A stretch of 59,639 nucleotides of DNA from an uncultured Gammaproteobacteria bacterium (GTDB taxonomy: Bacteria; Pseudomonadota; Gammaproteobacteria; Steroidobacterales; Woeseiaceae). Of this stretch, positions 1-59,639 are shown in pieces (the stretch's first letter is position 1; every line of letters begins with the position of its first letter). The notes beneath the pieces are model-generated. The model made no database searches. It was not told the origin of the DNA and worked only from the letters and a program-made list of their open reading frames with translations. Both the position numbers and the translations under genes were made by a program. The stretch lies in contig CAJXYT010000005.1 of assembly GCA_913063505.1 (NCBI GenBank), forward strand, positions 1-59,639, written 5' to 3'.

Positions 1-483
1 AAAGGTGGCAATTCCCGACGCTGCATGAACGCCGATTGCGATCGCGAAATATTCCCAAGGGTGGATCCTGCAATCATCGTTCTTATCACTGATGGTGAGC
101 GATGTTTGCTCGGCCGACAGGCCGGTTGGCCAGAAGGGCGTTATTCGACAATCGCAGGATTTGTCGAACCGGGCGAGAGTCTCGAAGACGCGGTTCGCCG
201 GGAGGTATTCGAAGAGACCAATATTCGAGTTAGAGGCATCTGTTACGACAGCTCTCAACCGTGGCCATTCCCTTCATCATTAATGCTTGGCTTTGTTGCC
301 GAAGCTGAAGCTGAAGCCGATTCTCCGGTTGTTCAGGAAATCCGTCTGAATGATGGCGAACTAGAAGATGCCGCGTGGTTTACACGCAAGGAGCTGCGCT
401 CCGGGCTTCTCAAGTTACCATCTAGAATATCAATAGCACGCAGACTCGTCGATGGCTGGCTGTCGTCTGACGACCCGAAATAA
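1..483 (+). CDS. nudC: NUDIX hydrolase, NudC-like NAD+ diphosphatase (5' truncated by window)
   Basis: Frame is open from base 1; C-terminal part has IFPRVDPAII, GFVEPGESLEDAVRREVFEET (Nudix box). Confidence 0.8.
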   Translation, partial: KGGNSRRCMNADCDREIFPRVDPAIIVLITDGERCLLGRQAGWPEGRYSTIAGFVEPGESLEDAVRREVFEETNIRVRGICYDSSQPWPFPSSLMLGFVAEAEAEADSPVVQEIRLNDGELEDAAWFTRKELRSGLLKLPSRISIARRLVDGWLSSDDPK

Positions 484-485
484 GG

Positions 486-1253
486 ATGTGCCTGGTTGTT
501 CTCGCGTGGCAGATAAACGCGGATTATCCGCTGATCGTCGCCGGCAACCGCGACGAGTTCCATGGCAGGCCAACCGAGAATGCACACTGGTGGCCCGACA
601 ATCCTGACCTTGTCGGTGGCCGCGACTTACAAGCTGGCGGAACATGGCTGGCGCTGCATCGTAATGGTCGTTTCGCGACGATTACGAACTTCCGAGATGC
701 TGAGCCACCGTCTGCGAAAGATCGGTCCCGTGGGCACCTCGTTACGGAATTTCTGAACAGCGAGGACTCACCATTCGATTACCTCAACAAGATTGATGGG
801 TCGCGCTACGCTGGTTTCAATTTGCTCGCATCTGACGGCGAAACGCTTGGGTGGCTTTCAAATCGCGGCGGCGACGTGCGAGTCCTCGAAGCAGGCATCT
901 ATGGCCTAAGTAACGAGCTTCTGGACTCACCCCGGTACAAGGTGTTGCGAAGCAAGACAGCGCTCGATGCGCTAATCCAAGCCAACAAGGTCAATGAGAG
1001 CGAGTTGTTGGGATTGCTGGACGACAGGGAAAAAGCCGTCGTTGACGAGATAGACGCTGACCACCTGCCCTTCGCGACCGCACATGCGATCAGTGCTCCC
1101 TTTATCGTCTTACCTGACTATGGAACACGAAGCTCCAGTACCGTTCTATGCGACTCAACCGGTCGCTGGCGAATGCATGAGCGTCGTTTCGATGCGAGCG
1201 GCGAGCGGCGCGGCGATTCGACTTTTGCATTTACAGTCGGAGACGCTCAATAG
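486..1253 (+). CDS. NRDE (TANGO2-like) family protein
   Basis: N-terminal MCLVVLAWQ...VAGNRDEF...GGRDLQAGGTWL motif. Confidence 0.85.
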   Translation: MCLVVLAWQINADYPLIVAGNRDEFHGRPTENAHWWPDNPDLVGGRDLQAGGTWLALHRNGRFATITNFRDAEPPSAKDRSRGHLVTEFLNSEDSPFDYLNKIDGSRYAGFNLLASDGETLGWLSNRGGDVRVLEAGIYGLSNELLDSPRYKVLRSKTALDALIQANKVNESELLGLLDDREKAVVDEIDADHLPFATAHAISAPFIVLPDYGTRSSSTVLCDSTGRWRMHERRFDASGERRGDSTFAFTVGDAQ

Positions 1254-1254
1254 T

Positions 1255-1935
1255 TCAGGAGTAGATTCCCGACAGCCAGCTGCTGATATCAGCTACCTCT
1301 TGTGGGCATATCGCATGCGCCATCGGGTATTCATGCCAGTCAACGCTATACCCGGTCTCAATAATTTTGTCAGCTGATGCGCGCCCCCAATCGATTTTCA
1401 GCACTGGATCGAAACTGCCATGCGCCATAAAAATCGGTAGATCTCTGCGGCTAACGGCGGCATCTGCATCATCCCGCAAGGCCATATAAGTTGACAGTGC
1501 CATCAGGCCAGCGATGTTATAGCTCGTGCGCAAGGCCGTATGGATGGCAACCGCCCCACCTTGCGAAAATCCGGCAATAACGATTTTCTCTTCCTTTATT
1601 CCGCGTTCGACTTCCCGGCCGATCAAGTCATCCAGAACGTCGCTGCTCTTCAACACGCCGGCTCTATCAGTCCGCCCTTCCGAGTCGAAGCTCAATATGT
1701 CATACCAGGAACGCATAACCATTCCGCCGTGGATGGTTACTGGCTGTAACGGAGCATGCGGAAACACGAAGCGTAATGGGGTGTTTACCGGTAGACGAAG
1801 CTCAGGAATGATCGGCTCGAAATCGTGACCATCTGCGCCCAGCCCGTGCAACCAGATAACACTGCCTATGGGGTTGTCACCAGTAGTGACCTCAACAGTT
1901 TCTGGTGTTTGCAAAACGCGCTCCGACTTGACCAA
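1255..1935 (-). CDS. carboxylesterase / phospholipase (alpha/beta hydrolase)
   Basis: WLHGLGADGHDFEP, GFSQGGAVAIHTAL nucleophile elbow, HGSFDPV. Confidence 0.85.
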   Translation of the reverse strand: MVKSERVLQTPETVEVTTGDNPIGSVIWLHGLGADGHDFEPIIPELRLPVNTPLRFVFPHAPLQPVTIHGGMVMRSWYDILSFDSEGRTDRAGVLKSSDVLDDLIGREVERGIKEEKIVIAGFSQGGAVAIHTALRTSYNIAGLMALSTYMALRDDADAAVSRRDLPIFMAHGSFDPVLKIDWGRASADKIIETGYSVDWHEYPMAHAICPQEVADISSWLSGIYS

Positions 1936-2038
1936 AGCGGCGCAGTGTAGCGCAGAAAATAAAAAATAACGTTCATTAGCACTTGACTGAATATGCGCAT
2001 TATGTTCAAATTATGCGCATATATATGCGAGAAAGCCT

Positions 2039-2485
2039 GTGCCAATTACAAATCACGAAGAACGACGCGAAGCGCTTCGCCAGTTATTGATGCAAGGCCC
2101 TGCCCAAACGCAGGGCATTCTGGTCGATGCGTTAAGTGCTCTAGGGCATAGCGCAACCCAGTCCAGCGTTAGCCGTAACCTGAAAGAGCTCGGCGCGATG
2201 AAAACGATCGTCGGCTACAAGCTGCCCACTGGCAACACGTCAGATGACGATCATTTCGCTGCGGTCAAAGATCTACTGCACGCGATATCTCCGGCGGGGC
2301 CTAACCTGCTTGTCGTTGGTACAGCGATCGGCGCGGCACAGCGTGTTGCTCTGGCTTTTGATCGCTGCAACTGGCCTGAAGTCATCGGCAGCATTGGCGG
2401 CGATGACACCGTATTTGTCGCGACCGAATCTGGAGCCGCACAGAAAATTATAATCTCAAGGATCGAGCACTCCGCTCGACCCTGA
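2039..2485 (+). CDS. argR: arginine repressor ArgR (GTG start)
   Basis: N-terminal wHTH with SSVSRNLKELGAMK and C-terminal oligomerisation/Arg-binding domain; first gene of arg operon. Confidence 0.88.
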   Translation: MPITNHEERREALRQLLMQGPAQTQGILVDALSALGHSATQSSVSRNLKELGAMKTIVGYKLPTGNTSDDDHFAAVKDLLHAISPAGPNLLVVGTAIGAAQRVALAFDRCNWPEVIGSIGGDDTVFVATESGAAQKIIISRIEHSARP

Positions 2486-2490
2486 CCCTT

Positions 2491-3711
2491 TTGGAGAACG
2501 CAGTGAGCACGGACACATCACCTATTATTTTGGCGTTTTCAGGAGGTCTGGACACGTCATTTTGCGTCCCATGGCTAAAGGAAAACTACGGTCGCGATGT
2601 CATCACTGCTTGCGTTGATACTGGTGGCATTGACGCGATTGCTGCTGTCGCGCTCGAAGAGCGTGCAATGGCATTGGGTGCGATTGAGCATATCCTCATT
2701 GACGCAAAGCAGGACTTTTTCGACACTGTCATCAAACACTTGATCGCCGGTAATGTACTGCGCGGCCAGGCCTACCCGCTATGCGTCGGCGCTGAAAGAG
2801 GACTGCAAGCAGAAAGGCTGGCGAAGATCGCATCCGAGCGTGGCGCAACAACGGTTGCCCACGGTTGCACCGCAGCTGGCAACGATCAGGTGCGATTTGA
2901 GGTCGCCCTCAGAACACTAAATCCTGGGCTGGAAGTCTTAGCGCCGGTTCGGGACAACAACTGGGTTCGCGTAGATCAACTGGCTTATCTCGAAAACCAT
3001 GACTTGCCATTACCGTCTCAAGGGTCCGCTTATTCAATTAATCGAGGTCTATGGGGGATAACCATCGGTGGTCGGGAAACTCTGACCTCAGAGACGTCGA
3101 TTCCAGAGTCTGCGTGGGTATTGTCACCGACTGCGTTTTCAAAACCGCTTACCGCATCGACTCACACCCTGGAATTTGTCGGCGGAGTGCCAGTCGCTCT
3201 TGACAAAAAGACGCTCGCGCCCGTTGAACTTATTGAGCAGCTCGAAACTCTTGCGGGCAACTACGGTATCGGCCGCGGTATTCATCTTGGTGACACGGTG
3301 CTTGGGACCAAAGGACGTGTCGCATTCGAGGCACCCGCAGCGATCACATTAATTACGGCACACCGTGAACTTGAAAAGCTGGTTTTGAGTGGCCAACAGA
3401 TGCGTGTCAAAGATAGCGTCTCCGCGATCTATGGCGATCTCGTACATGAGGGGAAGCAGCTGGATCTGGCTTGCGCCGATATCGAAGCGCTGCTGATCTC
3501 GTCACAAAGACGCGTTAGTGGAACCGTTACATTCACGCTGCGGCCCGGCCAGTTGTTCATTGATGGATCCACCTCGCGACATTCATTGCTCGCGGCAACC
3601 AAAGGCGTATATGGTGAATCGGCTGGTGAATGGACCGCCGGCGACGCACTCGGCTACGCACGCATCCTGTCGTTGCCGGGCTCACTCCAAACAAGAGCGG
3701 CGGGAGAATGA
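2491..3711 (+). CDS. argG: argininosuccinate synthase (TTG or internal GTG start)
   Basis: LAFSGGLDTSFCVPWL, AHGCTAAGNDQVRFEVALRTLNP, YSINRGLWGITIGGRETLTSE. Confidence 0.9.
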   Translation: MENAVSTDTSPIILAFSGGLDTSFCVPWLKENYGRDVITACVDTGGIDAIAAVALEERAMALGAIEHILIDAKQDFFDTVIKHLIAGNVLRGQAYPLCVGAERGLQAERLAKIASERGATTVAHGCTAAGNDQVRFEVALRTLNPGLEVLAPVRDNNWVRVDQLAYLENHDLPLPSQGSAYSINRGLWGITIGGRETLTSETSIPESAWVLSPTAFSKPLTASTHTLEFVGGVPVALDKKTLAPVELIEQLETLAGNYGIGRGIHLGDTVLGTKGRVAFEAPAAITLITAHRELEKLVLSGQQMRVKDSVSAIYGDLVHEGKQLDLACADIEALLISSQRRVSGTVTFTLRPGQLFIDGSTSRHSLLAATKGVYGESAGEWTAGDALGYARILSLPGSLQTRAAGE

Positions 3712-3712
3712 C

Positions 3713-4768
3713 ATGAAGAACATAGTAGTCGACAAAATAGCGTCCGTCGCTCAACACAATGACCTGACATCGGTGCTGCGCCTGTCATCGGATATCCCTT
3801 GTGAAGAAGGTATACTCATCGCCGTTCGCGTATTGAACAATAAGTCTCGATACAACCAACTCGAACTGATATCAGGTCGAATGGCGACCGTCACTATGGG
3901 CGACGTTGTGGTTGGGGCGCTTGGACACCGCCATGCCTTGCGCGGCTATTCCGGGCACTTACCCACCAAGCTATCAATCGGTGATCACGTACAACTCCTG
4001 AATATTGGCGGGGTCATCGGCATTTGTGATTCGGCAAACCCTGACGTCGGTGCAGCATTTGACTGCGAAGTACTCGGTACTGTCTTGGAATTCCCTTACT
4101 TGGGTGAGCGAATCGGTGTTCCGGCTCGCGCCGGGGCCACCACGCTCGACATCAACGCACAATTGGATATGAATGGCGTTCCTGTCGTCGCGCTCGCCGG
4201 CACCTGCATGGACTCAGGGAAAACGGCAGCGGCCTGTGCCATCGTCGGCAGGTTGCGTCATCTCGGTTTAAATGTAGCCGCCTGCAAGGCAACGGGTGTT
4301 TCATTACGTCGGGACGTGCTCGCCATGAAAGACGCTGGCGCCACTGACACGATGATCTTTTCGGATCTCGGAGTTGTCACGACGACAGCTGAAAACGGCC
4401 CGGCTCTAACGCGCTCGCTGTTGACCAGCCTCGGTGCGAAGAAACCAGACGTGGTCGTTCTCGAACTTGGCGACGGCCTACTCGGCGCGTACGGCGTCGC
4501 CGCTATTCTTGCTGATGAACAAATTAAGGCTTCGCTAACGGCGGTCGTGCTATGCGCCAATGATCCGGTATCGGCATGGGGTGGTGCCAAGATTTTGCGG
4601 GATGAATTCGATATAGAGCCTGCCGTGGTAACCGGCCCAGCTACGGACAATGATGTCGGTGTTCAGCAAATCGCGGAGCGGCTCTCATTGCCAGGAATTA
4701 ATGCGCTCTCGAGTGGTGTTGTACTGGGCGACAAAATTGCTAATCTGCTCGGCAGGGGCGCGGTATGA
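3713..4768 (+). CDS. uncharacterised P-loop NTPase-fold protein in arginine operon (DUF1611/DgcN-like layout by eye)
   Basis: ORF track starts at 3518 but ATG at 3713 follows argG; Walker A-like GTCMDSGKTA; C-terminal ELGDGLLGAYGVAAIL...ALTAVVLC; overlaps argC by ATGA. Confidence 0.75.
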   Translation: MKNIVVDKIASVAQHNDLTSVLRLSSDIPCEEGILIAVRVLNNKSRYNQLELISGRMATVTMGDVVVGALGHRHALRGYSGHLPTKLSIGDHVQLLNIGGVIGICDSANPDVGAAFDCEVLGTVLEFPYLGERIGVPARAGATTLDINAQLDMNGVPVVALAGTCMDSGKTAAACAIVGRLRHLGLNVAACKATGVSLRRDVLAMKDAGATDTMIFSDLGVVTTTAENGPALTRSLLTSLGAKKPDVVVLELGDGLLGAYGVAAILADEQIKASLTAVVLCANDPVSAWGGAKILRDEFDIEPAVVTGPATDNDVGVQQIAERLSLPGINALSSGVVLGDKIANLLGRGAV

Positions 4769-5826
4769 GCGCTCCAATTAAGGCGATTATCATTGGCGCG
4801 AGCGGCTACGTCGGTGGTGAATTATTACGACTGATCGCAGGTCATCCGAAATTCGAGCTCGCCGCTGCTGTCTCTGATAGTCGAGCCGGGCAATTGGTTG
4901 GTGAGGCCTTCGGTCATCTGTCTCAAGCATTGTCAGGAACCCGCTTTGTCGGTCGTAAAGACTGGCTGAACGGAATTGAAGATGGAAGCAATGTTGCTCT
5001 GTTCTCTGCTGCACCGCATGGCGCTTCAGCCGAAGTCATAGCGGCGGTGATTGCGGCAAGTGAAGAAAAAAATCTGGTCCTGCATGTCGTAGATTCGTCT
5101 GCGGACTTCAGATACCCAGAACAGTCGGCATGGGAATCCATATACGGCGCGAAGCATGGTGCGCCGGAGTTGCTCAGTGATTTCACCTGTGCGGTACCCG
5201 AGCACCTGAGCACAATCTCGACAGCGCATGTCGGACACCCGGGCTGTTTTGCCACAGCGAGTTTGCTCGCAGCAGTACCGCTGATGCAGTCGGGCCTGAC
5301 AGAGCCGGACGTTTTCATCTCAGGTGTAACCGGTAGCACTGGATCCGGGCGCATCCCGCAAGTGGGCACGCATCATCCTGAACGCAACAGTAATATGCAT
5401 GCCTATAAACCGTTGGTTCATCGTCATTCGCCGGAAATTGCGAGGCTCGCGAGTGTCGCCAGTGGCCGCGAAACGACTGTGCATTTCGTACCTCATTCGG
5501 GGCCATTCGCAAGAGGTATTCACGTAACGCTACAAGCTAGGACTAAGGAAGCTGTGAGTGAAGATCAGATTCGGGACGTGTATGTCAGCGCGTATGAAAA
5601 TTCTCCATTCGTCGAGATCGTTGGCGCGACGCCGAAACTAAAAAACGTCGTCGCGAGCAACATGTGTCACATCGGTGTCGCTACTGACGGCAATTCAGTC
5701 GTCGTGATGAGCGTGATTGACAATCTCGTCAAGGGTGCCGCTGGTGGCGCGGTGCAATGGATGAATCGACTCTGGGATCTGCCTGAGACCAGTGGACTTA
5801 CTGCTGCTGCACCGGGTTGGACCTGA
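4765..5826 (+). CDS. argC: N-acyl-gamma-glutamyl-phosphate reductase
   Basis: GASGYVGGELLRL, catalytic HPGCFATAS, HHPERNSNMHAYKPL. Confidence 0.9.
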   Translation: MSAPIKAIIIGASGYVGGELLRLIAGHPKFELAAAVSDSRAGQLVGEAFGHLSQALSGTRFVGRKDWLNGIEDGSNVALFSAAPHGASAEVIAAVIAASEEKNLVLHVVDSSADFRYPEQSAWESIYGAKHGAPELLSDFTCAVPEHLSTISTAHVGHPGCFATASLLAAVPLMQSGLTEPDVFISGVTGSTGSGRIPQVGTHHPERNSNMHAYKPLVHRHSPEIARLASVASGRETTVHFVPHSGPFARGIHVTLQARTKEAVSEDQIRDVYVSAYENSPFVEIVGATPKLKNVVASNMCHIGVATDGNSVVVMSVIDNLVKGAAGGAVQWMNRLWDLPETSGLTAAAPGWT

Positions 5827-7016
5827 TGCCTAAAAGCAATGATCAAACGATGATGTCAGACCCGCGAATTCGCGAAGCCAACGTGATGATCCCAGTCTAC
5901 GGTCAGCTGCCATTTGTTCCGGTGCGCGCCAGCGGTTGCGATATATTTACAGATGATGGCCGACGTATTCTCGATCTGTACGGAGGCCACGCTGTCGCTG
6001 CACTCGGTTACGGTCATCCGCAGCAGTTGAAGGCAGTCACCGAGCAGTGCAATAAGCTAATCTTTCAAAGCAATGTAGTGGCTCTGGAGATTCGCGCCCA
6101 GGCTGCCGAAAAACTGACACGTGTTGCTCCAAAAGGACTCGACCGCGTCTTCTTCGTCAACTCTGGCGCTGAAGCAAATGAAAATGCCTTGCGCATGGCG
6201 TGTATGGCGACGGGCCGCAAGAAAGTACTCGCAATCACTCATGGTTTCCATGGGCGCACAGCAGCTGCGGCCGCAGTAACTTGGAACGCCGATCGTTGGT
6301 ACGGCTTCCCGAACAAACCATTCGAAGTCGACTTCATACCGCGCGATGACATCGCCGCGGCAGAAGCAATGATAGGCGATGACATCGCAGCTGTAATTTT
6401 CGAGCCTGTACAGGGCGTCGCCGGTGGGTATGACTTATCAACGGATTTTCTTCACTCTTTACGAGATCTGACCAGCGCTAATGGCGCACTTCTTATCGCT
6501 GACGAAGTGCAGTCCGGCATCGGTCGCTGTGGTCAGTTCTTCGCAGTAGATGTGCATCAGATCGAGCCGGACATTCTGACCAGCGCGAAATCACTGGGAG
6601 GTGGAATCCCCTGCGGTGCTGTTCTTTGCACTCACTCGATTGCGGTCCGTTTCGGTACCGGTGACCTCGGCACGACCTTCGGCGGTGGACCGCTAGCAGC
6701 GGCGGCAATCGTGGCAACAATCGATGCGATTAGCGATGAAAACCTACTTAGTAATGTGCGCCGTTCGGAGACAGCCATTCGCGAAAAGTGCGTTGTCGGG
6801 CCGGTTACGCGAATTCAAGGCATGGGCCTCTTACTCGGTCTGGTTTGCGATCGGCCGGCCGTCGAAGTGCGCGACGCACTTCTCAGCCATGATATTTTGA
6901 CGGGCACCAGCAGCGATCCTAATATAGTCCGAATACTCGCTCCGCTGGTTCTTGAACTACAACACATTGATCATCTCGCCGAGGCGTTACAAAATATTGC
7001 GCCCGCAACAGACTAA
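5826..7016 (+). CDS. argD: acylornithine aminotransferase (class III PLP)
   Basis: FVNSGAEANENALRMA, HGFHGRTAAA, LIADEVQSGIGR, SAKSLGGGIPCGA (PLP Lys). Confidence 0.9.
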   Translation: MPKSNDQTMMSDPRIREANVMIPVYGQLPFVPVRASGCDIFTDDGRRILDLYGGHAVAALGYGHPQQLKAVTEQCNKLIFQSNVVALEIRAQAAEKLTRVAPKGLDRVFFVNSGAEANENALRMACMATGRKKVLAITHGFHGRTAAAAAVTWNADRWYGFPNKPFEVDFIPRDDIAAAEAMIGDDIAAVIFEPVQGVAGGYDLSTDFLHSLRDLTSANGALLIADEVQSGIGRCGQFFAVDVHQIEPDILTSAKSLGGGIPCGAVLCTHSIAVRFGTGDLGTTFGGGPLAAAAIVATIDAISDENLLSNVRRSETAIREKCVVGPVTRIQGMGLLLGLVCDRPAVEVRDALLSHDILTGTSSDPNIVRILAPLVLELQHIDHLAEALQNIAPATD

Positions 7017-7027
7017 AGGAAGTATTG

Positions 7028-8029
7028 ATGAAAGCGTTTAACGACCTTGCCGATTTTTCGAATGAAGAGATACAGGCTCTTGTAGAGCTTGCAGGTCGAC
7101 TTGACTCGAGCCCAGAACCGGAAGCACTAAAAGGAAAAGTGTTGTCGCTTTTGTTTTTGAGTCCCTCTTTGCGAACATTGGCCTCTTTTCAGGCAGCGAT
7201 GATTCGCCTCGGTGGCGGCTCCTTCGTCATTTCACCTGAGATGTCCATCCACGGAATAGAATCAAGACCAGGAATCGTCATGGATGGAGCCGCTGCGGAA
7301 CATATTCGAGAAGCTGTCCCAGTTATTGCCTCTTATGGCGACGCCATCGGAATTCGTGCTTTTGCTGAGCGCAAAAACATTGAAGCCGATATACAGGAAA
7401 ACGAATTCACCGCTCTAACGGATTTGATTGATACACCCTACATCAACATGGAATCGGCAATGAACCATCCCTGCCAGAGCCTCGCGGACTGGAAAACCAT
7501 GGATGATATGAACATACCCACCAATGGTGGCAAATTCGTGTTGAGCTGGGCTTATCACCCACATGCTCTGCCTTTGGCCGTTCCTGCCGCCACCCTACAT
7601 ATGGCCGCCAAACGCGGAATGGACGTTACGGTATTGCGGCCAGAAGGCTTCGAGCTGCCTGCTGCCCTGATGCAAAAAGCGGCTACAGCCGCGGCGGCAT
7701 CTGGCGGGTCGATAACAGAAACGGATCAGCGCACCGAGGCGATGGAAGGCGCACATATTATCTATGCAAAATCGTGGTCATCGACCCGCCACTACGGTGA
7801 CAAGCTGAATGACCAGAAACTGCGTGAAAAACATCTCGACTGGTGTGTCGATGAGCCTTGGTTCGAAAACGCTAAGGACGATTGCCGCTTCATGCACTGT
7901 TTGCCTGTTCGTCGAGGCGTTGTCGTCGCAGACAATATTCTGGACGGTCCACGCAGTGTGGTGATCGCAGAAGCGCGTAACCGCATGCTCGCGCAAATGG
8001 CCGTGCTGCATCAGATACTAGGAAGCTAG
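7028..8029 (+). CDS. N-acetyl/N-succinyl-ornithine carbamoyltransferase (ArgF' class)
   Basis: SPSLRTLASF, VMDGAAAEHIREAVPVIASYGDAIGIRAF, MESAMNHPCQSLADW, VLSWAYHPHALPLAVP, HCLPVRRGVVV: resembles AOTC/SOTC rather than canonical OTC. Confidence 0.85.
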   Translation: MKAFNDLADFSNEEIQALVELAGRLDSSPEPEALKGKVLSLLFLSPSLRTLASFQAAMIRLGGGSFVISPEMSIHGIESRPGIVMDGAAAEHIREAVPVIASYGDAIGIRAFAERKNIEADIQENEFTALTDLIDTPYINMESAMNHPCQSLADWKTMDDMNIPTNGGKFVLSWAYHPHALPLAVPAATLHMAAKRGMDVTVLRPEGFELPAALMQKAATAAAASGGSITETDQRTEAMEGAHIIYAKSWSSTRHYGDKLNDQKLREKHLDWCVDEPWFENAKDDCRFMHCLPVRRGVVVADNILDGPRSVVIAEARNRMLAQMAVLHQILGS

Positions 8030-8031
8030 AA

Positions 8032-8961
8032 ATGAGCAACAAGAATGATAGTGCGATAGTGGTTTCGGCACTGAAACATGCCGCACCATATATCCGCCTT
8101 TATAAAGGCAAAGTATTCGTCATCAAGGCAGGCGGCGAAGTGTTCGCCGATGCCGAAAAAGCTGCGGCACTGATGGAGCAAGTTGGCATTCTTTACCAGG
8201 TCGGCGTTCGCGTCGTATTGATTCATGGTGGCGGGCCACAGGCTACCAAACTGGCATCGGCGCTCGGACTCGACACCACATTCATCGATGGCCGTCGCGT
8301 GACCAACAGCGAGTCCCTCGATGTCGCGACGATGGTCCTGAATGGCCAAATTAATACTCGAATTCTCGCCACTTGTCGTGACTTACATATTCCGGCCGTC
8401 GGTATCAGCGGTGTCGACGCCGGCTTAATTCGCGCGCACAAGCGGCCACCGGTCGAGCGCGATGGTCAAACTTCAGTTGACTATGGCTTCGTCGGTGATA
8501 TCGACTCTGTCAATGCTGATATTTTGCGCAAGCAACTCGATGCTGGATTGATGCCGGTCGTTAGCCCGATCTCATGCGACGAGTCAGGCACCATTCTGAA
8601 CATCAACGCCGACACGGTTGCCGCAGCGATCGCCGCTGAGTTAGGTGCTGAGAAACTGATACTCGCAACTGGAGCTGCCGGAATTCTTGAAGACATAAAT
8701 GACCCGACTTCATTGATTAGCTACATCGACAGAGCCGCACTCAAAAAGCTCTGTAAATCCGGAAGCCTCGCCGACGGCATGCTGCCAAAGGCGGCAGCGA
8801 TAGACTCGGCAATCGCAAATGGAGTGCAGCGCGTACACATCATTTCCAGCAAGGTTGCTGACAGCATTCTTCTCGAGGTGTTTACCAACGAAGGGACCGG
8901 TACTTTGGTCGTCGATGATATCGGCGGACTGACGCTTGCTGAGCAGAGCGCTGACTCATGA
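8032..8961 (+). CDS. argB: N-acylglutamate kinase (amino acid kinase domain, no GNAT domain)
   Basis: KVFVIKAGGEVF, LIHGGGPQATKL, GFVGDI, LNINADTVAAAIA; ends NEGTGTLVVDDIGG. Confidence 0.88.
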   Translation: MSNKNDSAIVVSALKHAAPYIRLYKGKVFVIKAGGEVFADAEKAAALMEQVGILYQVGVRVVLIHGGGPQATKLASALGLDTTFIDGRRVTNSESLDVATMVLNGQINTRILATCRDLHIPAVGISGVDAGLIRAHKRPPVERDGQTSVDYGFVGDIDSVNADILRKQLDAGLMPVVSPISCDESGTILNINADTVAAAIAAELGAEKLILATGAAGILEDINDPTSLISYIDRAALKKLCKSGSLADGMLPKAAAIDSAIANGVQRVHIISSKVADSILLEVFTNEGTGTLVVDDIGGLTLAEQSADS

Positions 8962-10142
8962 GCAGACTCTGGGAAAAAGGTTTACCACTCGACGAGCGAG
9001 TCTTACGTTACACCGCAGGCGAAGATCACCAGCTGGATGCCCGACTCATACCGTACGACGTACGCGGCTCAATAGCCCATGCCGAAATGCTCGCCGAGCA
9101 GGACTTGATCAGCGCGGCTGACTGTACTGCAATTCGCGACGGCTTAACTGCCCTCGACAAGAGCTTCGAAGCGGGCGATTGGTGCATCAACCTCGAAGAT
9201 GAAGATGCACATACAGCGCTTGAGTCGCGACTAACTGATGCGATCGGGCCGGTGGGAGGTCGACTACATCTTGGTCGCTCCAGAAATGATCAGGTCCTCA
9301 CCGCCCTCAGGATGTATCTCCGAGACGCGTCGAGCGATCTGGTTAGCCGTGTAAACCAACTGCGAGAATCGATCAGCAACCTGCAGGATCGTCAGGGCGA
9401 TATTAAGTTACCGGGCTATACGCACATGCAACATGCGATGCCGTCGTCAGTGGCACTTTGGTGTGGCGGGTTCGACGAGGGATTCGCTGATGCTGCTGAA
9501 GGATTAGCGTCATTACGCAAGCGCATCAATAAGAATCCATTGGGCAGCGCTGCTGGCTACGGTACGCCGGGGCTCCCACTGGATCGAGACGCGACGACAG
9601 CGAAACTCGACTTTGATATCACGCAGAATCCTGTAACAGCAGCACAGCTGTCTCGGGGCAAGGCCGAAAGCGCCCTGCTTTTTGAAATTACTCTCTTGCT
9701 GCAGGACCTCGGCCGCATGGCCAGCGACCTGTTGATGTTTTACACACAGGAGTTCGCTTACGTGTCGCTCGCGGCGGAGGTGACGACCGGCTCATCCATA
9801 ATGCCGCAGAAGCGCAATCCCGATGTCCTTGAGTTACTTCGGGCATCGTCAGCGACCGCGCAAGCCTGCCTCGATGAGTCACTGATGATCACTGCGAAAC
9901 TACCGTCCGGCTATCACCGCGATCTGCAGCGATTGAAGTCGCCGTTGTTCCGCTCAATCGATCTGGCCATCGACAGTGTCGATATCATGGCGTACTTGCT
10001 GGATGGACTGCAGTTCATTCCAGATAACATTAATCTCGACGAGGCGATATTCGCGACCGCAGAGGCCTATCGGCTGGTGCGCGAAGAAGGTATCCCTTTC
10101 CGTGATGCCTATAAACAGGTCGCCAAACGCTTCGCAAAATGA
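8958..10142 (+). CDS. argH: argininosuccinate lyase
   Basis: GGRLHLGRSRNDQV, PGYTHMQHAMPSS, TGSSIMPQKRNPD signature. Confidence 0.92.
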   Translation: MSRLWEKGLPLDERVLRYTAGEDHQLDARLIPYDVRGSIAHAEMLAEQDLISAADCTAIRDGLTALDKSFEAGDWCINLEDEDAHTALESRLTDAIGPVGGRLHLGRSRNDQVLTALRMYLRDASSDLVSRVNQLRESISNLQDRQGDIKLPGYTHMQHAMPSSVALWCGGFDEGFADAAEGLASLRKRINKNPLGSAAGYGTPGLPLDRDATTAKLDFDITQNPVTAAQLSRGKAESALLFEITLLLQDLGRMASDLLMFYTQEFAYVSLAAEVTTGSSIMPQKRNPDVLELLRASSATAQACLDESLMITAKLPSGYHRDLQRLKSPLFRSIDLAIDSVDIMAYLLDGLQFIPDNINLDEAIFATAEAYRLVREEGIPFRDAYKQVAKRFAK

Positions 10143-10211
10143 TGCCCCTTTCATAGCTTCAGCATCTATAATCCAGCGATCACTATCTGTCGTTATACGA
10201 GAGTCGATCCT

Positions 10212-10400
10212 ATGAAACGCATTTGTTTATTGATGACTGTGATTGCATCCATATTTGTTGTTGCAGGCTGCGGGCAAAGTGGCCCGCTATACGTTCCCGG
10301 TAATCCGAGCCAAATGGCTGTTCCCCCATCACAGGAGATTGCCAACACGGAAAATCCTGAAGACGGTGAGGACGACAGCGAAGCACCCGAACAGGAATAA
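10212..10400 (+). CDS. lptM: LptM (YifL)-like small lipoprotein
   Basis: Lipobox VAGC followed by GQSGPLYVPG motif; 62 aa. Confidence 0.8.
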   Translation: MKRICLLMTVIASIFVVAGCGQSGPLYVPGNPSQMAVPPSQEIANTENPEDGEDDSEAPEQE

Positions 10401-10402
10401 CA

Positions 10403-13093
10403 ATGACTGACCTCGTCCTAATCGACGGGTCATCGTATTTGTATCGCGCTTATCACGCGCTGCCGCCACTAACCAACACCGCGGGCGAACCGACCGGCGC
10501 GTTGCATGGCGTACTGACGATGATCCAAAAGCTCCTGCGTGAAGAACAGCCCAGCAATGTTGCCGTGGTATTCGATGCACCCGGTAAGACATTTCGCGAC
10601 GAACTTTACTCCGAGTACAAGGCCAACCGACCACCAATGCCGGATGAACTGCGTTCGCAAGTGCAGCCGATCCTTGATGCAGTCGAAGCGATGGGACTAA
10701 CGCTGCTAAGAGTACCGGGAGTGGAAGCAGATGACGTTATCGGAACATTGTGCAAGCAGGCTGGCGAGGCTGGCCTCAGTGTTCTTGTTTCTACCGGCGA
10801 CAAAGACCTTGCTCAGCTCGTGAATGACAGAGTGTCATTGATCAACACGATGAATGATTCGAGAATGGATCGGGATGGCGTCAAAGCGAAATTCGATGTC
10901 TTCCCAGAACAGATCGTGGACTACCTCGCCCTCGTTGGCGACACGTCAGACAATATTCCCGGAGTTCCTAAGGTTGGCGCCAAGACCGCTGCCAAGTGGT
11001 TGAACCTGTATGGCAGTGCCGATGGAATTGTGCGAAACGCCGATGAGATTAAAGGCAAAGTTGGCGACAGTCTTCGAGAAAATGTAGCGCAACTTCGCTT
11101 GTCCCAGAATCTCGCCACGATTCGTATAGACCTTGAGCTCGAGACAAGCATCTCGGAACTCGCCCCGAGTCCGGCTGACACCAATCGTCTGCGTGAACTC
11201 TACGGTCATTTTGAATTGCGCTCTATGCTTGGGCAGCTCGATGACGAAGCTAAACAGGCGGTTGCGCCGATCGAAAAAGCGGAGGAAACCAACTACGAAA
11301 CCGTCCTTACGTGGGAAGCTTTTGACCGTTGGATGGAAAAAATAGATAAATCGAAACTCACTGCTTTCGACACCGAAACGACCAGCATCTACTACATGGA
11401 AGCACAGATCGTCGGATTCTCACTTTCTGTAAGCGCGAATGAAGCTGCCTACATTCCCTTGACACACGACTACCCAGGCGCGCCAGACCAGTTACCACGA
11501 GATGAGGTGTTACAGAAACTTCGTAGCTGGCTTGAAGACGATGATAAGAAAAAAGTTGGCCATCATCTAAAATACGATGCCCATATTTTGGCGCGTTACG
11601 ACATCGCATTAGCGGGTATGAAGTTCGATTCCATGTTGGAGTCGTATGTGCTCAATAGCGTAGCGACGCGTCACAACATGGACTCGGTGACGAAACACTA
11701 CCTGGGCCGCGAAACTATTCATTATGAAGATGTTGCTGGCAAGGGCGCCAAGCAACTGACATTCAATCAGGTCGACCTGGAGACGGCCGCCCCGTATGCC
11801 GCCGAAGATGCCGACATCACCCTGCAGCTGCACGAAGTCTTATGGAATCAACTTAGCGAACACCCCGCGTTAAAGAGCGTCTACGAGAACATCGAGCAAC
11901 CGCTGGTGCCAATATTGCTGGAGATGGAAGAAACCGGTGTGTTGGTTGATCGCAAAATGCTCATCGCGCAAAGTGGCGAGCTAGCGAAGAAAATAGTCAA
12001 ACTTGAGATCAAGGCGCATGAACTGGCTGGTGGGCCTTTCAACCTTGGTTCACCCAAGCAACTCCAACAGATACTTTTCGAGCGGCAGGGTCTACCAGTC
12101 ATTAGAAAGACACCTAAAGGACAACCCTCAACGGCAGAGGACGTGCTAGTTGAGTTGGCAAACGACTATGAGTTGCCGGCCGTAATTATTGAGTTTCGCA
12201 GCATCAGCAAACTCAAGAGCACCTACACTGACAAACTACCTTTGCAGATCTCTGAAAGTACCGGACGTATACATACGTCGTACCATCAGGCTGTCGCTGC
12301 CACTGGTCGGCTTTCCTCTACCGACCCCAATCTGCAGAACATACCGATCAGAACGCCGGAGGGTCGCCGTATCCGCCAGGCATTCATCGCGCCAGAGGGC
12401 CAGGTTCTGTTAGCAGCCGACTACTCCCAGATCGAGCTGCGCATCATGGCGCACTTGTCTTCGGACCCGAGCCTAACAAAGGCATTTGCGGACGAGAAGG
12501 ACGTACATCGAGCTACGGCCGCTGAGGTTTTCGCTTTGACCGTCGATGAAGTCACTGACGACCAGCGGCGCTCCGCCAAGGCGATCAACTTTGGATTGAT
12601 GTATGGCATGTCTGCATTTGGTCTGGCCAAGCAACTCGGTATTTCCCGTGGTGAGGCTCAGGAATATGTGGACATGTATTTTAAACGCTATCCAGGCGTG
12701 AGAGCCTATATGGACGACATACGCGAAACCGCCAGTGCCAATGGGTTTGTCGAAACAGTTTTTGGCCGCCGGCTATACCTCCCGGAAATTAACGCCCGAA
12801 ATGCCAATCGTCGCCAATACGCAGAGCGCACTGCGATCAACGCACCTATGCAGGGTACGGCCGCTGACATCATCAAGCGCGCGATGATTTCAGTACACCA
12901 GTGGCTACAAGATGAACGCCCCGGAGCCCGTATGATCATGCAGGTTCACGATGAACTCGTTTTCGAAGTCGATAAGGACAAAGTCGAGAGCATCAAGGAC
13001 CATGTTACGGACCTGATGAATGCCGCGGCATCTTTGTCGGTTCCACTGAAAGTAGACGTTGGCGTCGGCAAGAACTGGGATGAAGCGCATTAG
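10403..13093 (+). CDS. polA: DNA polymerase I
   Basis: 5' nuclease (LIDGSSYLYRAYHA), 3'-5' exonuclease (TAFDTETTS) and polymerase motifs (DYSQIELRIMAHLS, QVHDELVFEV). Confidence 0.97.
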   Translation: MTDLVLIDGSSYLYRAYHALPPLTNTAGEPTGALHGVLTMIQKLLREEQPSNVAVVFDAPGKTFRDELYSEYKANRPPMPDELRSQVQPILDAVEAMGLTLLRVPGVEADDVIGTLCKQAGEAGLSVLVSTGDKDLAQLVNDRVSLINTMNDSRMDRDGVKAKFDVFPEQIVDYLALVGDTSDNIPGVPKVGAKTAAKWLNLYGSADGIVRNADEIKGKVGDSLRENVAQLRLSQNLATIRIDLELETSISELAPSPADTNRLRELYGHFELRSMLGQLDDEAKQAVAPIEKAEETNYETVLTWEAFDRWMEKIDKSKLTAFDTETTSIYYMEAQIVGFSLSVSANEAAYIPLTHDYPGAPDQLPRDEVLQKLRSWLEDDDKKKVGHHLKYDAHILARYDIALAGMKFDSMLESYVLNSVATRHNMDSVTKHYLGRETIHYEDVAGKGAKQLTFNQVDLETAAPYAAEDADITLQLHEVLWNQLSEHPALKSVYENIEQPLVPILLEMEETGVLVDRKMLIAQSGELAKKIVKLEIKAHELAGGPFNLGSPKQLQQILFERQGLPVIRKTPKGQPSTAEDVLVELANDYELPAVIIEFRSISKLKSTYTDKLPLQISESTGRIHTSYHQAVAATGRLSSTDPNLQNIPIRTPEGRRIRQAFIAPEGQVLLAADYSQIELRIMAHLSSDPSLTKAFADEKDVHRATAAEVFALTVDEVTDDQRRSAKAINFGLMYGMSAFGLAKQLGISRGEAQEYVDMYFKRYPGVRAYMDDIRETASANGFVETVFGRRLYLPEINARNANRRQYAERTAINAPMQGTAADIIKRAMISVHQWLQDERPGARMIMQVHDELVFEVDKDKVESIKDHVTDLMNAAASLSVPLKVDVGVGKNWDEAH

Positions 13094-13285
13094 ATTATCA
13101 GTCATATTAGACTTATTCTAAGAAACTTCCTAAGAATAATTAGTAACTTACAAAATTCAATGAACTCTAAGAGCCTTACGCCCTCTAATCTTTTGAGTGC
13201 ATCAGCCACTCGCCTGCTTACCTCCCTAGACAGGCGCGCGAGCGGCGACCCCAAGCCATTTACTTCTTCTGACCCCGAGGTAGCC

Positions 13286-13316
13286 AATAAAACGACTACT
13301 TCGAGGTTGTTTTATT
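13286..13316. terminator. putative bidirectional terminator between polA and engB
   Basis: Inverted repeat AATAAAACGAC (13286-13296) / GTTGTTTTATT (13306-13316) overlapping the engB stop codon. Confidence 0.5.
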
Positions 13317-13908
13317 CCCCACGCTCTAATGACAGAAATTCGTCGAGCTTCACGCGTGCATCATCTTCACCCAGACGCGTCAGCGCCGAAAAATGTTGCA
13401 CCGTGGCTATATCGCCAAGGTCTCTTTTTACTTCAAGCAAAGCCTTCGCCGCCTGACCTCGCTTCAGCTTGTCGGTTTTCGTCAGTAATACATGTGTTGG
13501 CAGCGAGACCTGCTCTGCGAAATCCAGCATTTGTGCATCATAGGCCGTAATCTGCCTTCTGATATCCACGATCAAGAACAGTCCGCGTAAGCTTTGCCGG
13601 ACTTCAAAATAGTCGGCCATAAGGTCGCGCCAATGATGCTTTTTCTTATCCGACACTTTTGCGAATCCGTAGCCCGGCAGGTCAACCAGCCGCTTTGTAT
13701 CCTGCAGCGCAAAGAAATTGACGAGTTGCGTTCGACCAGGAGTCTTGCTTGTGCGAGCGAACTGGCGACGATTGACGATGATATTGATGGCACTGGACTT
13801 GCCGGAATTCGAGCGCCCAGCGACGGCGACCTCGGCCCCCGAATCCTGAACAAACTGGGTCACCGCATTCGCACTCTTAATGAAATGGGCTTCTGGATAT
13901 TGCGACAT
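13312..13908 (-). CDS. engB: ribosome biogenesis GTPase YihA/YsxC (EngB)
   Basis: GRSNSGKSSAIN Walker A, KTPGRTQ, DLPGYGFA, TKTDKL. Confidence 0.93.
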   Translation of the reverse strand: MSQYPEAHFIKSANAVTQFVQDSGAEVAVAGRSNSGKSSAINIIVNRRQFARTSKTPGRTQLVNFFALQDTKRLVDLPGYGFAKVSDKKKHHWRDLMADYFEVRQSLRGLFLIVDIRRQITAYDAQMLDFAEQVSLPTHVLLTKTDKLKRGQAAKALLEVKRDLGDIATVQHFSALTRLGEDDARVKLDEFLSLERGE

Positions 13909-14102
13909 AGGGTACGCCCTGCGGATAATGTGTATAATTTAGGGCTGCTGAGTATAGGGCCGATGGGCTAGTCTGACGGGTTCAGAGGTGCGCAGCAAGA
14001 CATTAGGACAATCAAGGACCTTCCAAGTTCTACGCCGGCGCTCGGCGCAATCAATTATTCGATTCGCATACACCCAACGCAGGGAAATCACGGTTACACG
14101 AT

Positions 14103-14732
14103 ATGAAAATGAAGCTCTCACATCTGTTCGTTATCGCCAGCCTCGTACTGGTCGGCACCACCATTCAGGCCGAGAGTCTCGTTGACGGAACGGCAGACGC
14201 CGGCAAGCAGCGCGCGCTCACCTGCACAGCCTGCCACGGACCCGAAGGTAATAGCTCAAACCCAATGTGGCCGAATATCGCCGGTCAAAGTGCCTCTTAT
14301 ATACTTACCCAACTACAAGCATTTAAGGACGGCAGTCGTAGCGACTCATTAATGTCCAGCCAGGCAATGATGTTGTCTGACGCCGATATGGCGAATCTCG
14401 CGGTCTACTTTGAAAGCCTGCCAGCGGCCGTACAATCGGTCGCAGATGAAGGTCTGATTGGCCGCGGTGAAGCGCTCTACCGAGGTGGCAACAAAGAAGC
14501 CAAAGTGCCAGCCTGTCTTGCCTGTCATGGCCCTAGCGGCCGCGGTAATCCCGCCGCTAAGTATCCCGCCCTGAAAGGGCAACATGCAATGTATACAGCT
14601 AAGCAGTTGAACGATTATGCGAACAGTACCCGTACGACCGACGGCAAAACACATATGATGCGAGACATCGCAGAAAATCTCGATAAAGACGATATTGCGG
14701 CACTTTCTTCCTACGTACAGGGTCTCAAGTAA
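14103..14732 (+). CDS. dihaem cytochrome c4
   Basis: Signal peptide plus two CxxCH motifs (CTACHGPEGNS, CLACHGPSGRG). Confidence 0.9.
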   Translation: MKMKLSHLFVIASLVLVGTTIQAESLVDGTADAGKQRALTCTACHGPEGNSSNPMWPNIAGQSASYILTQLQAFKDGSRSDSLMSSQAMMLSDADMANLAVYFESLPAAVQSVADEGLIGRGEALYRGGNKEAKVPACLACHGPSGRGNPAAKYPALKGQHAMYTAKQLNDYANSTRTTDGKTHMMRDIAENLDKDDIAALSSYVQGLK

Positions 14733-14734
14733 GC

Positions 14735-15589
14735 ATGAAAAATACTATTTGGGTTGCCACACTAGCCGCACTTACGCTTCTCATTGCTGGTTGCAGTAAG
14801 GAAGAGACTGTTGAAACACCTGTCGCAGACACCGCTGTCGCCACAGGAGCGCAGAGCAACGGCGGCGCTTCTGAAGTGGCAGAATTGGACACAGCGAAAA
14901 CTGAGTCACTGGAAGTAGTCGAAGAATCAGCCGCTGAAGCAGAGCCGGAGGATAAGGCGATTGTTCTGGCTCGGACTGATGACGCTGCAACAGCCGCCAC
15001 CAGGTCCTGGAAGTACAAGGAAGGCCGGAATTTCACTCGCCTGATCCCTACTCAGCCAACCGTTGGCGGTGCAGATAAGATCGAGGTCGCTGAAATCTTT
15101 ATGTACAGCTGCCCGCATTGCTTGTCTCTCGAACCGCATATCAATGCATGGGTAGAGAACAAAGATCCCAGCGTCCGATTCGTTCGAATCCCTGCAATTT
15201 TCAACCAGCTCGCCCAAATACACGCGCAGCTGTATTACACCGAGGTCTTTCTTGCGAAGACTGGTCAACTCAAGAATCCGGACGCGTTCCGCCGAATGGT
15301 TTTTGAGGAGTATCACAACCGGGGCAATCGCCTGACGTCGCAGACAACCATCGAACGTTTGTTTGTGCGCGCCGGTGTGAACGCAGACGATTTCAACCGC
15401 ACCTGGAATTCATTTGAGGTCGATCAGGCATTGCGAGTTGCTCAGGATCTCGCTCGTCGCTATAACGTGGCCAGTGTTCCGATGGTGGTCGTTAACGGCA
15501 AGTACCATACTAATGTCAGTACAGCTGGCGGAATACCGCAGCTTCTAGAACTCATCGACGAACTCACCGAACGCGAAGGCTTACGCTAG
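14735..15589 (+). CDS. DsbA-family thiol:disulfide interchange lipoprotein
   Basis: Lipobox IAGC, acidic linker, CPHC active site, cis-Pro loop VASVPMVVVNGKY. Confidence 0.85.
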   Translation: MKNTIWVATLAALTLLIAGCSKEETVETPVADTAVATGAQSNGGASEVAELDTAKTESLEVVEESAAEAEPEDKAIVLARTDDAATAATRSWKYKEGRNFTRLIPTQPTVGGADKIEVAEIFMYSCPHCLSLEPHINAWVENKDPSVRFVRIPAIFNQLAQIHAQLYYTEVFLAKTGQLKNPDAFRRMVFEEYHNRGNRLTSQTTIERLFVRAGVNADDFNRTWNSFEVDQALRVAQDLARRYNVASVPMVVVNGKYHTNVSTAGGIPQLLELIDELTEREGLR

Positions 15590-16491
15590 CCCACATCCTC
15601 GGCCACGATTTTTAAGGCGCCGCTTTCCTCGCGGCGCCAGTACAGTCGAACGATGGAATCGATTTGCTCGTGCGCAGTGCTTACTGTCAGTCGAAAGCGA
15701 CTTAAGTAGAGATCTTCCTCCTCCGGGTAAGCAATCAATAAAAGGTCCTCAACCTGAGCGCTCTGATAGCCCCTAAATCCGTTCGGCTGCAGGAAAAGTG
15801 CGGACCATTCTGCATTACTCATGCCCCAGCGACGAAAATCAGCGTCGTACGAGGACAGGTAGGCATGCAAGTCGCCATTCGCTTTACTAGACGCCCACTG
15901 GGAAACTGCCGACTCCAGCTCAAGCATTAATGGCGCGTCACCCCGGTTATCGCTCCAGTCGAGCTGTTGCGTAACCAATACCGGGGTTACGTTATCTTCG
16001 ATACTGCCCTGCAGCAACTTGAGATCCTCATTCGGCAGTGCGATGCAACCGTCGGTATCACGTTCGGGCCGTCGACCACCTTCCGGATGAACCCCATGCA
16101 CCCAAATTCCGTCACCGTCTCTTCCGGCCTGCTGGTCCCAGACGTTGGGATAATCCAAAGGATAAGCAGCCACTCCGTATTTTTCATGAAGCTTGCTCAT
16201 ATCTAGTTGCTCCGTCACAAAGTAAAGGCCGAGTGGCGTTCGCTTATCGCCGGATCGCTGCTTGCCAGGGCCACTTTGCCCGATCGACATGTAAAAGCTG
16301 TTGGCAAGCACAAGGCTGCCACCCGAGTTATCGAACTGATGAAATGTCGAGGTCGACGTCTCAGCGACAAAAACCGTTTTAACTGACTCGGGAATACGAA
16401 TAAGCGACGTGGGATACCCGCCCTCAGCGAACGATAAATCCGGAGTCGCGAATGCAACAATGGCCAGGACAGTGAACGAGAATCGGAGCAT
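15586..16491 (-). CDS. L,D-transpeptidase-fold (YkuD, YafK/DpaA-like) with C-terminal extension
   Basis: HGVHPEGG...RDTDGCIALPNEDL catalytic Cys region; signal peptide. Confidence 0.8.
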   Translation of the reverse strand: MLRFSFTVLAIVAFATPDLSFAEGGYPTSLIRIPESVKTVFVAETSTSTFHQFDNSGGSLVLANSFYMSIGQSGPGKQRSGDKRTPLGLYFVTEQLDMSKLHEKYGVAAYPLDYPNVWDQQAGRDGDGIWVHGVHPEGGRRPERDTDGCIALPNEDLKLLQGSIEDNVTPVLVTQQLDWSDNRGDAPLMLELESAVSQWASSKANGDLHAYLSSYDADFRRWGMSNAEWSALFLQPNGFRGYQSAQVEDLLLIAYPEEEDLYLSRFRLTVSTAHEQIDSIVRLYWRREESGALKIVAEDVG

Positions 16492-16601
16492 GGGCTGATA
16501 GTACAGCTAACCAGTAGTCATACTAAAGTTTGCCACACATCAATCCCGTCAGAGATCCACAGTGAAGTAAGTACTTCTTATCTTAGGCGTACATTCGAAA
16601 C

Positions 16602-17984
16602 TCATTCCTGCTCCTCTCGGTCAACCACTTTGCCTGGATTCAACAGGTTCGCTGGATCCAACAATCCCTTCAATGATTTCATTAGTCTGGTCTCGCTTTC
16701 ACTTCGCGTGCTGCCGAGCCAAGCCTTCTTGTCTACGCCGATCCCATGCTCAGCGGAAATCGAGCCTTTAAGGCCCTCAAGACAGCCGTAAACAATGCCA
16801 TCGCATCGCTCACGATGCGCGTCATCATCAAAAGGCCCAATGAAAATATGCAAGTTCCCATCGGCGATATGTCCGAATATCAAAAGTAGCGCATCTTCAC
16901 GCCACTCTAACAGCGCGATCTTTACTCGATCCACATAGAGACTCATCGAGCGTATCGGCAGACTGACGTCGTAGAGATACGCTGGCAAAACCACGTCAAA
17001 GTCTTCCCGAATCGCCCATAAGGCATCACGCTCCACTTCTGATTTCGGCAAGACTGCGTCAACGACGCCACCGCCTTCAAGTGCTTGCTCCAGAACTCGC
17101 TGGAAGCGCTCCTCATCGGCGGTCGGATTCGCGCCTTCCGCCTCGGTTAGAACATAGTAGGGATAGTCACGTGACAACGGCGAGACATGTGCTCCGTCGA
17201 CCGTGACGGAACTGAAATAGTTGTTCCACATGACTTCATAAGCACTCAAAGTTCCAGCAAGGTCCGATTTCAGCGTTTTAAGAAGATCAACTACCGCATC
17301 AAAAGACTCCATCGCGAGCAAAGCCGTCTGGCGGCTCTTCGGCAGCGGATACAGTTTGACGACGACCCGGGTAACGACGCCGAGGGTCCCTTCACTGCCG
17401 ATGAACAACTGTTTGAGATCATAACCAGTGTTGTTCTTCAGCATCTCACTCATCGACGAAATGATGGTGCCATCGGCGAGCACGGCTTCCAGACCCAGCA
17501 CCGAATTTCGGATCATCCCGTATCGCAAAACATTTATGCCACCGGCATTTGTCGCTACATTGCCTCCAATAGTGCAGCTACCACGTGCGCCAAGGTCAAG
17601 CGGAAATAAGAATCCCTGTTCGGCTAATTGCTCTTGTACCGTTTGCAGAATCGCACCGGCCTGAATAACGGCAACGCCATCTAGCTGATCCACCGACTCG
17701 ATATCGGTCATCTTTTCAAGAGAGATAATAAGGTCTTCGGGCTGAGTTGAGGCGCCTTTAACAACGCCAGTCAGCCCACCCTGAACAACTACGGTTTGAT
17801 GCAACTCGTTGCAGATGCGAAGAATATCGCTGACCTGCTCTGTGGATCGCGGCCTAACCATGGCCTTAGCCAGCGTTGGCGACGAATCCCAATAAGAAGT
17901 CGCTCGCTCCAGAAGATCTGGGCCACTGATTACGTCTTTCTCACCAACAATCTGGCGAAGTCGGTCTTCTAGATTGATCATCAC
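16602..17984 (-). CDS. FAD-binding oxidase (GlcD/D-lactate dehydrogenase-like)
   Basis: VVVQGGLTGVVKGA, NVATNAGGINVLRYG, GHIADGNLHI, EHGIGVDKK. Confidence 0.85.
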   Translation of the reverse strand: MMINLEDRLRQIVGEKDVISGPDLLERATSYWDSSPTLAKAMVRPRSTEQVSDILRICNELHQTVVVQGGLTGVVKGASTQPEDLIISLEKMTDIESVDQLDGVAVIQAGAILQTVQEQLAEQGFLFPLDLGARGSCTIGGNVATNAGGINVLRYGMIRNSVLGLEAVLADGTIISSMSEMLKNNTGYDLKQLFIGSEGTLGVVTRVVVKLYPLPKSRQTALLAMESFDAVVDLLKTLKSDLAGTLSAYEVMWNNYFSSVTVDGAHVSPLSRDYPYYVLTEAEGANPTADEERFQRVLEQALEGGGVVDAVLPKSEVERDALWAIREDFDVVLPAYLYDVSLPIRSMSLYVDRVKIALLEWREDALLLIFGHIADGNLHIFIGPFDDDAHRERCDGIVYGCLEGLKGSISAEHGIGVDKKAWLGSTRSESETRLMKSLKGLLDPANLLNPGKVVDREEQE

Positions 17985-18219
17985 TACCCGGCCTTGCGTT
18001 TACTTCAGCCGAGTATACGAGAAAGTCTTCGTCCATTTAGTAACCTCGACAACTTTCTTGATAACGTGAATCCCGTGTGGCCCACCGCCTTTGTCATCAA
18101 AAAATCTGACGCTTTCATGGCCGGGCAATTCAAGGACCTTTCATCGACGTCAATCGAATCGCGCCAAAACCTGGAGATATCGCGAAGCCGGTGGCAGCGT
18201 AGTAGACTCCAATACGACT

Positions 18220-18483
18220 ATGGCGAAGAAACTAAAAAACGAGAAGAGGCTGTTAAAGCTTGCGCTTGAGATGGTGCTGGATGATGCGGTAGAGCGGGGC
18301 GTTGTTGAATTCAATACGACTGATTCCCACGACCTAAAAATTCAGTATGCGTATCGATTACTTGTACACGACAAGGCCATCAGCCCAATTCCCAACGAGC
18401 AAATTTCAATGCCGAGCATCAAACATCGCCTTGCGATGTGGGTGACTCGCAAGTTGCCGCCGGGTCACGAACTACTAATGTAA
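18220..18483 (+). CDS. small uncharacterised protein (DUF5062-like by eye)
   Basis: 87-aa ORF from internal ATG; MAKKLKNEKRLLKLALEM...YRLLVHDKAISPIP...KHRLAMWVTRKLP. Confidence 0.6.
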   Translation: MAKKLKNEKRLLKLALEMVLDDAVERGVVEFNTTDSHDLKIQYAYRLLVHDKAISPIPNEQISMPSIKHRLAMWVTRKLPPGHELLM

Positions 18484-18525
18484 GACCCGTCCGGAATAGA
18501 TGCGGGTGACGACCGTAATCGAAGA

Positions 18526-18798
18526 TTAAGCCAGATGTCTATCCATCGCATCCTCGATCGAGGTGCGAACGGTGTTCTCCAGCATCTTCAAAGCGAATCC
18601 CAGTTTAAGTTCCACGTCGATGGACGAAGCGGCGACCACGATCTTGCCGTCAACACCGCTGCCAGTGATTCTTAGACTATCGCCGTCCCACGACGAATTA
18701 AGTCCGTACTTACTGGCAAGAGAATCGGCCATACCACCTACCCGTTTTCGAGCCTCTTCTAGGCCCAACATATGGTTTCTTTTTATATTCATGCTATG
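18526..18798 (-). CDS. polyhydroxyalkanoic acid system-type protein (approximate start)
   Basis: MHSMNIKRNHMLGLEEARKRVGGMADSLASKYGLNSSWDGDSLRITGSG...IDVELKLGFALKML pattern. Confidence 0.65.
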   Translation of the reverse strand, partial: HSMNIKRNHMLGLEEARKRVGGMADSLASKYGLNSSWDGDSLRITGSGVDGKIVVAASSIDVELKLGFALKMLENTVRTSIEDAMDRHLA

Positions 18799-18935
18799 CA
18801 TTCCAGAAAGTTCTGACTGAGTTGCGGCTAGGCTCATCCAAAGACCGCTTCTCCTCATCGGCTGATGCTATATAATCGACGCTTACCGTCAGGCTCTCGG
18901 CCCGGCGTATCCCTTTACAACCTCCGGAGCTTACC

Positions 18936-19427
18936 TTGAGTCGGGACCAGAAGTTTTTTAATATGCATCCCAGCGTTATCGTCGCTATTGTGCTGATAGC
19001 GCTCGTAATTCTCGCTTTTTCGATGAAAATGCCCGGCCTCACACAAGGCGCTTACACCAGTGATGCGACCGAGCGTATCCGCCCGGTCGGACAAGTCTAC
19101 CGATCCGGCGAGGAACAAGAAGCCGCAGCACCAACCGTTGAAACAGTACCGGAGCCGGAGCCTGTCGCCACAGTAATGTCAGGAACGCAGGTCTACAACA
19201 CAGCCTGTATCGCCTGTCACGGCGCGGGTGTTGGCGGCGCGCCCATAACTGGCGACACTGCAGTATGGTCTGAACGCATTACTCAGGGTGCAGCTACGCT
19301 TAAAGAGCATGCTGTGCAAGGCTATATCGGGTCGGTCGGCTATATGCCGCCAAAAGGTGGTCGTCTCGACATATCAGATGCTGAAATCGAAGCGGCTGTC
19401 GATTATATGATTAGCGAATCCGAGTAA
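18936..19427 (+). CDS. membrane-anchored cytochrome c5-type protein
   Basis: N-terminal TM anchor, CIACHGAGVGGAP, GYMPPKGG. Confidence 0.88.
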   Translation: MSRDQKFFNMHPSVIVAIVLIALVILAFSMKMPGLTQGAYTSDATERIRPVGQVYRSGEEQEAAAPTVETVPEPEPVATVMSGTQVYNTACIACHGAGVGGAPITGDTAVWSERITQGAATLKEHAVQGYIGSVGYMPPKGGRLDISDAEIEAAVDYMISESE

Positions 19428-19464
19428 CACGTTGTAAAGGTTGCATTCTAATCAGGATCAGGTA

Positions 19465-19737
19465 ATGGAAATTCTTAAAAGAATTGCTTTAATTGCACAT
19501 TGGGTTGGCTTTATTAGTGCAATCCTTTTCGGATTATTATTCATTGGTTTTGCATTGTGGCCAAGTCCGAGTAACACGTTTTCTATTGCTGATGGTGGAA
19601 TAGAGACCCATCAAAGAGTACTAGGTCTTTTATTAAGCATGCTTGCTTTCTTTTCATGCTCAGGGCTTGGTTGGATGGTAAGGTTTATTTTAATGGGTAA
19701 GGTGCATTTTCTACCCTGGAGGACGCTGAACCATTAA
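19465..19737 (+). CDS. small A+T-rich membrane protein of unknown function
   Basis: ATG at 19465, 3 predicted hydrophobic segments; embedded between short repeats of the c5 gene. Confidence 0.5.
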   Translation: MEILKRIALIAHWVGFISAILFGLLFIGFALWPSPSNTFSIADGGIETHQRVLGLLLSMLAFFSCSGLGWMVRFILMGKVHFLPWRTLNH

Positions 19738-19821
19738 AGGTGCAGCTACGCTTAAAAAGCTGATAATCAGCCGCGGGCATCTGGCTGAAGTACGCCGGCG
19801 TCTGAAAGGAGTCTGGCTCAC

Positions 19822-20748
19822 TTGAAAATTCGTATCGCAACCCGCAAGAGCGCTCTCGCGCTTTGGCAGGCTGAGCATGTTGCCGCTGAGCTCATCAAAC
19901 TCCCGGGCATTTCGCAAACCGAACTTCTCCCGATGTCGACTAAGGGCGATGAGATTCTCGACCGTAGTTTGCAGAAGATCGGTGGTAAAGGGCTATTCAT
20001 TAAAGAGCTAGAGATCGCCATGCAAAACGGCGTGGCAGACCTTGCAGTACATTCGATGAAAGACGTTCCGGCTGAAATGCCAGCAGGATTTTGCATCGCC
20101 GCGACTATGACTCGAGCGAATCACAGGGACGCACTGATCACGAACGGTGGCGTGCAGCTCGACGAGCTGGCAGAGAACGCATTAATTGGAAGTTCGAGTT
20201 TACGGCGCCAGGCACAGCTCAAGATGCTCCGCCCTGACCTTCGCGTTGAACCACTCAGAGGCAATGTGAATACACGGCTCGCGAAGCTCGAGAATGGCGA
20301 TTATGACGCGATCATTCTCGCGGCGGCCGGCTTGGAGCGACTGCGCCTCGATGGCCACATAAGTCATCAGTTTTCGCCCGCTGAAATGTTGCCAGCTGCA
20401 GCGCAAGGTGTGTTGGGAGTTGAATGCCTTGAAAGCAATACTGAACTTCGCAAAATACTCAAATTACTCAACAACCCGACAACACTACAGACCACCAGCG
20501 CGGAGCGTGCGATTGCACGCGTTCTCAACGCCAGCTGCCAGTCTCCGGTCGCGGCATTCGCCACTGTTGAAGGTGGCTCGCTGGAACTGACTGCATTGGT
20601 TGCCCATCCGGATGGCGGAGAAACAATCAAAGACTCGATCACCGGTGATGCGAGTGAGGCAGAACAACTTGGCGAGACTCTCGCTGCTCGCTTAATCAAC
20701 AGTGGTGCTAGAGAACTTCTGGATTCTATTGAGGCCATGAATGACTGA
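19822..20748 (+). CDS. hemC: hydroxymethylbilane synthase (TTG start)
   Basis: KIRIATRKSALALWQAEHV, HSMKDVPAEMPAGF, LNASCQSPVAAFA cofactor Cys. Confidence 0.95.
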   Translation: MKIRIATRKSALALWQAEHVAAELIKLPGISQTELLPMSTKGDEILDRSLQKIGGKGLFIKELEIAMQNGVADLAVHSMKDVPAEMPAGFCIAATMTRANHRDALITNGGVQLDELAENALIGSSSLRRQAQLKMLRPDLRVEPLRGNVNTRLAKLENGDYDAIILAAAGLERLRLDGHISHQFSPAEMLPAAAQGVLGVECLESNTELRKILKLLNNPTTLQTTSAERAIARVLNASCQSPVAAFATVEGGSLELTALVAHPDGGETIKDSITGDASEAEQLGETLAARLINSGARELLDSIEAMND

Positions 20749-21514
20749 CACCTCACTACAGGGGGTCGGCGTTCTCGTCACTCGGCCAGAGGCTTTGGCT
20801 GCCGAACTCATTGGGGCAATCGAGGAAAAGGGCGGAATCGCGTATCACTTTCCCGCCATAGAAATTCTGCCCCGGCAAGGCGCCGCGGTCGACGCGGAAG
20901 CAGCCAATCTGCCAATTCCAGATATCGCTATCTTTGTTAGTCGTAACGCCGTTGCAGAGGGGCTGACCCATGCGCAAAATGCCCTGGTGGGTGCAATTGG
21001 ACCAACAACCGCAGCCGCTATTCGAAGCGCTGGGCGAAGCGTTGACATAGAATCTGCTGAGGGCTTTGACAGCGAAAGCTTACTTAAGGAGACGGCTCTT
21101 CAGCATGTCGCTGGCAAGCAAGTGCGCATCATCCGAGGTAGTGAAGGCCGGGAAATGTTGGCGGATACTCTGCGAGAGCGAGGCGCCATCGTTAATTACC
21201 TTTCTGTCTATGAGCGAACATTACCGGACACTGATCAGACAACGTTGGCCGAAGTTGAAACGGCGTGGCGCGATGGCCGAATTCATGTTGTCACGGCCAT
21301 GAGCGTACAGACGCTCAAGAATCTATCTTTATTGCTACCGACATGGTGTCGAGAGCAACTGGGATCCGTACCACTGGTTACGCCGGCAGCACGTGTGATA
21401 AAAGAGGCGCAAGATCGCTACCCTTTGTCCCGATCTGTCTTGGCAACTGGAACTGAGGCTGCCAACATAGTTGACGCGATCGTTACTGCATGCGAATCCG
21501 ATTCCGAATCATGA
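20741..21514 (+). CDS. hemD: uroporphyrinogen-III synthase
   Basis: GVLVTRPEALAAELI, position after hemC with overlap. Confidence 0.88.
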   Translation: MTDTSLQGVGVLVTRPEALAAELIGAIEEKGGIAYHFPAIEILPRQGAAVDAEAANLPIPDIAIFVSRNAVAEGLTHAQNALVGAIGPTTAAAIRSAGRSVDIESAEGFDSESLLKETALQHVAGKQVRIIRGSEGREMLADTLRERGAIVNYLSVYERTLPDTDQTTLAEVETAWRDGRIHVVTAMSVQTLKNLSLLLPTWCREQLGSVPLVTPAARVIKEAQDRYPLSRSVLATGTEAANIVDAIVTACESDSES

Positions 21515-21530
21515 CTACGACCTACACACC

Positions 21531-22640
21531 ATGAGCGACAAACAAAACGATATTAAAACAAGCGCCGACGCAGAATTCGCCATAGAAGATTCCACGCCTG
21601 AAAAACAGGCGTCATCGGGCAAGGGCGTCAGGTGGTTAGCACTTCTGGCCGCAATTATTGCGTTGGTCGTTGTTGCTTATGTAATTTTTGGTGACTGGAA
21701 GACAGTCGACAACTCGAACGATCTGGATAATCTCGCGAGCGTCGAGAACCTCAATCGCCGAGTGGACCAGTCCGGCAGCGCACCCGAGTCGCGGGTCAGC
21801 CAGATCACTCACCCTGACTACAGCGCAGAAATTGATGCTGTACAAAAAAACGTCGAGGACCAGCTGCGTCTGTTGAATACACTGCCGTCGCGAATGTCGA
21901 CGATCGAAGGCAGAGTGGCGTCGCTAGTCGGGATTTCGGCGGGTGCGAGGGAAACCTTCCTTCTTTCTGAGGCGGAATACTATTTACAGATAGCGAACGC
22001 CCAATTACAACTGGCGAACAATCCACGGCTGGCATCACTTGCGCTCCGCATGGCAGACGAACGGGTTACGCAGATTTCAGATCCAGGTTTGGCCGCTGTA
22101 CGAGGAGCTATTTCCGACGAACTCACCGCACTCGACGTCATGGAAAAACCAGACCTAGAGGGCGCAACGCTGACGCTGGCCAGCCTCGCCGAGGTGGTTG
22201 AATCCTTGCCGCTGGCCAGTGCAAACCGAGCGGACGAAGCTGGCGAGGAAGTCGATCCGGAACAAGGCAACATTGACCGTGCCTGGGGCTCGGTGAAAAG
22301 CGCGATGTCGGGCTTGGTCAAAGTCACGCCTCCTGATGTGGCGAAACTCGTGCTCATCTCTCCGGATGCAGAGTATTTCCTGCGCAACAATATCGCATTG
22401 CAACTGCAATCAGCACGACTCGCACTCTTGCGGGGAGAGCAGGCGATCTTCGAGCAAACTCTCAACGATACCAGTGCGCTGCTCGATGCCTTTTTCGACA
22501 CTGACAGTGAGCAGGTGAGCAGTGCCAAAATGACTATTTCGGAAGTCAGGGCCACTGTCTTTACAGCATCAGTCCCGGACATTTCAGGATCGCTGCGGCT
22601 GTTGCGCCAATTTCCACCCCTGCGTGAGACGACCGAGTGA
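21531..22640 (+). CDS. hemX: HemX-like membrane protein
   Basis: N-terminal TM, coiled-coil periplasmic domain (EYYLQIANAQLQL), hemCDXY order. Confidence 0.85.
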   Translation: MSDKQNDIKTSADAEFAIEDSTPEKQASSGKGVRWLALLAAIIALVVVAYVIFGDWKTVDNSNDLDNLASVENLNRRVDQSGSAPESRVSQITHPDYSAEIDAVQKNVEDQLRLLNTLPSRMSTIEGRVASLVGISAGARETFLLSEAEYYLQIANAQLQLANNPRLASLALRMADERVTQISDPGLAAVRGAISDELTALDVMEKPDLEGATLTLASLAEVVESLPLASANRADEAGEEVDPEQGNIDRAWGSVKSAMSGLVKVTPPDVAKLVLISPDAEYFLRNNIALQLQSARLALLRGEQAIFEQTLNDTSALLDAFFDTDSEQVSSAKMTISEVRATVFTASVPDISGSLRLLRQFPPLRETTE

Positions 22641-23833
22641 AAATCGGCCTTATTATAGTACTCGCATTACTTGCAAGCGCATTTGCTGCGCATTTCTTGC
22701 TTGCGGATCCTGGGTATGTCGTTATCAATTTCCGTGGCTATCTCATTGAAATGTCTGTGTATGTCCTGGTTCTCTTGACGGCCGCTCTGTTCGCATCGAT
22801 CTGGCTCATACACAAAATAGTTATCGCACCTCGTCGCATCGGTGAGGCAGCAGGTCGTTATCGATCCATTCGCTCCGGTCAAAAGATGACCCGCGGCATG
22901 ATTGAAGTCGCCGAAGGCAATTTCACGCGCGGTGAACGTATGCTTGCCAGAGCCGCCAGCACCAGTGACTCTCCGCTATTTAACTACTTGCAAGCAGCGC
23001 GTGCCGCACATCTGCAAGGCCGTAACGAACGCCGTGACGACTGGCTCAAACTGGCCTACCAGGAAGTCCCGGAAGCGGCGAACGCAGTACTGCTGACTCA
23101 AGCCGAGTTTCAACTCGACCAGGGCCAACACGAACAGGCGCTAGCCACATTAAGGCGCTTAGACGATAACTCGAAGAACCACGGACACGCGCTGGCTCTT
23201 ATGGGGCGCCTGTATTTTCGTTTGGAAGACTGGGTTTCACTGCAGGAAATACTGCCGCGAGTCACAAAGCACGCGCAGATAAAACCAGAAACACTGGCTA
23301 TCTGGACGTCGCGAATCCATCGCGAACAATTACAGGATGCGATCGATGGAGACGCCACTTTACTCGCATGGAAGAACGTCCCTAAATCTCACAAATCCGA
23401 TATGCCTCTACTCGAGGCCTACTATCAGGGATTGATGCGCGCTGGACTGCATGAAAAGGTAGAAAAAGAACTGGTCGCCGCTTTGAAATCAGACTGGCGC
23501 GGGCCTCTCGTCCAATTATTCGGACAAGTACAGGGCGCCGACGTCAGCAAGCAACTAACGACAGCAGAAGGCTGGCTAACAAGCCGCGCGGAAGACCCAG
23601 ATTTGTTGCTAACAGCCGCGAGGCTTTGCCTCAAGAACGAACTCTGGGGGAAAGCCCGTGGCTACCTAGAGACGTTAATCGGCCTAAAACCCAGCCCAGA
23701 GGCCTATCAAGAATACGGTGCTTTGCTAAACCAAATGGATGAGGCCGATGCGGCAGCAGACGCTTACAGAGATGGCCTCAGAATGATGGCCGGAAATAAC
23801 CTGAAAGCACTCCCACATATCACCGACCAATAG
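22637..23833 (+). CDS. hemY: HemY-like TPR membrane protein
   Basis: GYVVINFRGYLIEMSV plus TPR-like C-terminus; hemCDXY order. Confidence 0.85.
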   Translation: MKIGLIIVLALLASAFAAHFLLADPGYVVINFRGYLIEMSVYVLVLLTAALFASIWLIHKIVIAPRRIGEAAGRYRSIRSGQKMTRGMIEVAEGNFTRGERMLARAASTSDSPLFNYLQAARAAHLQGRNERRDDWLKLAYQEVPEAANAVLLTQAEFQLDQGQHEQALATLRRLDDNSKNHGHALALMGRLYFRLEDWVSLQEILPRVTKHAQIKPETLAIWTSRIHREQLQDAIDGDATLLAWKNVPKSHKSDMPLLEAYYQGLMRAGLHEKVEKELVAALKSDWRGPLVQLFGQVQGADVSKQLTTAEGWLTSRAEDPDLLLTAARLCLKNELWGKARGYLETLIGLKPSPEAYQEYGALLNQMDEADAAADAYRDGLRMMAGNNLKALPHITDQ

Positions 23834-23842
23834 TCGTGAGGT

Positions 23843-24481
23843 CTAGGGTTGACTGCGTTTACTTCTGAACCAGTCGGTGAGAGGTTCCCACTCATCCCAA
23901 TCTGGCCAGGCAAGATACTCAGGTAGCTCAAATATTCCGATACCGCGAGTGTAAGCGCGCACGTAATTTTGCGCATCTCTCAGTGCTGCGATGTAGGGAA
24001 CTCGTGCTTTGGTTAGGTATTCATCGAGTTCGTCATAGATCAGCGTGTTTTCGCGGACGCGGTTTGCGACAACACCGATTTTCGCCTTTTTCTGGGCGAT
24101 TTTCGGAACTTCCTTTAGTTCTCCGAGGAAAGTCGAAGTTGCCTGCATGTCGATTGTTGATGGCAGTACGGGGACGACGATTGTTTCCGCGTGTTTAATG
24201 AGATCCGACAGTTCCGCGCCGTGTGATCGGGCTGGCGCATCAATAACAAGGATGTCTGCATTACGGGGTGCGTGTCGAAGGCCGTCTTCGAATCCGGCGA
24301 CACCCGCGATCGTTGCACGATCGTCCGGGCGGCGGTCAAGCCAATCGAGGCTCGAACGCTGTGGATCATAGTCGGCAAGCGCAACAGCAGCGCCCTCGGT
24401 CGCAAAGTAAGAGGCTATATTTGTTGCGAGGGTGCTTTTACCACAGCCACCTTTCTCGTTCAGTACCATGATGTGCCGCAT
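23843..24481 (-). CDS. orphan ParA/MinD-family ATPase
   Basis: Deviant Walker A KGGCGKSTLA, ALADYDPQRSSLDWL, LVIDAPA; no ParB neighbour. Confidence 0.82.
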   Translation of the reverse strand: MRHIMVLNEKGGCGKSTLATNIASYFATEGAAVALADYDPQRSSLDWLDRRPDDRATIAGVAGFEDGLRHAPRNADILVIDAPARSHGAELSDLIKHAETIVVPVLPSTIDMQATSTFLGELKEVPKIAQKKAKIGVVANRVRENTLIYDELDEYLTKARVPYIAALRDAQNYVRAYTRGIGIFELPEYLAWPDWDEWEPLTDWFRSKRSQP

Positions 24482-24585
24482 GTCGCTCTCCAAGGGCCGT
24501 TTTTTAGTTTAGTTGGTAGTTATGTAAACTACAGATGCCACATTAAAAAGTCCATTGATGACAATTAAAACGCATAATTGACGAC

Positions 24586-25416
24586 ATGCAGATTCCTTAC
24601 AAAAAAATGCACGGCACCGGAAATTTAATTCTGGTTGTCGACCAGCGTCTCGGAAATTTGCCTCCTCCGGGCAGTGACAAATTGCGAGAACTCGGTGACG
24701 AAGAAACAGGGCCTGGGTTTGATCAGTTAATGTGGCTTAGCCCAGCCATCGGCGACGAGTATGTCGCGAGCTATCGAGTGTTCAATAGCGACGGCTCCGA
24801 AGTGGAACAATGCGGCAATGGCGTTCGCTGCGTTGCGCAGCACTTAGCCGGGATCGAGAAAAACGCAGAGTCATTCACGTTGCTGAGTCCAGTCGGATCA
24901 GTGTCTGCCCGCGTTTATACGGACGGTCTCGTCAAAGTCAGCATGGGAGTGCCGAGCTTCGAGCCATCGGACATCCCCTTTGTGGCCGACAAAAATCAAC
25001 CCTCCTATGAACTCACGGTTGACAATAAAATCATAAAAATCAACGTATTATCAATGGGAAATCCTCATGCTGTCGTACAGGTGGATGACGTTAGCGCCGC
25101 TCCGGTCGGCACAATCGGGCCTTTGGTCGAGAATCATGAGCGGTTTCCAGAACGTACGAATGTCGGTTTTATGCACGTCATAGACAGGGGCAGTATTGAA
25201 CTGCGCGTACACGAACGCGGCGCCGGTGAAACGGCCGCATGTGGCACTGGCGCATGCGCAGCAGTGGTGTCCGGCCAGCGACTGGGATTGCTCGATGACG
25301 AGGTCTCTGTTCAGCTGCCGGGTGGTCAAGTCGTGGTAAGCTGGCGCGGCGGTGACACACCTGTTTGGCTCAAAGGCAATGCCGTTTTGATCAGCGAAGG
25401 AATAATGGATCTATAG
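24586..25416 (+). CDS. dapF: diaminopimelate epimerase
   Basis: EVEQCGNGVRC and ACGTGACAAV catalytic Cys motifs. Confidence 0.95.
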   Translation: MQIPYKKMHGTGNLILVVDQRLGNLPPPGSDKLRELGDEETGPGFDQLMWLSPAIGDEYVASYRVFNSDGSEVEQCGNGVRCVAQHLAGIEKNAESFTLLSPVGSVSARVYTDGLVKVSMGVPSFEPSDIPFVADKNQPSYELTVDNKIIKINVLSMGNPHAVVQVDDVSAAPVGTIGPLVENHERFPERTNVGFMHVIDRGSIELRVHERGAGETAACGTGACAAVVSGQRLGLLDDEVSVQLPGGQVVVSWRGGDTPVWLKGNAVLISEGIMDL

Positions 25417-25429
25417 GAATGGGCGAACT

Positions 25430-26134
25430 ATGAGCACGCAAGCAGAAGCTGATTACGCAAACGAAGAATTATCCGAGCAATCGGTACACGATTACCTCGC
25501 ATCACATCCGGATTTCTTTGAAGAACACGCGAATCTTTTAAGCTCTCTGAATCTGCCACACACCACAGGCGGGGCAGTGTCACTGGTCGAGCGGCAGGTT
25601 TCTATCTTACGCCAAAAGGACCTCTCGCTTCAGAAGCAACTTAAAGAGCTGATCGAGGTCGCGCGTGCCAATGACTTGCTATCAGCTAAAATACACAAGC
25701 TGACAATGCAGCTTTTCGCGGTATCGGATCTCAAAACGATGATTATTACTCTCGAAGAGGGGATCCGCAGTGGATTTGGAGCAGATCAGGCGGTTCTCGT
25801 GGTTTTCGGCGATCCTGGTGCTTTCAATGACATTGATGCTGGCAGATTTTTCCGGGTTGTCGACAAAGACTGTGATGCACTGAGTCCCTTTAGTGCCTTT
25901 CTTGCCAGCAGAGCCACACGTTGCGGAAAAATTCGTGATGCACAGCGTGATTTCCTATTTCAAGAAGACGCGAACGAAATTGGATCCTCTGCATTGGTGC
26001 CGCTTGGTATCGATAATGAGATCGGCTTTCTCGCGATCGGCAGCGCCGATGCGAACCACTTCCACCCCAGCATGAGCACCGACTTCCTGACGCGTCTTGG
26101 CGATCTTTTGGCAGGCGCGCTGAAGCGCTATTAA
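25430..26134 (+). CDS. DUF484 family protein
   Basis: VHDYLASHPDFFEEHANLL, SLVERQVSILRQKD; dapF-DUF484-xerC order. Confidence 0.88.
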   Translation: MSTQAEADYANEELSEQSVHDYLASHPDFFEEHANLLSSLNLPHTTGGAVSLVERQVSILRQKDLSLQKQLKELIEVARANDLLSAKIHKLTMQLFAVSDLKTMIITLEEGIRSGFGADQAVLVVFGDPGAFNDIDAGRFFRVVDKDCDALSPFSAFLASRATRCGKIRDAQRDFLFQEDANEIGSSALVPLGIDNEIGFLAIGSADANHFHPSMSTDFLTRLGDLLAGALKRY

Positions 26135-26146
26135 GGCGACTGCACG

Positions 26147-27043
26147 GTGAGCGACGGCGGCAGGATCGACGAGTTTATTCGGCATCTGCAATACGAACGC
26201 CGCTTATCACCGGAGACCTGCAAGAATTATCGCCGCGACCTTGTTGCGCTACTCGCGTTTCGTGAATACTCCAATATTGATTCCTGGCGAGGCCTTGATA
26301 GTGAACATTTTCGGGCGTTTTCAGCGTCTTGTTACCGCAAGGGCTTGAGCGCACGAAGCATTCAACGACGTCTCTCGGCTTGCCGCACCTTCTTTCGATA
26401 TCTCATTCGCGAAAAACACGTCAACAACAATCCGATTACGAACGTATCGGCGCCAAAGGGAAAGAAGCGTCTTCCCGGCAACCTTGACGCGGACCGCATG
26501 GCCCGCCTGCTCGATATTCCTGGTAAAGGAGTTTTGGTTAACCGTGACCGCGCGATCCTTGAGCTGCTGTACTCGTCAGGGCTCCGCTTATCAGAACTCA
26601 CTAGCCTGAACTGCGGTAACGTAGATATGTGCGACGCGATGGTGCGAGTGACAGGCAAGGGTAATAAAGACCGCATTATTCCAGTCGGGCGCAAAGCCAT
26701 TTCCGCGTTACATAAATGGGACCGCGTTCGAGGTGAGCTGGCTAACGTTGACGAAAATGCCTTGTTTGTCAGTAATCGCGGCACCCGCATCAGCCCGCGG
26801 TCTGTGCAGGCCCGAGTCTCTCACTGGGCGCGCCATCAGGGTATCGACACCAATGTCTACCCACATCTGTTCCGCCACTCGTTCGCGACCCACCTTCTAG
26901 AATCAAGCCACGACCTGCGTGGAGTACAGGAGCTACTAGGACACGCCAATATCTCTACGACTCAGATCTATACTCACCTTGATTTCCAACACCTGGCCCA
27001 GATATACGACCAGACACATCCCCGGGCGCGAAAAAAAGACTAA
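26147..27043 (+). CDS. xerC: tyrosine recombinase XerC (GTG start)
   Basis: [39 protein letters not shown]. Confidence 0.93.
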
Positions 27044-27071
27044 TCGCAGGCGCCACAACAGGAAGAACAGC

Positions 27072-27602
27072 ATGGAACAATTTCGAGGGACAACCATTGT
27101 CTCTGTCCGTCGCAACGGCAAAGTTACGATCGCGGGCGACGGTCAGGTCAGCATGGGCAACACGGTAATGAAGGGCAATGCCCGAAAAGTCCGGAAGCTG
27201 GCTGGAGGACGAGTAATCGCCGGATTCGCAGGTGGCACCGCCGACGCGTTTACACTTTTTGAACTCTTCGAGAACAAGTTAGAGCAATACGGCAATCTGA
27301 CCAGAGCCGCTATTGAACTGGCCAAGGACTGGCGGATGGATCGACGCTTGAGGCGACTTGAGGCACTGCTCTGTGTTGCCGACACCGAAGCTTCGTTCAT
27401 CATTTCAGGCAACGGCGATGTCATCGAGCCAGAGAATGGCCTAATGGCCATCGGATCGGGTGGGCCTTATGCGCAGGCCGCGGCTCTCGCCTTGTTGCAC
27501 AATACTGATCTTAAAGCTCGAGATATCGCCAAAAAAGCGCTGCTGATCGCTGGCGACATCTGCGTCTTTACTAATCAAAACATCACTATCGAAGAACTCT
27601 AA
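27072..27602 (+). CDS. hslV: HslV protease subunit
   Basis: [33 protein letters not shown] at 27072. Confidence 0.95.
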
Positions 27603-28936
27603 TGTCCCAAATGACTCCCCGAGAAATCGTCCAGGAACTGGACAAACACATTGTTGGTCAGGATGACGCCAAGCGTGCCGTCGCTATCGCCCTGCGCAAC
27701 CGCTGGCGGCGCGTGCAGGTCGACGAACCACTGCGCAGCGAGATTACGCCCAAGAATATCTTAATGATTGGGCCCACAGGTGTCGGTAAGACGGAAATCT
27801 CTCGTCGGCTGGCGCGGCTGGCCCGAGCTCCGTTCATCAAAATCGAAGCCACAAAATTCACCGAAGTCGGATACGTCGGTCGTGAAGTTGACAGCATCGT
27901 GCGCGATCTTATGGATGTATCGATCAAATTAATTCGTGAAGATGCCATGGCGAAAGTTCGTCATCGAGCAGAAGACTCCGCGGAAGAGCGTGTTCTCGAT
28001 GCGTTGTTGCCACCGCCCTATCAGGCCGTCGACTCCGCATCAGATGAAGCATCTGCCGATAGCAACACCCGGCAGAAGTTTCGCAAGATGCTGCGCGAGG
28101 GCAAGCTCGACGATAAGGAAATCGAAATCGACATTCAGGCGTTGCCTGTTGGGGTCGAGATCATGGCACCTCCCGGCATGGAAGAAATGACCAGTCAATT
28201 ACAAGGCATGTTCCAGAACTTGGGCAGTAACCACAGCAAGACCCGAAAACTCAAAGTGAAAGAAGCATTTCGTCACTTGACCGACGAAGAAGCGGCGAAA
28301 ATGATCGACGAGGAAGAGCTCAAGACTCAAGCGCTAGAAGCCGTCGAACAGCATGGCATCGTATTTCTAGACGAGCTCGATAAAGTCACCAGAAGCTCCG
28401 GCACTCAAGGGGCGGATGTTTCGCGTGAAGGCGTGCAGCGAGATCTGCTACCACTTGTCGAAGGTTCGACGATCAATACCAAGTATGGAATGGTAAAAAC
28501 AGATCACATTCTGTTTATCGCCTCAGGTGCCTTCCATGTATCCAAACCCTCCGACCTTATTCCGGAATTGCAGGGCCGCTTCCCGATCAGGGTTGAACTG
28601 AAGTCGCTCACCACTGAAGATTTCGTTCAAATCCTGACAGAGCCCGACGCATCGCTGACATCACAGTATTCAGCACTCCTCGAAACTGAGGAAGTTCATC
28701 TTGAATTCGCGGAGAGCGGCGTTCGCAGAATCGCTGAAGTGGCGTTTCAGGTAAATGAGAATACCGAGAATATCGGCGCACGCCGACTGCACACCGTCAT
28801 GGAACGGCTACTCGAAACCGTCTCGTTTGACGCGTCGGAGAAAAGTGGTTTAAAACTCACGATAGATGCTGGGTATGTCAATGATCACCTCGAGGAGCTG
28901 GCGCAGGATGAGGACTTGAGTCGCTATATACTTTGA
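27602..28936 (+). CDS. hslU: HslU ATPase subunit
   Basis: [48 protein letters not shown]. Confidence 0.96.
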
Positions 28937-29016
28937 GTATCATAAATACTGCCGCCTTTTCGACCGTAGTATTTATACCACTGGCTCCGTTTAAGCCCCG
29001 CAGGTATCCTCCGCTC

Positions 29017-29769
29017 ATGAAATCCGCTGAAGACAACTCGACTCACTTCGGTTACCAGACTGTCGGTAAAGACAAGAAGGCCAGCATGGTTCGCGGCGTG
29101 TTTGATTCTGTGGCCAGTCGTTACGACATTATGAATGACCTGATGTCCGCCGGATTGCATCGCTTGTGGAAGAGATACACGATAGATCAGGCAGCCATTA
29201 AGCCCGGTCAGGTTGTGTTGGATCTCGCTGGCGGTACGGGTGACCTGGCAAGAGAATTCTCCAAGAAGGTCGGCAAAGACGGGCAGGTTGTTTTGGCCGA
29301 TATCAATGCGGCTATGCTGAAACAAGGTCGCCACCGTCTGGTTGATGCCGGTATTTCAGGCAATATCACTATCGCCCAGGTCGACGCACAAGAACTACCA
29401 TTCGACGACGCAACATTTGATTGCATCACCATGGCGTTCGGACTGAGAAACGTGACGGATAAGGATGCAGCTCTCGCCTCAATGTTTCGCGTCCTGAAGC
29501 CCGGCGGCAAAGCCATGGTCCTAGAATTTTCCAAACCGAATGAGGCCATCAAACCGGCTTATGACCTGTACTCTTTTAAAGTATTGCCTACGCTCGGTAA
29601 GTTTGTCGCGGGTGATCCGGATAGCTATCAATACCTAGCGGAATCAATTCGTATGCATCCGGATCAGGACACACTTAAATCGATGATGGAAACGGTCGGC
29701 TTCGAGCGATGCCGTTTTCATAACATGGCCGCTGGCATTGTCGCCCTTCATATCGGCTATCGGGTCTGA
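29017..29769 (+). CDS. ubiE: UbiE C-methyltransferase
   Basis: [40 protein letters not shown] 29017. Confidence 0.95.
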
Positions 29770-29775
29770 TTCGAA

Positions 29776-30381
29776 ATGGATACTCTAGAAGCCATATTGC
29801 GCCCGGTCGCAGAATTATTGAATCGGAGTATTCAAGAATCAACCCCAGCCAAAGAACTCTGCAAAGACTTATCTGGAACGATTGTTGCGGTGCGCGTTCG
29901 AAATACAGCTCTTACAGCCTACTTCCTGATTGATGACGAGACACTCAATATAGCTACATCGAGCTCGAAAGAGCCTGACGTCGTCGTCTGTGGCTCATTA
30001 ATCACTTTGGCTCGCATGAACGCCAAGTCCAGTGAAGCTGCCATTCGCGACGGTTCGCTGGACCTATCAGGAGATGCAAGACTGGCTGACCGTTTTCAAA
30101 AACTGCTAAATCACGCGAAACCTGATATTGAAGAAGAGCTCTCATCGTTGATCGGAGATGTTGCGGCACATCGTCTCGGCGAAATATCCCGTGGCGTCGG
30201 TCGCTGGGGGCGTGATGCGCGCTCGACGATGGGTGCAAATATTCGCGAGTATCTTCAAGAGGAGAGTCGCGACGCACCCAGTCGCTACGAAGCCGATAAA
30301 TTCAGCGAGAATGTCGGCACCCTCCGCGACGATGTAGACCGGCTTGAAGCCCGCGTGAATCGATTGCAGGAAAATTTATAG
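29776..30381 (+). CDS. ubiJ: UbiJ SCP2-domain protein
   Basis: SCP2-like N-terminus; ubiE-ubiJ-ubiB order. Confidence 0.85.
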   Translation: MDTLEAILRPVAELLNRSIQESTPAKELCKDLSGTIVAVRVRNTALTAYFLIDDETLNIATSSSKEPDVVVCGSLITLARMNAKSSEAAIRDGSLDLSGDARLADRFQKLLNHAKPDIEEELSSLIGDVAAHRLGEISRGVGRWGRDARSTMGANIREYLQEESRDAPSRYEADKFSENVGTLRDDVDRLEARVNRLQENL

Positions 30382-30382
30382 T

Positions 30383-31954
30383 ATGGCGAGTCGCCGCACC
30401 ATTTTTCGAATGATCGCGATCCAGCGTGTGTTGGTTAAGTACGGCTTGGACGATGTGATCAAGCAGATGCATTTATTACGTCCTTTACGATTTCTTTTTT
30501 ACCTCATGCCATGTCGACGCAACACTTCGGCTCCGATTGGTGAAAGACTGCGACTCGCGCTCGAGGAACTGGGGCCAATCTTTGTCAAGTTTGGTCAGGC
30601 TATTTCCACAAGAAGAGATTTGCTGCCACCTGATATTGCTGATGAACTTGCAAGGCTACAGGATGCAGTGCCACCGTTCCCAGTCGAACAGGCAGTGGCG
30701 ATCGTCGAGAGCGCATATGGTGAGTCAGTCGATTCAGTATTTGAGCGTTTCGACAAAGAACCGCTCGCAGCTGCATCCATTGCCCAGGTACATACCGCGA
30801 AACTTAAGACCGGCCACGAAGTAATCGTGAAAGTATTGCGCCCGGGCGTGCAGAATCAGATTGAAGGCGATCTTGCAGTACTACGAGTAATCGCTGGCCT
30901 TGCGGACCGTTATTGGGAACACGGCAAGCGATTGCGCCCGCTAGAAATTGTCGACGAATATGAGCACACGATCCTCGACGAATTGGACCTTATGCGTGAA
31001 GCCGCTAATGCAGCTCAGCTGAAGCGAAATTTTCAGGGCTCTGACATGCTCTATGTGCCAGACGTATACTGGGACTACTGCCGCCCCGAAGTCCTCGTTC
31101 AAGAGCGAATTTACGGCACACCGATCAGCGATATGGATGCGCTGCTTGAGGCGGGCGCCGATATTCAGGTCCTCGCGGAAAACGGCGTGGAGATTTTCTT
31201 CACGCAAGTATTCCGGCACAACTTTTTTCATGCTGATATGCATCCGGGCAATATATTCGTCATTACGTCGGACCCGAAGAAACCGAAGTACGCCGCCGTC
31301 GATTTTGGCATCGTCGGAACACTGAGCCCCGAAGACCAACGTTATCTTGCGGAAAATTTCCTCGCGTTTTTTGACCGAGATTACTACCGAATCGCGAAAT
31401 TGCATCTGGACAGCGGTTGGGTTCCAGCGGGAACTCGCGTGGATCAACTTGAAACCGCGATTCGGACTGTCTGTGAGCCTATTTTCAATAAGCCACTTGC
31501 AGAGATATCGTTCGCTCAACTCTTGATGCGATTGTTCCGCGTCGCGCAGCGCTTCGACGTTGAGATCCAGCCACAAATGATCCTGCTGCATAAAACCTTG
31601 TTTAACATCGAGGGACTGGGTCGACAGCTTTATCCACAGCTCGATTTGTGGAAGACAGCACACCCAGTATTGAAGCGCTGGATGGACGAACAAGTCGGCG
31701 GCAGTGCGCTATTAAAAGACCTTCGCCAAAACCTGCCACAGTTGCGCGATGCTCTGCGGGAACTGCCCGCCATTCTCCACCATTTGGGTGAACAAGCAGC
31801 TGAAGGTCACGTTAAGTTCAATTTACAGTCGTCTGAACTGACGGAGATTAAGAAGCTGCTGGCTGAGCAGCAACGACAAAGATATTGGCTAACGGCTGCT
31901 GCCATAGCGATCGTCTCTGGCATCCTTTTCATCTCGCTCGGTGCGATGAACTAA
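30383..31954 (+). CDS. ubiB: UbiB atypical kinase-like protein
   Basis: LGPIFVKFGQAISTRRDLLPPDIADEL, HADMHPGNIFV, AVDFGIVG. Confidence 0.95.
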   Translation: MASRRTIFRMIAIQRVLVKYGLDDVIKQMHLLRPLRFLFYLMPCRRNTSAPIGERLRLALEELGPIFVKFGQAISTRRDLLPPDIADELARLQDAVPPFPVEQAVAIVESAYGESVDSVFERFDKEPLAAASIAQVHTAKLKTGHEVIVKVLRPGVQNQIEGDLAVLRVIAGLADRYWEHGKRLRPLEIVDEYEHTILDELDLMREAANAAQLKRNFQGSDMLYVPDVYWDYCRPEVLVQERIYGTPISDMDALLEAGADIQVLAENGVEIFFTQVFRHNFFHADMHPGNIFVITSDPKKPKYAAVDFGIVGTLSPEDQRYLAENFLAFFDRDYYRIAKLHLDSGWVPAGTRVDQLETAIRTVCEPIFNKPLAEISFAQLLMRLFRVAQRFDVEIQPQMILLHKTLFNIEGLGRQLYPQLDLWKTAHPVLKRWMDEQVGGSALLKDLRQNLPQLRDALRELPAILHHLGEQAAEGHVKFNLQSSELTEIKKLLAEQQRQRYWLTAAAIAIVSGILFISLGAMN

Positions 31955-32030
31955 GTCTGCCCATCAGGGGCAAGGCGACTGAAAGACATTGATGCTAATA
32001 ATTAGCGATGAAATCTAGACAGACTCTTCC

Positions 32031-32729
32031 ATGCAAGAAACCTCCAAAAATAGGCGCACAATACGCAGCTTCGTTCGAAGAACGGGCCGACTGACTCCGT
32101 CGCAATCGAAAGCGCTTGAAGAGCTTTGGCCAAAGATCGGCATTGAACATGATACTCAAATCCTTGATTTTGAAGTGGTTTTCAGCCGATCTGCTCCCAT
32201 CGTGTTGGAAATTGGCTTCGGCAACGGGGACTCTCTGGCCCAGATGGCTGAAGAGAGGCCAGACAAGAATTTCTTGGGAATCGAGGTGTACGAAGCTGGT
32301 ATCGGGCACTGTTTGCTGATGGCACGTGATCTCGCGCTCAACAACTTGCGAATCGTGGCGCATGATGCAATTGAAGTGCTCGAGCATCAAATTCCACTCG
32401 CATCTATCGCACGGGTTAATCTTTACTTTCCGGACCCATGGCCAAAGAAGCGCCACCATAAACGTCGAATCGTACAGCCCGCGTTTCTGGATATGATCGC
32501 GAATCGCCTGAAAGACGAAGGCACGCTGAATATTGCGACAGATTGGGCGGCCTATGCAGAACATATCGACGAAGTTCTTTCCCATTCGGATCGCTTCATC
32601 TGCACTGAGCGCCGCGAACACGGAGGTGAGCTACCGCTCGAGCGCCCCCGAACGAAATTCGAACGTCGTGGACTCAAGAAAGGTCATCGAATTTGGGATT
32701 GGCGTTTCGAAAAAAAACCTAATACCTAA
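32031..32729 (+). CDS. trmB: tRNA (guanine-N7-)-methyltransferase
   Basis: LEIGFGNGDSLAQMA, NLYFPDPWPKKRHHKRR, ATDWAAYAEH. Confidence 0.95.
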   Translation: MQETSKNRRTIRSFVRRTGRLTPSQSKALEELWPKIGIEHDTQILDFEVVFSRSAPIVLEIGFGNGDSLAQMAEERPDKNFLGIEVYEAGIGHCLLMARDLALNNLRIVAHDAIEVLEHQIPLASIARVNLYFPDPWPKKRHHKRRIVQPAFLDMIANRLKDEGTLNIATDWAAYAEHIDEVLSHSDRFICTERREHGGELPLERPRTKFERRGLKKGHRIWDWRFEKKPNT

Positions 32730-32757
32730 ACAAGCTTGCGCTTCGCCTTAGGCGTCG

Positions 32758-33111
32758 CTACATACTGTTTGGACCGGAAACATATACGACCCCGTCACGC
32801 ACCGAGACATCCACCTTCCGTAATGCCTTTCCTAGTGCTGGGCCAGCAAAGCAATCGCCTGTTTCGATCTCATAGGTTGCACCATGAGACGCACAAATGA
32901 TTGCGGCTTTATCTTTGGTCAGAAACTTGTTTGGCGACCAATTGAGTGGATGGCCAACGTGGACGCAGAAATTCTGGTACGCGAAAACTTCATCGTCCTT
33001 GCGAATGACAAATCCTCTAAAAGGCCAGTCACCCTCCCCAATCGAAAACTCGCGACAACCCGGATCGTCAAGTTCGTTTAACTGGCCTACCGTTATTTCA
33101 ACGTCATGCAT
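32758..33111 (-). CDS. Rieske [2Fe-2S] protein
   Basis: CVHVGHPL...CASHGATYE ligands. Confidence 0.88.
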   Translation of the reverse strand: MHDVEITVGQLNELDDPGCREFSIGEGDWPFRGFVIRKDDEVFAYQNFCVHVGHPLNWSPNKFLTKDKAAIICASHGATYEIETGDCFAGPALGKALRKVDVSVRDGVVYVSGPNSM

Positions 33112-34375
33112 TGGTCCGATTCTCGTTCCATGGCGCCACCTTGATTAGTAGCAACATGCCTGGAATCGCGAAAACCATGCAGAGCAAAAAGAAATTCGTC
33201 CAACCAGTTTGCTCAACAATGACCCCCGTAACCGAGTTTGCGAAGACTCTTGGCACTGCCGCAATCGCGGTGAATAAAGCGAGCTGCGTTGCAGCGAATG
33301 ACGGATTCGTTGTACGCGCCATAAATGCGATCAAAGCCGCTGCGCCGAGACCGACACCAAGATATTCGAAAAAGACGGCTATGCCGAGCATCCATGGGTT
33401 GGGGCCTACTTCTGACAATATAGCGAACCCAAGAATACTAACGATTTGCACGATGCCAAATAGCCAGAGAGCGCGATTGATTGCCAACTTCACCATGATT
33501 AGTCCGCCCATCATCCCACCGAAAATTACGGCGACGAGGCCCGCCGTCTTCGAGATCGCACCGATCTGTGTCCCGGTAAATCCCAGGTCTACGAAGAAGG
33601 GCGTCTGCAGCGCAGTCGCCATATTGTCACCGAGCTTATAGAGAAATAGAAAAGCCAGGACTAACAACGCGGACCGTAATCCGGCGCGTCCAAGGAAGTC
33701 TCGAAATGGCTCTATCACTGAATCCCTCAAGGTTTTCGGTGGTGTGGGTTCGGCTATCGCTTCGTCAATGACGAGAGTCGCAACGATGCCGACCAGCATG
33801 AACAGCGCCACGATGACGAACACCATATGCCAGGGTAGATGATCCGCCAAAATGAACCCAAGTGCGCCGGGGATTAATCCGGACAGTCGATAGGCCTGCA
33901 CATGAATTGAATTGCCCAACCCGAGCTCTACGTCCGGTAACAATTCGCGCCTGTAAGCGTCAAGTACAATATCCTGACTAGCACTGAAGAACGCGACAGC
34001 AATAGAAAGATAAGCGATGCTCCAAATCGATACGTCGGGCTTAAAGAATCCCATCGAACCCATGGAAAACAACAAGGCCACTTGCATGACGAGCATCCAG
34101 CCGCGGCGGTGACCCAGAAATGGCAAGGTGAAGCGGTCCATGATCGGAGACCAGATGAACTTCCACGTAAAGGGAAACTGAACGAGCGCAAAGAAACCGA
34201 TCTCAGCCAGACCGATACCCTCCATTCGCAACCAACCCGGAACCAATTGAAACAACAGATACAACGGCAGTCCCGACGTAAAGCCTGTGAAAACGCAAAT
34301 CAACATTCGTCGATTCAGGATCGCTTCTTTAAAACTCTCCGGTCGCGAGCGATTGTGTATGGCGTTATTTGGCAT
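33104..34375 (-). CDS. ampG: AmpG-like MFS muropeptide transporter
   Basis: FTGFTSGLPLYLLFQLVPGWLR, SQDIVLDAYRRELL. Confidence 0.85.
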   Translation of the reverse strand: MPNNAIHNRSRPESFKEAILNRRMLICVFTGFTSGLPLYLLFQLVPGWLRMEGIGLAEIGFFALVQFPFTWKFIWSPIMDRFTLPFLGHRRGWMLVMQVALLFSMGSMGFFKPDVSIWSIAYLSIAVAFFSASQDIVLDAYRRELLPDVELGLGNSIHVQAYRLSGLIPGALGFILADHLPWHMVFVIVALFMLVGIVATLVIDEAIAEPTPPKTLRDSVIEPFRDFLGRAGLRSALLVLAFLFLYKLGDNMATALQTPFFVDLGFTGTQIGAISKTAGLVAVIFGGMMGGLIMVKLAINRALWLFGIVQIVSILGFAILSEVGPNPWMLGIAVFFEYLGVGLGAAALIAFMARTTNPSFAATQLALFTAIAAVPRVFANSVTGVIVEQTGWTNFFLLCMVFAIPGMLLLIKVAPWNENRTNA

Positions 34376-35147
34376 GGATCCAATCGTAGTCCATCGTTAT
34401 GGGCGCGTGGTCAGAAAATCGTTCATCGCGATAAATCCCGGACCTTTTGACTTTATCCTTCAGTCCCTGCGTGACAGCGTGGTAGTCGAGTCGCCACCCG
34501 ACATTGTTATCCCAAGCACGACCGCGGTTGGACCACCAAGTGTACTGTTCATCATCCTGCGACAACATCCGAAATGCGTCTGTAAAACCATACTCCCCAA
34601 ACACCTCATCGAGCCAGGCGCGTTCTTTGGGCAGGCACCCTGAGTTTTTCTGATTTTGCTTCCAGTTTTTGATATCGCCTTCTTTGTGGACGATATTCCA
34701 GTCTCCGCAAACCACGTATTCAGCGCGACGGCGACGTAATTTCTTCAAGTGCTCGCCAAAAGAATCGAGGCATCGGTATTTAGCTTCCTGGCGGATATCA
34801 CCGGATGACCCCGACGGCAAATATAAGGAGACGACGCTGATGCCACCGAGCTGTACTTCAAGGTATCGGCCTTCGATATCAAATTCGGCATCGCCGTAAC
34901 CGCGAACGACTTTTGTCGGTTTGTGCTTCGTATAGATTGCGGTACCGCTGTAACCTTTTTTCTCAGCATCTTCGTAGAAGCAGTGATATCCAGTGGGGGA
35001 AAACACCTCGTCGGTCAATTGGTGAACCTGCGCTTTGGTTTCCTGTATGCACACGACGTCGGCATTCTGATTGGCCATCCAGTCAAAGAAACCCTTGCGA
35101 GCGGCGGCTCGAATGCCGTTAGCATTGAGGCTGATAACGCGAAACAA
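34365..35147 (-). CDS. xthA: exodeoxyribonuclease III
   Basis: [43 protein letters not shown]. Confidence 0.92.
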
Positions 35148-35252
35148 AATATCACTCCTGTGTCATACTCCGGTCCGAAATTGGACTGGCCGCGATCATC
35201 ATACAGAAGCCCTCGGCAGACCAACATCGGAAGAGCGGATCGGAAGAAAATA

Positions 35253-35900
35253 ATGCGTGGATACAAAAGAGAATTCATCGAATTAGCGTTGGAGCTTGGT
35301 GTACTTCGCTTTGGAGAATTTACACTCAAGTCCGGGCGTATCAGCCCCTACTTTTTCAACGCCGGACTCTTCAACACGGGCTACGCTGCCGCGAAACTGG
35401 GTAGATTTTATGCTGAGGCTATCGCAGTGTCAGACGTGCGATTCGACATGTTGTTCGGGCCGGCCTACAAAGGCATCCCCCTCGCGACGCTCGCCGCGTC
35501 ATCATTAGCTGAACAGCATAATATTGATGTTCCTTACTCTTTTAACCGCAAAGAGGCTAAAGCTCATGGCGAGGGTGGCAGCATTGTTGGAGCACCGTTG
35601 TCCGGCGGCGTTCTAATAATCGATGACGTAATTACGGCCGGCACCGCTGTTCGAGAGGCTTATCAGATTATTTCGGCAGCCGGCGCGGAAGTCACTGGTC
35701 TCGTCATTTCTCTGGATCGACAAGAACGCGGTCAAGGGCCGTATTCGGCCGTACAGGAATTGAAGCAATCGCTGGATATTCCGGTCATAAGCATCGTCCA
35801 GCTGGACGACTTGATCGACGTACTTGAGGAATCAAACGAGTATGAGGAATTCTTGGCACCAGTCCTCAGCTATCGTAAGCAATACGGTGTCATTTCTTAA
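35253..35900 (+). CDS. pyrE: orotate phosphoribosyltransferase
   Basis: [40 protein letters not shown] at 35253. Confidence 0.95.
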
Positions 35901-36022
35901 GAGGCTGAAAATTGCATTAGCAGCGCTGACTAAGCTACAAAAACGAGAGCCAACCTCGGGTTACGAACGACATTGAGTGGGAATGAAGTTACACGCACAA
36001 AGGACTCACCAAGAATTAGACC

Positions 36023-36478
36023 TCAGTTCTTGCCCGAGTGCCCGAACCCGCCAGAACCTCTTTCGCTGGCATCAAACTGCTCAACCACTCTTAGTTCAAC
36101 CTGCTCAACAGGCACGAAAACCATTTGTGCAATCCTCTCCGCAGGCTGCACTTCATAGCTCGTGGAGCTTCGATTCCAGCACGATATGAATACCTGTCCC
36201 TGGTAATCCGAATCGATTAACCCCGTCAAATTTCCGAGTACTAGGCCGTGTTTATGCCCCAAGCCCGATCTCGGCAACAACACCGCGGCGAGCCCCGGAT
36301 CCCTGACATAAATAGCTAAGCCCGTTGGTATCAGCACCGTTTCACCTGGAGCGACAGTCAGCGGCTCATCAATGCAGGCGCGCATGTCCATGCCAGCGGA
36401 TCCGTCCGTAGCGTAGTGAGGTAAAGCAATAGAATCGCCTACCCGCGGGTCAAGAATCTTTAGTTCTACAGATCGCAA
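36023..36478 (-). CDS. dut: dUTP diphosphatase
   Basis: [44 protein letters not shown]. Confidence 0.95.
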
Positions 36479-36493
36479 TGGAGGAGGTGTCCT

Positions 36494-37729
36494 TCAGTCG
36501 TTGTTCGAGATGATAGTGAGTTTGGGCTGTGTCTCGGATGCGCTTACAGCATAGAAGTGCTCAGCCGCTAGTTCAATCAACTTGCGGGCCAAATCAACCT
36601 TCGACGACTTTGGGAAAGCTTTCTCACCATCACGCCAAAGTACGGTTGCTGTGTTGTCATCGTAATCAAAGCCACAATCTCGTCCAACACGATTGGCAAC
36701 AATCATATCGAGATTCTTTTTTTCCAGCTTACCGCGCGCGTACTCGATGACATTTTCAGTCTCTGCCGCAAAGCCCACAGTGAAAGGCGGTGCATCCAGC
36801 GCTGCGACCGATGTAAGAATGTCTGGACATCGGACTAACTCAAGGCTCATCCCCTCGTTGTTCTTTTTGATTTTCTGCTGCAAAATATTGGTAGGTCTGT
36901 AGTCGGCTACCGCGGCTGCAGCGATGAATATGTCCGCATCACCGATCGCCTCGTGGGTCGCCGCGTACATTTCTTCTGCGGACTCTACGTTCACCACATC
37001 AATGCCCGGGGGTTCAGAGACATTTACCGGTCCGCTGACCAGAATCACAGAAGCACCTTGCGCCACAGCCGCGCTAGCTATCGCATAGCCCATCTTTCCC
37101 GAACTTCGATTCGTAATGTAGCGAACAGGATCAATCACCTCTCGTGTTGGGCCCGCAGTTATGACGACAGTGCGACCCTCAAGTAGGCCTTCGCCCTTGC
37201 CGCCTGTTAAGTTGAATACAGTCGCCGCGATCAGATCAGTCTTCAACATGCGGCCCGCGCCCGTTTCTCCACATGCTTGTGAGCCCACTCCCGGGCCAAT
37301 TATGTGAATTCCCCGCTCCTCCAAAACCTCACGATTCGACTGAGTTGCCGGATTACTCCACATCACGTGGTTCATCGCAGGGGCCAAAGCGATCGGCGCC
37401 TCTGTCGCGAGGCATATCGTTGTCAGCAGGTCGGGCGCCCCGCCACTGACGATACGGGCCATAACCTCAGCGGTCGCAGGGGCTATTAAGACCATATCCG
37501 CCCAGCGAGCGAGCTCAATATGACTCATCGCCGCTTCAGCCTCTTTGTCCCAAAGATTGGAGCGAATGGGCTTTCCCGATACAGCCTGTAATGCAGTCGC
37601 GGTAACAAATTCCTCTGCGGAAGATGTCATTACTATCTGAACCTCGGCGCCGCGCTCGCGTAGACGCCGGACAAGATCCGGTGCTTTGTACGCGGCTATC
37701 CCGCCCGTAATTCCGAGAACGACATTCAT
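36494..37729 (-). CDS. coaBC: bifunctional PPC synthetase/decarboxylase CoaBC
   Basis: VLGITGGIAAYKAPDLVRRL, ITAGPTREVIDPVRYITNRSSGKMGYAIA. Confidence 0.95.
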   Translation of the reverse strand: MNVVLGITGGIAAYKAPDLVRRLRERGAEVQIVMTSSAEEFVTATALQAVSGKPIRSNLWDKEAEAAMSHIELARWADMVLIAPATAEVMARIVSGGAPDLLTTICLATEAPIALAPAMNHVMWSNPATQSNREVLEERGIHIIGPGVGSQACGETGAGRMLKTDLIAATVFNLTGGKGEGLLEGRTVVITAGPTREVIDPVRYITNRSSGKMGYAIASAAVAQGASVILVSGPVNVSEPPGIDVVNVESAEEMYAATHEAIGDADIFIAAAAVADYRPTNILQQKIKKNNEGMSLELVRCPDILTSVAALDAPPFTVGFAAETENVIEYARGKLEKKNLDMIVANRVGRDCGFDYDDNTATVLWRDGEKAFPKSSKVDLARKLIELAAEHFYAVSASETQPKLTIISNND

Positions 37730-38125
37730 GAGGCAAGCTTAGCCCGTAGACGTCAGTAATTACCAGTCGAAGGGACCTTATTGGCACACAGTAGGCTCCA
37801 TACTGATATTAGAATCGGATTTCCGCTATTCAGAGATTGGGAAATGGCGCACAATCATCCATCCGGTGTGGCGGGAGCTAGGCTAGGCTGACGAACGCAT
37901 CACCAAGCGCCTGAAATCCGCTGTGCAGCAGGTCGATATCAGTCCGCCAAACCATATAATCATCGGCGAGGGCAGAGCAACGTCTCTGGCCAGTCGAGGG
38001 CTGCTTTGACACCGCGGCATCAAAGGTCCCAATGAGCCCTTGTATTGCGCCGATGCCACTGGTATAAAGTCCAGCTCCTTGCCTGTCTACCATGGGCAAC
38101 TATTAGTAAAATCAGAGACTTACCC

Positions 38126-38362
38126 ATGTCCAAGGTATGCCAAGTGACGGGGAAACGGCCGCAATCGGGCAATAACGTTTCTCACGCACACAATAAAACT
38201 CGTCGTCGCTTTCTGCCAAACCTGCAAAGCAAGCGTTTTTGGGTCGAATCCGAGAAGCGTTTCGTACGCCTTCGCATCTCGCATAAAGGCCTTCGCAACA
38301 TCGACAAGCATGGTATCGAGAAAGTTCTCGCTGACCTGCGTGCCGATGGTTTGCGCATTTAG
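38126..38362 (+). CDS. rpmB: 50S ribosomal protein L28
   Basis: [29 protein letters not shown]. Confidence 0.96.
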
Positions 38363-38380
38363 TCGCCGGAGAATTTAGCT

Positions 38381-38536
38381 ATGCGTGACAAAATCAAACT
38401 CGTTTCCAGTGCAGGTTCAGGCCACTACTACACAGTGACTAAAAACAAGCGTCTGCATCCTGAAAAAATGGAGACTAAGAAGTACGATCCAACCATTCGG
38501 CAGCATGTTATTTACAAAGAAGCCAAAATTAAATAG
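38381..38536 (+). CDS. rpmG: 50S ribosomal protein L33 (51 aa; absent from the supplied ORF track)
   Basis: Translated by hand: [51 protein letters not shown]. Confidence 0.95.
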
Positions 38537-38561
38537 TCGTTCTGCCTATGAACAGCTAGTG

Positions 38562-38588
38562 AAAGGCCCGGCATTGCCGGGCCTTTTT
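38562..38588 (+). terminator. rho-independent terminator after rpmG
   Basis: GGCCCGGCATTGCCGGGCCTTTTT strong stem plus U tract. Confidence 0.92.
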
Positions 38589-38631
38589 CGTTTCCGACTT
38601 GTGTTCTTCGGGAGCGCGGCCACAATAAGAC

Positions 38632-39444
38632 ATGCCTGAACTACCCGAAGTTGAAACTAGCCGGCGAGGAATAGAGCCACACATAATCGACACGCGAGTT
38701 TCTCGGGTCTTAATCCGAAATCGCAGTCTTCGATGGCCAGTTTCTCTTGCTGTTGATCGCAACCTGCCTGGCCAGACGATTTCTTCGGTCACGCGCCGCG
38801 CAAAATATCTGCTGATAAATACCGAAAGCGGCTCGGCGATCTTACATCTGGGAATGTCTGGCAGTGTATTCATTGTCGATCGCGACACTCCTGCCGGAGT
38901 GCATGATCACGTAGACATTACTTTCGACTCGGGCAAAACCTTGCGATTTCGCGATCCGCGCCGCTTCGGTTCATTGCATTGGTCCAGGCAAGCATTGCAG
39001 CACAAATTACTAAAATCCCTAGGGCCAGAACCGCTAGATGATTATTTCGACGGAGACTATTTGTGGGCACGGTCTCGCGGCCGCAGTGTTAGCATCAAGC
39101 AGTTCATAATGAATGCAAAGATTGTTGTCGGCGTCGGTAACATCTACGCAAGCGAGTCACTCTTCCTTGCGGGCATCAATCCGAAGCGCGCCGCGGGCAG
39201 GATCTCTTGCTCGCGATACCAAAAACTGGCCGCGGCCATAAAAGACGTTCTTGGAAAGGCCATCAAGGCCGGCGGGACGACGCTAAGAAATTTTTATGGC
39301 GGCGACGGAGAGCCTGGATATTTTGCTCAGCAACTCGAAGTTTACGGTAGGGATGGCGAACATTGCCGCTACTGCAGCTCGATGATCGGCTCTATTGTCC
39401 AGGGACAGCGTTCGACATTCTACTGCAAACAGTGCCAAACCTAA
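38632..39444 (+). CDS. mutM: formamidopyrimidine-DNA glycosylase
   Basis: MPELPEVETSRRGI, C-terminal zinc finger CRYCSSMIGSIVQGQRSTFYCKQCQ. Confidence 0.96.
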   Translation: MPELPEVETSRRGIEPHIIDTRVSRVLIRNRSLRWPVSLAVDRNLPGQTISSVTRRAKYLLINTESGSAILHLGMSGSVFIVDRDTPAGVHDHVDITFDSGKTLRFRDPRRFGSLHWSRQALQHKLLKSLGPEPLDDYFDGDYLWARSRGRSVSIKQFIMNAKIVVGVGNIYASESLFLAGINPKRAAGRISCSRYQKLAAAIKDVLGKAIKAGGTTLRNFYGGDGEPGYFAQQLEVYGRDGEHCRYCSSMIGSIVQGQRSTFYCKQCQT

Positions 39445-39933
39445 TCAGGCACGACCAACCTTCTTGAGTAGGGCATCTTTCACTTTGGATGAAACGAACT
39501 CAGTAATATCACCGCCCAGGGTCGCGACCTCTCGAACCAGCGTTGACGAAATAAAGGTGTACTTGTCTGTCGGTGTCAGGAAGGCAGTCTCGACATCCTG
39601 TGTGAGGTGCCTATTCATGCTCGCCAGCTGAAATTCATACTCGAAGTCTGAGACTGCACGCAGGCCTCGAACTATCACCGCTAGGCCATTCTCATGAGCA
39701 AAGTTGATCGTGAGCCCTTCGTACCCCGTGACCTCTATATTAGCGATGTCGGCAAGCGCTTCCTGCGCAAGCGCAATCCGTTCATTGAAAGAAAACATAG
39801 TGGTCTTTTTTCCGGTATCGGCGGCGACTGCAACAACGACCTTGTCGTATAGTTTTGCTGCGCGCCGGACAAAGTCTTCGTGCCCCAGAGTGATGGGATC
39901 GAATGTCCCTGGATACATGGCGGATACTGTCAT
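39445..39933 (-). CDS. coaD: phosphopantetheine adenylyltransferase
   Basis: YPGTFDPITLGHEDFVRRA, FISSTLVREVA. Confidence 0.95.
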   Translation of the reverse strand: MTVSAMYPGTFDPITLGHEDFVRRAAKLYDKVVVAVAADTGKKTTMFSFNERIALAQEALADIANIEVTGYEGLTINFAHENGLAVIVRGLRAVSDFEYEFQLASMNRHLTQDVETAFLTPTDKYTFISSTLVREVATLGGDITEFVSSKVKDALLKKVGRA

Positions 39934-39946
39934 ACTTGAAGACCCC

Positions 39947-40540
39947 TCAATCGCTAACTGCCGCCATTAAATAGCGGACTTTTCCAGCTGTTTTGTTTTT
40001 TAATACGCGCCAGTTTTCCGGCACGCGTACTTCTGGTTGGCTGCCGTCCATTTCAATATAGACCCTAGCATCTGCTGCCAACCAACCCTCTGTAGCCAAC
40101 AGTCTACACAATTCGTCGTGGAGATCATCAGCAAAAGGCGGATCGAGGAAAACCACATCAAACGCTTCTGCTGTCGACTCTTGTAGATATTTCGACGCAT
40201 CGACATTGTGAAGTTCAGCGCCCGATGCTTCCAATGACGCAATATTCAAACCCAGATATTTGGCGGCGATTGCCGAGCGCTCAACAAATACAACTCGCGA
40301 CGCACCTCGTGACAGAGCCTCAAGTCCCAGCGCCCCGGTCCCCGCACACAGGTCCAGACACTTCGCACCATGAATTCGCGGCGCTAACCAGTTGAATAAA
40401 GTCTCTCTGATTCGCACCGAAGTCGGCTGCAATCCTGGAACGTCGGCGATTTGCAAAAGGCGACTGCGCCAATTTCCCGCTACAATGCGCAGCTGTCCCA
40501 GCTGGGGTTTTTTCTTGTCTGCAGTTTTGCGGCTAGTCAA
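39947..40540 (-). CDS. rsmD: 16S rRNA (guanine966-N2)-methyltransferase RsmD (approximate TTG start)
   Basis: LRIVAGNWRSR, RETLFNWL, CLDLCAGTGALGLEALSRGA, VFLDPPF; ORF-track start is over-extended into ftsY. Confidence 0.9.
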   Translation of the reverse strand: MTSRKTADKKKPQLGQLRIVAGNWRSRLLQIADVPGLQPTSVRIRETLFNWLAPRIHGAKCLDLCAGTGALGLEALSRGASRVVFVERSAIAAKYLGLNIASLEASGAELHNVDASKYLQESTAEAFDVVFLDPPFADDLHDELCRLLATEGWLAADARVYIEMDGSQPEVRVPENWRVLKNKTAGKVRYLMAAVSD

Positions 40541-40583
40541 GGTTCGTACTCGATTAATTAGTCCTTCAGAAGAACGTATAGCG

Positions 40584-41543
40584 ATGTTTCGAAAAAAAGA
40601 AAAGCCCAAAAAGCGCGAGGGCTTCATTAAGCGGCTCCGCGCACGTATCAATAAGGGCAAAAATTGGCTGACGAGCGACCTCGCGAACCTGATTCCGGGC
40701 GGCCAAATTGATGAGGGCATGCTCGAAGACCTCGAGTCATTACTGGTCATGGCGGATGTTGGCGTCGAGACTACCGAATTAATCATTGAAGACCTCAGAA
40801 AGAGTCTTCTACGAAATGAACTCAAGAACCTCGATGCACTTAAAGCCGGCCTCAAGCGATCGCTGCTGCGCATTCTCGGCGGCGTGGAAAGACCTCTCAC
40901 CATCGAGGCATCAGACAATCCATTTGTCATCTTTATGGTTGGCGTCAACGGCGCTGGAAAAACAACAACAATAGGAAAGCTCGCACAGCATCTCAAAAAT
41001 GATGGCTATTCGGTCATGCTGGCCGCTGGTGATACCTTTCGCGCTGCCGCAGTAGAGCAACTGCAGGTTTGGGGAGAGAGAAATGGCGTAGCGGTTATTG
41101 CACAACAATCCGGCGCCGACCCAGCTGCAGTGGTTTTCGACGCGTGGCAGGCCGCCAAAGCGCGCAGCATTAACGTCTTGCTCGTTGACACAGCCGGCCG
41201 ACTCCAGAATCAAACCGGCCTGATGGATGAACTCGTCAAAATGAAGCGGGTCGTCGCCCGCCACGACGAAACAGCACCTCATGAGATCATGCTGGTGCTC
41301 GATGCCAGCCAAGGCCAGAACGCGTTGGTGCAGGCCGAAAAGTTTCACGAAGCATTGGGGCTTACTGGCATTACCGTGACGAAGTTGGATGGTAGCGCGA
41401 AGGGTGGCATTCTGTTTGCCATAGCGAACCAATTGCCGGTGGCCGTTCGTTTCATCGGAATCGGCGAAGACATAGAAGACATGCAGCCGTTTCGAGCCGA
41501 AGAGTTCGTTAACGCGTTGCTCACGTCCGGCGACGAAGGCTAG
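40584..41543 (+). CDS. ftsY: signal recognition particle receptor FtsY
   Basis: GVNGAGKTTTIGKLA, GDTFRAAAVEQL, DTAGRLQNQTGLMDEL, TKLDGSAKGG; ATG 40584. Confidence 0.95.
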   Translation: MFRKKEKPKKREGFIKRLRARINKGKNWLTSDLANLIPGGQIDEGMLEDLESLLVMADVGVETTELIIEDLRKSLLRNELKNLDALKAGLKRSLLRILGGVERPLTIEASDNPFVIFMVGVNGAGKTTTIGKLAQHLKNDGYSVMLAAGDTFRAAAVEQLQVWGERNGVAVIAQQSGADPAAVVFDAWQAAKARSINVLLVDTAGRLQNQTGLMDELVKMKRVVARHDETAPHEIMLVLDASQGQNALVQAEKFHEALGLTGITVTKLDGSAKGGILFAIANQLPVAVRFIGIGEDIEDMQPFRAEEFVNALLTSGDEG

Positions 41544-41551
41544 TAGCTGAA

Positions 41552-42223
41552 ATGATTCAACTCGATAACGTTACAAAGCGATTCCCTGGTGGGCAGGAAG
41601 CAATATCGGGCCTGAGCCTGTCTATAGACAAGGGCGAAATGGTTTTCGTTACCGGTCACTCGGGCGCGGGTAAGAGTACTTTGCTTCGCCTGATCGCTCT
41701 AATTGAGCGACCAAGCGATGGTCAGGTTATCGTCGACAATCAGAACACACGGCGAGTCAAACGTCGAAAAATTCCCGCATACAGGCGGCAGATTGGCATG
41801 GTTTTTCAGGACCACAAACTGCTTTATGATCGCCCGGTCTTTGACAATGTCGCGTTACCTCTGATCATCGCAGGAGTCAGTTACCGCGATGCAGGCCGCC
41901 GAGTCAGGGCGGCTCTTGACCAGGTGAGTTTGCTGCATAAGGAAAAACAGCGGCCGGAGACCCTGTCTGCAGGAGAGCAGCAGCGCGTCGGTATTGCCCG
42001 GGCGATCGTCACGAGACCGAAGTTGTTGATTGCTGATGAACCGACTGGAAACCTCGATCCTGATCTATCGCTTGAAGTCATGCGGATTTTTCGTCGTTTC
42101 AATGAAGTGGGTGTGACTCTTCTAATCGCCAGCCATGACATTACGTTGATTGACCGTCTTGGATGCCGGCGAATTGCGCTGGAAGACGGCAAATTGCAGC
42201 AGCAGGCGGATCCATGGCAATAA
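41552..42223 (+). CDS. ftsE: cell division ATP-binding protein FtsE
   Basis: GHSGAGKSTLL, QIGMVFQDHKLL, LSAGEQQRVGIARAIV. Confidence 0.95.
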   Translation: MIQLDNVTKRFPGGQEAISGLSLSIDKGEMVFVTGHSGAGKSTLLRLIALIERPSDGQVIVDNQNTRRVKRRKIPAYRRQIGMVFQDHKLLYDRPVFDNVALPLIIAGVSYRDAGRRVRAALDQVSLLHKEKQRPETLSAGEQQRVGIARAIVTRPKLLIADEPTGNLDPDLSLEVMRIFRRFNEVGVTLLIASHDITLIDRLGCRRIALEDGKLQQQADPWQ

Positions 42224-43179
42224 CGAGAAATGTAGATGCTGTCGCTCCTGTTCGCTCCTCGGGTGCCTTTAGTATTTGGTTGACGAGGCACACGAGCACT
42301 TCGTTGGGTGCGCTTGGGCGATTGTCGCGGCAGCCATTCGCCAGCCTTATGATCATCCTAGTTATCGGAGTTACATTAGCGCTGCCAGCTGCGATTAATG
42401 TCATTGTAAAAAACATGCAATCGGTTAGTGATAGCTGGAGCAATGCGCTCGATTTCTCGATGTACTTAAAAAAAGACCTGTCGGTAAGCGATGCTGAAGA
42501 TCTGGCTAATTTGATAAGGCAACGTGCAGATATCGAATCGGTCGGCCTCGTAACGGCTGATGAAGCACTGCTCGAGTTCAAAAAACAGTCAGGCTTCGGT
42601 GAGGCACTCAATCAGCTTAGTGAGAATCCCTTACCACACGCCCTTATCGTACGGCCAAGCTCGGGCAATACCGGTGCCTCGCTGACCCTCCTTCAAGAAG
42701 AAATCGGAAACCTACCCGAAACGGAACTGGTTCAGGTTGATACTGAGTGGGTGCAACGATTCCATGCCATTCTCAACATTGTCAGCCAGGCCATCTCGAT
42801 CGGTGCTGTCTTGCTTGGTATCGCCATCGTCGTAATCATCGGCAATACCATTCGCCTCGATATTGAAAACCGGCGTGAAGAAATTGAGGTCACAAAGCTC
42901 ATCGGCGCGAGCAACGCATTTGTTCGTCGACCCTTCTTGTGGACTGGATTCTGGTACGGCCTGCTAGGCGGCGCCTTTGCGTTGCTCTTGGTTCAATACG
43001 GGCTTTACTTGCTACGAGAGCCTGTCAGCCGACTCGCCGGCCTGTATCAGGGCAAGATCGCTGTAGCATCGCTCACAATTACCGAGAGTGCAGCGATCAT
43101 CGGCGTAGCCGTATTTCTCGGCCTTTTCGCCTCCTGGGTGACGGCGGCGCGACATATGCGGCGAATTGAGCCTCGATAA
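42214..43179 (+). CDS. ftsX: cell division permease FtsX
   Basis: Four hydrophobic segments, NRREEIEVTKLIGASNAFVRRPFLWTG; follows ftsE. Confidence 0.93.
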   Translation: MAITRNVDAVAPVRSSGAFSIWLTRHTSTSLGALGRLSRQPFASLMIILVIGVTLALPAAINVIVKNMQSVSDSWSNALDFSMYLKKDLSVSDAEDLANLIRQRADIESVGLVTADEALLEFKKQSGFGEALNQLSENPLPHALIVRPSSGNTGASLTLLQEEIGNLPETELVQVDTEWVQRFHAILNIVSQAISIGAVLLGIAIVVIIGNTIRLDIENRREEIEVTKLIGASNAFVRRPFLWTGFWYGLLGGAFALLLVQYGLYLLREPVSRLAGLYQGKIAVASLTITESAAIIGVAVFLGLFASWVTAARHMRRIEPR

Positions 43180-43267
43180 CTGGATATAACGCAACTCTTA
43201 GATACACTTAAATATCTGTTTTCTATAACAATATCACCTAATGTACTAGGGGAACTTATAGTAGTTG

Positions 43268-43294
43268 TTAGCACTCTAACCTCCTGAGTGCTAA
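43268..43294. promoter_or_regulatory. CIRCE element (HrcA operator) upstream of rpoH
   Basis: Exact TTAGCACTC-N9-GAGTGCTAA (TTAGCACTC TAACCTCCT GAGTGCTAA). Confidence 0.93.
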
Positions 43295-43322
43295 AATTGA
43301 CGCCTACAAACGGAGGCATTAC

Positions 43323-44186
43323 ATGACAACCGCTGCTCTGAAATCCAACTATGACCTAGCGCTGGCAGGACCAGTAGGTAGCCTTGACAGCTATATCCAG
43401 GCTGTTGGCGGTATATCCGTGCTGAGCCGGGAAGACGAGCAAGTACTGGCATGCCGCCTGCGCGATAACGAGGATCTCGATGCCGCTCGTGATCTGGTTA
43501 TGGCTCACCTCAGATTCGTTATTCATATTGCCAAGGGATACACCGGTTACGGCCTACCCCTGAACGATCTGATTCAAGAAGGCAATGTTGGTCTGATGAA
43601 GGCCGTCAAGCGCTTCGACCCTGAATACGGCGTTCGACTGGTTTCATTTGCGGTCCACTGGATTCGTGCAGAAATTCACGAGTTCGTTTTGAAGAACTGG
43701 CGCATCGTCAAAGTCGCAACAACCAAAGCGCAACGAAAGTTGTTTTTTAATCTTCGTAAGAAGAAAAAAACACTGTCCTGGTTGACGGATGCTGAAACCA
43801 AGGCCATTGCGAAAGATCTCGGCGTTAAGCCACAAGAAGTTTCGGAAATGGAGAAGCGCCTGCATTCGCGGGATGCGATTTTCGATCCAACTCCTGATAT
43901 GGATGACGAGCGAAACTTTACGCCAGCCGCCTACTTGCCAAGCCCAGATGCAGATCCAGCCAAGCAAGTTGAAGCCTCGGACTGGAATGAAAATACGACT
44001 ACCCGCATGAGGGCCGCTTTGAATATTCTTGACGACCGTAGCCGCCGAATTCTCGAAGAGCGTTGGCTCACTGAAGACAAGATGACATTGCACGAGCTAG
44101 CAGCGGAATATGGAATATCTGCTGAGCGCATTCGTCAACTCGAGGTCAATGCGATTAAGAAGTTAAGTAACGCGATGGGCGTATAG
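43323..44186 (+). CDS. rpoH: heat-shock sigma factor RpoH (sigma 32)
   Basis: DLIQEGNVGLMKAVKRFDPEYGVRLVSFAVHWIRAEI and RpoH box QRKLFFNLR. Confidence 0.96.
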   Translation: MTTAALKSNYDLALAGPVGSLDSYIQAVGGISVLSREDEQVLACRLRDNEDLDAARDLVMAHLRFVIHIAKGYTGYGLPLNDLIQEGNVGLMKAVKRFDPEYGVRLVSFAVHWIRAEIHEFVLKNWRIVKVATTKAQRKLFFNLRKKKKTLSWLTDAETKAIAKDLGVKPQEVSEMEKRLHSRDAIFDPTPDMDDERNFTPAAYLPSPDADPAKQVEASDWNENTTTRMRAALNILDDRSRRILEERWLTEDKMTLHELAAEYGISAERIRQLEVNAIKKLSNAMGV

Positions 44187-44211
44187 GCAACCACTAATGA
44201 GTAATACTGGA

Positions 44212-44236
44212 GGCTGCTCTCTGAGCGGCCTTTTTT
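44212..44236 (+). terminator. rho-independent terminator after rpoH
   Basis: GGCTGCTC TCT GAGCGGCC TTTTTT. Confidence 0.85.
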
Positions 44237-44402
44237 GTGGATCGATTTTTTCTGCTTGTAAGCGCGCGTCCGCCACCTGAACGCAGACTTAATTGACCCG
44301 CTTATATTCAGAAAAGTCATACGGATTCGCAGTAATGAGGGCTATGTCATAAGTCGCGCGACTGCATGTAGAATGGTAAGTCCGCCGCGTGAGTGAATGT
44401 GA

Positions 44403-44864
44403 GTGACCGATATCGATAATTGGCTGGCCGAGTACGAGGAGTCCCATGCAACGGTCAGGAATCCGCTGCTCCACTGGACGGCGACACCCGTAGTGATCGT
44501 AGGGTTTAGTGGGCTATTGTGGTCACTGCCGGTGCCCACAGAATTTAAGGATATTTCGCCGCTTCTCAACTGGGGAAGCGCATTCCTGATGGTCACCGCC
44601 ATTTATTACTTTATTATTTCCCTGTCGCTGGCTATCGGCCTGCTACCGTTTCTTCTGGGTCTTGCGGCCATTCAAATATGGCTGGTGAGCGCTGGCCTTC
44701 CGATGCTTGAGATATCCGTCGGCCTTCTGGCTGGTGGGACCGTCGGTCTCGCACTCAGCGGGCAGGGTTCTGCTTCCGCTATCGTGCGTGGCCTACAACT
44801 CATGATGATCGGACCTGCCTGGCTACTCTCTATCTTATATAAGCGCTTTGAAATACCGATCTAG
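44403..44864 (+). CDS. Mpo1-like / DUF962 membrane protein
   Basis: WLAEYEESHATVRNPLLHWTATPVV plus hydrophobic segments. Confidence 0.7.
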   Translation: MTDIDNWLAEYEESHATVRNPLLHWTATPVVIVGFSGLLWSLPVPTEFKDISPLLNWGSAFLMVTAIYYFIISLSLAIGLLPFLLGLAAIQIWLVSAGLPMLEISVGLLAGGTVGLALSGQGSASAIVRGLQLMMIGPAWLLSILYKRFEIPI

Positions 44865-44915
44865 TCATATAGCATCGACGTCCCAAGCCGTACTAAATAC
44901 CTCAGGAAAACGCCT

Positions 44916-46082
44916 GTGAACAGCAAACTCGATCCTATGGATCTCTATGATATTCGCTCTGAACTGTCAGAAGACGAAGTCATGGTAAAAGACAGCGTCG
45001 GTCGATATGTCGACGAGAAAGTCATCCCTCTGATGCGTGATGCTTTCGAGCAACACAAATTTCCGCGCCAGTTGATCGGTGAGGCGGCAGAACTGGGGCT
45101 CCTCGGTAGTTCGATAGACGGCTACGACTGCGCTGGACTCAACAGCGTGAGCTATGGACTGATCTGTCAGGAGCTTGAGCGTGGTGATAGTGGCCTGCGC
45201 AGTTTCGTCTCAGTGCAAAGCAGCCTGGTAATGTTCCCAATTCACACCTATGGGTCTGAAGAGCAAAAGCAACGTTGGTTACCCGCCATGGCGCGCGGTG
45301 AGGCCATCGGCTGCTTTGGATTAACAGAGCCGCATGGCGGATCGGACCCAAGCAATATGAAAACGCATGCCAAGCGTGATGGCGACGACTGGATTCTGAA
45401 TGGCTCCAAGATGTGGATTACGAATGCCACTATCGCGGACGCCGCTATCGTCTGGGCAAGAACAGAAGAAGGTGTAAAGGGATTTATCGTTGAAAAAGGC
45501 ATGTCCGGCTTCGACACGCAAGAAATCGAAAACAAGTTCTCGCTGCGAGCCTCAGTGACCGGTGCATTATTTTTCAACAACGTCAGAATTCCAGAGGCGA
45601 ACGTCCTACCTGGTGTTTCAAGTTTGAAGGGTCCCTTGAGCTGCCTTACACAGGCACGCTACGGCATTGCCTGGGGCGTCATTGGCGCCGCCCAGGCCTG
45701 CCTCAACGAGGTACTCAATTACACGCAGGATCGCGTCCTATTCGGGCGGCCGATCGCGAACACCCAAGCTATCCAGATTCGCATGGCGGAGATGAGCCGT
45801 CAGATCACAGCAGCGCAGTTGATGTCGTTGCGGCTCGGTCGAATCAAGGATAAAGGTCAACTGAGTCCAACGCAGGTTTCCTTGGCGAAATGGAACAACT
45901 GCCGGGCCGCCATCGATATCGCACGTGATGCGCGAGATATTCTCGGCGGTGCGGGAATCAGCGCAGAGTACGTTCCGATTCGACACATGTTGAATCTTGA
46001 AAGCGTCATTACCTACGAAGGAACAGAGACGGTTCACCAACTCGTTGTTGGCAAAGAGCTGACTGGAGTCAACGCGTTCTGA
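44916..46082 (+). CDS. acyl-CoA dehydrogenase, glutaryl-CoA dehydrogenase-like
   Basis: ELERGDSGLRSFVSVQSSLVMFPI, GCFGLTEPHGGSDPSNMKT, LNLESVITYEGTETVHQLVVGKELTG. Confidence 0.85.
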   Translation: MNSKLDPMDLYDIRSELSEDEVMVKDSVGRYVDEKVIPLMRDAFEQHKFPRQLIGEAAELGLLGSSIDGYDCAGLNSVSYGLICQELERGDSGLRSFVSVQSSLVMFPIHTYGSEEQKQRWLPAMARGEAIGCFGLTEPHGGSDPSNMKTHAKRDGDDWILNGSKMWITNATIADAAIVWARTEEGVKGFIVEKGMSGFDTQEIENKFSLRASVTGALFFNNVRIPEANVLPGVSSLKGPLSCLTQARYGIAWGVIGAAQACLNEVLNYTQDRVLFGRPIANTQAIQIRMAEMSRQITAAQLMSLRLGRIKDKGQLSPTQVSLAKWNNCRAAIDIARDARDILGGAGISAEYVPIRHMLNLESVITYEGTETVHQLVVGKELTGVNAF

Positions 46083-46092
46083 TGGCTGGGGA

Positions 46093-47427
46093 TTGAACTC
46101 CACACGCCTTCCTGAGAATAAGGACATGTGGCGCATTGCTGCACCTATGATCCTCTCCAATGTGTCGGTCCCCCTGTTGGGTATGGTTGATACCGGCGTC
46201 ACCGGTCATCTCGACAATCCGGCCTATCTGGGCGCAGTCGCGATAGGCGCGATGGTATTTACTTTCATCTATATGGGCATGAACTTCCTGCGCATGGGAA
46301 CGACAGGAATCGCCGCGCAGAGCTTTGGTGCGAACGACAACGACGGTTTGCGGGTGTCCCTTGGACAAGCCCTTATCATCAGTCTTGCGATCGCGCTGCT
46401 GCTGATCGTCTTTCAAAGCCCTTTGAGTCGCGTGGCATTCAGTCTGCTCGGCGGTGACTCCGTAACCCAATTGTATGCAGCCCAGTACTTTGATATTCGC
46501 ATCTGGAGCGCTCCGGGGACGCTGGCAAATTACGCGTTAGTCGGCTGGTTTATTGGTCTGCAGAATGCGCGCATCCCCTTGCTGATTTTTCTAGTTATCA
46601 ACATCACCAATATTGCGCTCGATCTGTTCTTCGTTATTATTCTTGGTATGACCATTGATGGCATCGCACTCGCATCGGTAATCGCTGAGTACGCAGGGTT
46701 TGTCGTCGGCATGACTTTTGCTGTCAGAGCGCTACGACGACATGCAGGACACTGGCCCATGGCCCGCCTGACGAACCTGTCAGCCTACAAGGCGTTTTTC
46801 TCTGTGAATGTGAACCTGTTTATTCGCACAATGGCCTTAATGTTTACGCTGGCATTCGTTACTGCACAAAGCGCCCGTCTTGGCGGCTATGTTCTCGCCG
46901 CGAACGCCGTATTATTGAATTTCCAAAATCTCACCGCTTTTGGACTAGACGGCATAGCCCATGCCGCCGAGGCAATGGTTGGAAAGGCCATCGGTGAAAA
47001 ACGCCGAGACGCACTTCAGCAAACTGTAAAATTGACGCTTAGATGGTCCGTTGTGTTCGCGCTGGGCTTTACGCTGGTTTACGTGATCGCAGGGCCGATG
47101 ATAATTGCGCTCTTGACGGATATTGTCGAGATTAAGGAAGTGGCGCTTCGATACTTACCCTGGATGATCGCGTTACCGTTGGTATCCGTCTGGTGTTTTC
47201 TGTACGACGGCATCTATGTCGGCGCAACCCGCGCCAAGGAGATGAGGAACATTATGGTCTTATCAGTCTTGTTCGTTTTCCTGCCCGCATGGTATGTCCT
47301 GCAGCCATTGGGCAACGATGGATTGTGGTTAGCGTTTCTACTATTCATGGCGAGCCGCGGTATCGGTATGCATATTGGCTATAAGAAATATGTATTGAGG
47401 CTCGCTTGTGACATCCATATCCAGTAG
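46093..47427 (+). CDS. MATE-family (DinF-like) transporter
   Basis: MILSNVSVPLLGMVDTGVTGHLDNPAYLGAVAIG plus 12 hydrophobic segments. Confidence 0.88.
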   Translation: MNSTRLPENKDMWRIAAPMILSNVSVPLLGMVDTGVTGHLDNPAYLGAVAIGAMVFTFIYMGMNFLRMGTTGIAAQSFGANDNDGLRVSLGQALIISLAIALLLIVFQSPLSRVAFSLLGGDSVTQLYAAQYFDIRIWSAPGTLANYALVGWFIGLQNARIPLLIFLVINITNIALDLFFVIILGMTIDGIALASVIAEYAGFVVGMTFAVRALRRHAGHWPMARLTNLSAYKAFFSVNVNLFIRTMALMFTLAFVTAQSARLGGYVLAANAVLLNFQNLTAFGLDGIAHAAEAMVGKAIGEKRRDALQQTVKLTLRWSVVFALGFTLVYVIAGPMIIALLTDIVEIKEVALRYLPWMIALPLVSVWCFLYDGIYVGATRAKEMRNIMVLSVLFVFLPAWYVLQPLGNDGLWLAFLLFMASRGIGMHIGYKKYVLRLACDIHIQ

Positions 47428-47565
47428 CAGACTGCCCGCTCTGAAATCGACGACATCGATTGCGACTACTTTTTAGAGGTGCCCATACCGTCGCTGTGTA
47501 GACAGCAACATAGCAATGCACCGATGTAATGTGGCAAATTGTGGCTACAGGAACAGGAGTCTGAA

Positions 47566-48258
47566 GTGGCAAAGCGCATCGCGATAATCGAAGACGAGGC
47601 AGCAATTCGGGAAAACTACTCCGCGGCATTTCGCCGTGAGGGCTACGCAGTGGACGCATTCGACGCCAGAGAGCCCGCGTTAAGGGCTTTTGATAACTGC
47701 TTGCCGGACCTCATTCTAATCGATGTCAATCTGAAGGACGACATTGAGGGTGGTTTTGAACTTTGCCGCGAACTACGTGCTCGCTCATCTGATTTACCGA
47801 TTATTTTCCTGACGGCAAGAGATAGTGAATTTGATGCAGTATCAGGATTGCGCCTCGGCGCCGACGATTACCTGACGAAGGACATCAGCTTGCCGCACCT
47901 GATGGCGCGTATAGCAGCATTATTTCGGCGACTCGAAGCGATGCAAAAACTGCAAGGCACCGAGAACCGAATGACGCGCGGCGACCTTTCGATCGATACT
48001 GAGCGAATGACTGTTCACTGGCGGGAACAGACTGTCAGTCTGACACTGACGGAGTTCTGGTTGGTGCATGCTATGGCGCGTTACCCTGGCCATGTGAAAA
48101 ACCGCCAGCAACTCATGGAGGCTGCACAGGCCGTGCTCGATGACAACACGATCACATCGCACGTCAAACGCATTAGACGAAAATTCGTCGAGATCGATGC
48201 CGAGTTCGATGCCATCGAAACTGTTTACGGCATGGGCTATCGTTGGCTTAGCAACTAG
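47566..48258 (+). CDS. response regulator resembling the proteobacterial dedicated sortase-system RR
   Basis: KRIAIIEDEAAIRENYSAAFRREGY, LRLGADDYLTKDISLPHLMARIAALFRR, DDNTITSHVKRIRRKFVEID (OmpR-type wHTH). Confidence 0.75.
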   Translation: MAKRIAIIEDEAAIRENYSAAFRREGYAVDAFDAREPALRAFDNCLPDLILIDVNLKDDIEGGFELCRELRARSSDLPIIFLTARDSEFDAVSGLRLGADDYLTKDISLPHLMARIAALFRRLEAMQKLQGTENRMTRGDLSIDTERMTVHWREQTVSLTLTEFWLVHAMARYPGHVKNRQQLMEAAQAVLDDNTITSHVKRIRRKFVEIDAEFDAIETVYGMGYRWLSN

Positions 48259-48269
48259 CCGCGAGCGAA

Positions 48270-50303
48270 ATGACCCTTAAACGTCAACTTCTTCTTGTCA
48301 GCTTATTGGCGCTTTTGTTGCCGTGGGCCGGGTGTGAGTTTATTCGGGAAACGGAGTCAGCTTTGCGTGTAGGACAGCAGCAGATGCTGGCCGGCACAGC
48401 TCGAGCGTTCGCAATTACGATGGCCAATTACGCTGAAGAATATCCGGTGGGTTTGAACCATGAATTAGCGAATGAGCAGTTGTTCATACACACGCTCGAG
48501 AAGCAGCCACGAATCGATGGCTACCTTGACGACTGGATGCTAAACCCGGGCGCACAGAGATCCATCCGTGGAAGCGACGGGGCAATTCAAGTGGCTTTGG
48601 CTTCTTACGATCACATGGTTTACGTCTATGTGGACGTAAGCGACCGCAACGTTGTCTATGCAACAGCCGAGACCATGGTTCTGGATGATGGCCCGCGCTA
48701 TGCCGACCGCATTGCTCTCGTCAGCGGCAGCCCACCGTATCGCGAGGAACGCTTCATGTTCACCGCCGAAGCACCTGGGGCAATCGTCAGTTATAAGAAA
48801 GACAGTGATGGGTTCGCTCCGGAATCTTCGATATCAGCGCATTGGCAGGACGTGCCTGGCGGCTATCGCCTTGAGGCTCGAATCCCTGCCGATTTACTGG
48901 GAACCCACCTCGGTCTACTTGTCTACAATACAGCCGATGAAATGCAGCAACCGACTCGCAGCAGCAGTTTTTCTGGACAAAGGCCGGAGCCAGCCGTTCT
49001 TCCATCTGATAAGTTAAAGACAGTAACGGGCGGGCTCACGCAGCCCGGCATGCGTATTGTCGTCACTGACTCAGCCGGCTGGCGGCTATCGATCGCAGGC
49101 GAACTGTCTGCCGCGACCACTCACTATTCGCCCGCGGCAGGATGGTCCAATCGAATTTATGACCTGCTGGTCGAAGGCGGTACCGACGCCGCCTCTGCAG
49201 AGCCTCACGCCAGCGGCCGGGAACAACAACCGTATGTCAGCGCAGCTCTCAATGGCCGAGAGATGGCAGGTTGGTTTAGAAGCGAGGAAAGCGGCCGGGC
49301 GATCGTTGCGGTCGCTGCTCCCATTTTGGAAAACGGCGTAGTTCTTGGCGCGTTGGTACTGCAACACGGCACCGATGCAATATTGAGTTCGACTAACGCC
49401 GGTCTTGCACGTCTGATTAATCTCACTTTGATAGCAACCGTTCTAGTCGCGGGTGCTTTGGTTGCTTATGCCACCTGGCTGTCCCGGCGTGTCCGACATC
49501 TCTCCGTTGCTGCTGAGGACGCACTGGAAAATGAAACGCTGCATATCGCGTTGCCAAGTGCATTGGCGGTCGACGAAATTGGCGACTTGTCGCGCAGCTT
49601 CTCGAACGTTCTCAGACAACTTGGCGACTACAACAGTTACCTTAGAACGCTTGCATCAAAACTGTCACACGAATTGCGCACACCACTGGCAATTGTCACT
49701 TCCTCGCTGGAGAACCTCGAACACGAGCCCTTAAACGACGCGTCATCTGGTTACACCGCCCGTGCCCTTGAGGGAGCGAATCGCCTGCGCCGTATCCTCA
49801 GTGCTATGAGCGAGGCAAGTCGCGTCGAAGAGGTGATGAAACATGCGGAATCGGAGTCTTTTGACCTTCGTGCGGTGCTGCAATCAACCGTCGCAGCCTA
49901 CCGCGACGTTTATACCGAGCGGAATATAGCGTTTACGACGGAACTGACTCACGCACCGGCATCGGGCTCGCCAGAATTGCTCATTCAGATGCTGGATAAG
50001 CTGATCGACAATGCTGTCGACTTCAGTGGCGTCCAGGACACGATTGAAATCAGCCTTTCAAGACATGAAAAAACTCTGTCACTTTCGGTGACGAATCCGG
50101 GGCCTGCGCTTCCTGAAAGCATGCGAACACAGTTGTTTGACTCAATGGTTTCAATGCGCGGAGATGAGAACACGCGTCATCTGGGTTTGGGCTTGTACAT
50201 CGCCAAATTAATCGCCGAAGGTCACGGTGGCAGCATTCGCGCGGACAACGTCGCCGGTGGCGTAATGTTTGAGGTATCGCTTCCCGAAGAGGATTCAAAT
50301 TAG
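48270..50303 (+). CDS. sensor histidine kinase resembling the proteobacterial dedicated sortase-system HK
   Basis: LLLVSLLALLLPWAGCEFIRETESALRVGQQQML, periplasmic RIDGYLDDW...domain, SHELRTPLAIVTSSLENLEHEP, HATPase GLGLYIAKLIAEGHGGSI. Confidence 0.78.
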   Translation: MTLKRQLLLVSLLALLLPWAGCEFIRETESALRVGQQQMLAGTARAFAITMANYAEEYPVGLNHELANEQLFIHTLEKQPRIDGYLDDWMLNPGAQRSIRGSDGAIQVALASYDHMVYVYVDVSDRNVVYATAETMVLDDGPRYADRIALVSGSPPYREERFMFTAEAPGAIVSYKKDSDGFAPESSISAHWQDVPGGYRLEARIPADLLGTHLGLLVYNTADEMQQPTRSSSFSGQRPEPAVLPSDKLKTVTGGLTQPGMRIVVTDSAGWRLSIAGELSAATTHYSPAAGWSNRIYDLLVEGGTDAASAEPHASGREQQPYVSAALNGREMAGWFRSEESGRAIVAVAAPILENGVVLGALVLQHGTDAILSSTNAGLARLINLTLIATVLVAGALVAYATWLSRRVRHLSVAAEDALENETLHIALPSALAVDEIGDLSRSFSNVLRQLGDYNSYLRTLASKLSHELRTPLAIVTSSLENLEHEPLNDASSGYTARALEGANRLRRILSAMSEASRVEEVMKHAESESFDLRAVLQSTVAAYRDVYTERNIAFTTELTHAPASGSPELLIQMLDKLIDNAVDFSGVQDTIEISLSRHEKTLSLSVTNPGPALPESMRTQLFDSMVSMRGDENTRHLGLGLYIAKLIAEGHGGSIRADNVAGGVMFEVSLPEEDSN

Positions 50304-50401
50304 ATCCGTCTTAGTCTTAAATAAAGCCCCTTAACTCGCTGTAGTATAAGTATAACGTGTTGATTTAATTCGTGACGGTAACGAAATACTATGCAATATT
50401 C

Positions 50402-50418
50402 TAGGTACACTGTACCTA
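50402..50418. promoter_or_regulatory. candidate operator palindrome upstream of sugar operon
   Basis: Perfect TAGGTACA-C-TGTACCTA. Confidence 0.5.
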
Positions 50419-50487
50419 TGCGAAAACACTTTTTTTAGTTGATAGACGCAATGGACGCTTAAGTTGAGTCCAGTGGGAGTGTTTTAT

Positions 50488-50510
50488 AAAAAGCGTTGTC
50501 GGGCTTTTTT
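50488..50510 (+). terminator. terminator/attenuator-like hairpin in leader upstream of SBP gene
   Basis: AAAAAGC-GTTGTCGG-GCTTTTTT. Confidence 0.4.
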
Positions 50511-50519
50511 AAGAAATTG

Positions 50520-50533
50520 CACAATCGATTGTG
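50520..50533. promoter_or_regulatory. candidate LacI-family-like operator
   Basis: Perfect 14-bp palindrome CACAATCGATTGTG with CG centre, 38 bp upstream of SBP ATG. Confidence 0.5.
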
Positions 50534-50571
50534 GCGTAAGCATCCGATTATTTTTGGAGGGACTGCAAAAA

Positions 50572-51564
50572 ATGAATTTTCGCAAATTAACAATAACCTT
50601 AACGAGTCTTGCCGTTGGAATAGTCAGCTCTGCTGGCGCTATGGCTGCAGATACTGAACTTGGTGTTGTTGTCAAAATCGGTGGCATCCCATGGTTTAAT
50701 GCTATGGAAGCGGGTATTGCCGAACGCGCTAAGGAATTAGGAGTTAAAGCCTTTATGATCGGCCCTACCAGCGCCGACCCTGCTTTACAGGTGCGTGCTA
50801 TTGAGGATTTGATTGCACGTGGCGTAACGGCTATCGGCGTTGTGCCAAACGATGCTGAGGCCTTGGAACCAGTGCTGGCCAAAGCGCGGAGCAAGGGCAT
50901 CAAGGTTATTACCCACGAAAGTCCTGATCAGAAGAATATCGACTGGAACTTTGAATTGGCTTCAGCGAAAGGGTTTGGCGAAGCGCATGCCAAGCTCCTT
51001 GCGGAGAAGTGTGGCGGCATAGGTGAATATGCTGTTTTTGTTGGGTCGCTAACCGTTCCATTGCACAATGCATGGGCCGATGCCGCGATTGCCTACTTGG
51101 AGAAAAATTACCCGGGTATGAAGCTCGTCAGCGAACGTTATGGTGTCGCAGAAAATGTTGATGACAGTCGCAAAACGGCTCTTGATCTTATGTCTGCACA
51201 TCCAAATTTGAATGGCTTCCTAGGTTTTGGTAGCCAAGGTCCAATCGGTGCAGGACGCGCAATTCAAGAACGCCGCAAAGCTGGCAAAATTCATGTTCTT
51301 GGTCCACTTTCACCAGGGCAGGGCATGAGGCTTATTAAGGCTGGTGTTATTTCCGGTGGATTCATGTGGAATCCTAAAGAAGCAGGTAGGGTTTTTGTGA
51401 CCCTTGCCGATATGGTTGTTCAAGGCAAAGACGTGACAGCGGGCATGGATATTCCAGGTCTGGGTGTCGTAAATCCTGACTTCAGAACACGCAATATCAT
51501 TGCCAATCAAATGGTTACAATCAACGAAGATACCGTTGATGAACTAGCGGCAATGGGTCTCTAA
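50572..51564 (+). CDS. sugar ABC transporter substrate-binding protein (RhaS/LsrB-like periplasmic binding protein)
   Basis: Signal peptide; WFNAMEAGIAERAKELG, QVRAIEDLIARGVTAIGVVPND. Confidence 0.85.
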   Translation: MNFRKLTITLTSLAVGIVSSAGAMAADTELGVVVKIGGIPWFNAMEAGIAERAKELGVKAFMIGPTSADPALQVRAIEDLIARGVTAIGVVPNDAEALEPVLAKARSKGIKVITHESPDQKNIDWNFELASAKGFGEAHAKLLAEKCGGIGEYAVFVGSLTVPLHNAWADAAIAYLEKNYPGMKLVSERYGVAENVDDSRKTALDLMSAHPNLNGFLGFGSQGPIGAGRAIQERRKAGKIHVLGPLSPGQGMRLIKAGVISGGFMWNPKEAGRVFVTLADMVVQGKDVTAGMDIPGLGVVNPDFRTRNIIANQMVTINEDTVDELAAMGL

Positions 51565-51578
51565 ATTATTACTTACGG

Positions 51579-51615
51579 ATATTCTGGGATGGGTGCCCTC
51601 CCGGAATATTTTTTC
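51579..51615 (+). terminator. intra-operonic terminator/attenuator between SBP and ATPase genes
   Basis: ATATTCTGGGA - TGGGTGCCC - TCCCGGAATAT followed by T run. Confidence 0.7.
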
Positions 51616-51692
51616 TAAACAAAGCCTTAGCATTGCAAGATAGACTCCTAATGCTTGACAGTACCCTCTCTGCTGAATCGAGAAGTGACAAT

Positions 51693-53189
51693 ATGATTCC
51701 CGTGATTCAATTGAGCAATATCTCAAAAACATTTGGCGGGGTACGCGCCCTTATTAATATAGATTTCGAGGTGATGCCAGGTGAGGTGCATTGCCTAGCC
51801 GGTGAAAATGGCTGTGGAAAAAGTACCTTAATCAAAATCATCTCTGGGGTATACACCCCCGACCCAGGCGCAAATTTTACTTTAATGGGGCAAGAGCACA
51901 AAACCTTGAGCCCCGCTCAGGCGCGCCGTATCGGCGTTGGCGTAATCTGGCAAGATCATGCGTTGTTTCCCGAAATGAGCGTCGCTGAAAACATTGCCAT
52001 TGAGAGTTTCGTTGGCTTGAAATCTAAGCTTGTGCGGCACAAAAATATCAAAGACGTTGCACAAAAGGTCTGCGAACGCCTTGGCGTTAGTTTTGATCTG
52101 GATGCACAAGTCAAAACCCTGCCGATCGCCCAAAAACAGCTCATAGCCATTTGCAGAGTGCTCGTCAGTGATGCCCGGATTGTTTTTATGGACGAGCCCA
52201 CGGCATCACTCACTCAATCAGAAACAAAGCATCTTTTAGATGTCGTGCGGACATTGACAGCCGAAAATGTTGCCGTGGTTTTTGTCAGCCACCGCCTTGC
52301 AGAGGTGTTGGAAATTGCCGACAGAGTAACCGTTTTACGCGATGGTAAAAAAGTCGGTGTCTATGATGCCAGCGAAATGACCTTAGCAAAATTGACCGAA
52401 AAAATGACTGGATTGACCATCAATCCGGCTGTCGTTGGTCAAAACCTAACCAAAAACGAAACCGTTCTTGAGGTGAAGCAGATTTCCCGAACCGGCGAAT
52501 ATAAGGATATTTCCTTTTCAATCGCCCGGGGGGAAGTGGTCGGAATCACGGGTCTGCTGGGCGCCGGGAGAACCGAACTCGCCTTGAGCTTGTTCGGCAT
52601 GACAAGACCTGAACAGGGTCAAATTTATTTGGACGGTAAAGCAGTAAAGTTCAAATCCAACCTAGAGGCCATATCGTCTGGGGTTGCCTATGTTTCAGAA
52701 GACCGCCTGTCATTGGGGCTTATTCAGGACCAATCAATAGAAAATAACCTAATATCGACCGTGCTAGACAAAACTATTGTGTGCGGCGGGTTGTTATCCT
52801 TCAAGAAGAAAAAAGCAATCGTTGGCCATTGGATAAAAGAACTAAGCGTTAAATTAGGCAGCACGAGCGATGCTATTTCAACCCTGTCTGGAGGGAACCA
52901 ACAAAAAGTTGCCATTGCCAAGTGGTTAGCTACAAAACCAAAACTTCTGATACTCGACGCCCCTACGGTGGGTGTCGATATTGGCGCGCGTGAGGGGATT
53001 TTTAAGATTGTGCGAGACCTTGCCAGCAAAGGCCTCTCGATTTTACTTATTTCTGATGAGGTGTCAGAGGTCTACTTCAATTCCAATAGAGTTTTGCACA
53101 TGTCTAATGGGTGCATACAAAAAGAATACGTTCCAGCTCGGTGTAATATTTCAGAATTGGAGGATGCCATATATGGAAAAAATATTTAA
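51693..53189 (+). CDS. sugar ABC transporter ATPase, tandem NBD (RbsA/XylG-like)
   Basis: GENGCGKSTLIKIISGVYTPD, degenerate second NBD GLLGAGRTELALSLFG, LSGGNQQKVAIAKWLA. Confidence 0.93.
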   Translation: MIPVIQLSNISKTFGGVRALINIDFEVMPGEVHCLAGENGCGKSTLIKIISGVYTPDPGANFTLMGQEHKTLSPAQARRIGVGVIWQDHALFPEMSVAENIAIESFVGLKSKLVRHKNIKDVAQKVCERLGVSFDLDAQVKTLPIAQKQLIAICRVLVSDARIVFMDEPTASLTQSETKHLLDVVRTLTAENVAVVFVSHRLAEVLEIADRVTVLRDGKKVGVYDASEMTLAKLTEKMTGLTINPAVVGQNLTKNETVLEVKQISRTGEYKDISFSIARGEVVGITGLLGAGRTELALSLFGMTRPEQGQIYLDGKAVKFKSNLEAISSGVAYVSEDRLSLGLIQDQSIENNLISTVLDKTIVCGGLLSFKKKKAIVGHWIKELSVKLGSTSDAISTLSGGNQQKVAIAKWLATKPKLLILDAPTVGVDIGAREGIFKIVRDLASKGLSILLISDEVSEVYFNSNRVLHMSNGCIQKEYVPARCNISELEDAIYGKNI

Positions 53190-54171
53190 AACGCATCCGA
53201 TCGAAGCCTGGCTTCTCATTATTATTATTGCGACTTCCGCAGTGCTGTCCATGCTGTCCGTGCAATATTTCACACTCGTGAATGCCTTTGATCTGCTTAA
53301 TTCGATATCCATCAACGTTATCTTTGCTGTCGGGCTTCTTGTGGTCCTAATTTCGGGCGGAATTGATATCTCTTTCGCCGTCGCCGCGTCGGTCATTCAG
53401 TATGTCGCTTTTTACGTTCTAAGCTATCTCGGTGGTGGAAATTGGTTCATTGGAATTATTGTCGCGGGTGGATTGGGCGTAATACTTGGTGCGATTAATG
53501 CGGGTTTAATCCATTATTTTCGGATTATTTCAATTGTCGTAACCATTGCAACCTTCAACATATTTTTTGGATTGCTGATGTTCCTCACCAAGGGCGTATA
53601 TTTATATGACCTTCCCGACTGGTGGGCGAACCGGGTTATCATTTTTGAACACGAGATGGCAAATGGCACCTGGGCGGAGCTGACCCTACCAGCAGTTATC
53701 ATGTTTGGCGCGATTTCAGCAACATGGTTTTTAATCACATACACATCAATCGGGCGTCAAATTTACGCTTTTGGCGACAACCCCGAAGGTGCACGCCGAA
53801 TTGGCATTAATGTTGTTGCGGTTCAGTTTATCGCTTATGGCTGGATGGGCATGATGGCTGGGATTGGTGGCTTAATGCAGGCGCACTTTATGCAAGAGAT
53901 TGTACCCAATGCTTTGATTGGCCGAGAATTGGACGTTCTGGCGGCTGTGGTGCTTGGAGGGGCGACGCTTGGTGGTGGACGAGGCACCGTCATGGGTTGT
54001 GTGCTGGGCGTCTTGTTGATGGCGATCATTCAAAATGGTTTAAATTTACTTGGGGTCACCCCTTTCGCTTTTAAGGCAATCGTTGGGGTAATCATTTTAC
54101 TGGCAATCACACTATCGAACGTTTCATTTGTTGAGTTACGGGCGTATCTGCGCATGAAGAGGGGCCAGTGA
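53173..54171 (+). CDS. sugar ABC transporter permease 1 (RbsC-like)
   Basis: Multi-TM; VVLISGGIDISFAVAASV, AAVVLGGATLGGGRGTVMGCVLG. Confidence 0.9.
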   Translation: MEKIFKTHPIEAWLLIIIIATSAVLSMLSVQYFTLVNAFDLLNSISINVIFAVGLLVVLISGGIDISFAVAASVIQYVAFYVLSYLGGGNWFIGIIVAGGLGVILGAINAGLIHYFRIISIVVTIATFNIFFGLLMFLTKGVYLYDLPDWWANRVIIFEHEMANGTWAELTLPAVIMFGAISATWFLITYTSIGRQIYAFGDNPEGARRIGINVVAVQFIAYGWMGMMAGIGGLMQAHFMQEIVPNALIGRELDVLAAVVLGGATLGGGRGTVMGCVLGVLLMAIIQNGLNLLGVTPFAFKAIVGVIILLAITLSNVSFVELRAYLRMKRGQ

Positions 54172-54172
54172 C

Positions 54173-55162
54173 ATGACAAAAACGAACCGTAAAAAAATCA
54201 AACGCTATATGGAAGGTGAGGTCGCAGGTTTATCGATATTTCTTATTGTTATTGTTATCGCGTTTAGTCTGGCCTCCCCTAAATTTTTAACAGGAGCAAA
54301 CCTGTCATCAATGGCCATCCAGCTTCCTGAATTGGGTTTATTGACGTTAGCAATGTTGATTCCAATCCTGTCGGGAGGGCTAAATTTATCGATTACATAT
54401 ACTGCAAACATGTCGGGATTGGCCCTAGCATGGACACTTCAAGCGTTCGGCGGACCCGAAGCCGGGGTAGAAGCCTTTATCTTAGGCTGTGTCTTGGCTT
54501 TTTCCGTCGGTGCTTTGAGCGGCTTTGTGATCGGATTTGTCGTTGCCTATACTAAGGCCCACCCTATTTTAGTTTCCTTATCGATGATGATTCTTATGCG
54601 TGGCATTGGCGAATTTATGAGCCATGGAAAAGACATTACCGGGTTCCCCCAATTTGTACAAAACATTGGCCAAGGAGAAATTGGGGGGATTCCAATACCG
54701 TTGTTGGTATTTATAGCTTGCGCGATCGTCTGGCATATTATCTTGTCTCGAACCCGTCAGGGTTTCGGCACATACATGCTGGGATCTAATATCATGGCAA
54801 CGGCATATTCTGGTATTTCCACCAAACGGAATCTGATCATTCTCTACACCCTTTCAGGCCTTATGTGTTCCGTTGCGGGCATTATTATGCTTTCACGATT
54901 TAATTCGGTTCGTGTCGGGCATGGCGAGTCATTTCTTTTGATAACAGTGCTTGCCTGCTTCCTTGGAGCCGTAAACCCCTTTGGTGGGTTTGGTCGTGTT
55001 GTGCCGGTTGTTTTGGCGTTAATAATTCTTCAGGTTCTGACATCAGGGTTAAATATTCTTGGTTCCAACCAACACCTATCGACGGCGTTATGGGGCATCT
55101 TTCTGATCGCCGTAATGGTTCTGCGATGGGCTTGGTGGCGATTTTCAATAAAAATAAAATGA
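54173..55162 (+). CDS. sugar ABC transporter permease 2 (RbsC-like)
   Basis: Multi-TM; IPILSGGLNLSITYTANMSG; adjacent to permease 1. Confidence 0.9.
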   Translation: MTKTNRKKIKRYMEGEVAGLSIFLIVIVIAFSLASPKFLTGANLSSMAIQLPELGLLTLAMLIPILSGGLNLSITYTANMSGLALAWTLQAFGGPEAGVEAFILGCVLAFSVGALSGFVIGFVVAYTKAHPILVSLSMMILMRGIGEFMSHGKDITGFPQFVQNIGQGEIGGIPIPLLVFIACAIVWHIILSRTRQGFGTYMLGSNIMATAYSGISTKRNLIILYTLSGLMCSVAGIIMLSRFNSVRVGHGESFLLITVLACFLGAVNPFGGFGRVVPVVLALIILQVLTSGLNILGSNQHLSTALWGIFLIAVMVLRWAWWRFSIKIK

Positions 55163-55239
55163 AAATTACGGGGCGAAAGTAATACACCATGCGCCACTAC
55201 GGGGCCGAAATTTTTTGTACAAATTAAGGGATTAAAAAA

Positions 55240-56127
55240 ATGAATAAATTGGGTGTGCACGCACTTGTATGGGTTGGCGGTTGGAGTCATGGGGAGTGCG
55301 AAACTGCAGTTTCAAAATCGGCAGAACTGGGTTTTGACTATATCGAAATACCGGCCCTTGACCCCGCATCGGTCGACACAAAGCATACGCTTATGCAGCT
55401 GGAAAAATACGGAATTGGCGCAACGGTTTCTTTAGGGTTGCCCTTAGATTGCGATATTTCGAGCGAAGACCCAGAGGTCGTTGCCCGAGGTGAGGCCATG
55501 CTCAATGATGCGCTCCGACTGACCGGTGAAATTGGTGCGACACATATGTGCGGTATTTTGTATTCTGGATTTGCCAAGTACATGCAACCCAAAACGGAAC
55601 GCGGCGTACAAAATTCGGCTGAGGTCCTTTTTCGCATTGCCGAGAAGGCAAAGCTAGAGAATATCGCCATAGCCCTTGAGGTCGTTAATCGTTATGAAAC
55701 GAACCTGCTCAATACTGGTGCAGAGGGAGTTGAGATGGTGAAGCGGATTGGATCTGAAAATGTGTATGTCCATCTAGATTCGTACCACATGAATATCGAA
55801 GAAAGCGGCCTTGGAAATGCAATTCGGGGGTGTGCAAATCATCTTGGATATTTCCACATTGGCGAATCCCACCGCGGCTATCTCGGAAGTGGCAATATTG
55901 ATTTCCAAGAAATATTTAGGGCATTAGCTGAAATTGGTTACGCAGGGCCAATTACTTTTGAATCGTTTTCTTCGGCAGTTGTGGCCCCCAAACTTTCAAA
56001 CATCTTGGGTATCTGGCGCAACCTTTGGGAAGACAGCGAAGACCTCGCCCGGCATGCTAAGACATATATGGAAGAACAGATTAAAGCCGGAAATGAGACA
56101 CACCGAGACAGCAAATTTAGAACATAA
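55240..56127 (+). CDS. ketose 3-epimerase-like (D-tagatose/D-psicose 3-epimerase family TIM barrel)
   Basis: ALEVVNRYETNLLNTGAEGVEMVKRIGSENVYVHLDSYHMNIEESGLGNAIRGC...FHIGESHRGYLGSGNIDF. Confidence 0.82.
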   Translation: MNKLGVHALVWVGGWSHGECETAVSKSAELGFDYIEIPALDPASVDTKHTLMQLEKYGIGATVSLGLPLDCDISSEDPEVVARGEAMLNDALRLTGEIGATHMCGILYSGFAKYMQPKTERGVQNSAEVLFRIAEKAKLENIAIALEVVNRYETNLLNTGAEGVEMVKRIGSENVYVHLDSYHMNIEESGLGNAIRGCANHLGYFHIGESHRGYLGSGNIDFQEIFRALAEIGYAGPITFESFSSAVVAPKLSNILGIWRNLWEDSEDLARHAKTYMEEQIKAGNETHRDSKFRT

Positions 56128-56138
56128 GGCAAAATAGA

Positions 56139-56693
56139 ATGGCAAGTTTATACAAAGGCGCATTACAAGAGTTAGGCAATGTCTTTGACGCGCTGAATGA
56201 TAGTGACGTTGATAAAGCATTGCAGATGGTGGTGGATGCCGAAAAAATTGTTGTTTTTGGCGGCGGTCGTGAGCGGCTTCAAATCATGGGATTTGCGATG
56301 CGCTTGTACCATATGGGTCTTAATGTTGCGGTCGAAGGTGACATGACGACGCCTCCTGTCGGCGACGGGGATTTGTTTATTGTCACAGTTGGTCCCGGCG
56401 AAATATCGACGGCGTGCGCCTTGCTCGGTGTTGCAAAGGCTGCGGGGGCAAAGATCCTGGTATTAACAGCCCAACCAAAGGGAAAGGCCGCGACATACGC
56501 CGATTTTGTCCTACATTTGCCCGCACAAACAATGGCAGATGACCAAGGCGACAGCGTTACATCTGTATTGCCGATGGGATCCTTGTACGAAGGAGCTCTG
56601 TTTGTGCTCTTTGAAATCATGGTTTTGAAATTGAAGGACAAGTTAAATATTAGCGCCGATGCGATGCGCGCCAATCATACAAATATGGAATAA
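56139..56693 (+). CDS. SIS-domain sugar-phosphate isomerase, 6-phospho-3-hexuloisomerase-like
   Basis: VVFGGGRERLQIMGFAMRLYHMGLNVAVEGDMTTPPVGDGDLFIVTVGPGE; 184 aa. Confidence 0.75.
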   Translation: MASLYKGALQELGNVFDALNDSDVDKALQMVVDAEKIVVFGGGRERLQIMGFAMRLYHMGLNVAVEGDMTTPPVGDGDLFIVTVGPGEISTACALLGVAKAAGAKILVLTAQPKGKAATYADFVLHLPAQTMADDQGDSVTSVLPMGSLYEGALFVLFEIMVLKLKDKLNISADAMRANHTNME

Positions 56694-56746
56694 TTTCAGT
56701 TAGCGTGGATATACGGTCCGCCTCATTTGCAATGTTGAAAAAATAA

Positions 56747-57388
56747 ATGTCGCTTAATATATTGGCACTCACCCAAAAAATCCTTGATGCGGCATCTGCT
56801 CACCAGGGAGATCGATTCATTGTCGGCATCGCAGGTGCGCCTGGGGCTGGGAAGTCGACTGTTTCAGAATTGCTTTTGCAAGCCCTGCAGGATGGCATCT
56901 CTGATGGGGATGCAGTGCTCGTACCTATGGATGGCTTTCACCTTGATAATGTTATTCTCGACGCGCGTGACCTGCGATCAAAAAAAGGGGCACCAGAAAC
57001 TTTTGACTGTGTCGGTTATATGAAAGTTCTCGAACGCATTCGCGCGAATGTGGGCGAGACTTTTTCACCATCGTTTGACAGAACGCTGGATTTAGCGCGA
57101 GCTGGCGCGATTTGTGTTGCTGCCCAACATAAAATCATTTTGACTGAAGGTAATTATCTGCTTTTGGATGAAGCGCCTTGGCGTGATGTGCGGTGTTATT
57201 TTGATTTAACAATTTGTATTGAAGCCGATATGCCAACACTGGAACGGCGGTTAATGAAACGTTGGTTAGATCACGGGTTGTCGGATACAGAGGCTCGCCA
57301 ACGTGCAGAATTAAATGACCTGCCGAATGCACGTTATGTTGTCGACCATTCTATGAGCGCAGATATCCTTTTTTTGAATGGTGATTGA
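56747..57388 (+). CDS. P-loop sugar/nucleoside kinase (FrcK/PanK-uridine kinase-like)
   Basis: GIAGAPGAGKSTVSELL, VPMDGFHLDNVILDARDLRSKKGAPETFDCVGY, TEGNYLLLDEAPW. Confidence 0.85.
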   Translation: MSLNILALTQKILDAASAHQGDRFIVGIAGAPGAGKSTVSELLLQALQDGISDGDAVLVPMDGFHLDNVILDARDLRSKKGAPETFDCVGYMKVLERIRANVGETFSPSFDRTLDLARAGAICVAAQHKIILTEGNYLLLDEAPWRDVRCYFDLTICIEADMPTLERRLMKRWLDHGLSDTEARQRAELNDLPNARYVVDHSMSADILFLNGD

Positions 57389-57597
57389 TAGAGGAGCGGG
57401 TAGCGCCCGAGCGGGCATATTTGATAGAACTAGCCGTATACTCGATTTAGCGAACCATAATATTGAAACCAGACCCCCACAGCCAAGTCATGGCGAGCAG
57501 CCTTCAGGATAATATTTAGTTTAGTGTTTGCCATGCGGTTAAGAAAACGCTAAACCATCTGGCATTAAAAGCCTCAATATTGAATGCTGCGCGCAGG

Positions 57598-58527
57598 TTA
57601 ATCTTGGGGTATCTCATGCTGCCAAGGCGGATTAGCCCCTTGGCGTGAAACAGTTATGGCAGCCGCCGTTGATGCCAAATTCAAGGCTTCTTTAATATCA
57701 TCAACGTCGATGTGGCTGATTTGAGCGCGCGACAGCTTGTTTTTACTGGCTAGCGAATGCAGCATTCCTGCCATGAAAGTGTCGCCCGCACCAATCGTAT
57801 CGGCAACCTTGACGTTTTTTGCAGGTACATCTATCTGCCCGTGAGTGCTAAACGCGCTGGCCCCGTGTTGGCCTCTTGTAACAACAACAAGCTTCACATC
57901 ACGCTCAAGCCAAGACATCGCCAAGACTTCGGGTGACAGGTTCGGTGCCATCCAGTCTAAATCTTCAAGGCTGACTTTTATAATATCGGAATAATCAATC
58001 ATCCGTTCAAGACGTTCAAGATGAAGCGTTGCATCGGTGATTTGGCTGGGACGAATATTTGGGTCTAGTGAAATAATTCTGTATGGACCTTCTTGTTTGG
58101 CAAGGTTTTCATAGGTTGATGCGGCGGGTTCATGGATCAGCGAAATTGAACCAAAATGTAAGGCGCTAATGTCATCTTGCAATTCAGGAATATTGTGGTT
58201 TTGAATCATCCTGCCTGCAGAATTTTCATCTAGAAAAATGTATTCTGGATCTGGCCCATCAAGTTTGACAAACGCAACCGTAGAGGGTCTATCTGAAAAG
58301 ACAGAATAGAGGCTGCTTACGGAACATTCTTGAAGTCCTTCTTGAATAGATTGGCCAAAAAAATCGGTCGAAATGCCCCCCAGAAAACCAACGCTGTCCC
58401 CCAGCCGTGCTAAGGCTATGCACGTATTGTAAATGGACCCTCCGTTACAGGGAAAATACGTAGTTTGCCCATTCGAACCCTCTAAGGGCAACAGGTCAAT
58501 CAAGGCTTCGCCACAACAAAGAATCAT
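57598..58527 (-). CDS. PfkB-family carbohydrate kinase (fructokinase-like)
   Basis: CGEALIDLLP, GGSIYNTCIALARLGDSVGFLGGIS, DTIGAGDTFMAGMLHSL. Confidence 0.9.
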   Translation of the reverse strand: MILCCGEALIDLLPLEGSNGQTTYFPCNGGSIYNTCIALARLGDSVGFLGGISTDFFGQSIQEGLQECSVSSLYSVFSDRPSTVAFVKLDGPDPEYIFLDENSAGRMIQNHNIPELQDDISALHFGSISLIHEPAASTYENLAKQEGPYRIISLDPNIRPSQITDATLHLERLERMIDYSDIIKVSLEDLDWMAPNLSPEVLAMSWLERDVKLVVVTRGQHGASAFSTHGQIDVPAKNVKVADTIGAGDTFMAGMLHSLASKNKLSRAQISHIDVDDIKEALNLASTAAAITVSRQGANPPWQHEIPQD

Positions 58528-58902
58528 TTAAATCATTCCAAATATAGATCACGGGAAAGCTATACAATACTCGACTTAACAGGGTATGGCATCGTTTTTA
58601 GCGGCTCAAAAGGGACCAGCAGGGAGATAGCCATTGGGTGCTGTTTCACCTAATCTTCTGGGGTGGGTTACCAGACAATGAGATAGGTCGCGAGAATACA
58701 AATTCTAAGATTGCATTCTTATAATTTTAGGCGAAAATTGTTAGACTTAAGTGCCCACCAGCCAAGCTCAAGAACTTCTGAAAAGCCTATAAATTGAAAA
58801 TAATAAAGAAACTAAAATTCTTTAAATGTCGTTAATTGTCTATAAAACACAGTAAACAACGTTAAAACACTCGGCTGGTTGTTTCTCCACGTATCTCTTT
58901 TC

Positions 58903-58931
58903 GTGACATCCTTAAGTGGCTTTATTATAAT
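58903..58931 (+). promoter_or_regulatory. putative sigma70 promoter of gltB
   Basis: GTGACA - 17 bp - TATAAT. Confidence 0.6.
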
Positions 58932-59073
58932 CCCGCTCCTTTTTGCTTTTAGAGGAAGTGCGTTTTCGCGCTGAGGGGCCGTGAATGTGTGCTCCTCTGG
59001 ACGCTAACTATTGGCAGTCCAGTTCATTCAATTATCTATTTAAGTAAACCACTGTCAACTTGGTGTATTTTGT

Positions 59074-59639
59074 ATGAAAAAATTTGTCGGCCATGAAAAA
59101 GAGGGTCTCTATGATCCAGCCAATGAACATGACGCCTGTGGCGTTGGTTTCGTAGTTGATATAAAAGGTCGTAAGTCCCACCAAACAGTAGTTGATGCAT
59201 TAACGATACTTAAAAACCTTCTTCATCGGGGTGCCTGCGGCTGCGAAGAAAATACAGGTGATGGCGTGGGTATTCTCATACAAAAACCGCATAAGTTTTT
59301 CGTTCGAGAATGCAAAGCAATTGGTATTGAACTTCCTGAAGAGGATCAATATGGCGCAGGACTGGTTTTTCTGCCAACAGATGTTAAACAAGCTGATCGT
59401 TGTCAGCAGATTATTTCTAACATAGTTGAAGAAGAGGGTCAGGTCCTCCTCGGTTGGCGTGATCTACCAACTGACGATTCAATGCTTGGTCCCAGCGCCG
59501 TGGCGGGTGAACCAGATTTCAAACAGGTCTTTATCGGGCGTGGGGAGCAAATAAAAGACTCAGCAGCTTTCGAACGTAAGCTCTATGTAATACGCAAAAG
59601 AGCAGAAAATACAATCTGGAATTCTGATTTGTCTGAACA
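59074..59639 (+). CDS. gltB: glutamate synthase large subunit, 5' part (runs off window; absent from ORF track)
   Basis: Hand translation MKKFVGHEKEGLYDPANEHDACGVGFVVDIKGRKSHQTVVDALTILKNLLHRGACGCEENTGDGVGILIQ... open to window end; Ntn Cys in HDACGVGF. Confidence 0.92.
   Translation, partial: MKKFVGHEKEGLYDPANEHDACGVGFVVDIKGRKSHQTVVDALTILKNLLHRGACGCEENTGDGVGILIQKPHKFFVRECKAIGIELPEEDQYGAGLVFLPTDVKQADRCQQIISNIVEEEGQVLLGWRDLPTDDSMLGPSAVAGEPDFKQVFIGRGEQIKDSAAFERKLYVIRKRAENTIWNSDLSE

Follow-up and report, generated by a model that had tools for sequence, protein, structure and literature searches.

Very many bacteria make arginine by way of N-acylated intermediates. The first enzyme of this route exists in several unrelated or rearranged forms, the known bacterial types of N-acylglutamate synthase (NAGS) using acyl donors such as acetyl-CoA. 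LysX and ArgX, the LysW-glutamate ligases, begin lysine or arginine synthesis by blocking the amino group in an ATP-dependent ligation. Corynebacterium has a NAGS of a novel type, distinct from the classical ones (PMC3827942), and Bacteroidetes have a succinyl-type pathway with a putative N-succinylglutamate synthase, BT3761, and an SOTCase (PMC7311316). The acyl group can be predicted from the carbamoyltransferase: Glu92, Asn185 and Lys302 of the Xanthomonas AOTCase represent the acetyl type, and the succinyl enzyme carries A, S, P, V or Q, then P, and then V, I or E at these positions (PMC4581275). A single residue at position 92 can switch the specificity, with S, P, A or V leading to succinyl preference (PMC7311316).

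The gene studied here, X, from marine Woeseia-type bacteria, shares its genomic and pathway slot with ArgA, ArgJ, the Xanthomonas-type NAGS-K and the short GNAT NAGS, and is mutually exclusive with NAGS-K within its order, but differs from all four in having a P-loop fold and no GNAT, ArgJ or NAT domain. The X operons resemble the Bacteroidetes pathway in their succinylornithine-type ArgF' and arg cluster context, and in both systems the proposed first enzyme is not a classical ArgA (PMC7311316); X, however, is a P-loop protein of a gammaproteobacterium, and BT3761 was compared with it by description rather than by sequence. The logic that we propose for X is that of LysX and ArgX, although these two belong to the ATP-grasp enzymes and work on a carrier protein, and no LysW system is seen in the X operon. 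Given its orthologs, operon context, distribution across the order, AlphaFold2 model and Foldseek matches, we regard X as a candidate N-succinyl-L-glutamate synthase: it probably makes N-succinyl-L-glutamate and so opens an arginine pathway of the succinyl type, as a putative non-orthologous replacement of GNAT-type NAGS.

Gene X and its place in the arginine operon

The window, by which we mean the whole stretch of 59,639 nucleotides analyzed, comes from a Woeseiaceae-type gammaproteobacterial MAG with a completeness of about 90%. Its forward strand carries an operon in the order argR-argG-X-argC-argD-argF'-argB-argH, encoding the arginine repressor (2039..2485; NCBIfam TIGR01529, below the curated cut-off), argininosuccinate synthase (2491..3711; TIGR00032), X (3713..4768), N-acylglutamyl-phosphate reductase (4765..5826; TIGR01850), N-acylornithine aminotransferase (5817..7016; TIGR00707, below the curated cut-off), N-acylornithine carbamoyltransferase (7025..8029), N-acylglutamate kinase (8032..8961) and argininosuccinate lyase (8958..10142; TIGR00838), the seven genes around X being identified by NCBIfam as the first-pass annotation had named them. 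The matches to ArgB stop at the kinase domain, with no NAT domain, and ArgH has no GNAT, in agreement with the earlier reading that neither protein is fused to an acetyltransferase. The frame of X runs for 351 codons from the ATG at 3713 to the stop at 4768; it begins one base past the argG stop codon (TGA, 3709-3711), with GGGAG upstream, and its end overlaps the argC start at 4765 in an ATGA. A scan for ARG boxes gave matches no more numerous than in shuffles. The sampled part of the remaining window (13312-59639) holds what look like ordinary housekeeping genes (hemC, dapF, xerC, hslU, ubiB, ampG, coaBC, mutM/fpg, ftsY and ftsX), and neither tRNA genes nor tandem repeats were found there.

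Close orthologs of X are present in 6 of 291 genomes of the class, the window's own included, and all six have the gene order argG-X-argC, the other five orthologs being 44-81% identical. A scan of one genome per species provided 80 X loci of about 64-93% identity, labeled as Woeseiaceae, Chromatiales, Steroidobacteraceae or unclassified Gammaproteobacteria or Proteobacteria; where the flanks were present, X lay between argG and argC in all 80 genome-contig orthologs. Two genomes from two other families (G043 and G123) have the order argD-argF'-argB-argH-argG-X-argC, and in another (G248) the same arg genes and X are split over two contigs. As the orthologs of 64-93% identity in 80 genome contigs and of 44-47% in the two other families all sit in argG-X-argC, X is not a chance reading frame; coordinates and orthologs agree with the original call of a real 351-residue gene between argG and argC. 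A genome from another class of the phylum has an X of 63% identity in the arrangement argR-X-argC-argB (L211:6095-9667), which suggests a horizontal transfer of part of the operon. One further match (L021, in G178) was dropped as a peptidase-like chance match, judged from its sequence. The searches found no relatives of X in viral contigs, no sequence relative in the PDB with either the single protein or a 40-sequence profile, and no description of X or of a P-loop NAGS in the literature.

Fold and family of X

The AlphaFold2 model of X, built from 40 orthologs, has a mean pLDDT of 81.5 and a pTM of 0.81, the P-loop half being mostly above 80-90 and parts of the N-terminal beta domain weak. 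It supports the layout recognized earlier, a beta-rich N-terminal domain of about 155 residues fused to a C-terminal P-loop domain. The top Foldseek matches belong to the SIMIBI class, namely FtsY/Ffh, dethiobiotin synthetase (3of5, TM 0.62 by target), HypB (2hf8, 0.64) and MinD, and X combines the P-loop pattern GxxxxGK[TS] with a SIMIBI-type fold; as modeled, it belongs to the SIMIBI-class P-loop proteins, with dethiobiotin synthetase, MobB and HypB coming closest. The P-loop itself (residues 163-171, GTCMDSGKT; 4199..4225) has G163, M166, G169, K170 and T171 conserved in orthologs and paralogs, and in the hhalign comparison the K192-x-T194-G195 motif (4286..4297) falls on the KP-x-G lysine segment found in BioD-type proteins. 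The profile alignment with the latter spans the region from the P-loop to the K-x-T-G segment with an E-value of 3.7e-6, strong only over about 41 columns. E251 of the ELGDG sequence (motif E-x-G-D-G) is invariant in X and was matched to the acidic ligand of BioD by eye only; in E. coli BioD, we take the catalytic lysine to be K37 and the acidic metal ligand E115.

X resembles BioD, MobB and CbiA in the BioD fold match and the alignment of the KxTG lysine, and its family gives weak MobB, CbiA and AAA_26 hits, but it differs from them by the additional N-terminal domain, for which no match to any Pfam family was found. None of the curated family cut-offs is reached by X. With the MobB models, it scores 17.8 bits against a cut-off of 26.6 (PF03205) and 19.8 against 76.2 (TIGR00176), one distant paralog passing PF03205 with 35.1 bits, and neither Pfam nor NCBIfam gives a match to a GNAT/NAT or PF01960 domain. 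Among the residues kept in both X and its distant paralogs are the P-loop, K192, T194, G195, D201, D207, D218, E251 and D284, while those kept only in X include K44, Y47, N48, N97, D312 and N313, and the latter may shape the substrate site.

The first-pass annotation had likened X by eye to DUF1611 and the DgcN proteins. The BioD-type part of the fold check was borne out by Foldseek and hhalign, but membership in DUF1611 was not: although the two share the two-domain layout with a C-terminal P-loop, X gives no hit to PF07755 (cut-off 25), an ortholog (L004) and a paralog reach 15.9 and 22.8 bits, and the sub-threshold matches in relatives of X (E-values from 7e-5 to 9e-3) cover the P-loop only. 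Compared by hhalign with a profile of fetched DUF1611 loci, the full-length X profile has a probability of 0 (E-value 0.9) and the P-loop halves a probability of 15 (E-value 0.002); the match is not significant, and we rejected the assignment. DgcN, a DUF1611 protein, is said to be an N-acetyltransferase of D-glutamate, and some of the fetched DUF1611 genes adjoin an enolase-type gene, a neighborhood that presumably fits the DgcN-DgcA pair. DgcN would be a P-loop protein that acylates glutamate, and as such an analogy it is a lead for X.

Acylglutamate synthases and the predicted acyl group across the order

In a sample of 60 genomes of the order, with X called at E < 1e-100 and the absence of acylglutamate synthases judged by family searches, X is present in 34 and absent from 26. 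None of the 34 has an ArgA over the cut-off, the best match to the ArgA model being ArgB itself, in its kinase part only, and none has the PF04768 NAT domain of the Xanthomonas-type NAGS-K. A first test of six X genomes gave no match to ArgJ (PF01960), and none of the 60 genomes has one over the cut-off. The observation that neither ArgA nor ArgJ is visible beside X, originally made on the window, thus extends to genome-wide searches, and the co-occurrence of X with arg operons lacking ArgA, a proposed check of its role, is seen at the level of genomes in 34 of 34. Among the 26 genomes lacking X, 16 carry the NAT domain of NAGS-K, mostly together with the kinase on open frames of about 440-466 amino acids. 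The remaining 10 show no match to ArgB/NAGS, the acylglutamate kinase, and give the impression of a lost or unassembled pathway. X and NAGS-K co-occur in none of the 60 genomes (Fisher's exact test on genomes, relatedness ignored, p = 2e-13), and at the family level, eight X families and six NAGS-K families show zero overlap. Two X genomes (G361 and G388) are assembled as single contigs. Gene order is not the same in the two operon types, and between them the proteins are only about 26-44% identical; whole operons may therefore have been exchanged, in which case the number of independent events behind the exclusion may be small and the association partly phylogenetic.

As a separate observation, X, NAGS-K and ArgB matches are all missing from genomes of two families (G349, G362, G375, G387 and G397; G352, G366, G379 and G391), which suggests arginine auxotrophy in four small genomes of about 1.3-1.4 Mb and in five others of those families.

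The change of the first enzyme is accompanied by a predicted change of the acyl group, from acetyl with NAGS-K to succinyl with X, as judged from the residues of ArgF'. At the diagnostic positions, the ArgF' of the window reads Ala, Pro and Val (A91, P183 and V300), the succinylornithine-type signature (PMC4581275, PMC7311316), and it is called N-acetylornithine-type by NCBIfam. The comparison covered 71 X loci readable at the diagnostic position (68 on genome contigs and 3 distant) and 14 NAGS-K loci: 56 of the 68 read APV, 9 read APA and 3 are incomplete (A??, A?? and AP?), and the distant loci read VPE, VPE and PPE, while with NAGS-K there are 11 ENK and 3 ENQ. An N-succinylornithine residue is thus present in 71 of 71 X-linked proteins and an N-acetylornithine residue in 14 of 14 NAGS-K-linked ones; in 9 of the 68, the A at the third position lies outside the published V/I/E set. 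All three NAGS-K operons read have an M20-like gene between argG and argB, taken from its sequence and position to be argE, and the X operons have none. The window's genome has a clear DapE (succinyl-diaminopimelate desuccinylase; 541 bits, the cut-off being 361.8), none of its M20 proteins exceeds the cut-off for acetylornithine deacetylase, and the succinyl group would be removed by DapE or another M20 enzyme.

Proposed role of X and rival explanations

Since X is present exactly where the usual first arginine enzyme is missing, it is the best candidate for an unrelated replacement. This is what the first-pass annotation had put forward, next to a regulatory role, and the exclusion with NAGS-K together with the residue switch in ArgF' much strengthens the candidacy. 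By blocking the alpha-amino group of L-glutamate, X would yield N-succinyl-L-glutamate, to be processed by ArgB, ArgC, ArgD and the succinylornithine-type ArgF'. For X itself, we infer catalysis, the acyl group placed on glutamate and the use of ATP rather than CoA chemistry: ATP and succinate would form an intermediate resembling succinyl phosphate, which the amine of glutamate then attacks, the alternative chemistry being a succinyl-CoA-dependent transfer. BioD activates a carbamate, and this analogy of carboxylate activation with ATP, together with the conserved P-loop lysine, K-x-T-G lysine and glutamate of E-x-G-D-G, is why we prefer the ATP and succinate mechanism; the conservation of the nucleotide-handling residues favors, by analogy, an ATP-dependent activation of succinate over acyl-CoA transfer. 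More tentatively, X could be a ligase that forms N-succinyl-L-glutamate at the expense of ATP, with a BioD-like P-loop domain and no need for acyl-CoA, founding a wider family of amino-acid N-acyl ligases that includes both of its paralog clades. If the replacement is real, a P-loop protein closes a gap in the pathway of many genomes of the Woeseiaceae and Steroidobacteraceae types, pathway tools would cease to call such bacteria arginine auxotrophs, a succinyl-type arginine pathway exists outside Bacteroidetes, and a function is gained for a family that lacks annotation and has two other conserved gene neighborhoods; if the ATP-dependent ligase is also real, the first arginine enzyme has a new fold and a new chemistry.

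The closest competitor, compatible with the core of this reading, keeps X as an N-acylglutamate synthase but has its P-loop adapted to CoA and an acyl-CoA as donor. The donors of the known bacterial NAGS types speak for it, and so would a P-loop precedent in DgcN, with the enolase-type neighbors of DUF1611 genes; that precedent is weakened by the failure of X to join DUF1611, and the P-loop, K192, D201, D218 and E251 are all conserved in X as in nucleotide-using SIMIBI enzymes, making the variant possible but somewhat unlikely. That X acetylates rather than succinylates, the ArgF' signature being uninformative on the acyl group, could be argued from the window's ArgF' scoring above the cut-off of the NCBIfam model for N-acetylornithine carbamoyltransferase. 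We find it improbable: every X locus readable at all three diagnostic positions is of the succinyl type in at least two of them, the NAGS-K loci in none, and the single residue at position 92 is a published specificity switch (PMC7311316).

Other explanations deny X the acylation altogether. A divergent GNAT that escaped detection could make N-acylglutamate, X being accessory or regulatory, for example, an arginine-responsive ATPase; the non-classical NAGS of Corynebacterium is a precedent (PMC3827942), and the larger X genomes are rich in GNATs, with 5-14 PF00583 matches each, their loci having been compared in part. The window's about 90% complete genome, however, has only four PF00583 places, consisting of RimI, two unassigned GNATs and one broken reading, and RimI is the sole intact one with a clear homolog in each of the five X genomes compared. 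A GNAT NAGS conserved in all X genomes, named at the outset as the finding that would overturn the proposal, was looked for with ArgA, ArgJ, NAT and PF00583 models and not found, and a regulator is not expected to be exclusive with NAGS-K; we consider a hidden GNAT rather unlikely. Still less credit goes to X being a metallochaperone-like SIMIBI NTPase, similar to HypB or UreG, that loads metal into an M20 deacylase. HypB is among the Foldseek matches, and in one clade of paralogs the gene is invariably paired with one for a glutamate-carboxypeptidase-type M20 enzyme, but the X operons have no M20 gene, the NAGS-K operons have their own ArgE-like M20 gene and no X, and the presence of X exactly where NAGS is missing would be left unexplained.

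The paralogs form two distant clades that, pooled, align with X over the full length (hhalign E-value 1.8e-61). The M20-coupled clade occurs in several families (L143, L144, L153, L154, L155 and L212), in most cases with a flavin-reductase-like gene alongside, and the other (L142, L145-L152, L156, L213 and L214) always has as its neighbor an ABC exporter gene, the product being about 570 amino acids long. Some genomes have paralogs together with X, others have them together with NAGS-K, and their role therefore differs from that of X. The M20-linked clade is possibly a unit of N-acyl-amino-acid metabolism, and the pairing of an N-acylating paralog with a hydrolase of N-acyl-glutamate would be in keeping with a general amide-forming activity.

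Follow-up and report, generated by a model that had tools for sequence, protein, structure and literature searches.

Genes and operator at the locus

The window analysed here (the whole stretch of 59,639 nucleotides) carries on its forward strand the rpoH gene, encoding sigma-32 (43323..44186). Its 287-amino-acid product passes the NCBIfam RpoH equivalog TIGR02392 with 395 bits, for a cut-off of 323, and the named relatives of the gene are Woeseiaceae metagenome bins. A likely Shine-Dalgarno sequence, GGAGG, lies on the same strand at 43312..43316, and the gene found 5' of rpoH, also in forward orientation, is ftsX (42163..43179, TIGR00439 above cut-off; its true start may be further in than the start of the open reading frame). 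The ftsX-rpoH neighbourhood is thus that of E. coli, where the order is ftsE-ftsX-rpoH.

Pattern matching in the window identified the exact sequence TTAGCACTC-TAACCTCCT-GAGTGCTAA on the forward strand at 43268..43294, a perfect 9-9-9 inverted repeat that agrees at every arm position with the operator of the HrcA/CIRCE regulon, TTAGCACTC-N9-GAGTGCTAA, and that we annotate as a predicted HrcA operator. The rpoH start codon, ATG at 43323, follows after 28 bases (43295-43322), the distance that the earlier note on this DNA had stated. With up to three mismatches allowed, this CIRCE is the single match in the window, for 0.01 expected from dinucleotide shuffles; an exact match at all 18 arm positions would be expected about 2e-5 times by chance in a genome of 1.45 Mb.

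The assembly is 90% complete and, at 1.45 Mb, small compared with most relatives (most others have 2.3 to 5.4 Mb). Scanned as a whole with up to three mismatches, it contains two CIRCEs, the perfect one at rpoH and another at groESL that is one base off perfect, and none at hrcA-grpE-dnaK. The earlier note made its reading depend on the presence of hrcA elsewhere in the genome, and an intact copy is there (equivalog TIGR00331, 332 bits for a cut-off of 197), followed by grpE and dnaK. Across the family, hrcA is present in 90 of 101 genomes.

Is the operator kept before the same gene in relatives? In a family sample of 87 rpoH upstream regions, chosen without regard to content, 86 have a CIRCE with at most one mismatch and 76 a perfect one. 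In the exception (L177, from genome G039, which has hrcA), the two intact arms are only 8 bases apart. The arms are near-invariant, most spacer positions vary, and by this measure the rpoH CIRCE is under strong selection.

Several variants were seen among these loci. An 8-base rather than 9-base spacer between intact arms also occurs at L067, and one and the same single right-arm change, from GAGTGCTAA to GACTGCTAA, with a perfect left arm, is found in genus g5 (L168-L173) and in genomes G021, G045 and G055. CIRCE also precedes rpoH in Kangiellaceae (Aliikangiella) and in Marinifaba, at times in two copies: tandem CIRCE-like palindromes occur at L103, L109 and L110 (Aliikangiella and uncultured Kangiellaceae) and at L108 (Marinifaba aquimaris), and the element 5' of the first palindrome reads GAAACTT in L103 and L110 and GGAACTT in L108. 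Two genomes (L224 in G050, L225 in G096) encode a further rpoH-like gene that has diverged to about 51% identity and has no CIRCE; the CTTGAAA-like sequence upstream of it is possibly of sigma-32 type.

Predicted promoter elements merged with the CIRCE

The CIRCE shares bases with two predicted promoters on the forward strand. The first has a sigma-E-type -35 element, GGAACTT, at 43251..43257, 10 bp 5' of the CIRCE, and a sigma-E-type -10 element, TCTAA, at 43275..43279, where the final TC of the left arm runs on into TAA, the opening three bases of the spacer. The resulting GGAACTT-N17-TCTAA (43251-43279) agrees with the AlgU/sigma-E consensus GAACTT-N16/17-TCTNN (PMC7641640) in its -35, its -10 and its spacing. 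The second is a putative sigma-70 extended -10, TGCTAAAAT, at 43289..43297, formed by the right arm of the CIRCE together with the AAT that follows it. Its hexamer TAAAAT (43292-43297), proposed in the earlier note as a possible -10 overlapping the CIRCE, was also picked by a separate consensus scan, which pairs it over 18 bases with the candidate sigma-70 -35 TTAGCA at 43268-43273 (9 of 12 positions, with TG before the -10). This second set matches the sigma-70 extended -10 pattern, a TGnTATAAT-like box preceded by a -35 at a distance of 16-18 bp.

Both sets of flanking bases are kept in the family. Of 86 relatives, 75 have GGAAC or TGAAC with its first base 16 or 17 positions ahead of the CIRCE, so that the distance from GGAAC to TCTAA varies by one base (N16 in 27 members, N17 in 48). 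The -10 is worded TCTAA in 56 and TCCAA in 15 of the 86 sites, and the spacer begins with YAA (TAA or CAA) in 71. On the other side, AAT directly follows the right arm in 75/86 rpoH sites, and the full TGCTAAAAT is found in 74/86. A different register was observed at L246 (G188), where GGAACTT lies nearer the CIRCE and a GGAACTT-N17-TCTGA uses the end of the spacer and the right arm.

The family's own rpoE genes provide a reference for the sigma-E-type motif. All 22 Woeseiaceae rpoE loci are preceded by GAACTT-N16-TCTAY, with GAACTT or GAACTA as the -35, in a search whose -10 pattern was relaxed to TCTNN after viewing the alignment, since requiring A at its position 5 matched almost nothing. 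The motif in this apparent autopromoter supports the view that the sigma-E of Woeseiaceae reads such a sequence.

The groES CIRCEs of the family serve as a control. GGAAC, YAA at the start of the spacer and AAT after the CIRCE are each found in 0 of 29 Woeseiaceae groES sites; the flanking motifs are thus peculiar to the rpoH sites and do not belong to CIRCE as such. These groES sites lie 3' of CTTGAAAT...CCTAT, a sigma-32-like promoter. We also considered a sigma-32 promoter at rpoH and rejected it: we saw no CTTGAA...CCCCAT-like site there, whereas groESL has one.

Apparent loss of rpoE and the alternatives to a composite promoter

Which sigma factor would use this promoter in the source organism? 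A search for RpoE in the 90%-complete genome found none, and the TIGR02937 profile retrieved RpoD and RpoH only, while most larger relatives do encode the sigma-E protein. In the latter the gene order is sdhB-sdhE-cptA-rpoE-rseA-rseB. A single contig of the source genome has sdhB, an sdhE-like frame, a broken cptA remnant, an rseC-like gene and lepA, and rpoE-rseA-rseB appears to be deleted rather than unassembled. The gap between sdhE and the rseC-like gene is at about 6963-7400 of contig C7 (L266). With these genes missing, the likely active rpoH promoter here would be the sigma-70 one, wholly overlapped by the CIRCE, and HrcA most likely gates that promoter in the source genome.

RpoE was searched for in 66 family genomes, and the motif was compared between 54 with RpoE and 11 without detected RpoE. 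GAAC near the CIRCE, counted within a window from -20 to -9, is present in 51 of the 54 and in 3 of the 11 (Fisher 4.7e-6, a value that ignores kinship and overstates independence, the genomes lacking rpoE being few and partly related). A strict test for GGAAC at exactly -17, which ignores the one-base variation in spacing, gave p=0.10; the window count, produced alongside it, was put to the test afterwards. Three genomes with rpoE lack the GAAC motif. In genus g5 (one genome of which is 99% complete), RpoE was undetected, and GGAAC and TCTAA are gone before rpoH; the CIRCE, with one mismatch, and AAT are retained. G056 and G031 show the same pattern, their sigma-E motif gone and their CIRCE kept. 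Relatives without rpoE have mostly lost GGAAC yet kept the CIRCE. The source genome and G064, where canonical RpoE is absent, keep GGAACTT-N17-TCTAA intact. This sigma-E half is probably a relic in the source genome, and its intactness suggests a recent loss of rpoE, as a pure relic model requires.

Taken together, we consider it very likely that a working HrcA operator lies over the rpoH core promoter, in which a sigma-E-type promoter is merged with a sigma-70 extended -10. The intact GGAACTT-N17-TCTAA of a source genome lacking rpoE, the one-base difference between N16 and N17 members and the three rpoE-bearing genomes that lack the motif speak against it. Alternatively, HrcA may repress a promoter of sigma-70 alone (TTAGCA-N18-TAAAAT), the likeness of GGAAC and TCTAA to sigma-E elements being incidental. 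The consensus scan picks exactly this pair, TGCTAAAAT has the wide distribution given above, and AAT is kept in the source genome, G056 and genus g5 despite their lack of rpoE. However, GGAAC lies outside the operator, is held at a fixed spacing, tracks the presence of rpoE and equals the core of the rpoE autopromoter; rpoH of Shewanella is moreover described as being under sigma-E control (PMC4336711). We regard an exclusively sigma-70 promoter as unlikely.

Could the rpoH CIRCE be a non-functional remnant in a reduced genome? The small genome size and the loss of rpoE-rseA-rseB speak for it, but the CIRCE is perfect at 18/18 positions both here and in the reduced-genome relatives G064 and G056, in the latter although the sigma-E -35 has decayed, and hrcA is intact; this makes a remnant very improbable. 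We give hardly any credence to the CIRCE working in the mRNA, as a 5' hairpin that affects how stable or how well translated the rpoH message is, instead of as an operator in the DNA. Its inverted repeats are able to form hairpins, and the CCTCC of the source genome's spacer might base-pair with GGAGG, the ribosome site. However, the predicted starts lie inside or 3' of the CIRCE, which would leave the transcript with an incomplete hairpin; the CCTCC is unconserved among relatives in a variable spacer; and the arms hold the exact HrcA consensus in place of compensatory changes. A thermosensor reading was rejected on the same grounds of start position and spacer variability.

A proposed repressor above sigma-32 in Gammaproteobacteria

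Accounts of bacterial heat shock usually treat HrcA repression and sigma-32 as alternative circuits, E. coli being the model for sigma-32. To survey the class, we ran a pattern search on 369 Gammaproteobacteria genomes, obtained matches in 95 and then assigned the downstream genes. CIRCEs precede rpoH in 59 cases (44 families), groES in 40 and hrcA in 7. GAAC lies at the right distance in 50/59 rpoH sites versus 1/40 groES sites; the pattern itself contained GGAAC, which enriches the sample for motif-bearing sites, and the groES sites passed an equal filter. The predicted CIRCE/sigma-E composite at rpoH is widespread in Gammaproteobacteria, and the rpoH CIRCE looks like old shared wiring that is absent from E. 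coli, not the quirk of one organism.

The idea of a CIRCE at rpoH is not new, since Rodionov et al. listed one in Geobacter sulfurreducens in 2004 (PMC545781, Table 8). As here, that CIRCE is perfect, lies close before rpoH (position -51) and is accompanied by another at groESL. Geobacter is, however, a Deltaproteobacterium for which a single genome is listed, no sigma-E promoter is described with the CIRCE, and hrcA-grpE-dnaK also has a CIRCE, unlike in the source genome (PMC545781). Our literature search found no report of a gammaproteobacterial rpoH CIRCE or of its fusion to sigma-E elements, which is weak evidence, and an earlier precedent is possible.

The sigma-E promoter P3 of E. coli rpoH (TTGAACTT-N16-TCTGA in MG1655) has the same GAACTT -35 and the same ftsE-ftsX-rpoH neighbourhood but no CIRCE, and a search for the HrcA family in E. 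coli, run as a control, gave no match. In Shewanella oneidensis, rpoH is reported to be RpoE-regulated, with a predicted GAACTT...TCTAT promoter, and the available part of that report does not mention an HrcA operator (PMC4336711). Classical HrcA/CIRCE control of groESL involves the same operator, from which the source genome's groESL copy differs by one base; there, however, the CIRCE lies 3' of a sigma-32-like promoter, whereas at rpoH it is merged with sigma-E-type and sigma-70-type elements.

From these sites we propose the following model. In Woeseiaceae and many other gammaproteobacteria, the CIRCE would lie over a sigma-E promoter of the form GGAACTT-N16/17-TCTAA, which would be overlapped by a sigma-70-type extended -10 that the right arm makes with AAT. 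HrcA bound to the CIRCE would cover the sigma-E -10 as well as the sigma-70 -10 and -35, and so block polymerase at both start sites. Release of HrcA occurs through heat and competition for GroE. Under cytosolic folding stress, titration of GroE would thus free rpoH for expression and, where sigma-E exists, output would be strongest when envelope stress is added. HrcA would be placed above sigma-32, and groESL, which has a CIRCE of its own behind a sigma-32-like promoter, would answer to both. That HrcA binds and represses, which sigma factor is used and where transcription starts are all predicted from the DNA sequence, which is best read as an action of HrcA on rpoH; the rpoH CIRCE is real, most likely functional, and one element of an arrangement that is old and shared.

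The earlier note had proposed that HrcA represses sigma-32 itself in this organism. The presence of hrcA, the groESL CIRCE and the conservation in relatives favour that reading; what does not stand is that the cascade is special to the source organism, given the 59 rpoH loci in 44 families and the Geobacter case. Its contrast with enterobacterial control of rpoH was likewise incomplete, as it overlooked the sigma-E-type promoter, of the E. coli P3 kind, with which the CIRCE is merged.

How might the two schemes be related? We lean slightly towards an ancestral gammaproteobacterial rpoH promoter in which a sigma-E promoter and an HrcA operator shared bases, so that sigma-32 synthesis was gated as 'envelope stress AND NOT HrcA'. 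The P3 of E. coli would then be what remained after HrcA was lost, and the reduced Woeseiaceae (the source genome and g5) would be the mirror case, with sigma-E lost and HrcA control kept. This lends itself to a comparative test: lineages without sigma-E or without HrcA should let the matching half of the promoter decay, as the sigma-E half is seen to do. If the composite promoter works in the way its sequence suggests, many gammaproteobacteria would place HrcA above sigma-32, and the wiring of E. coli would be a derived state.
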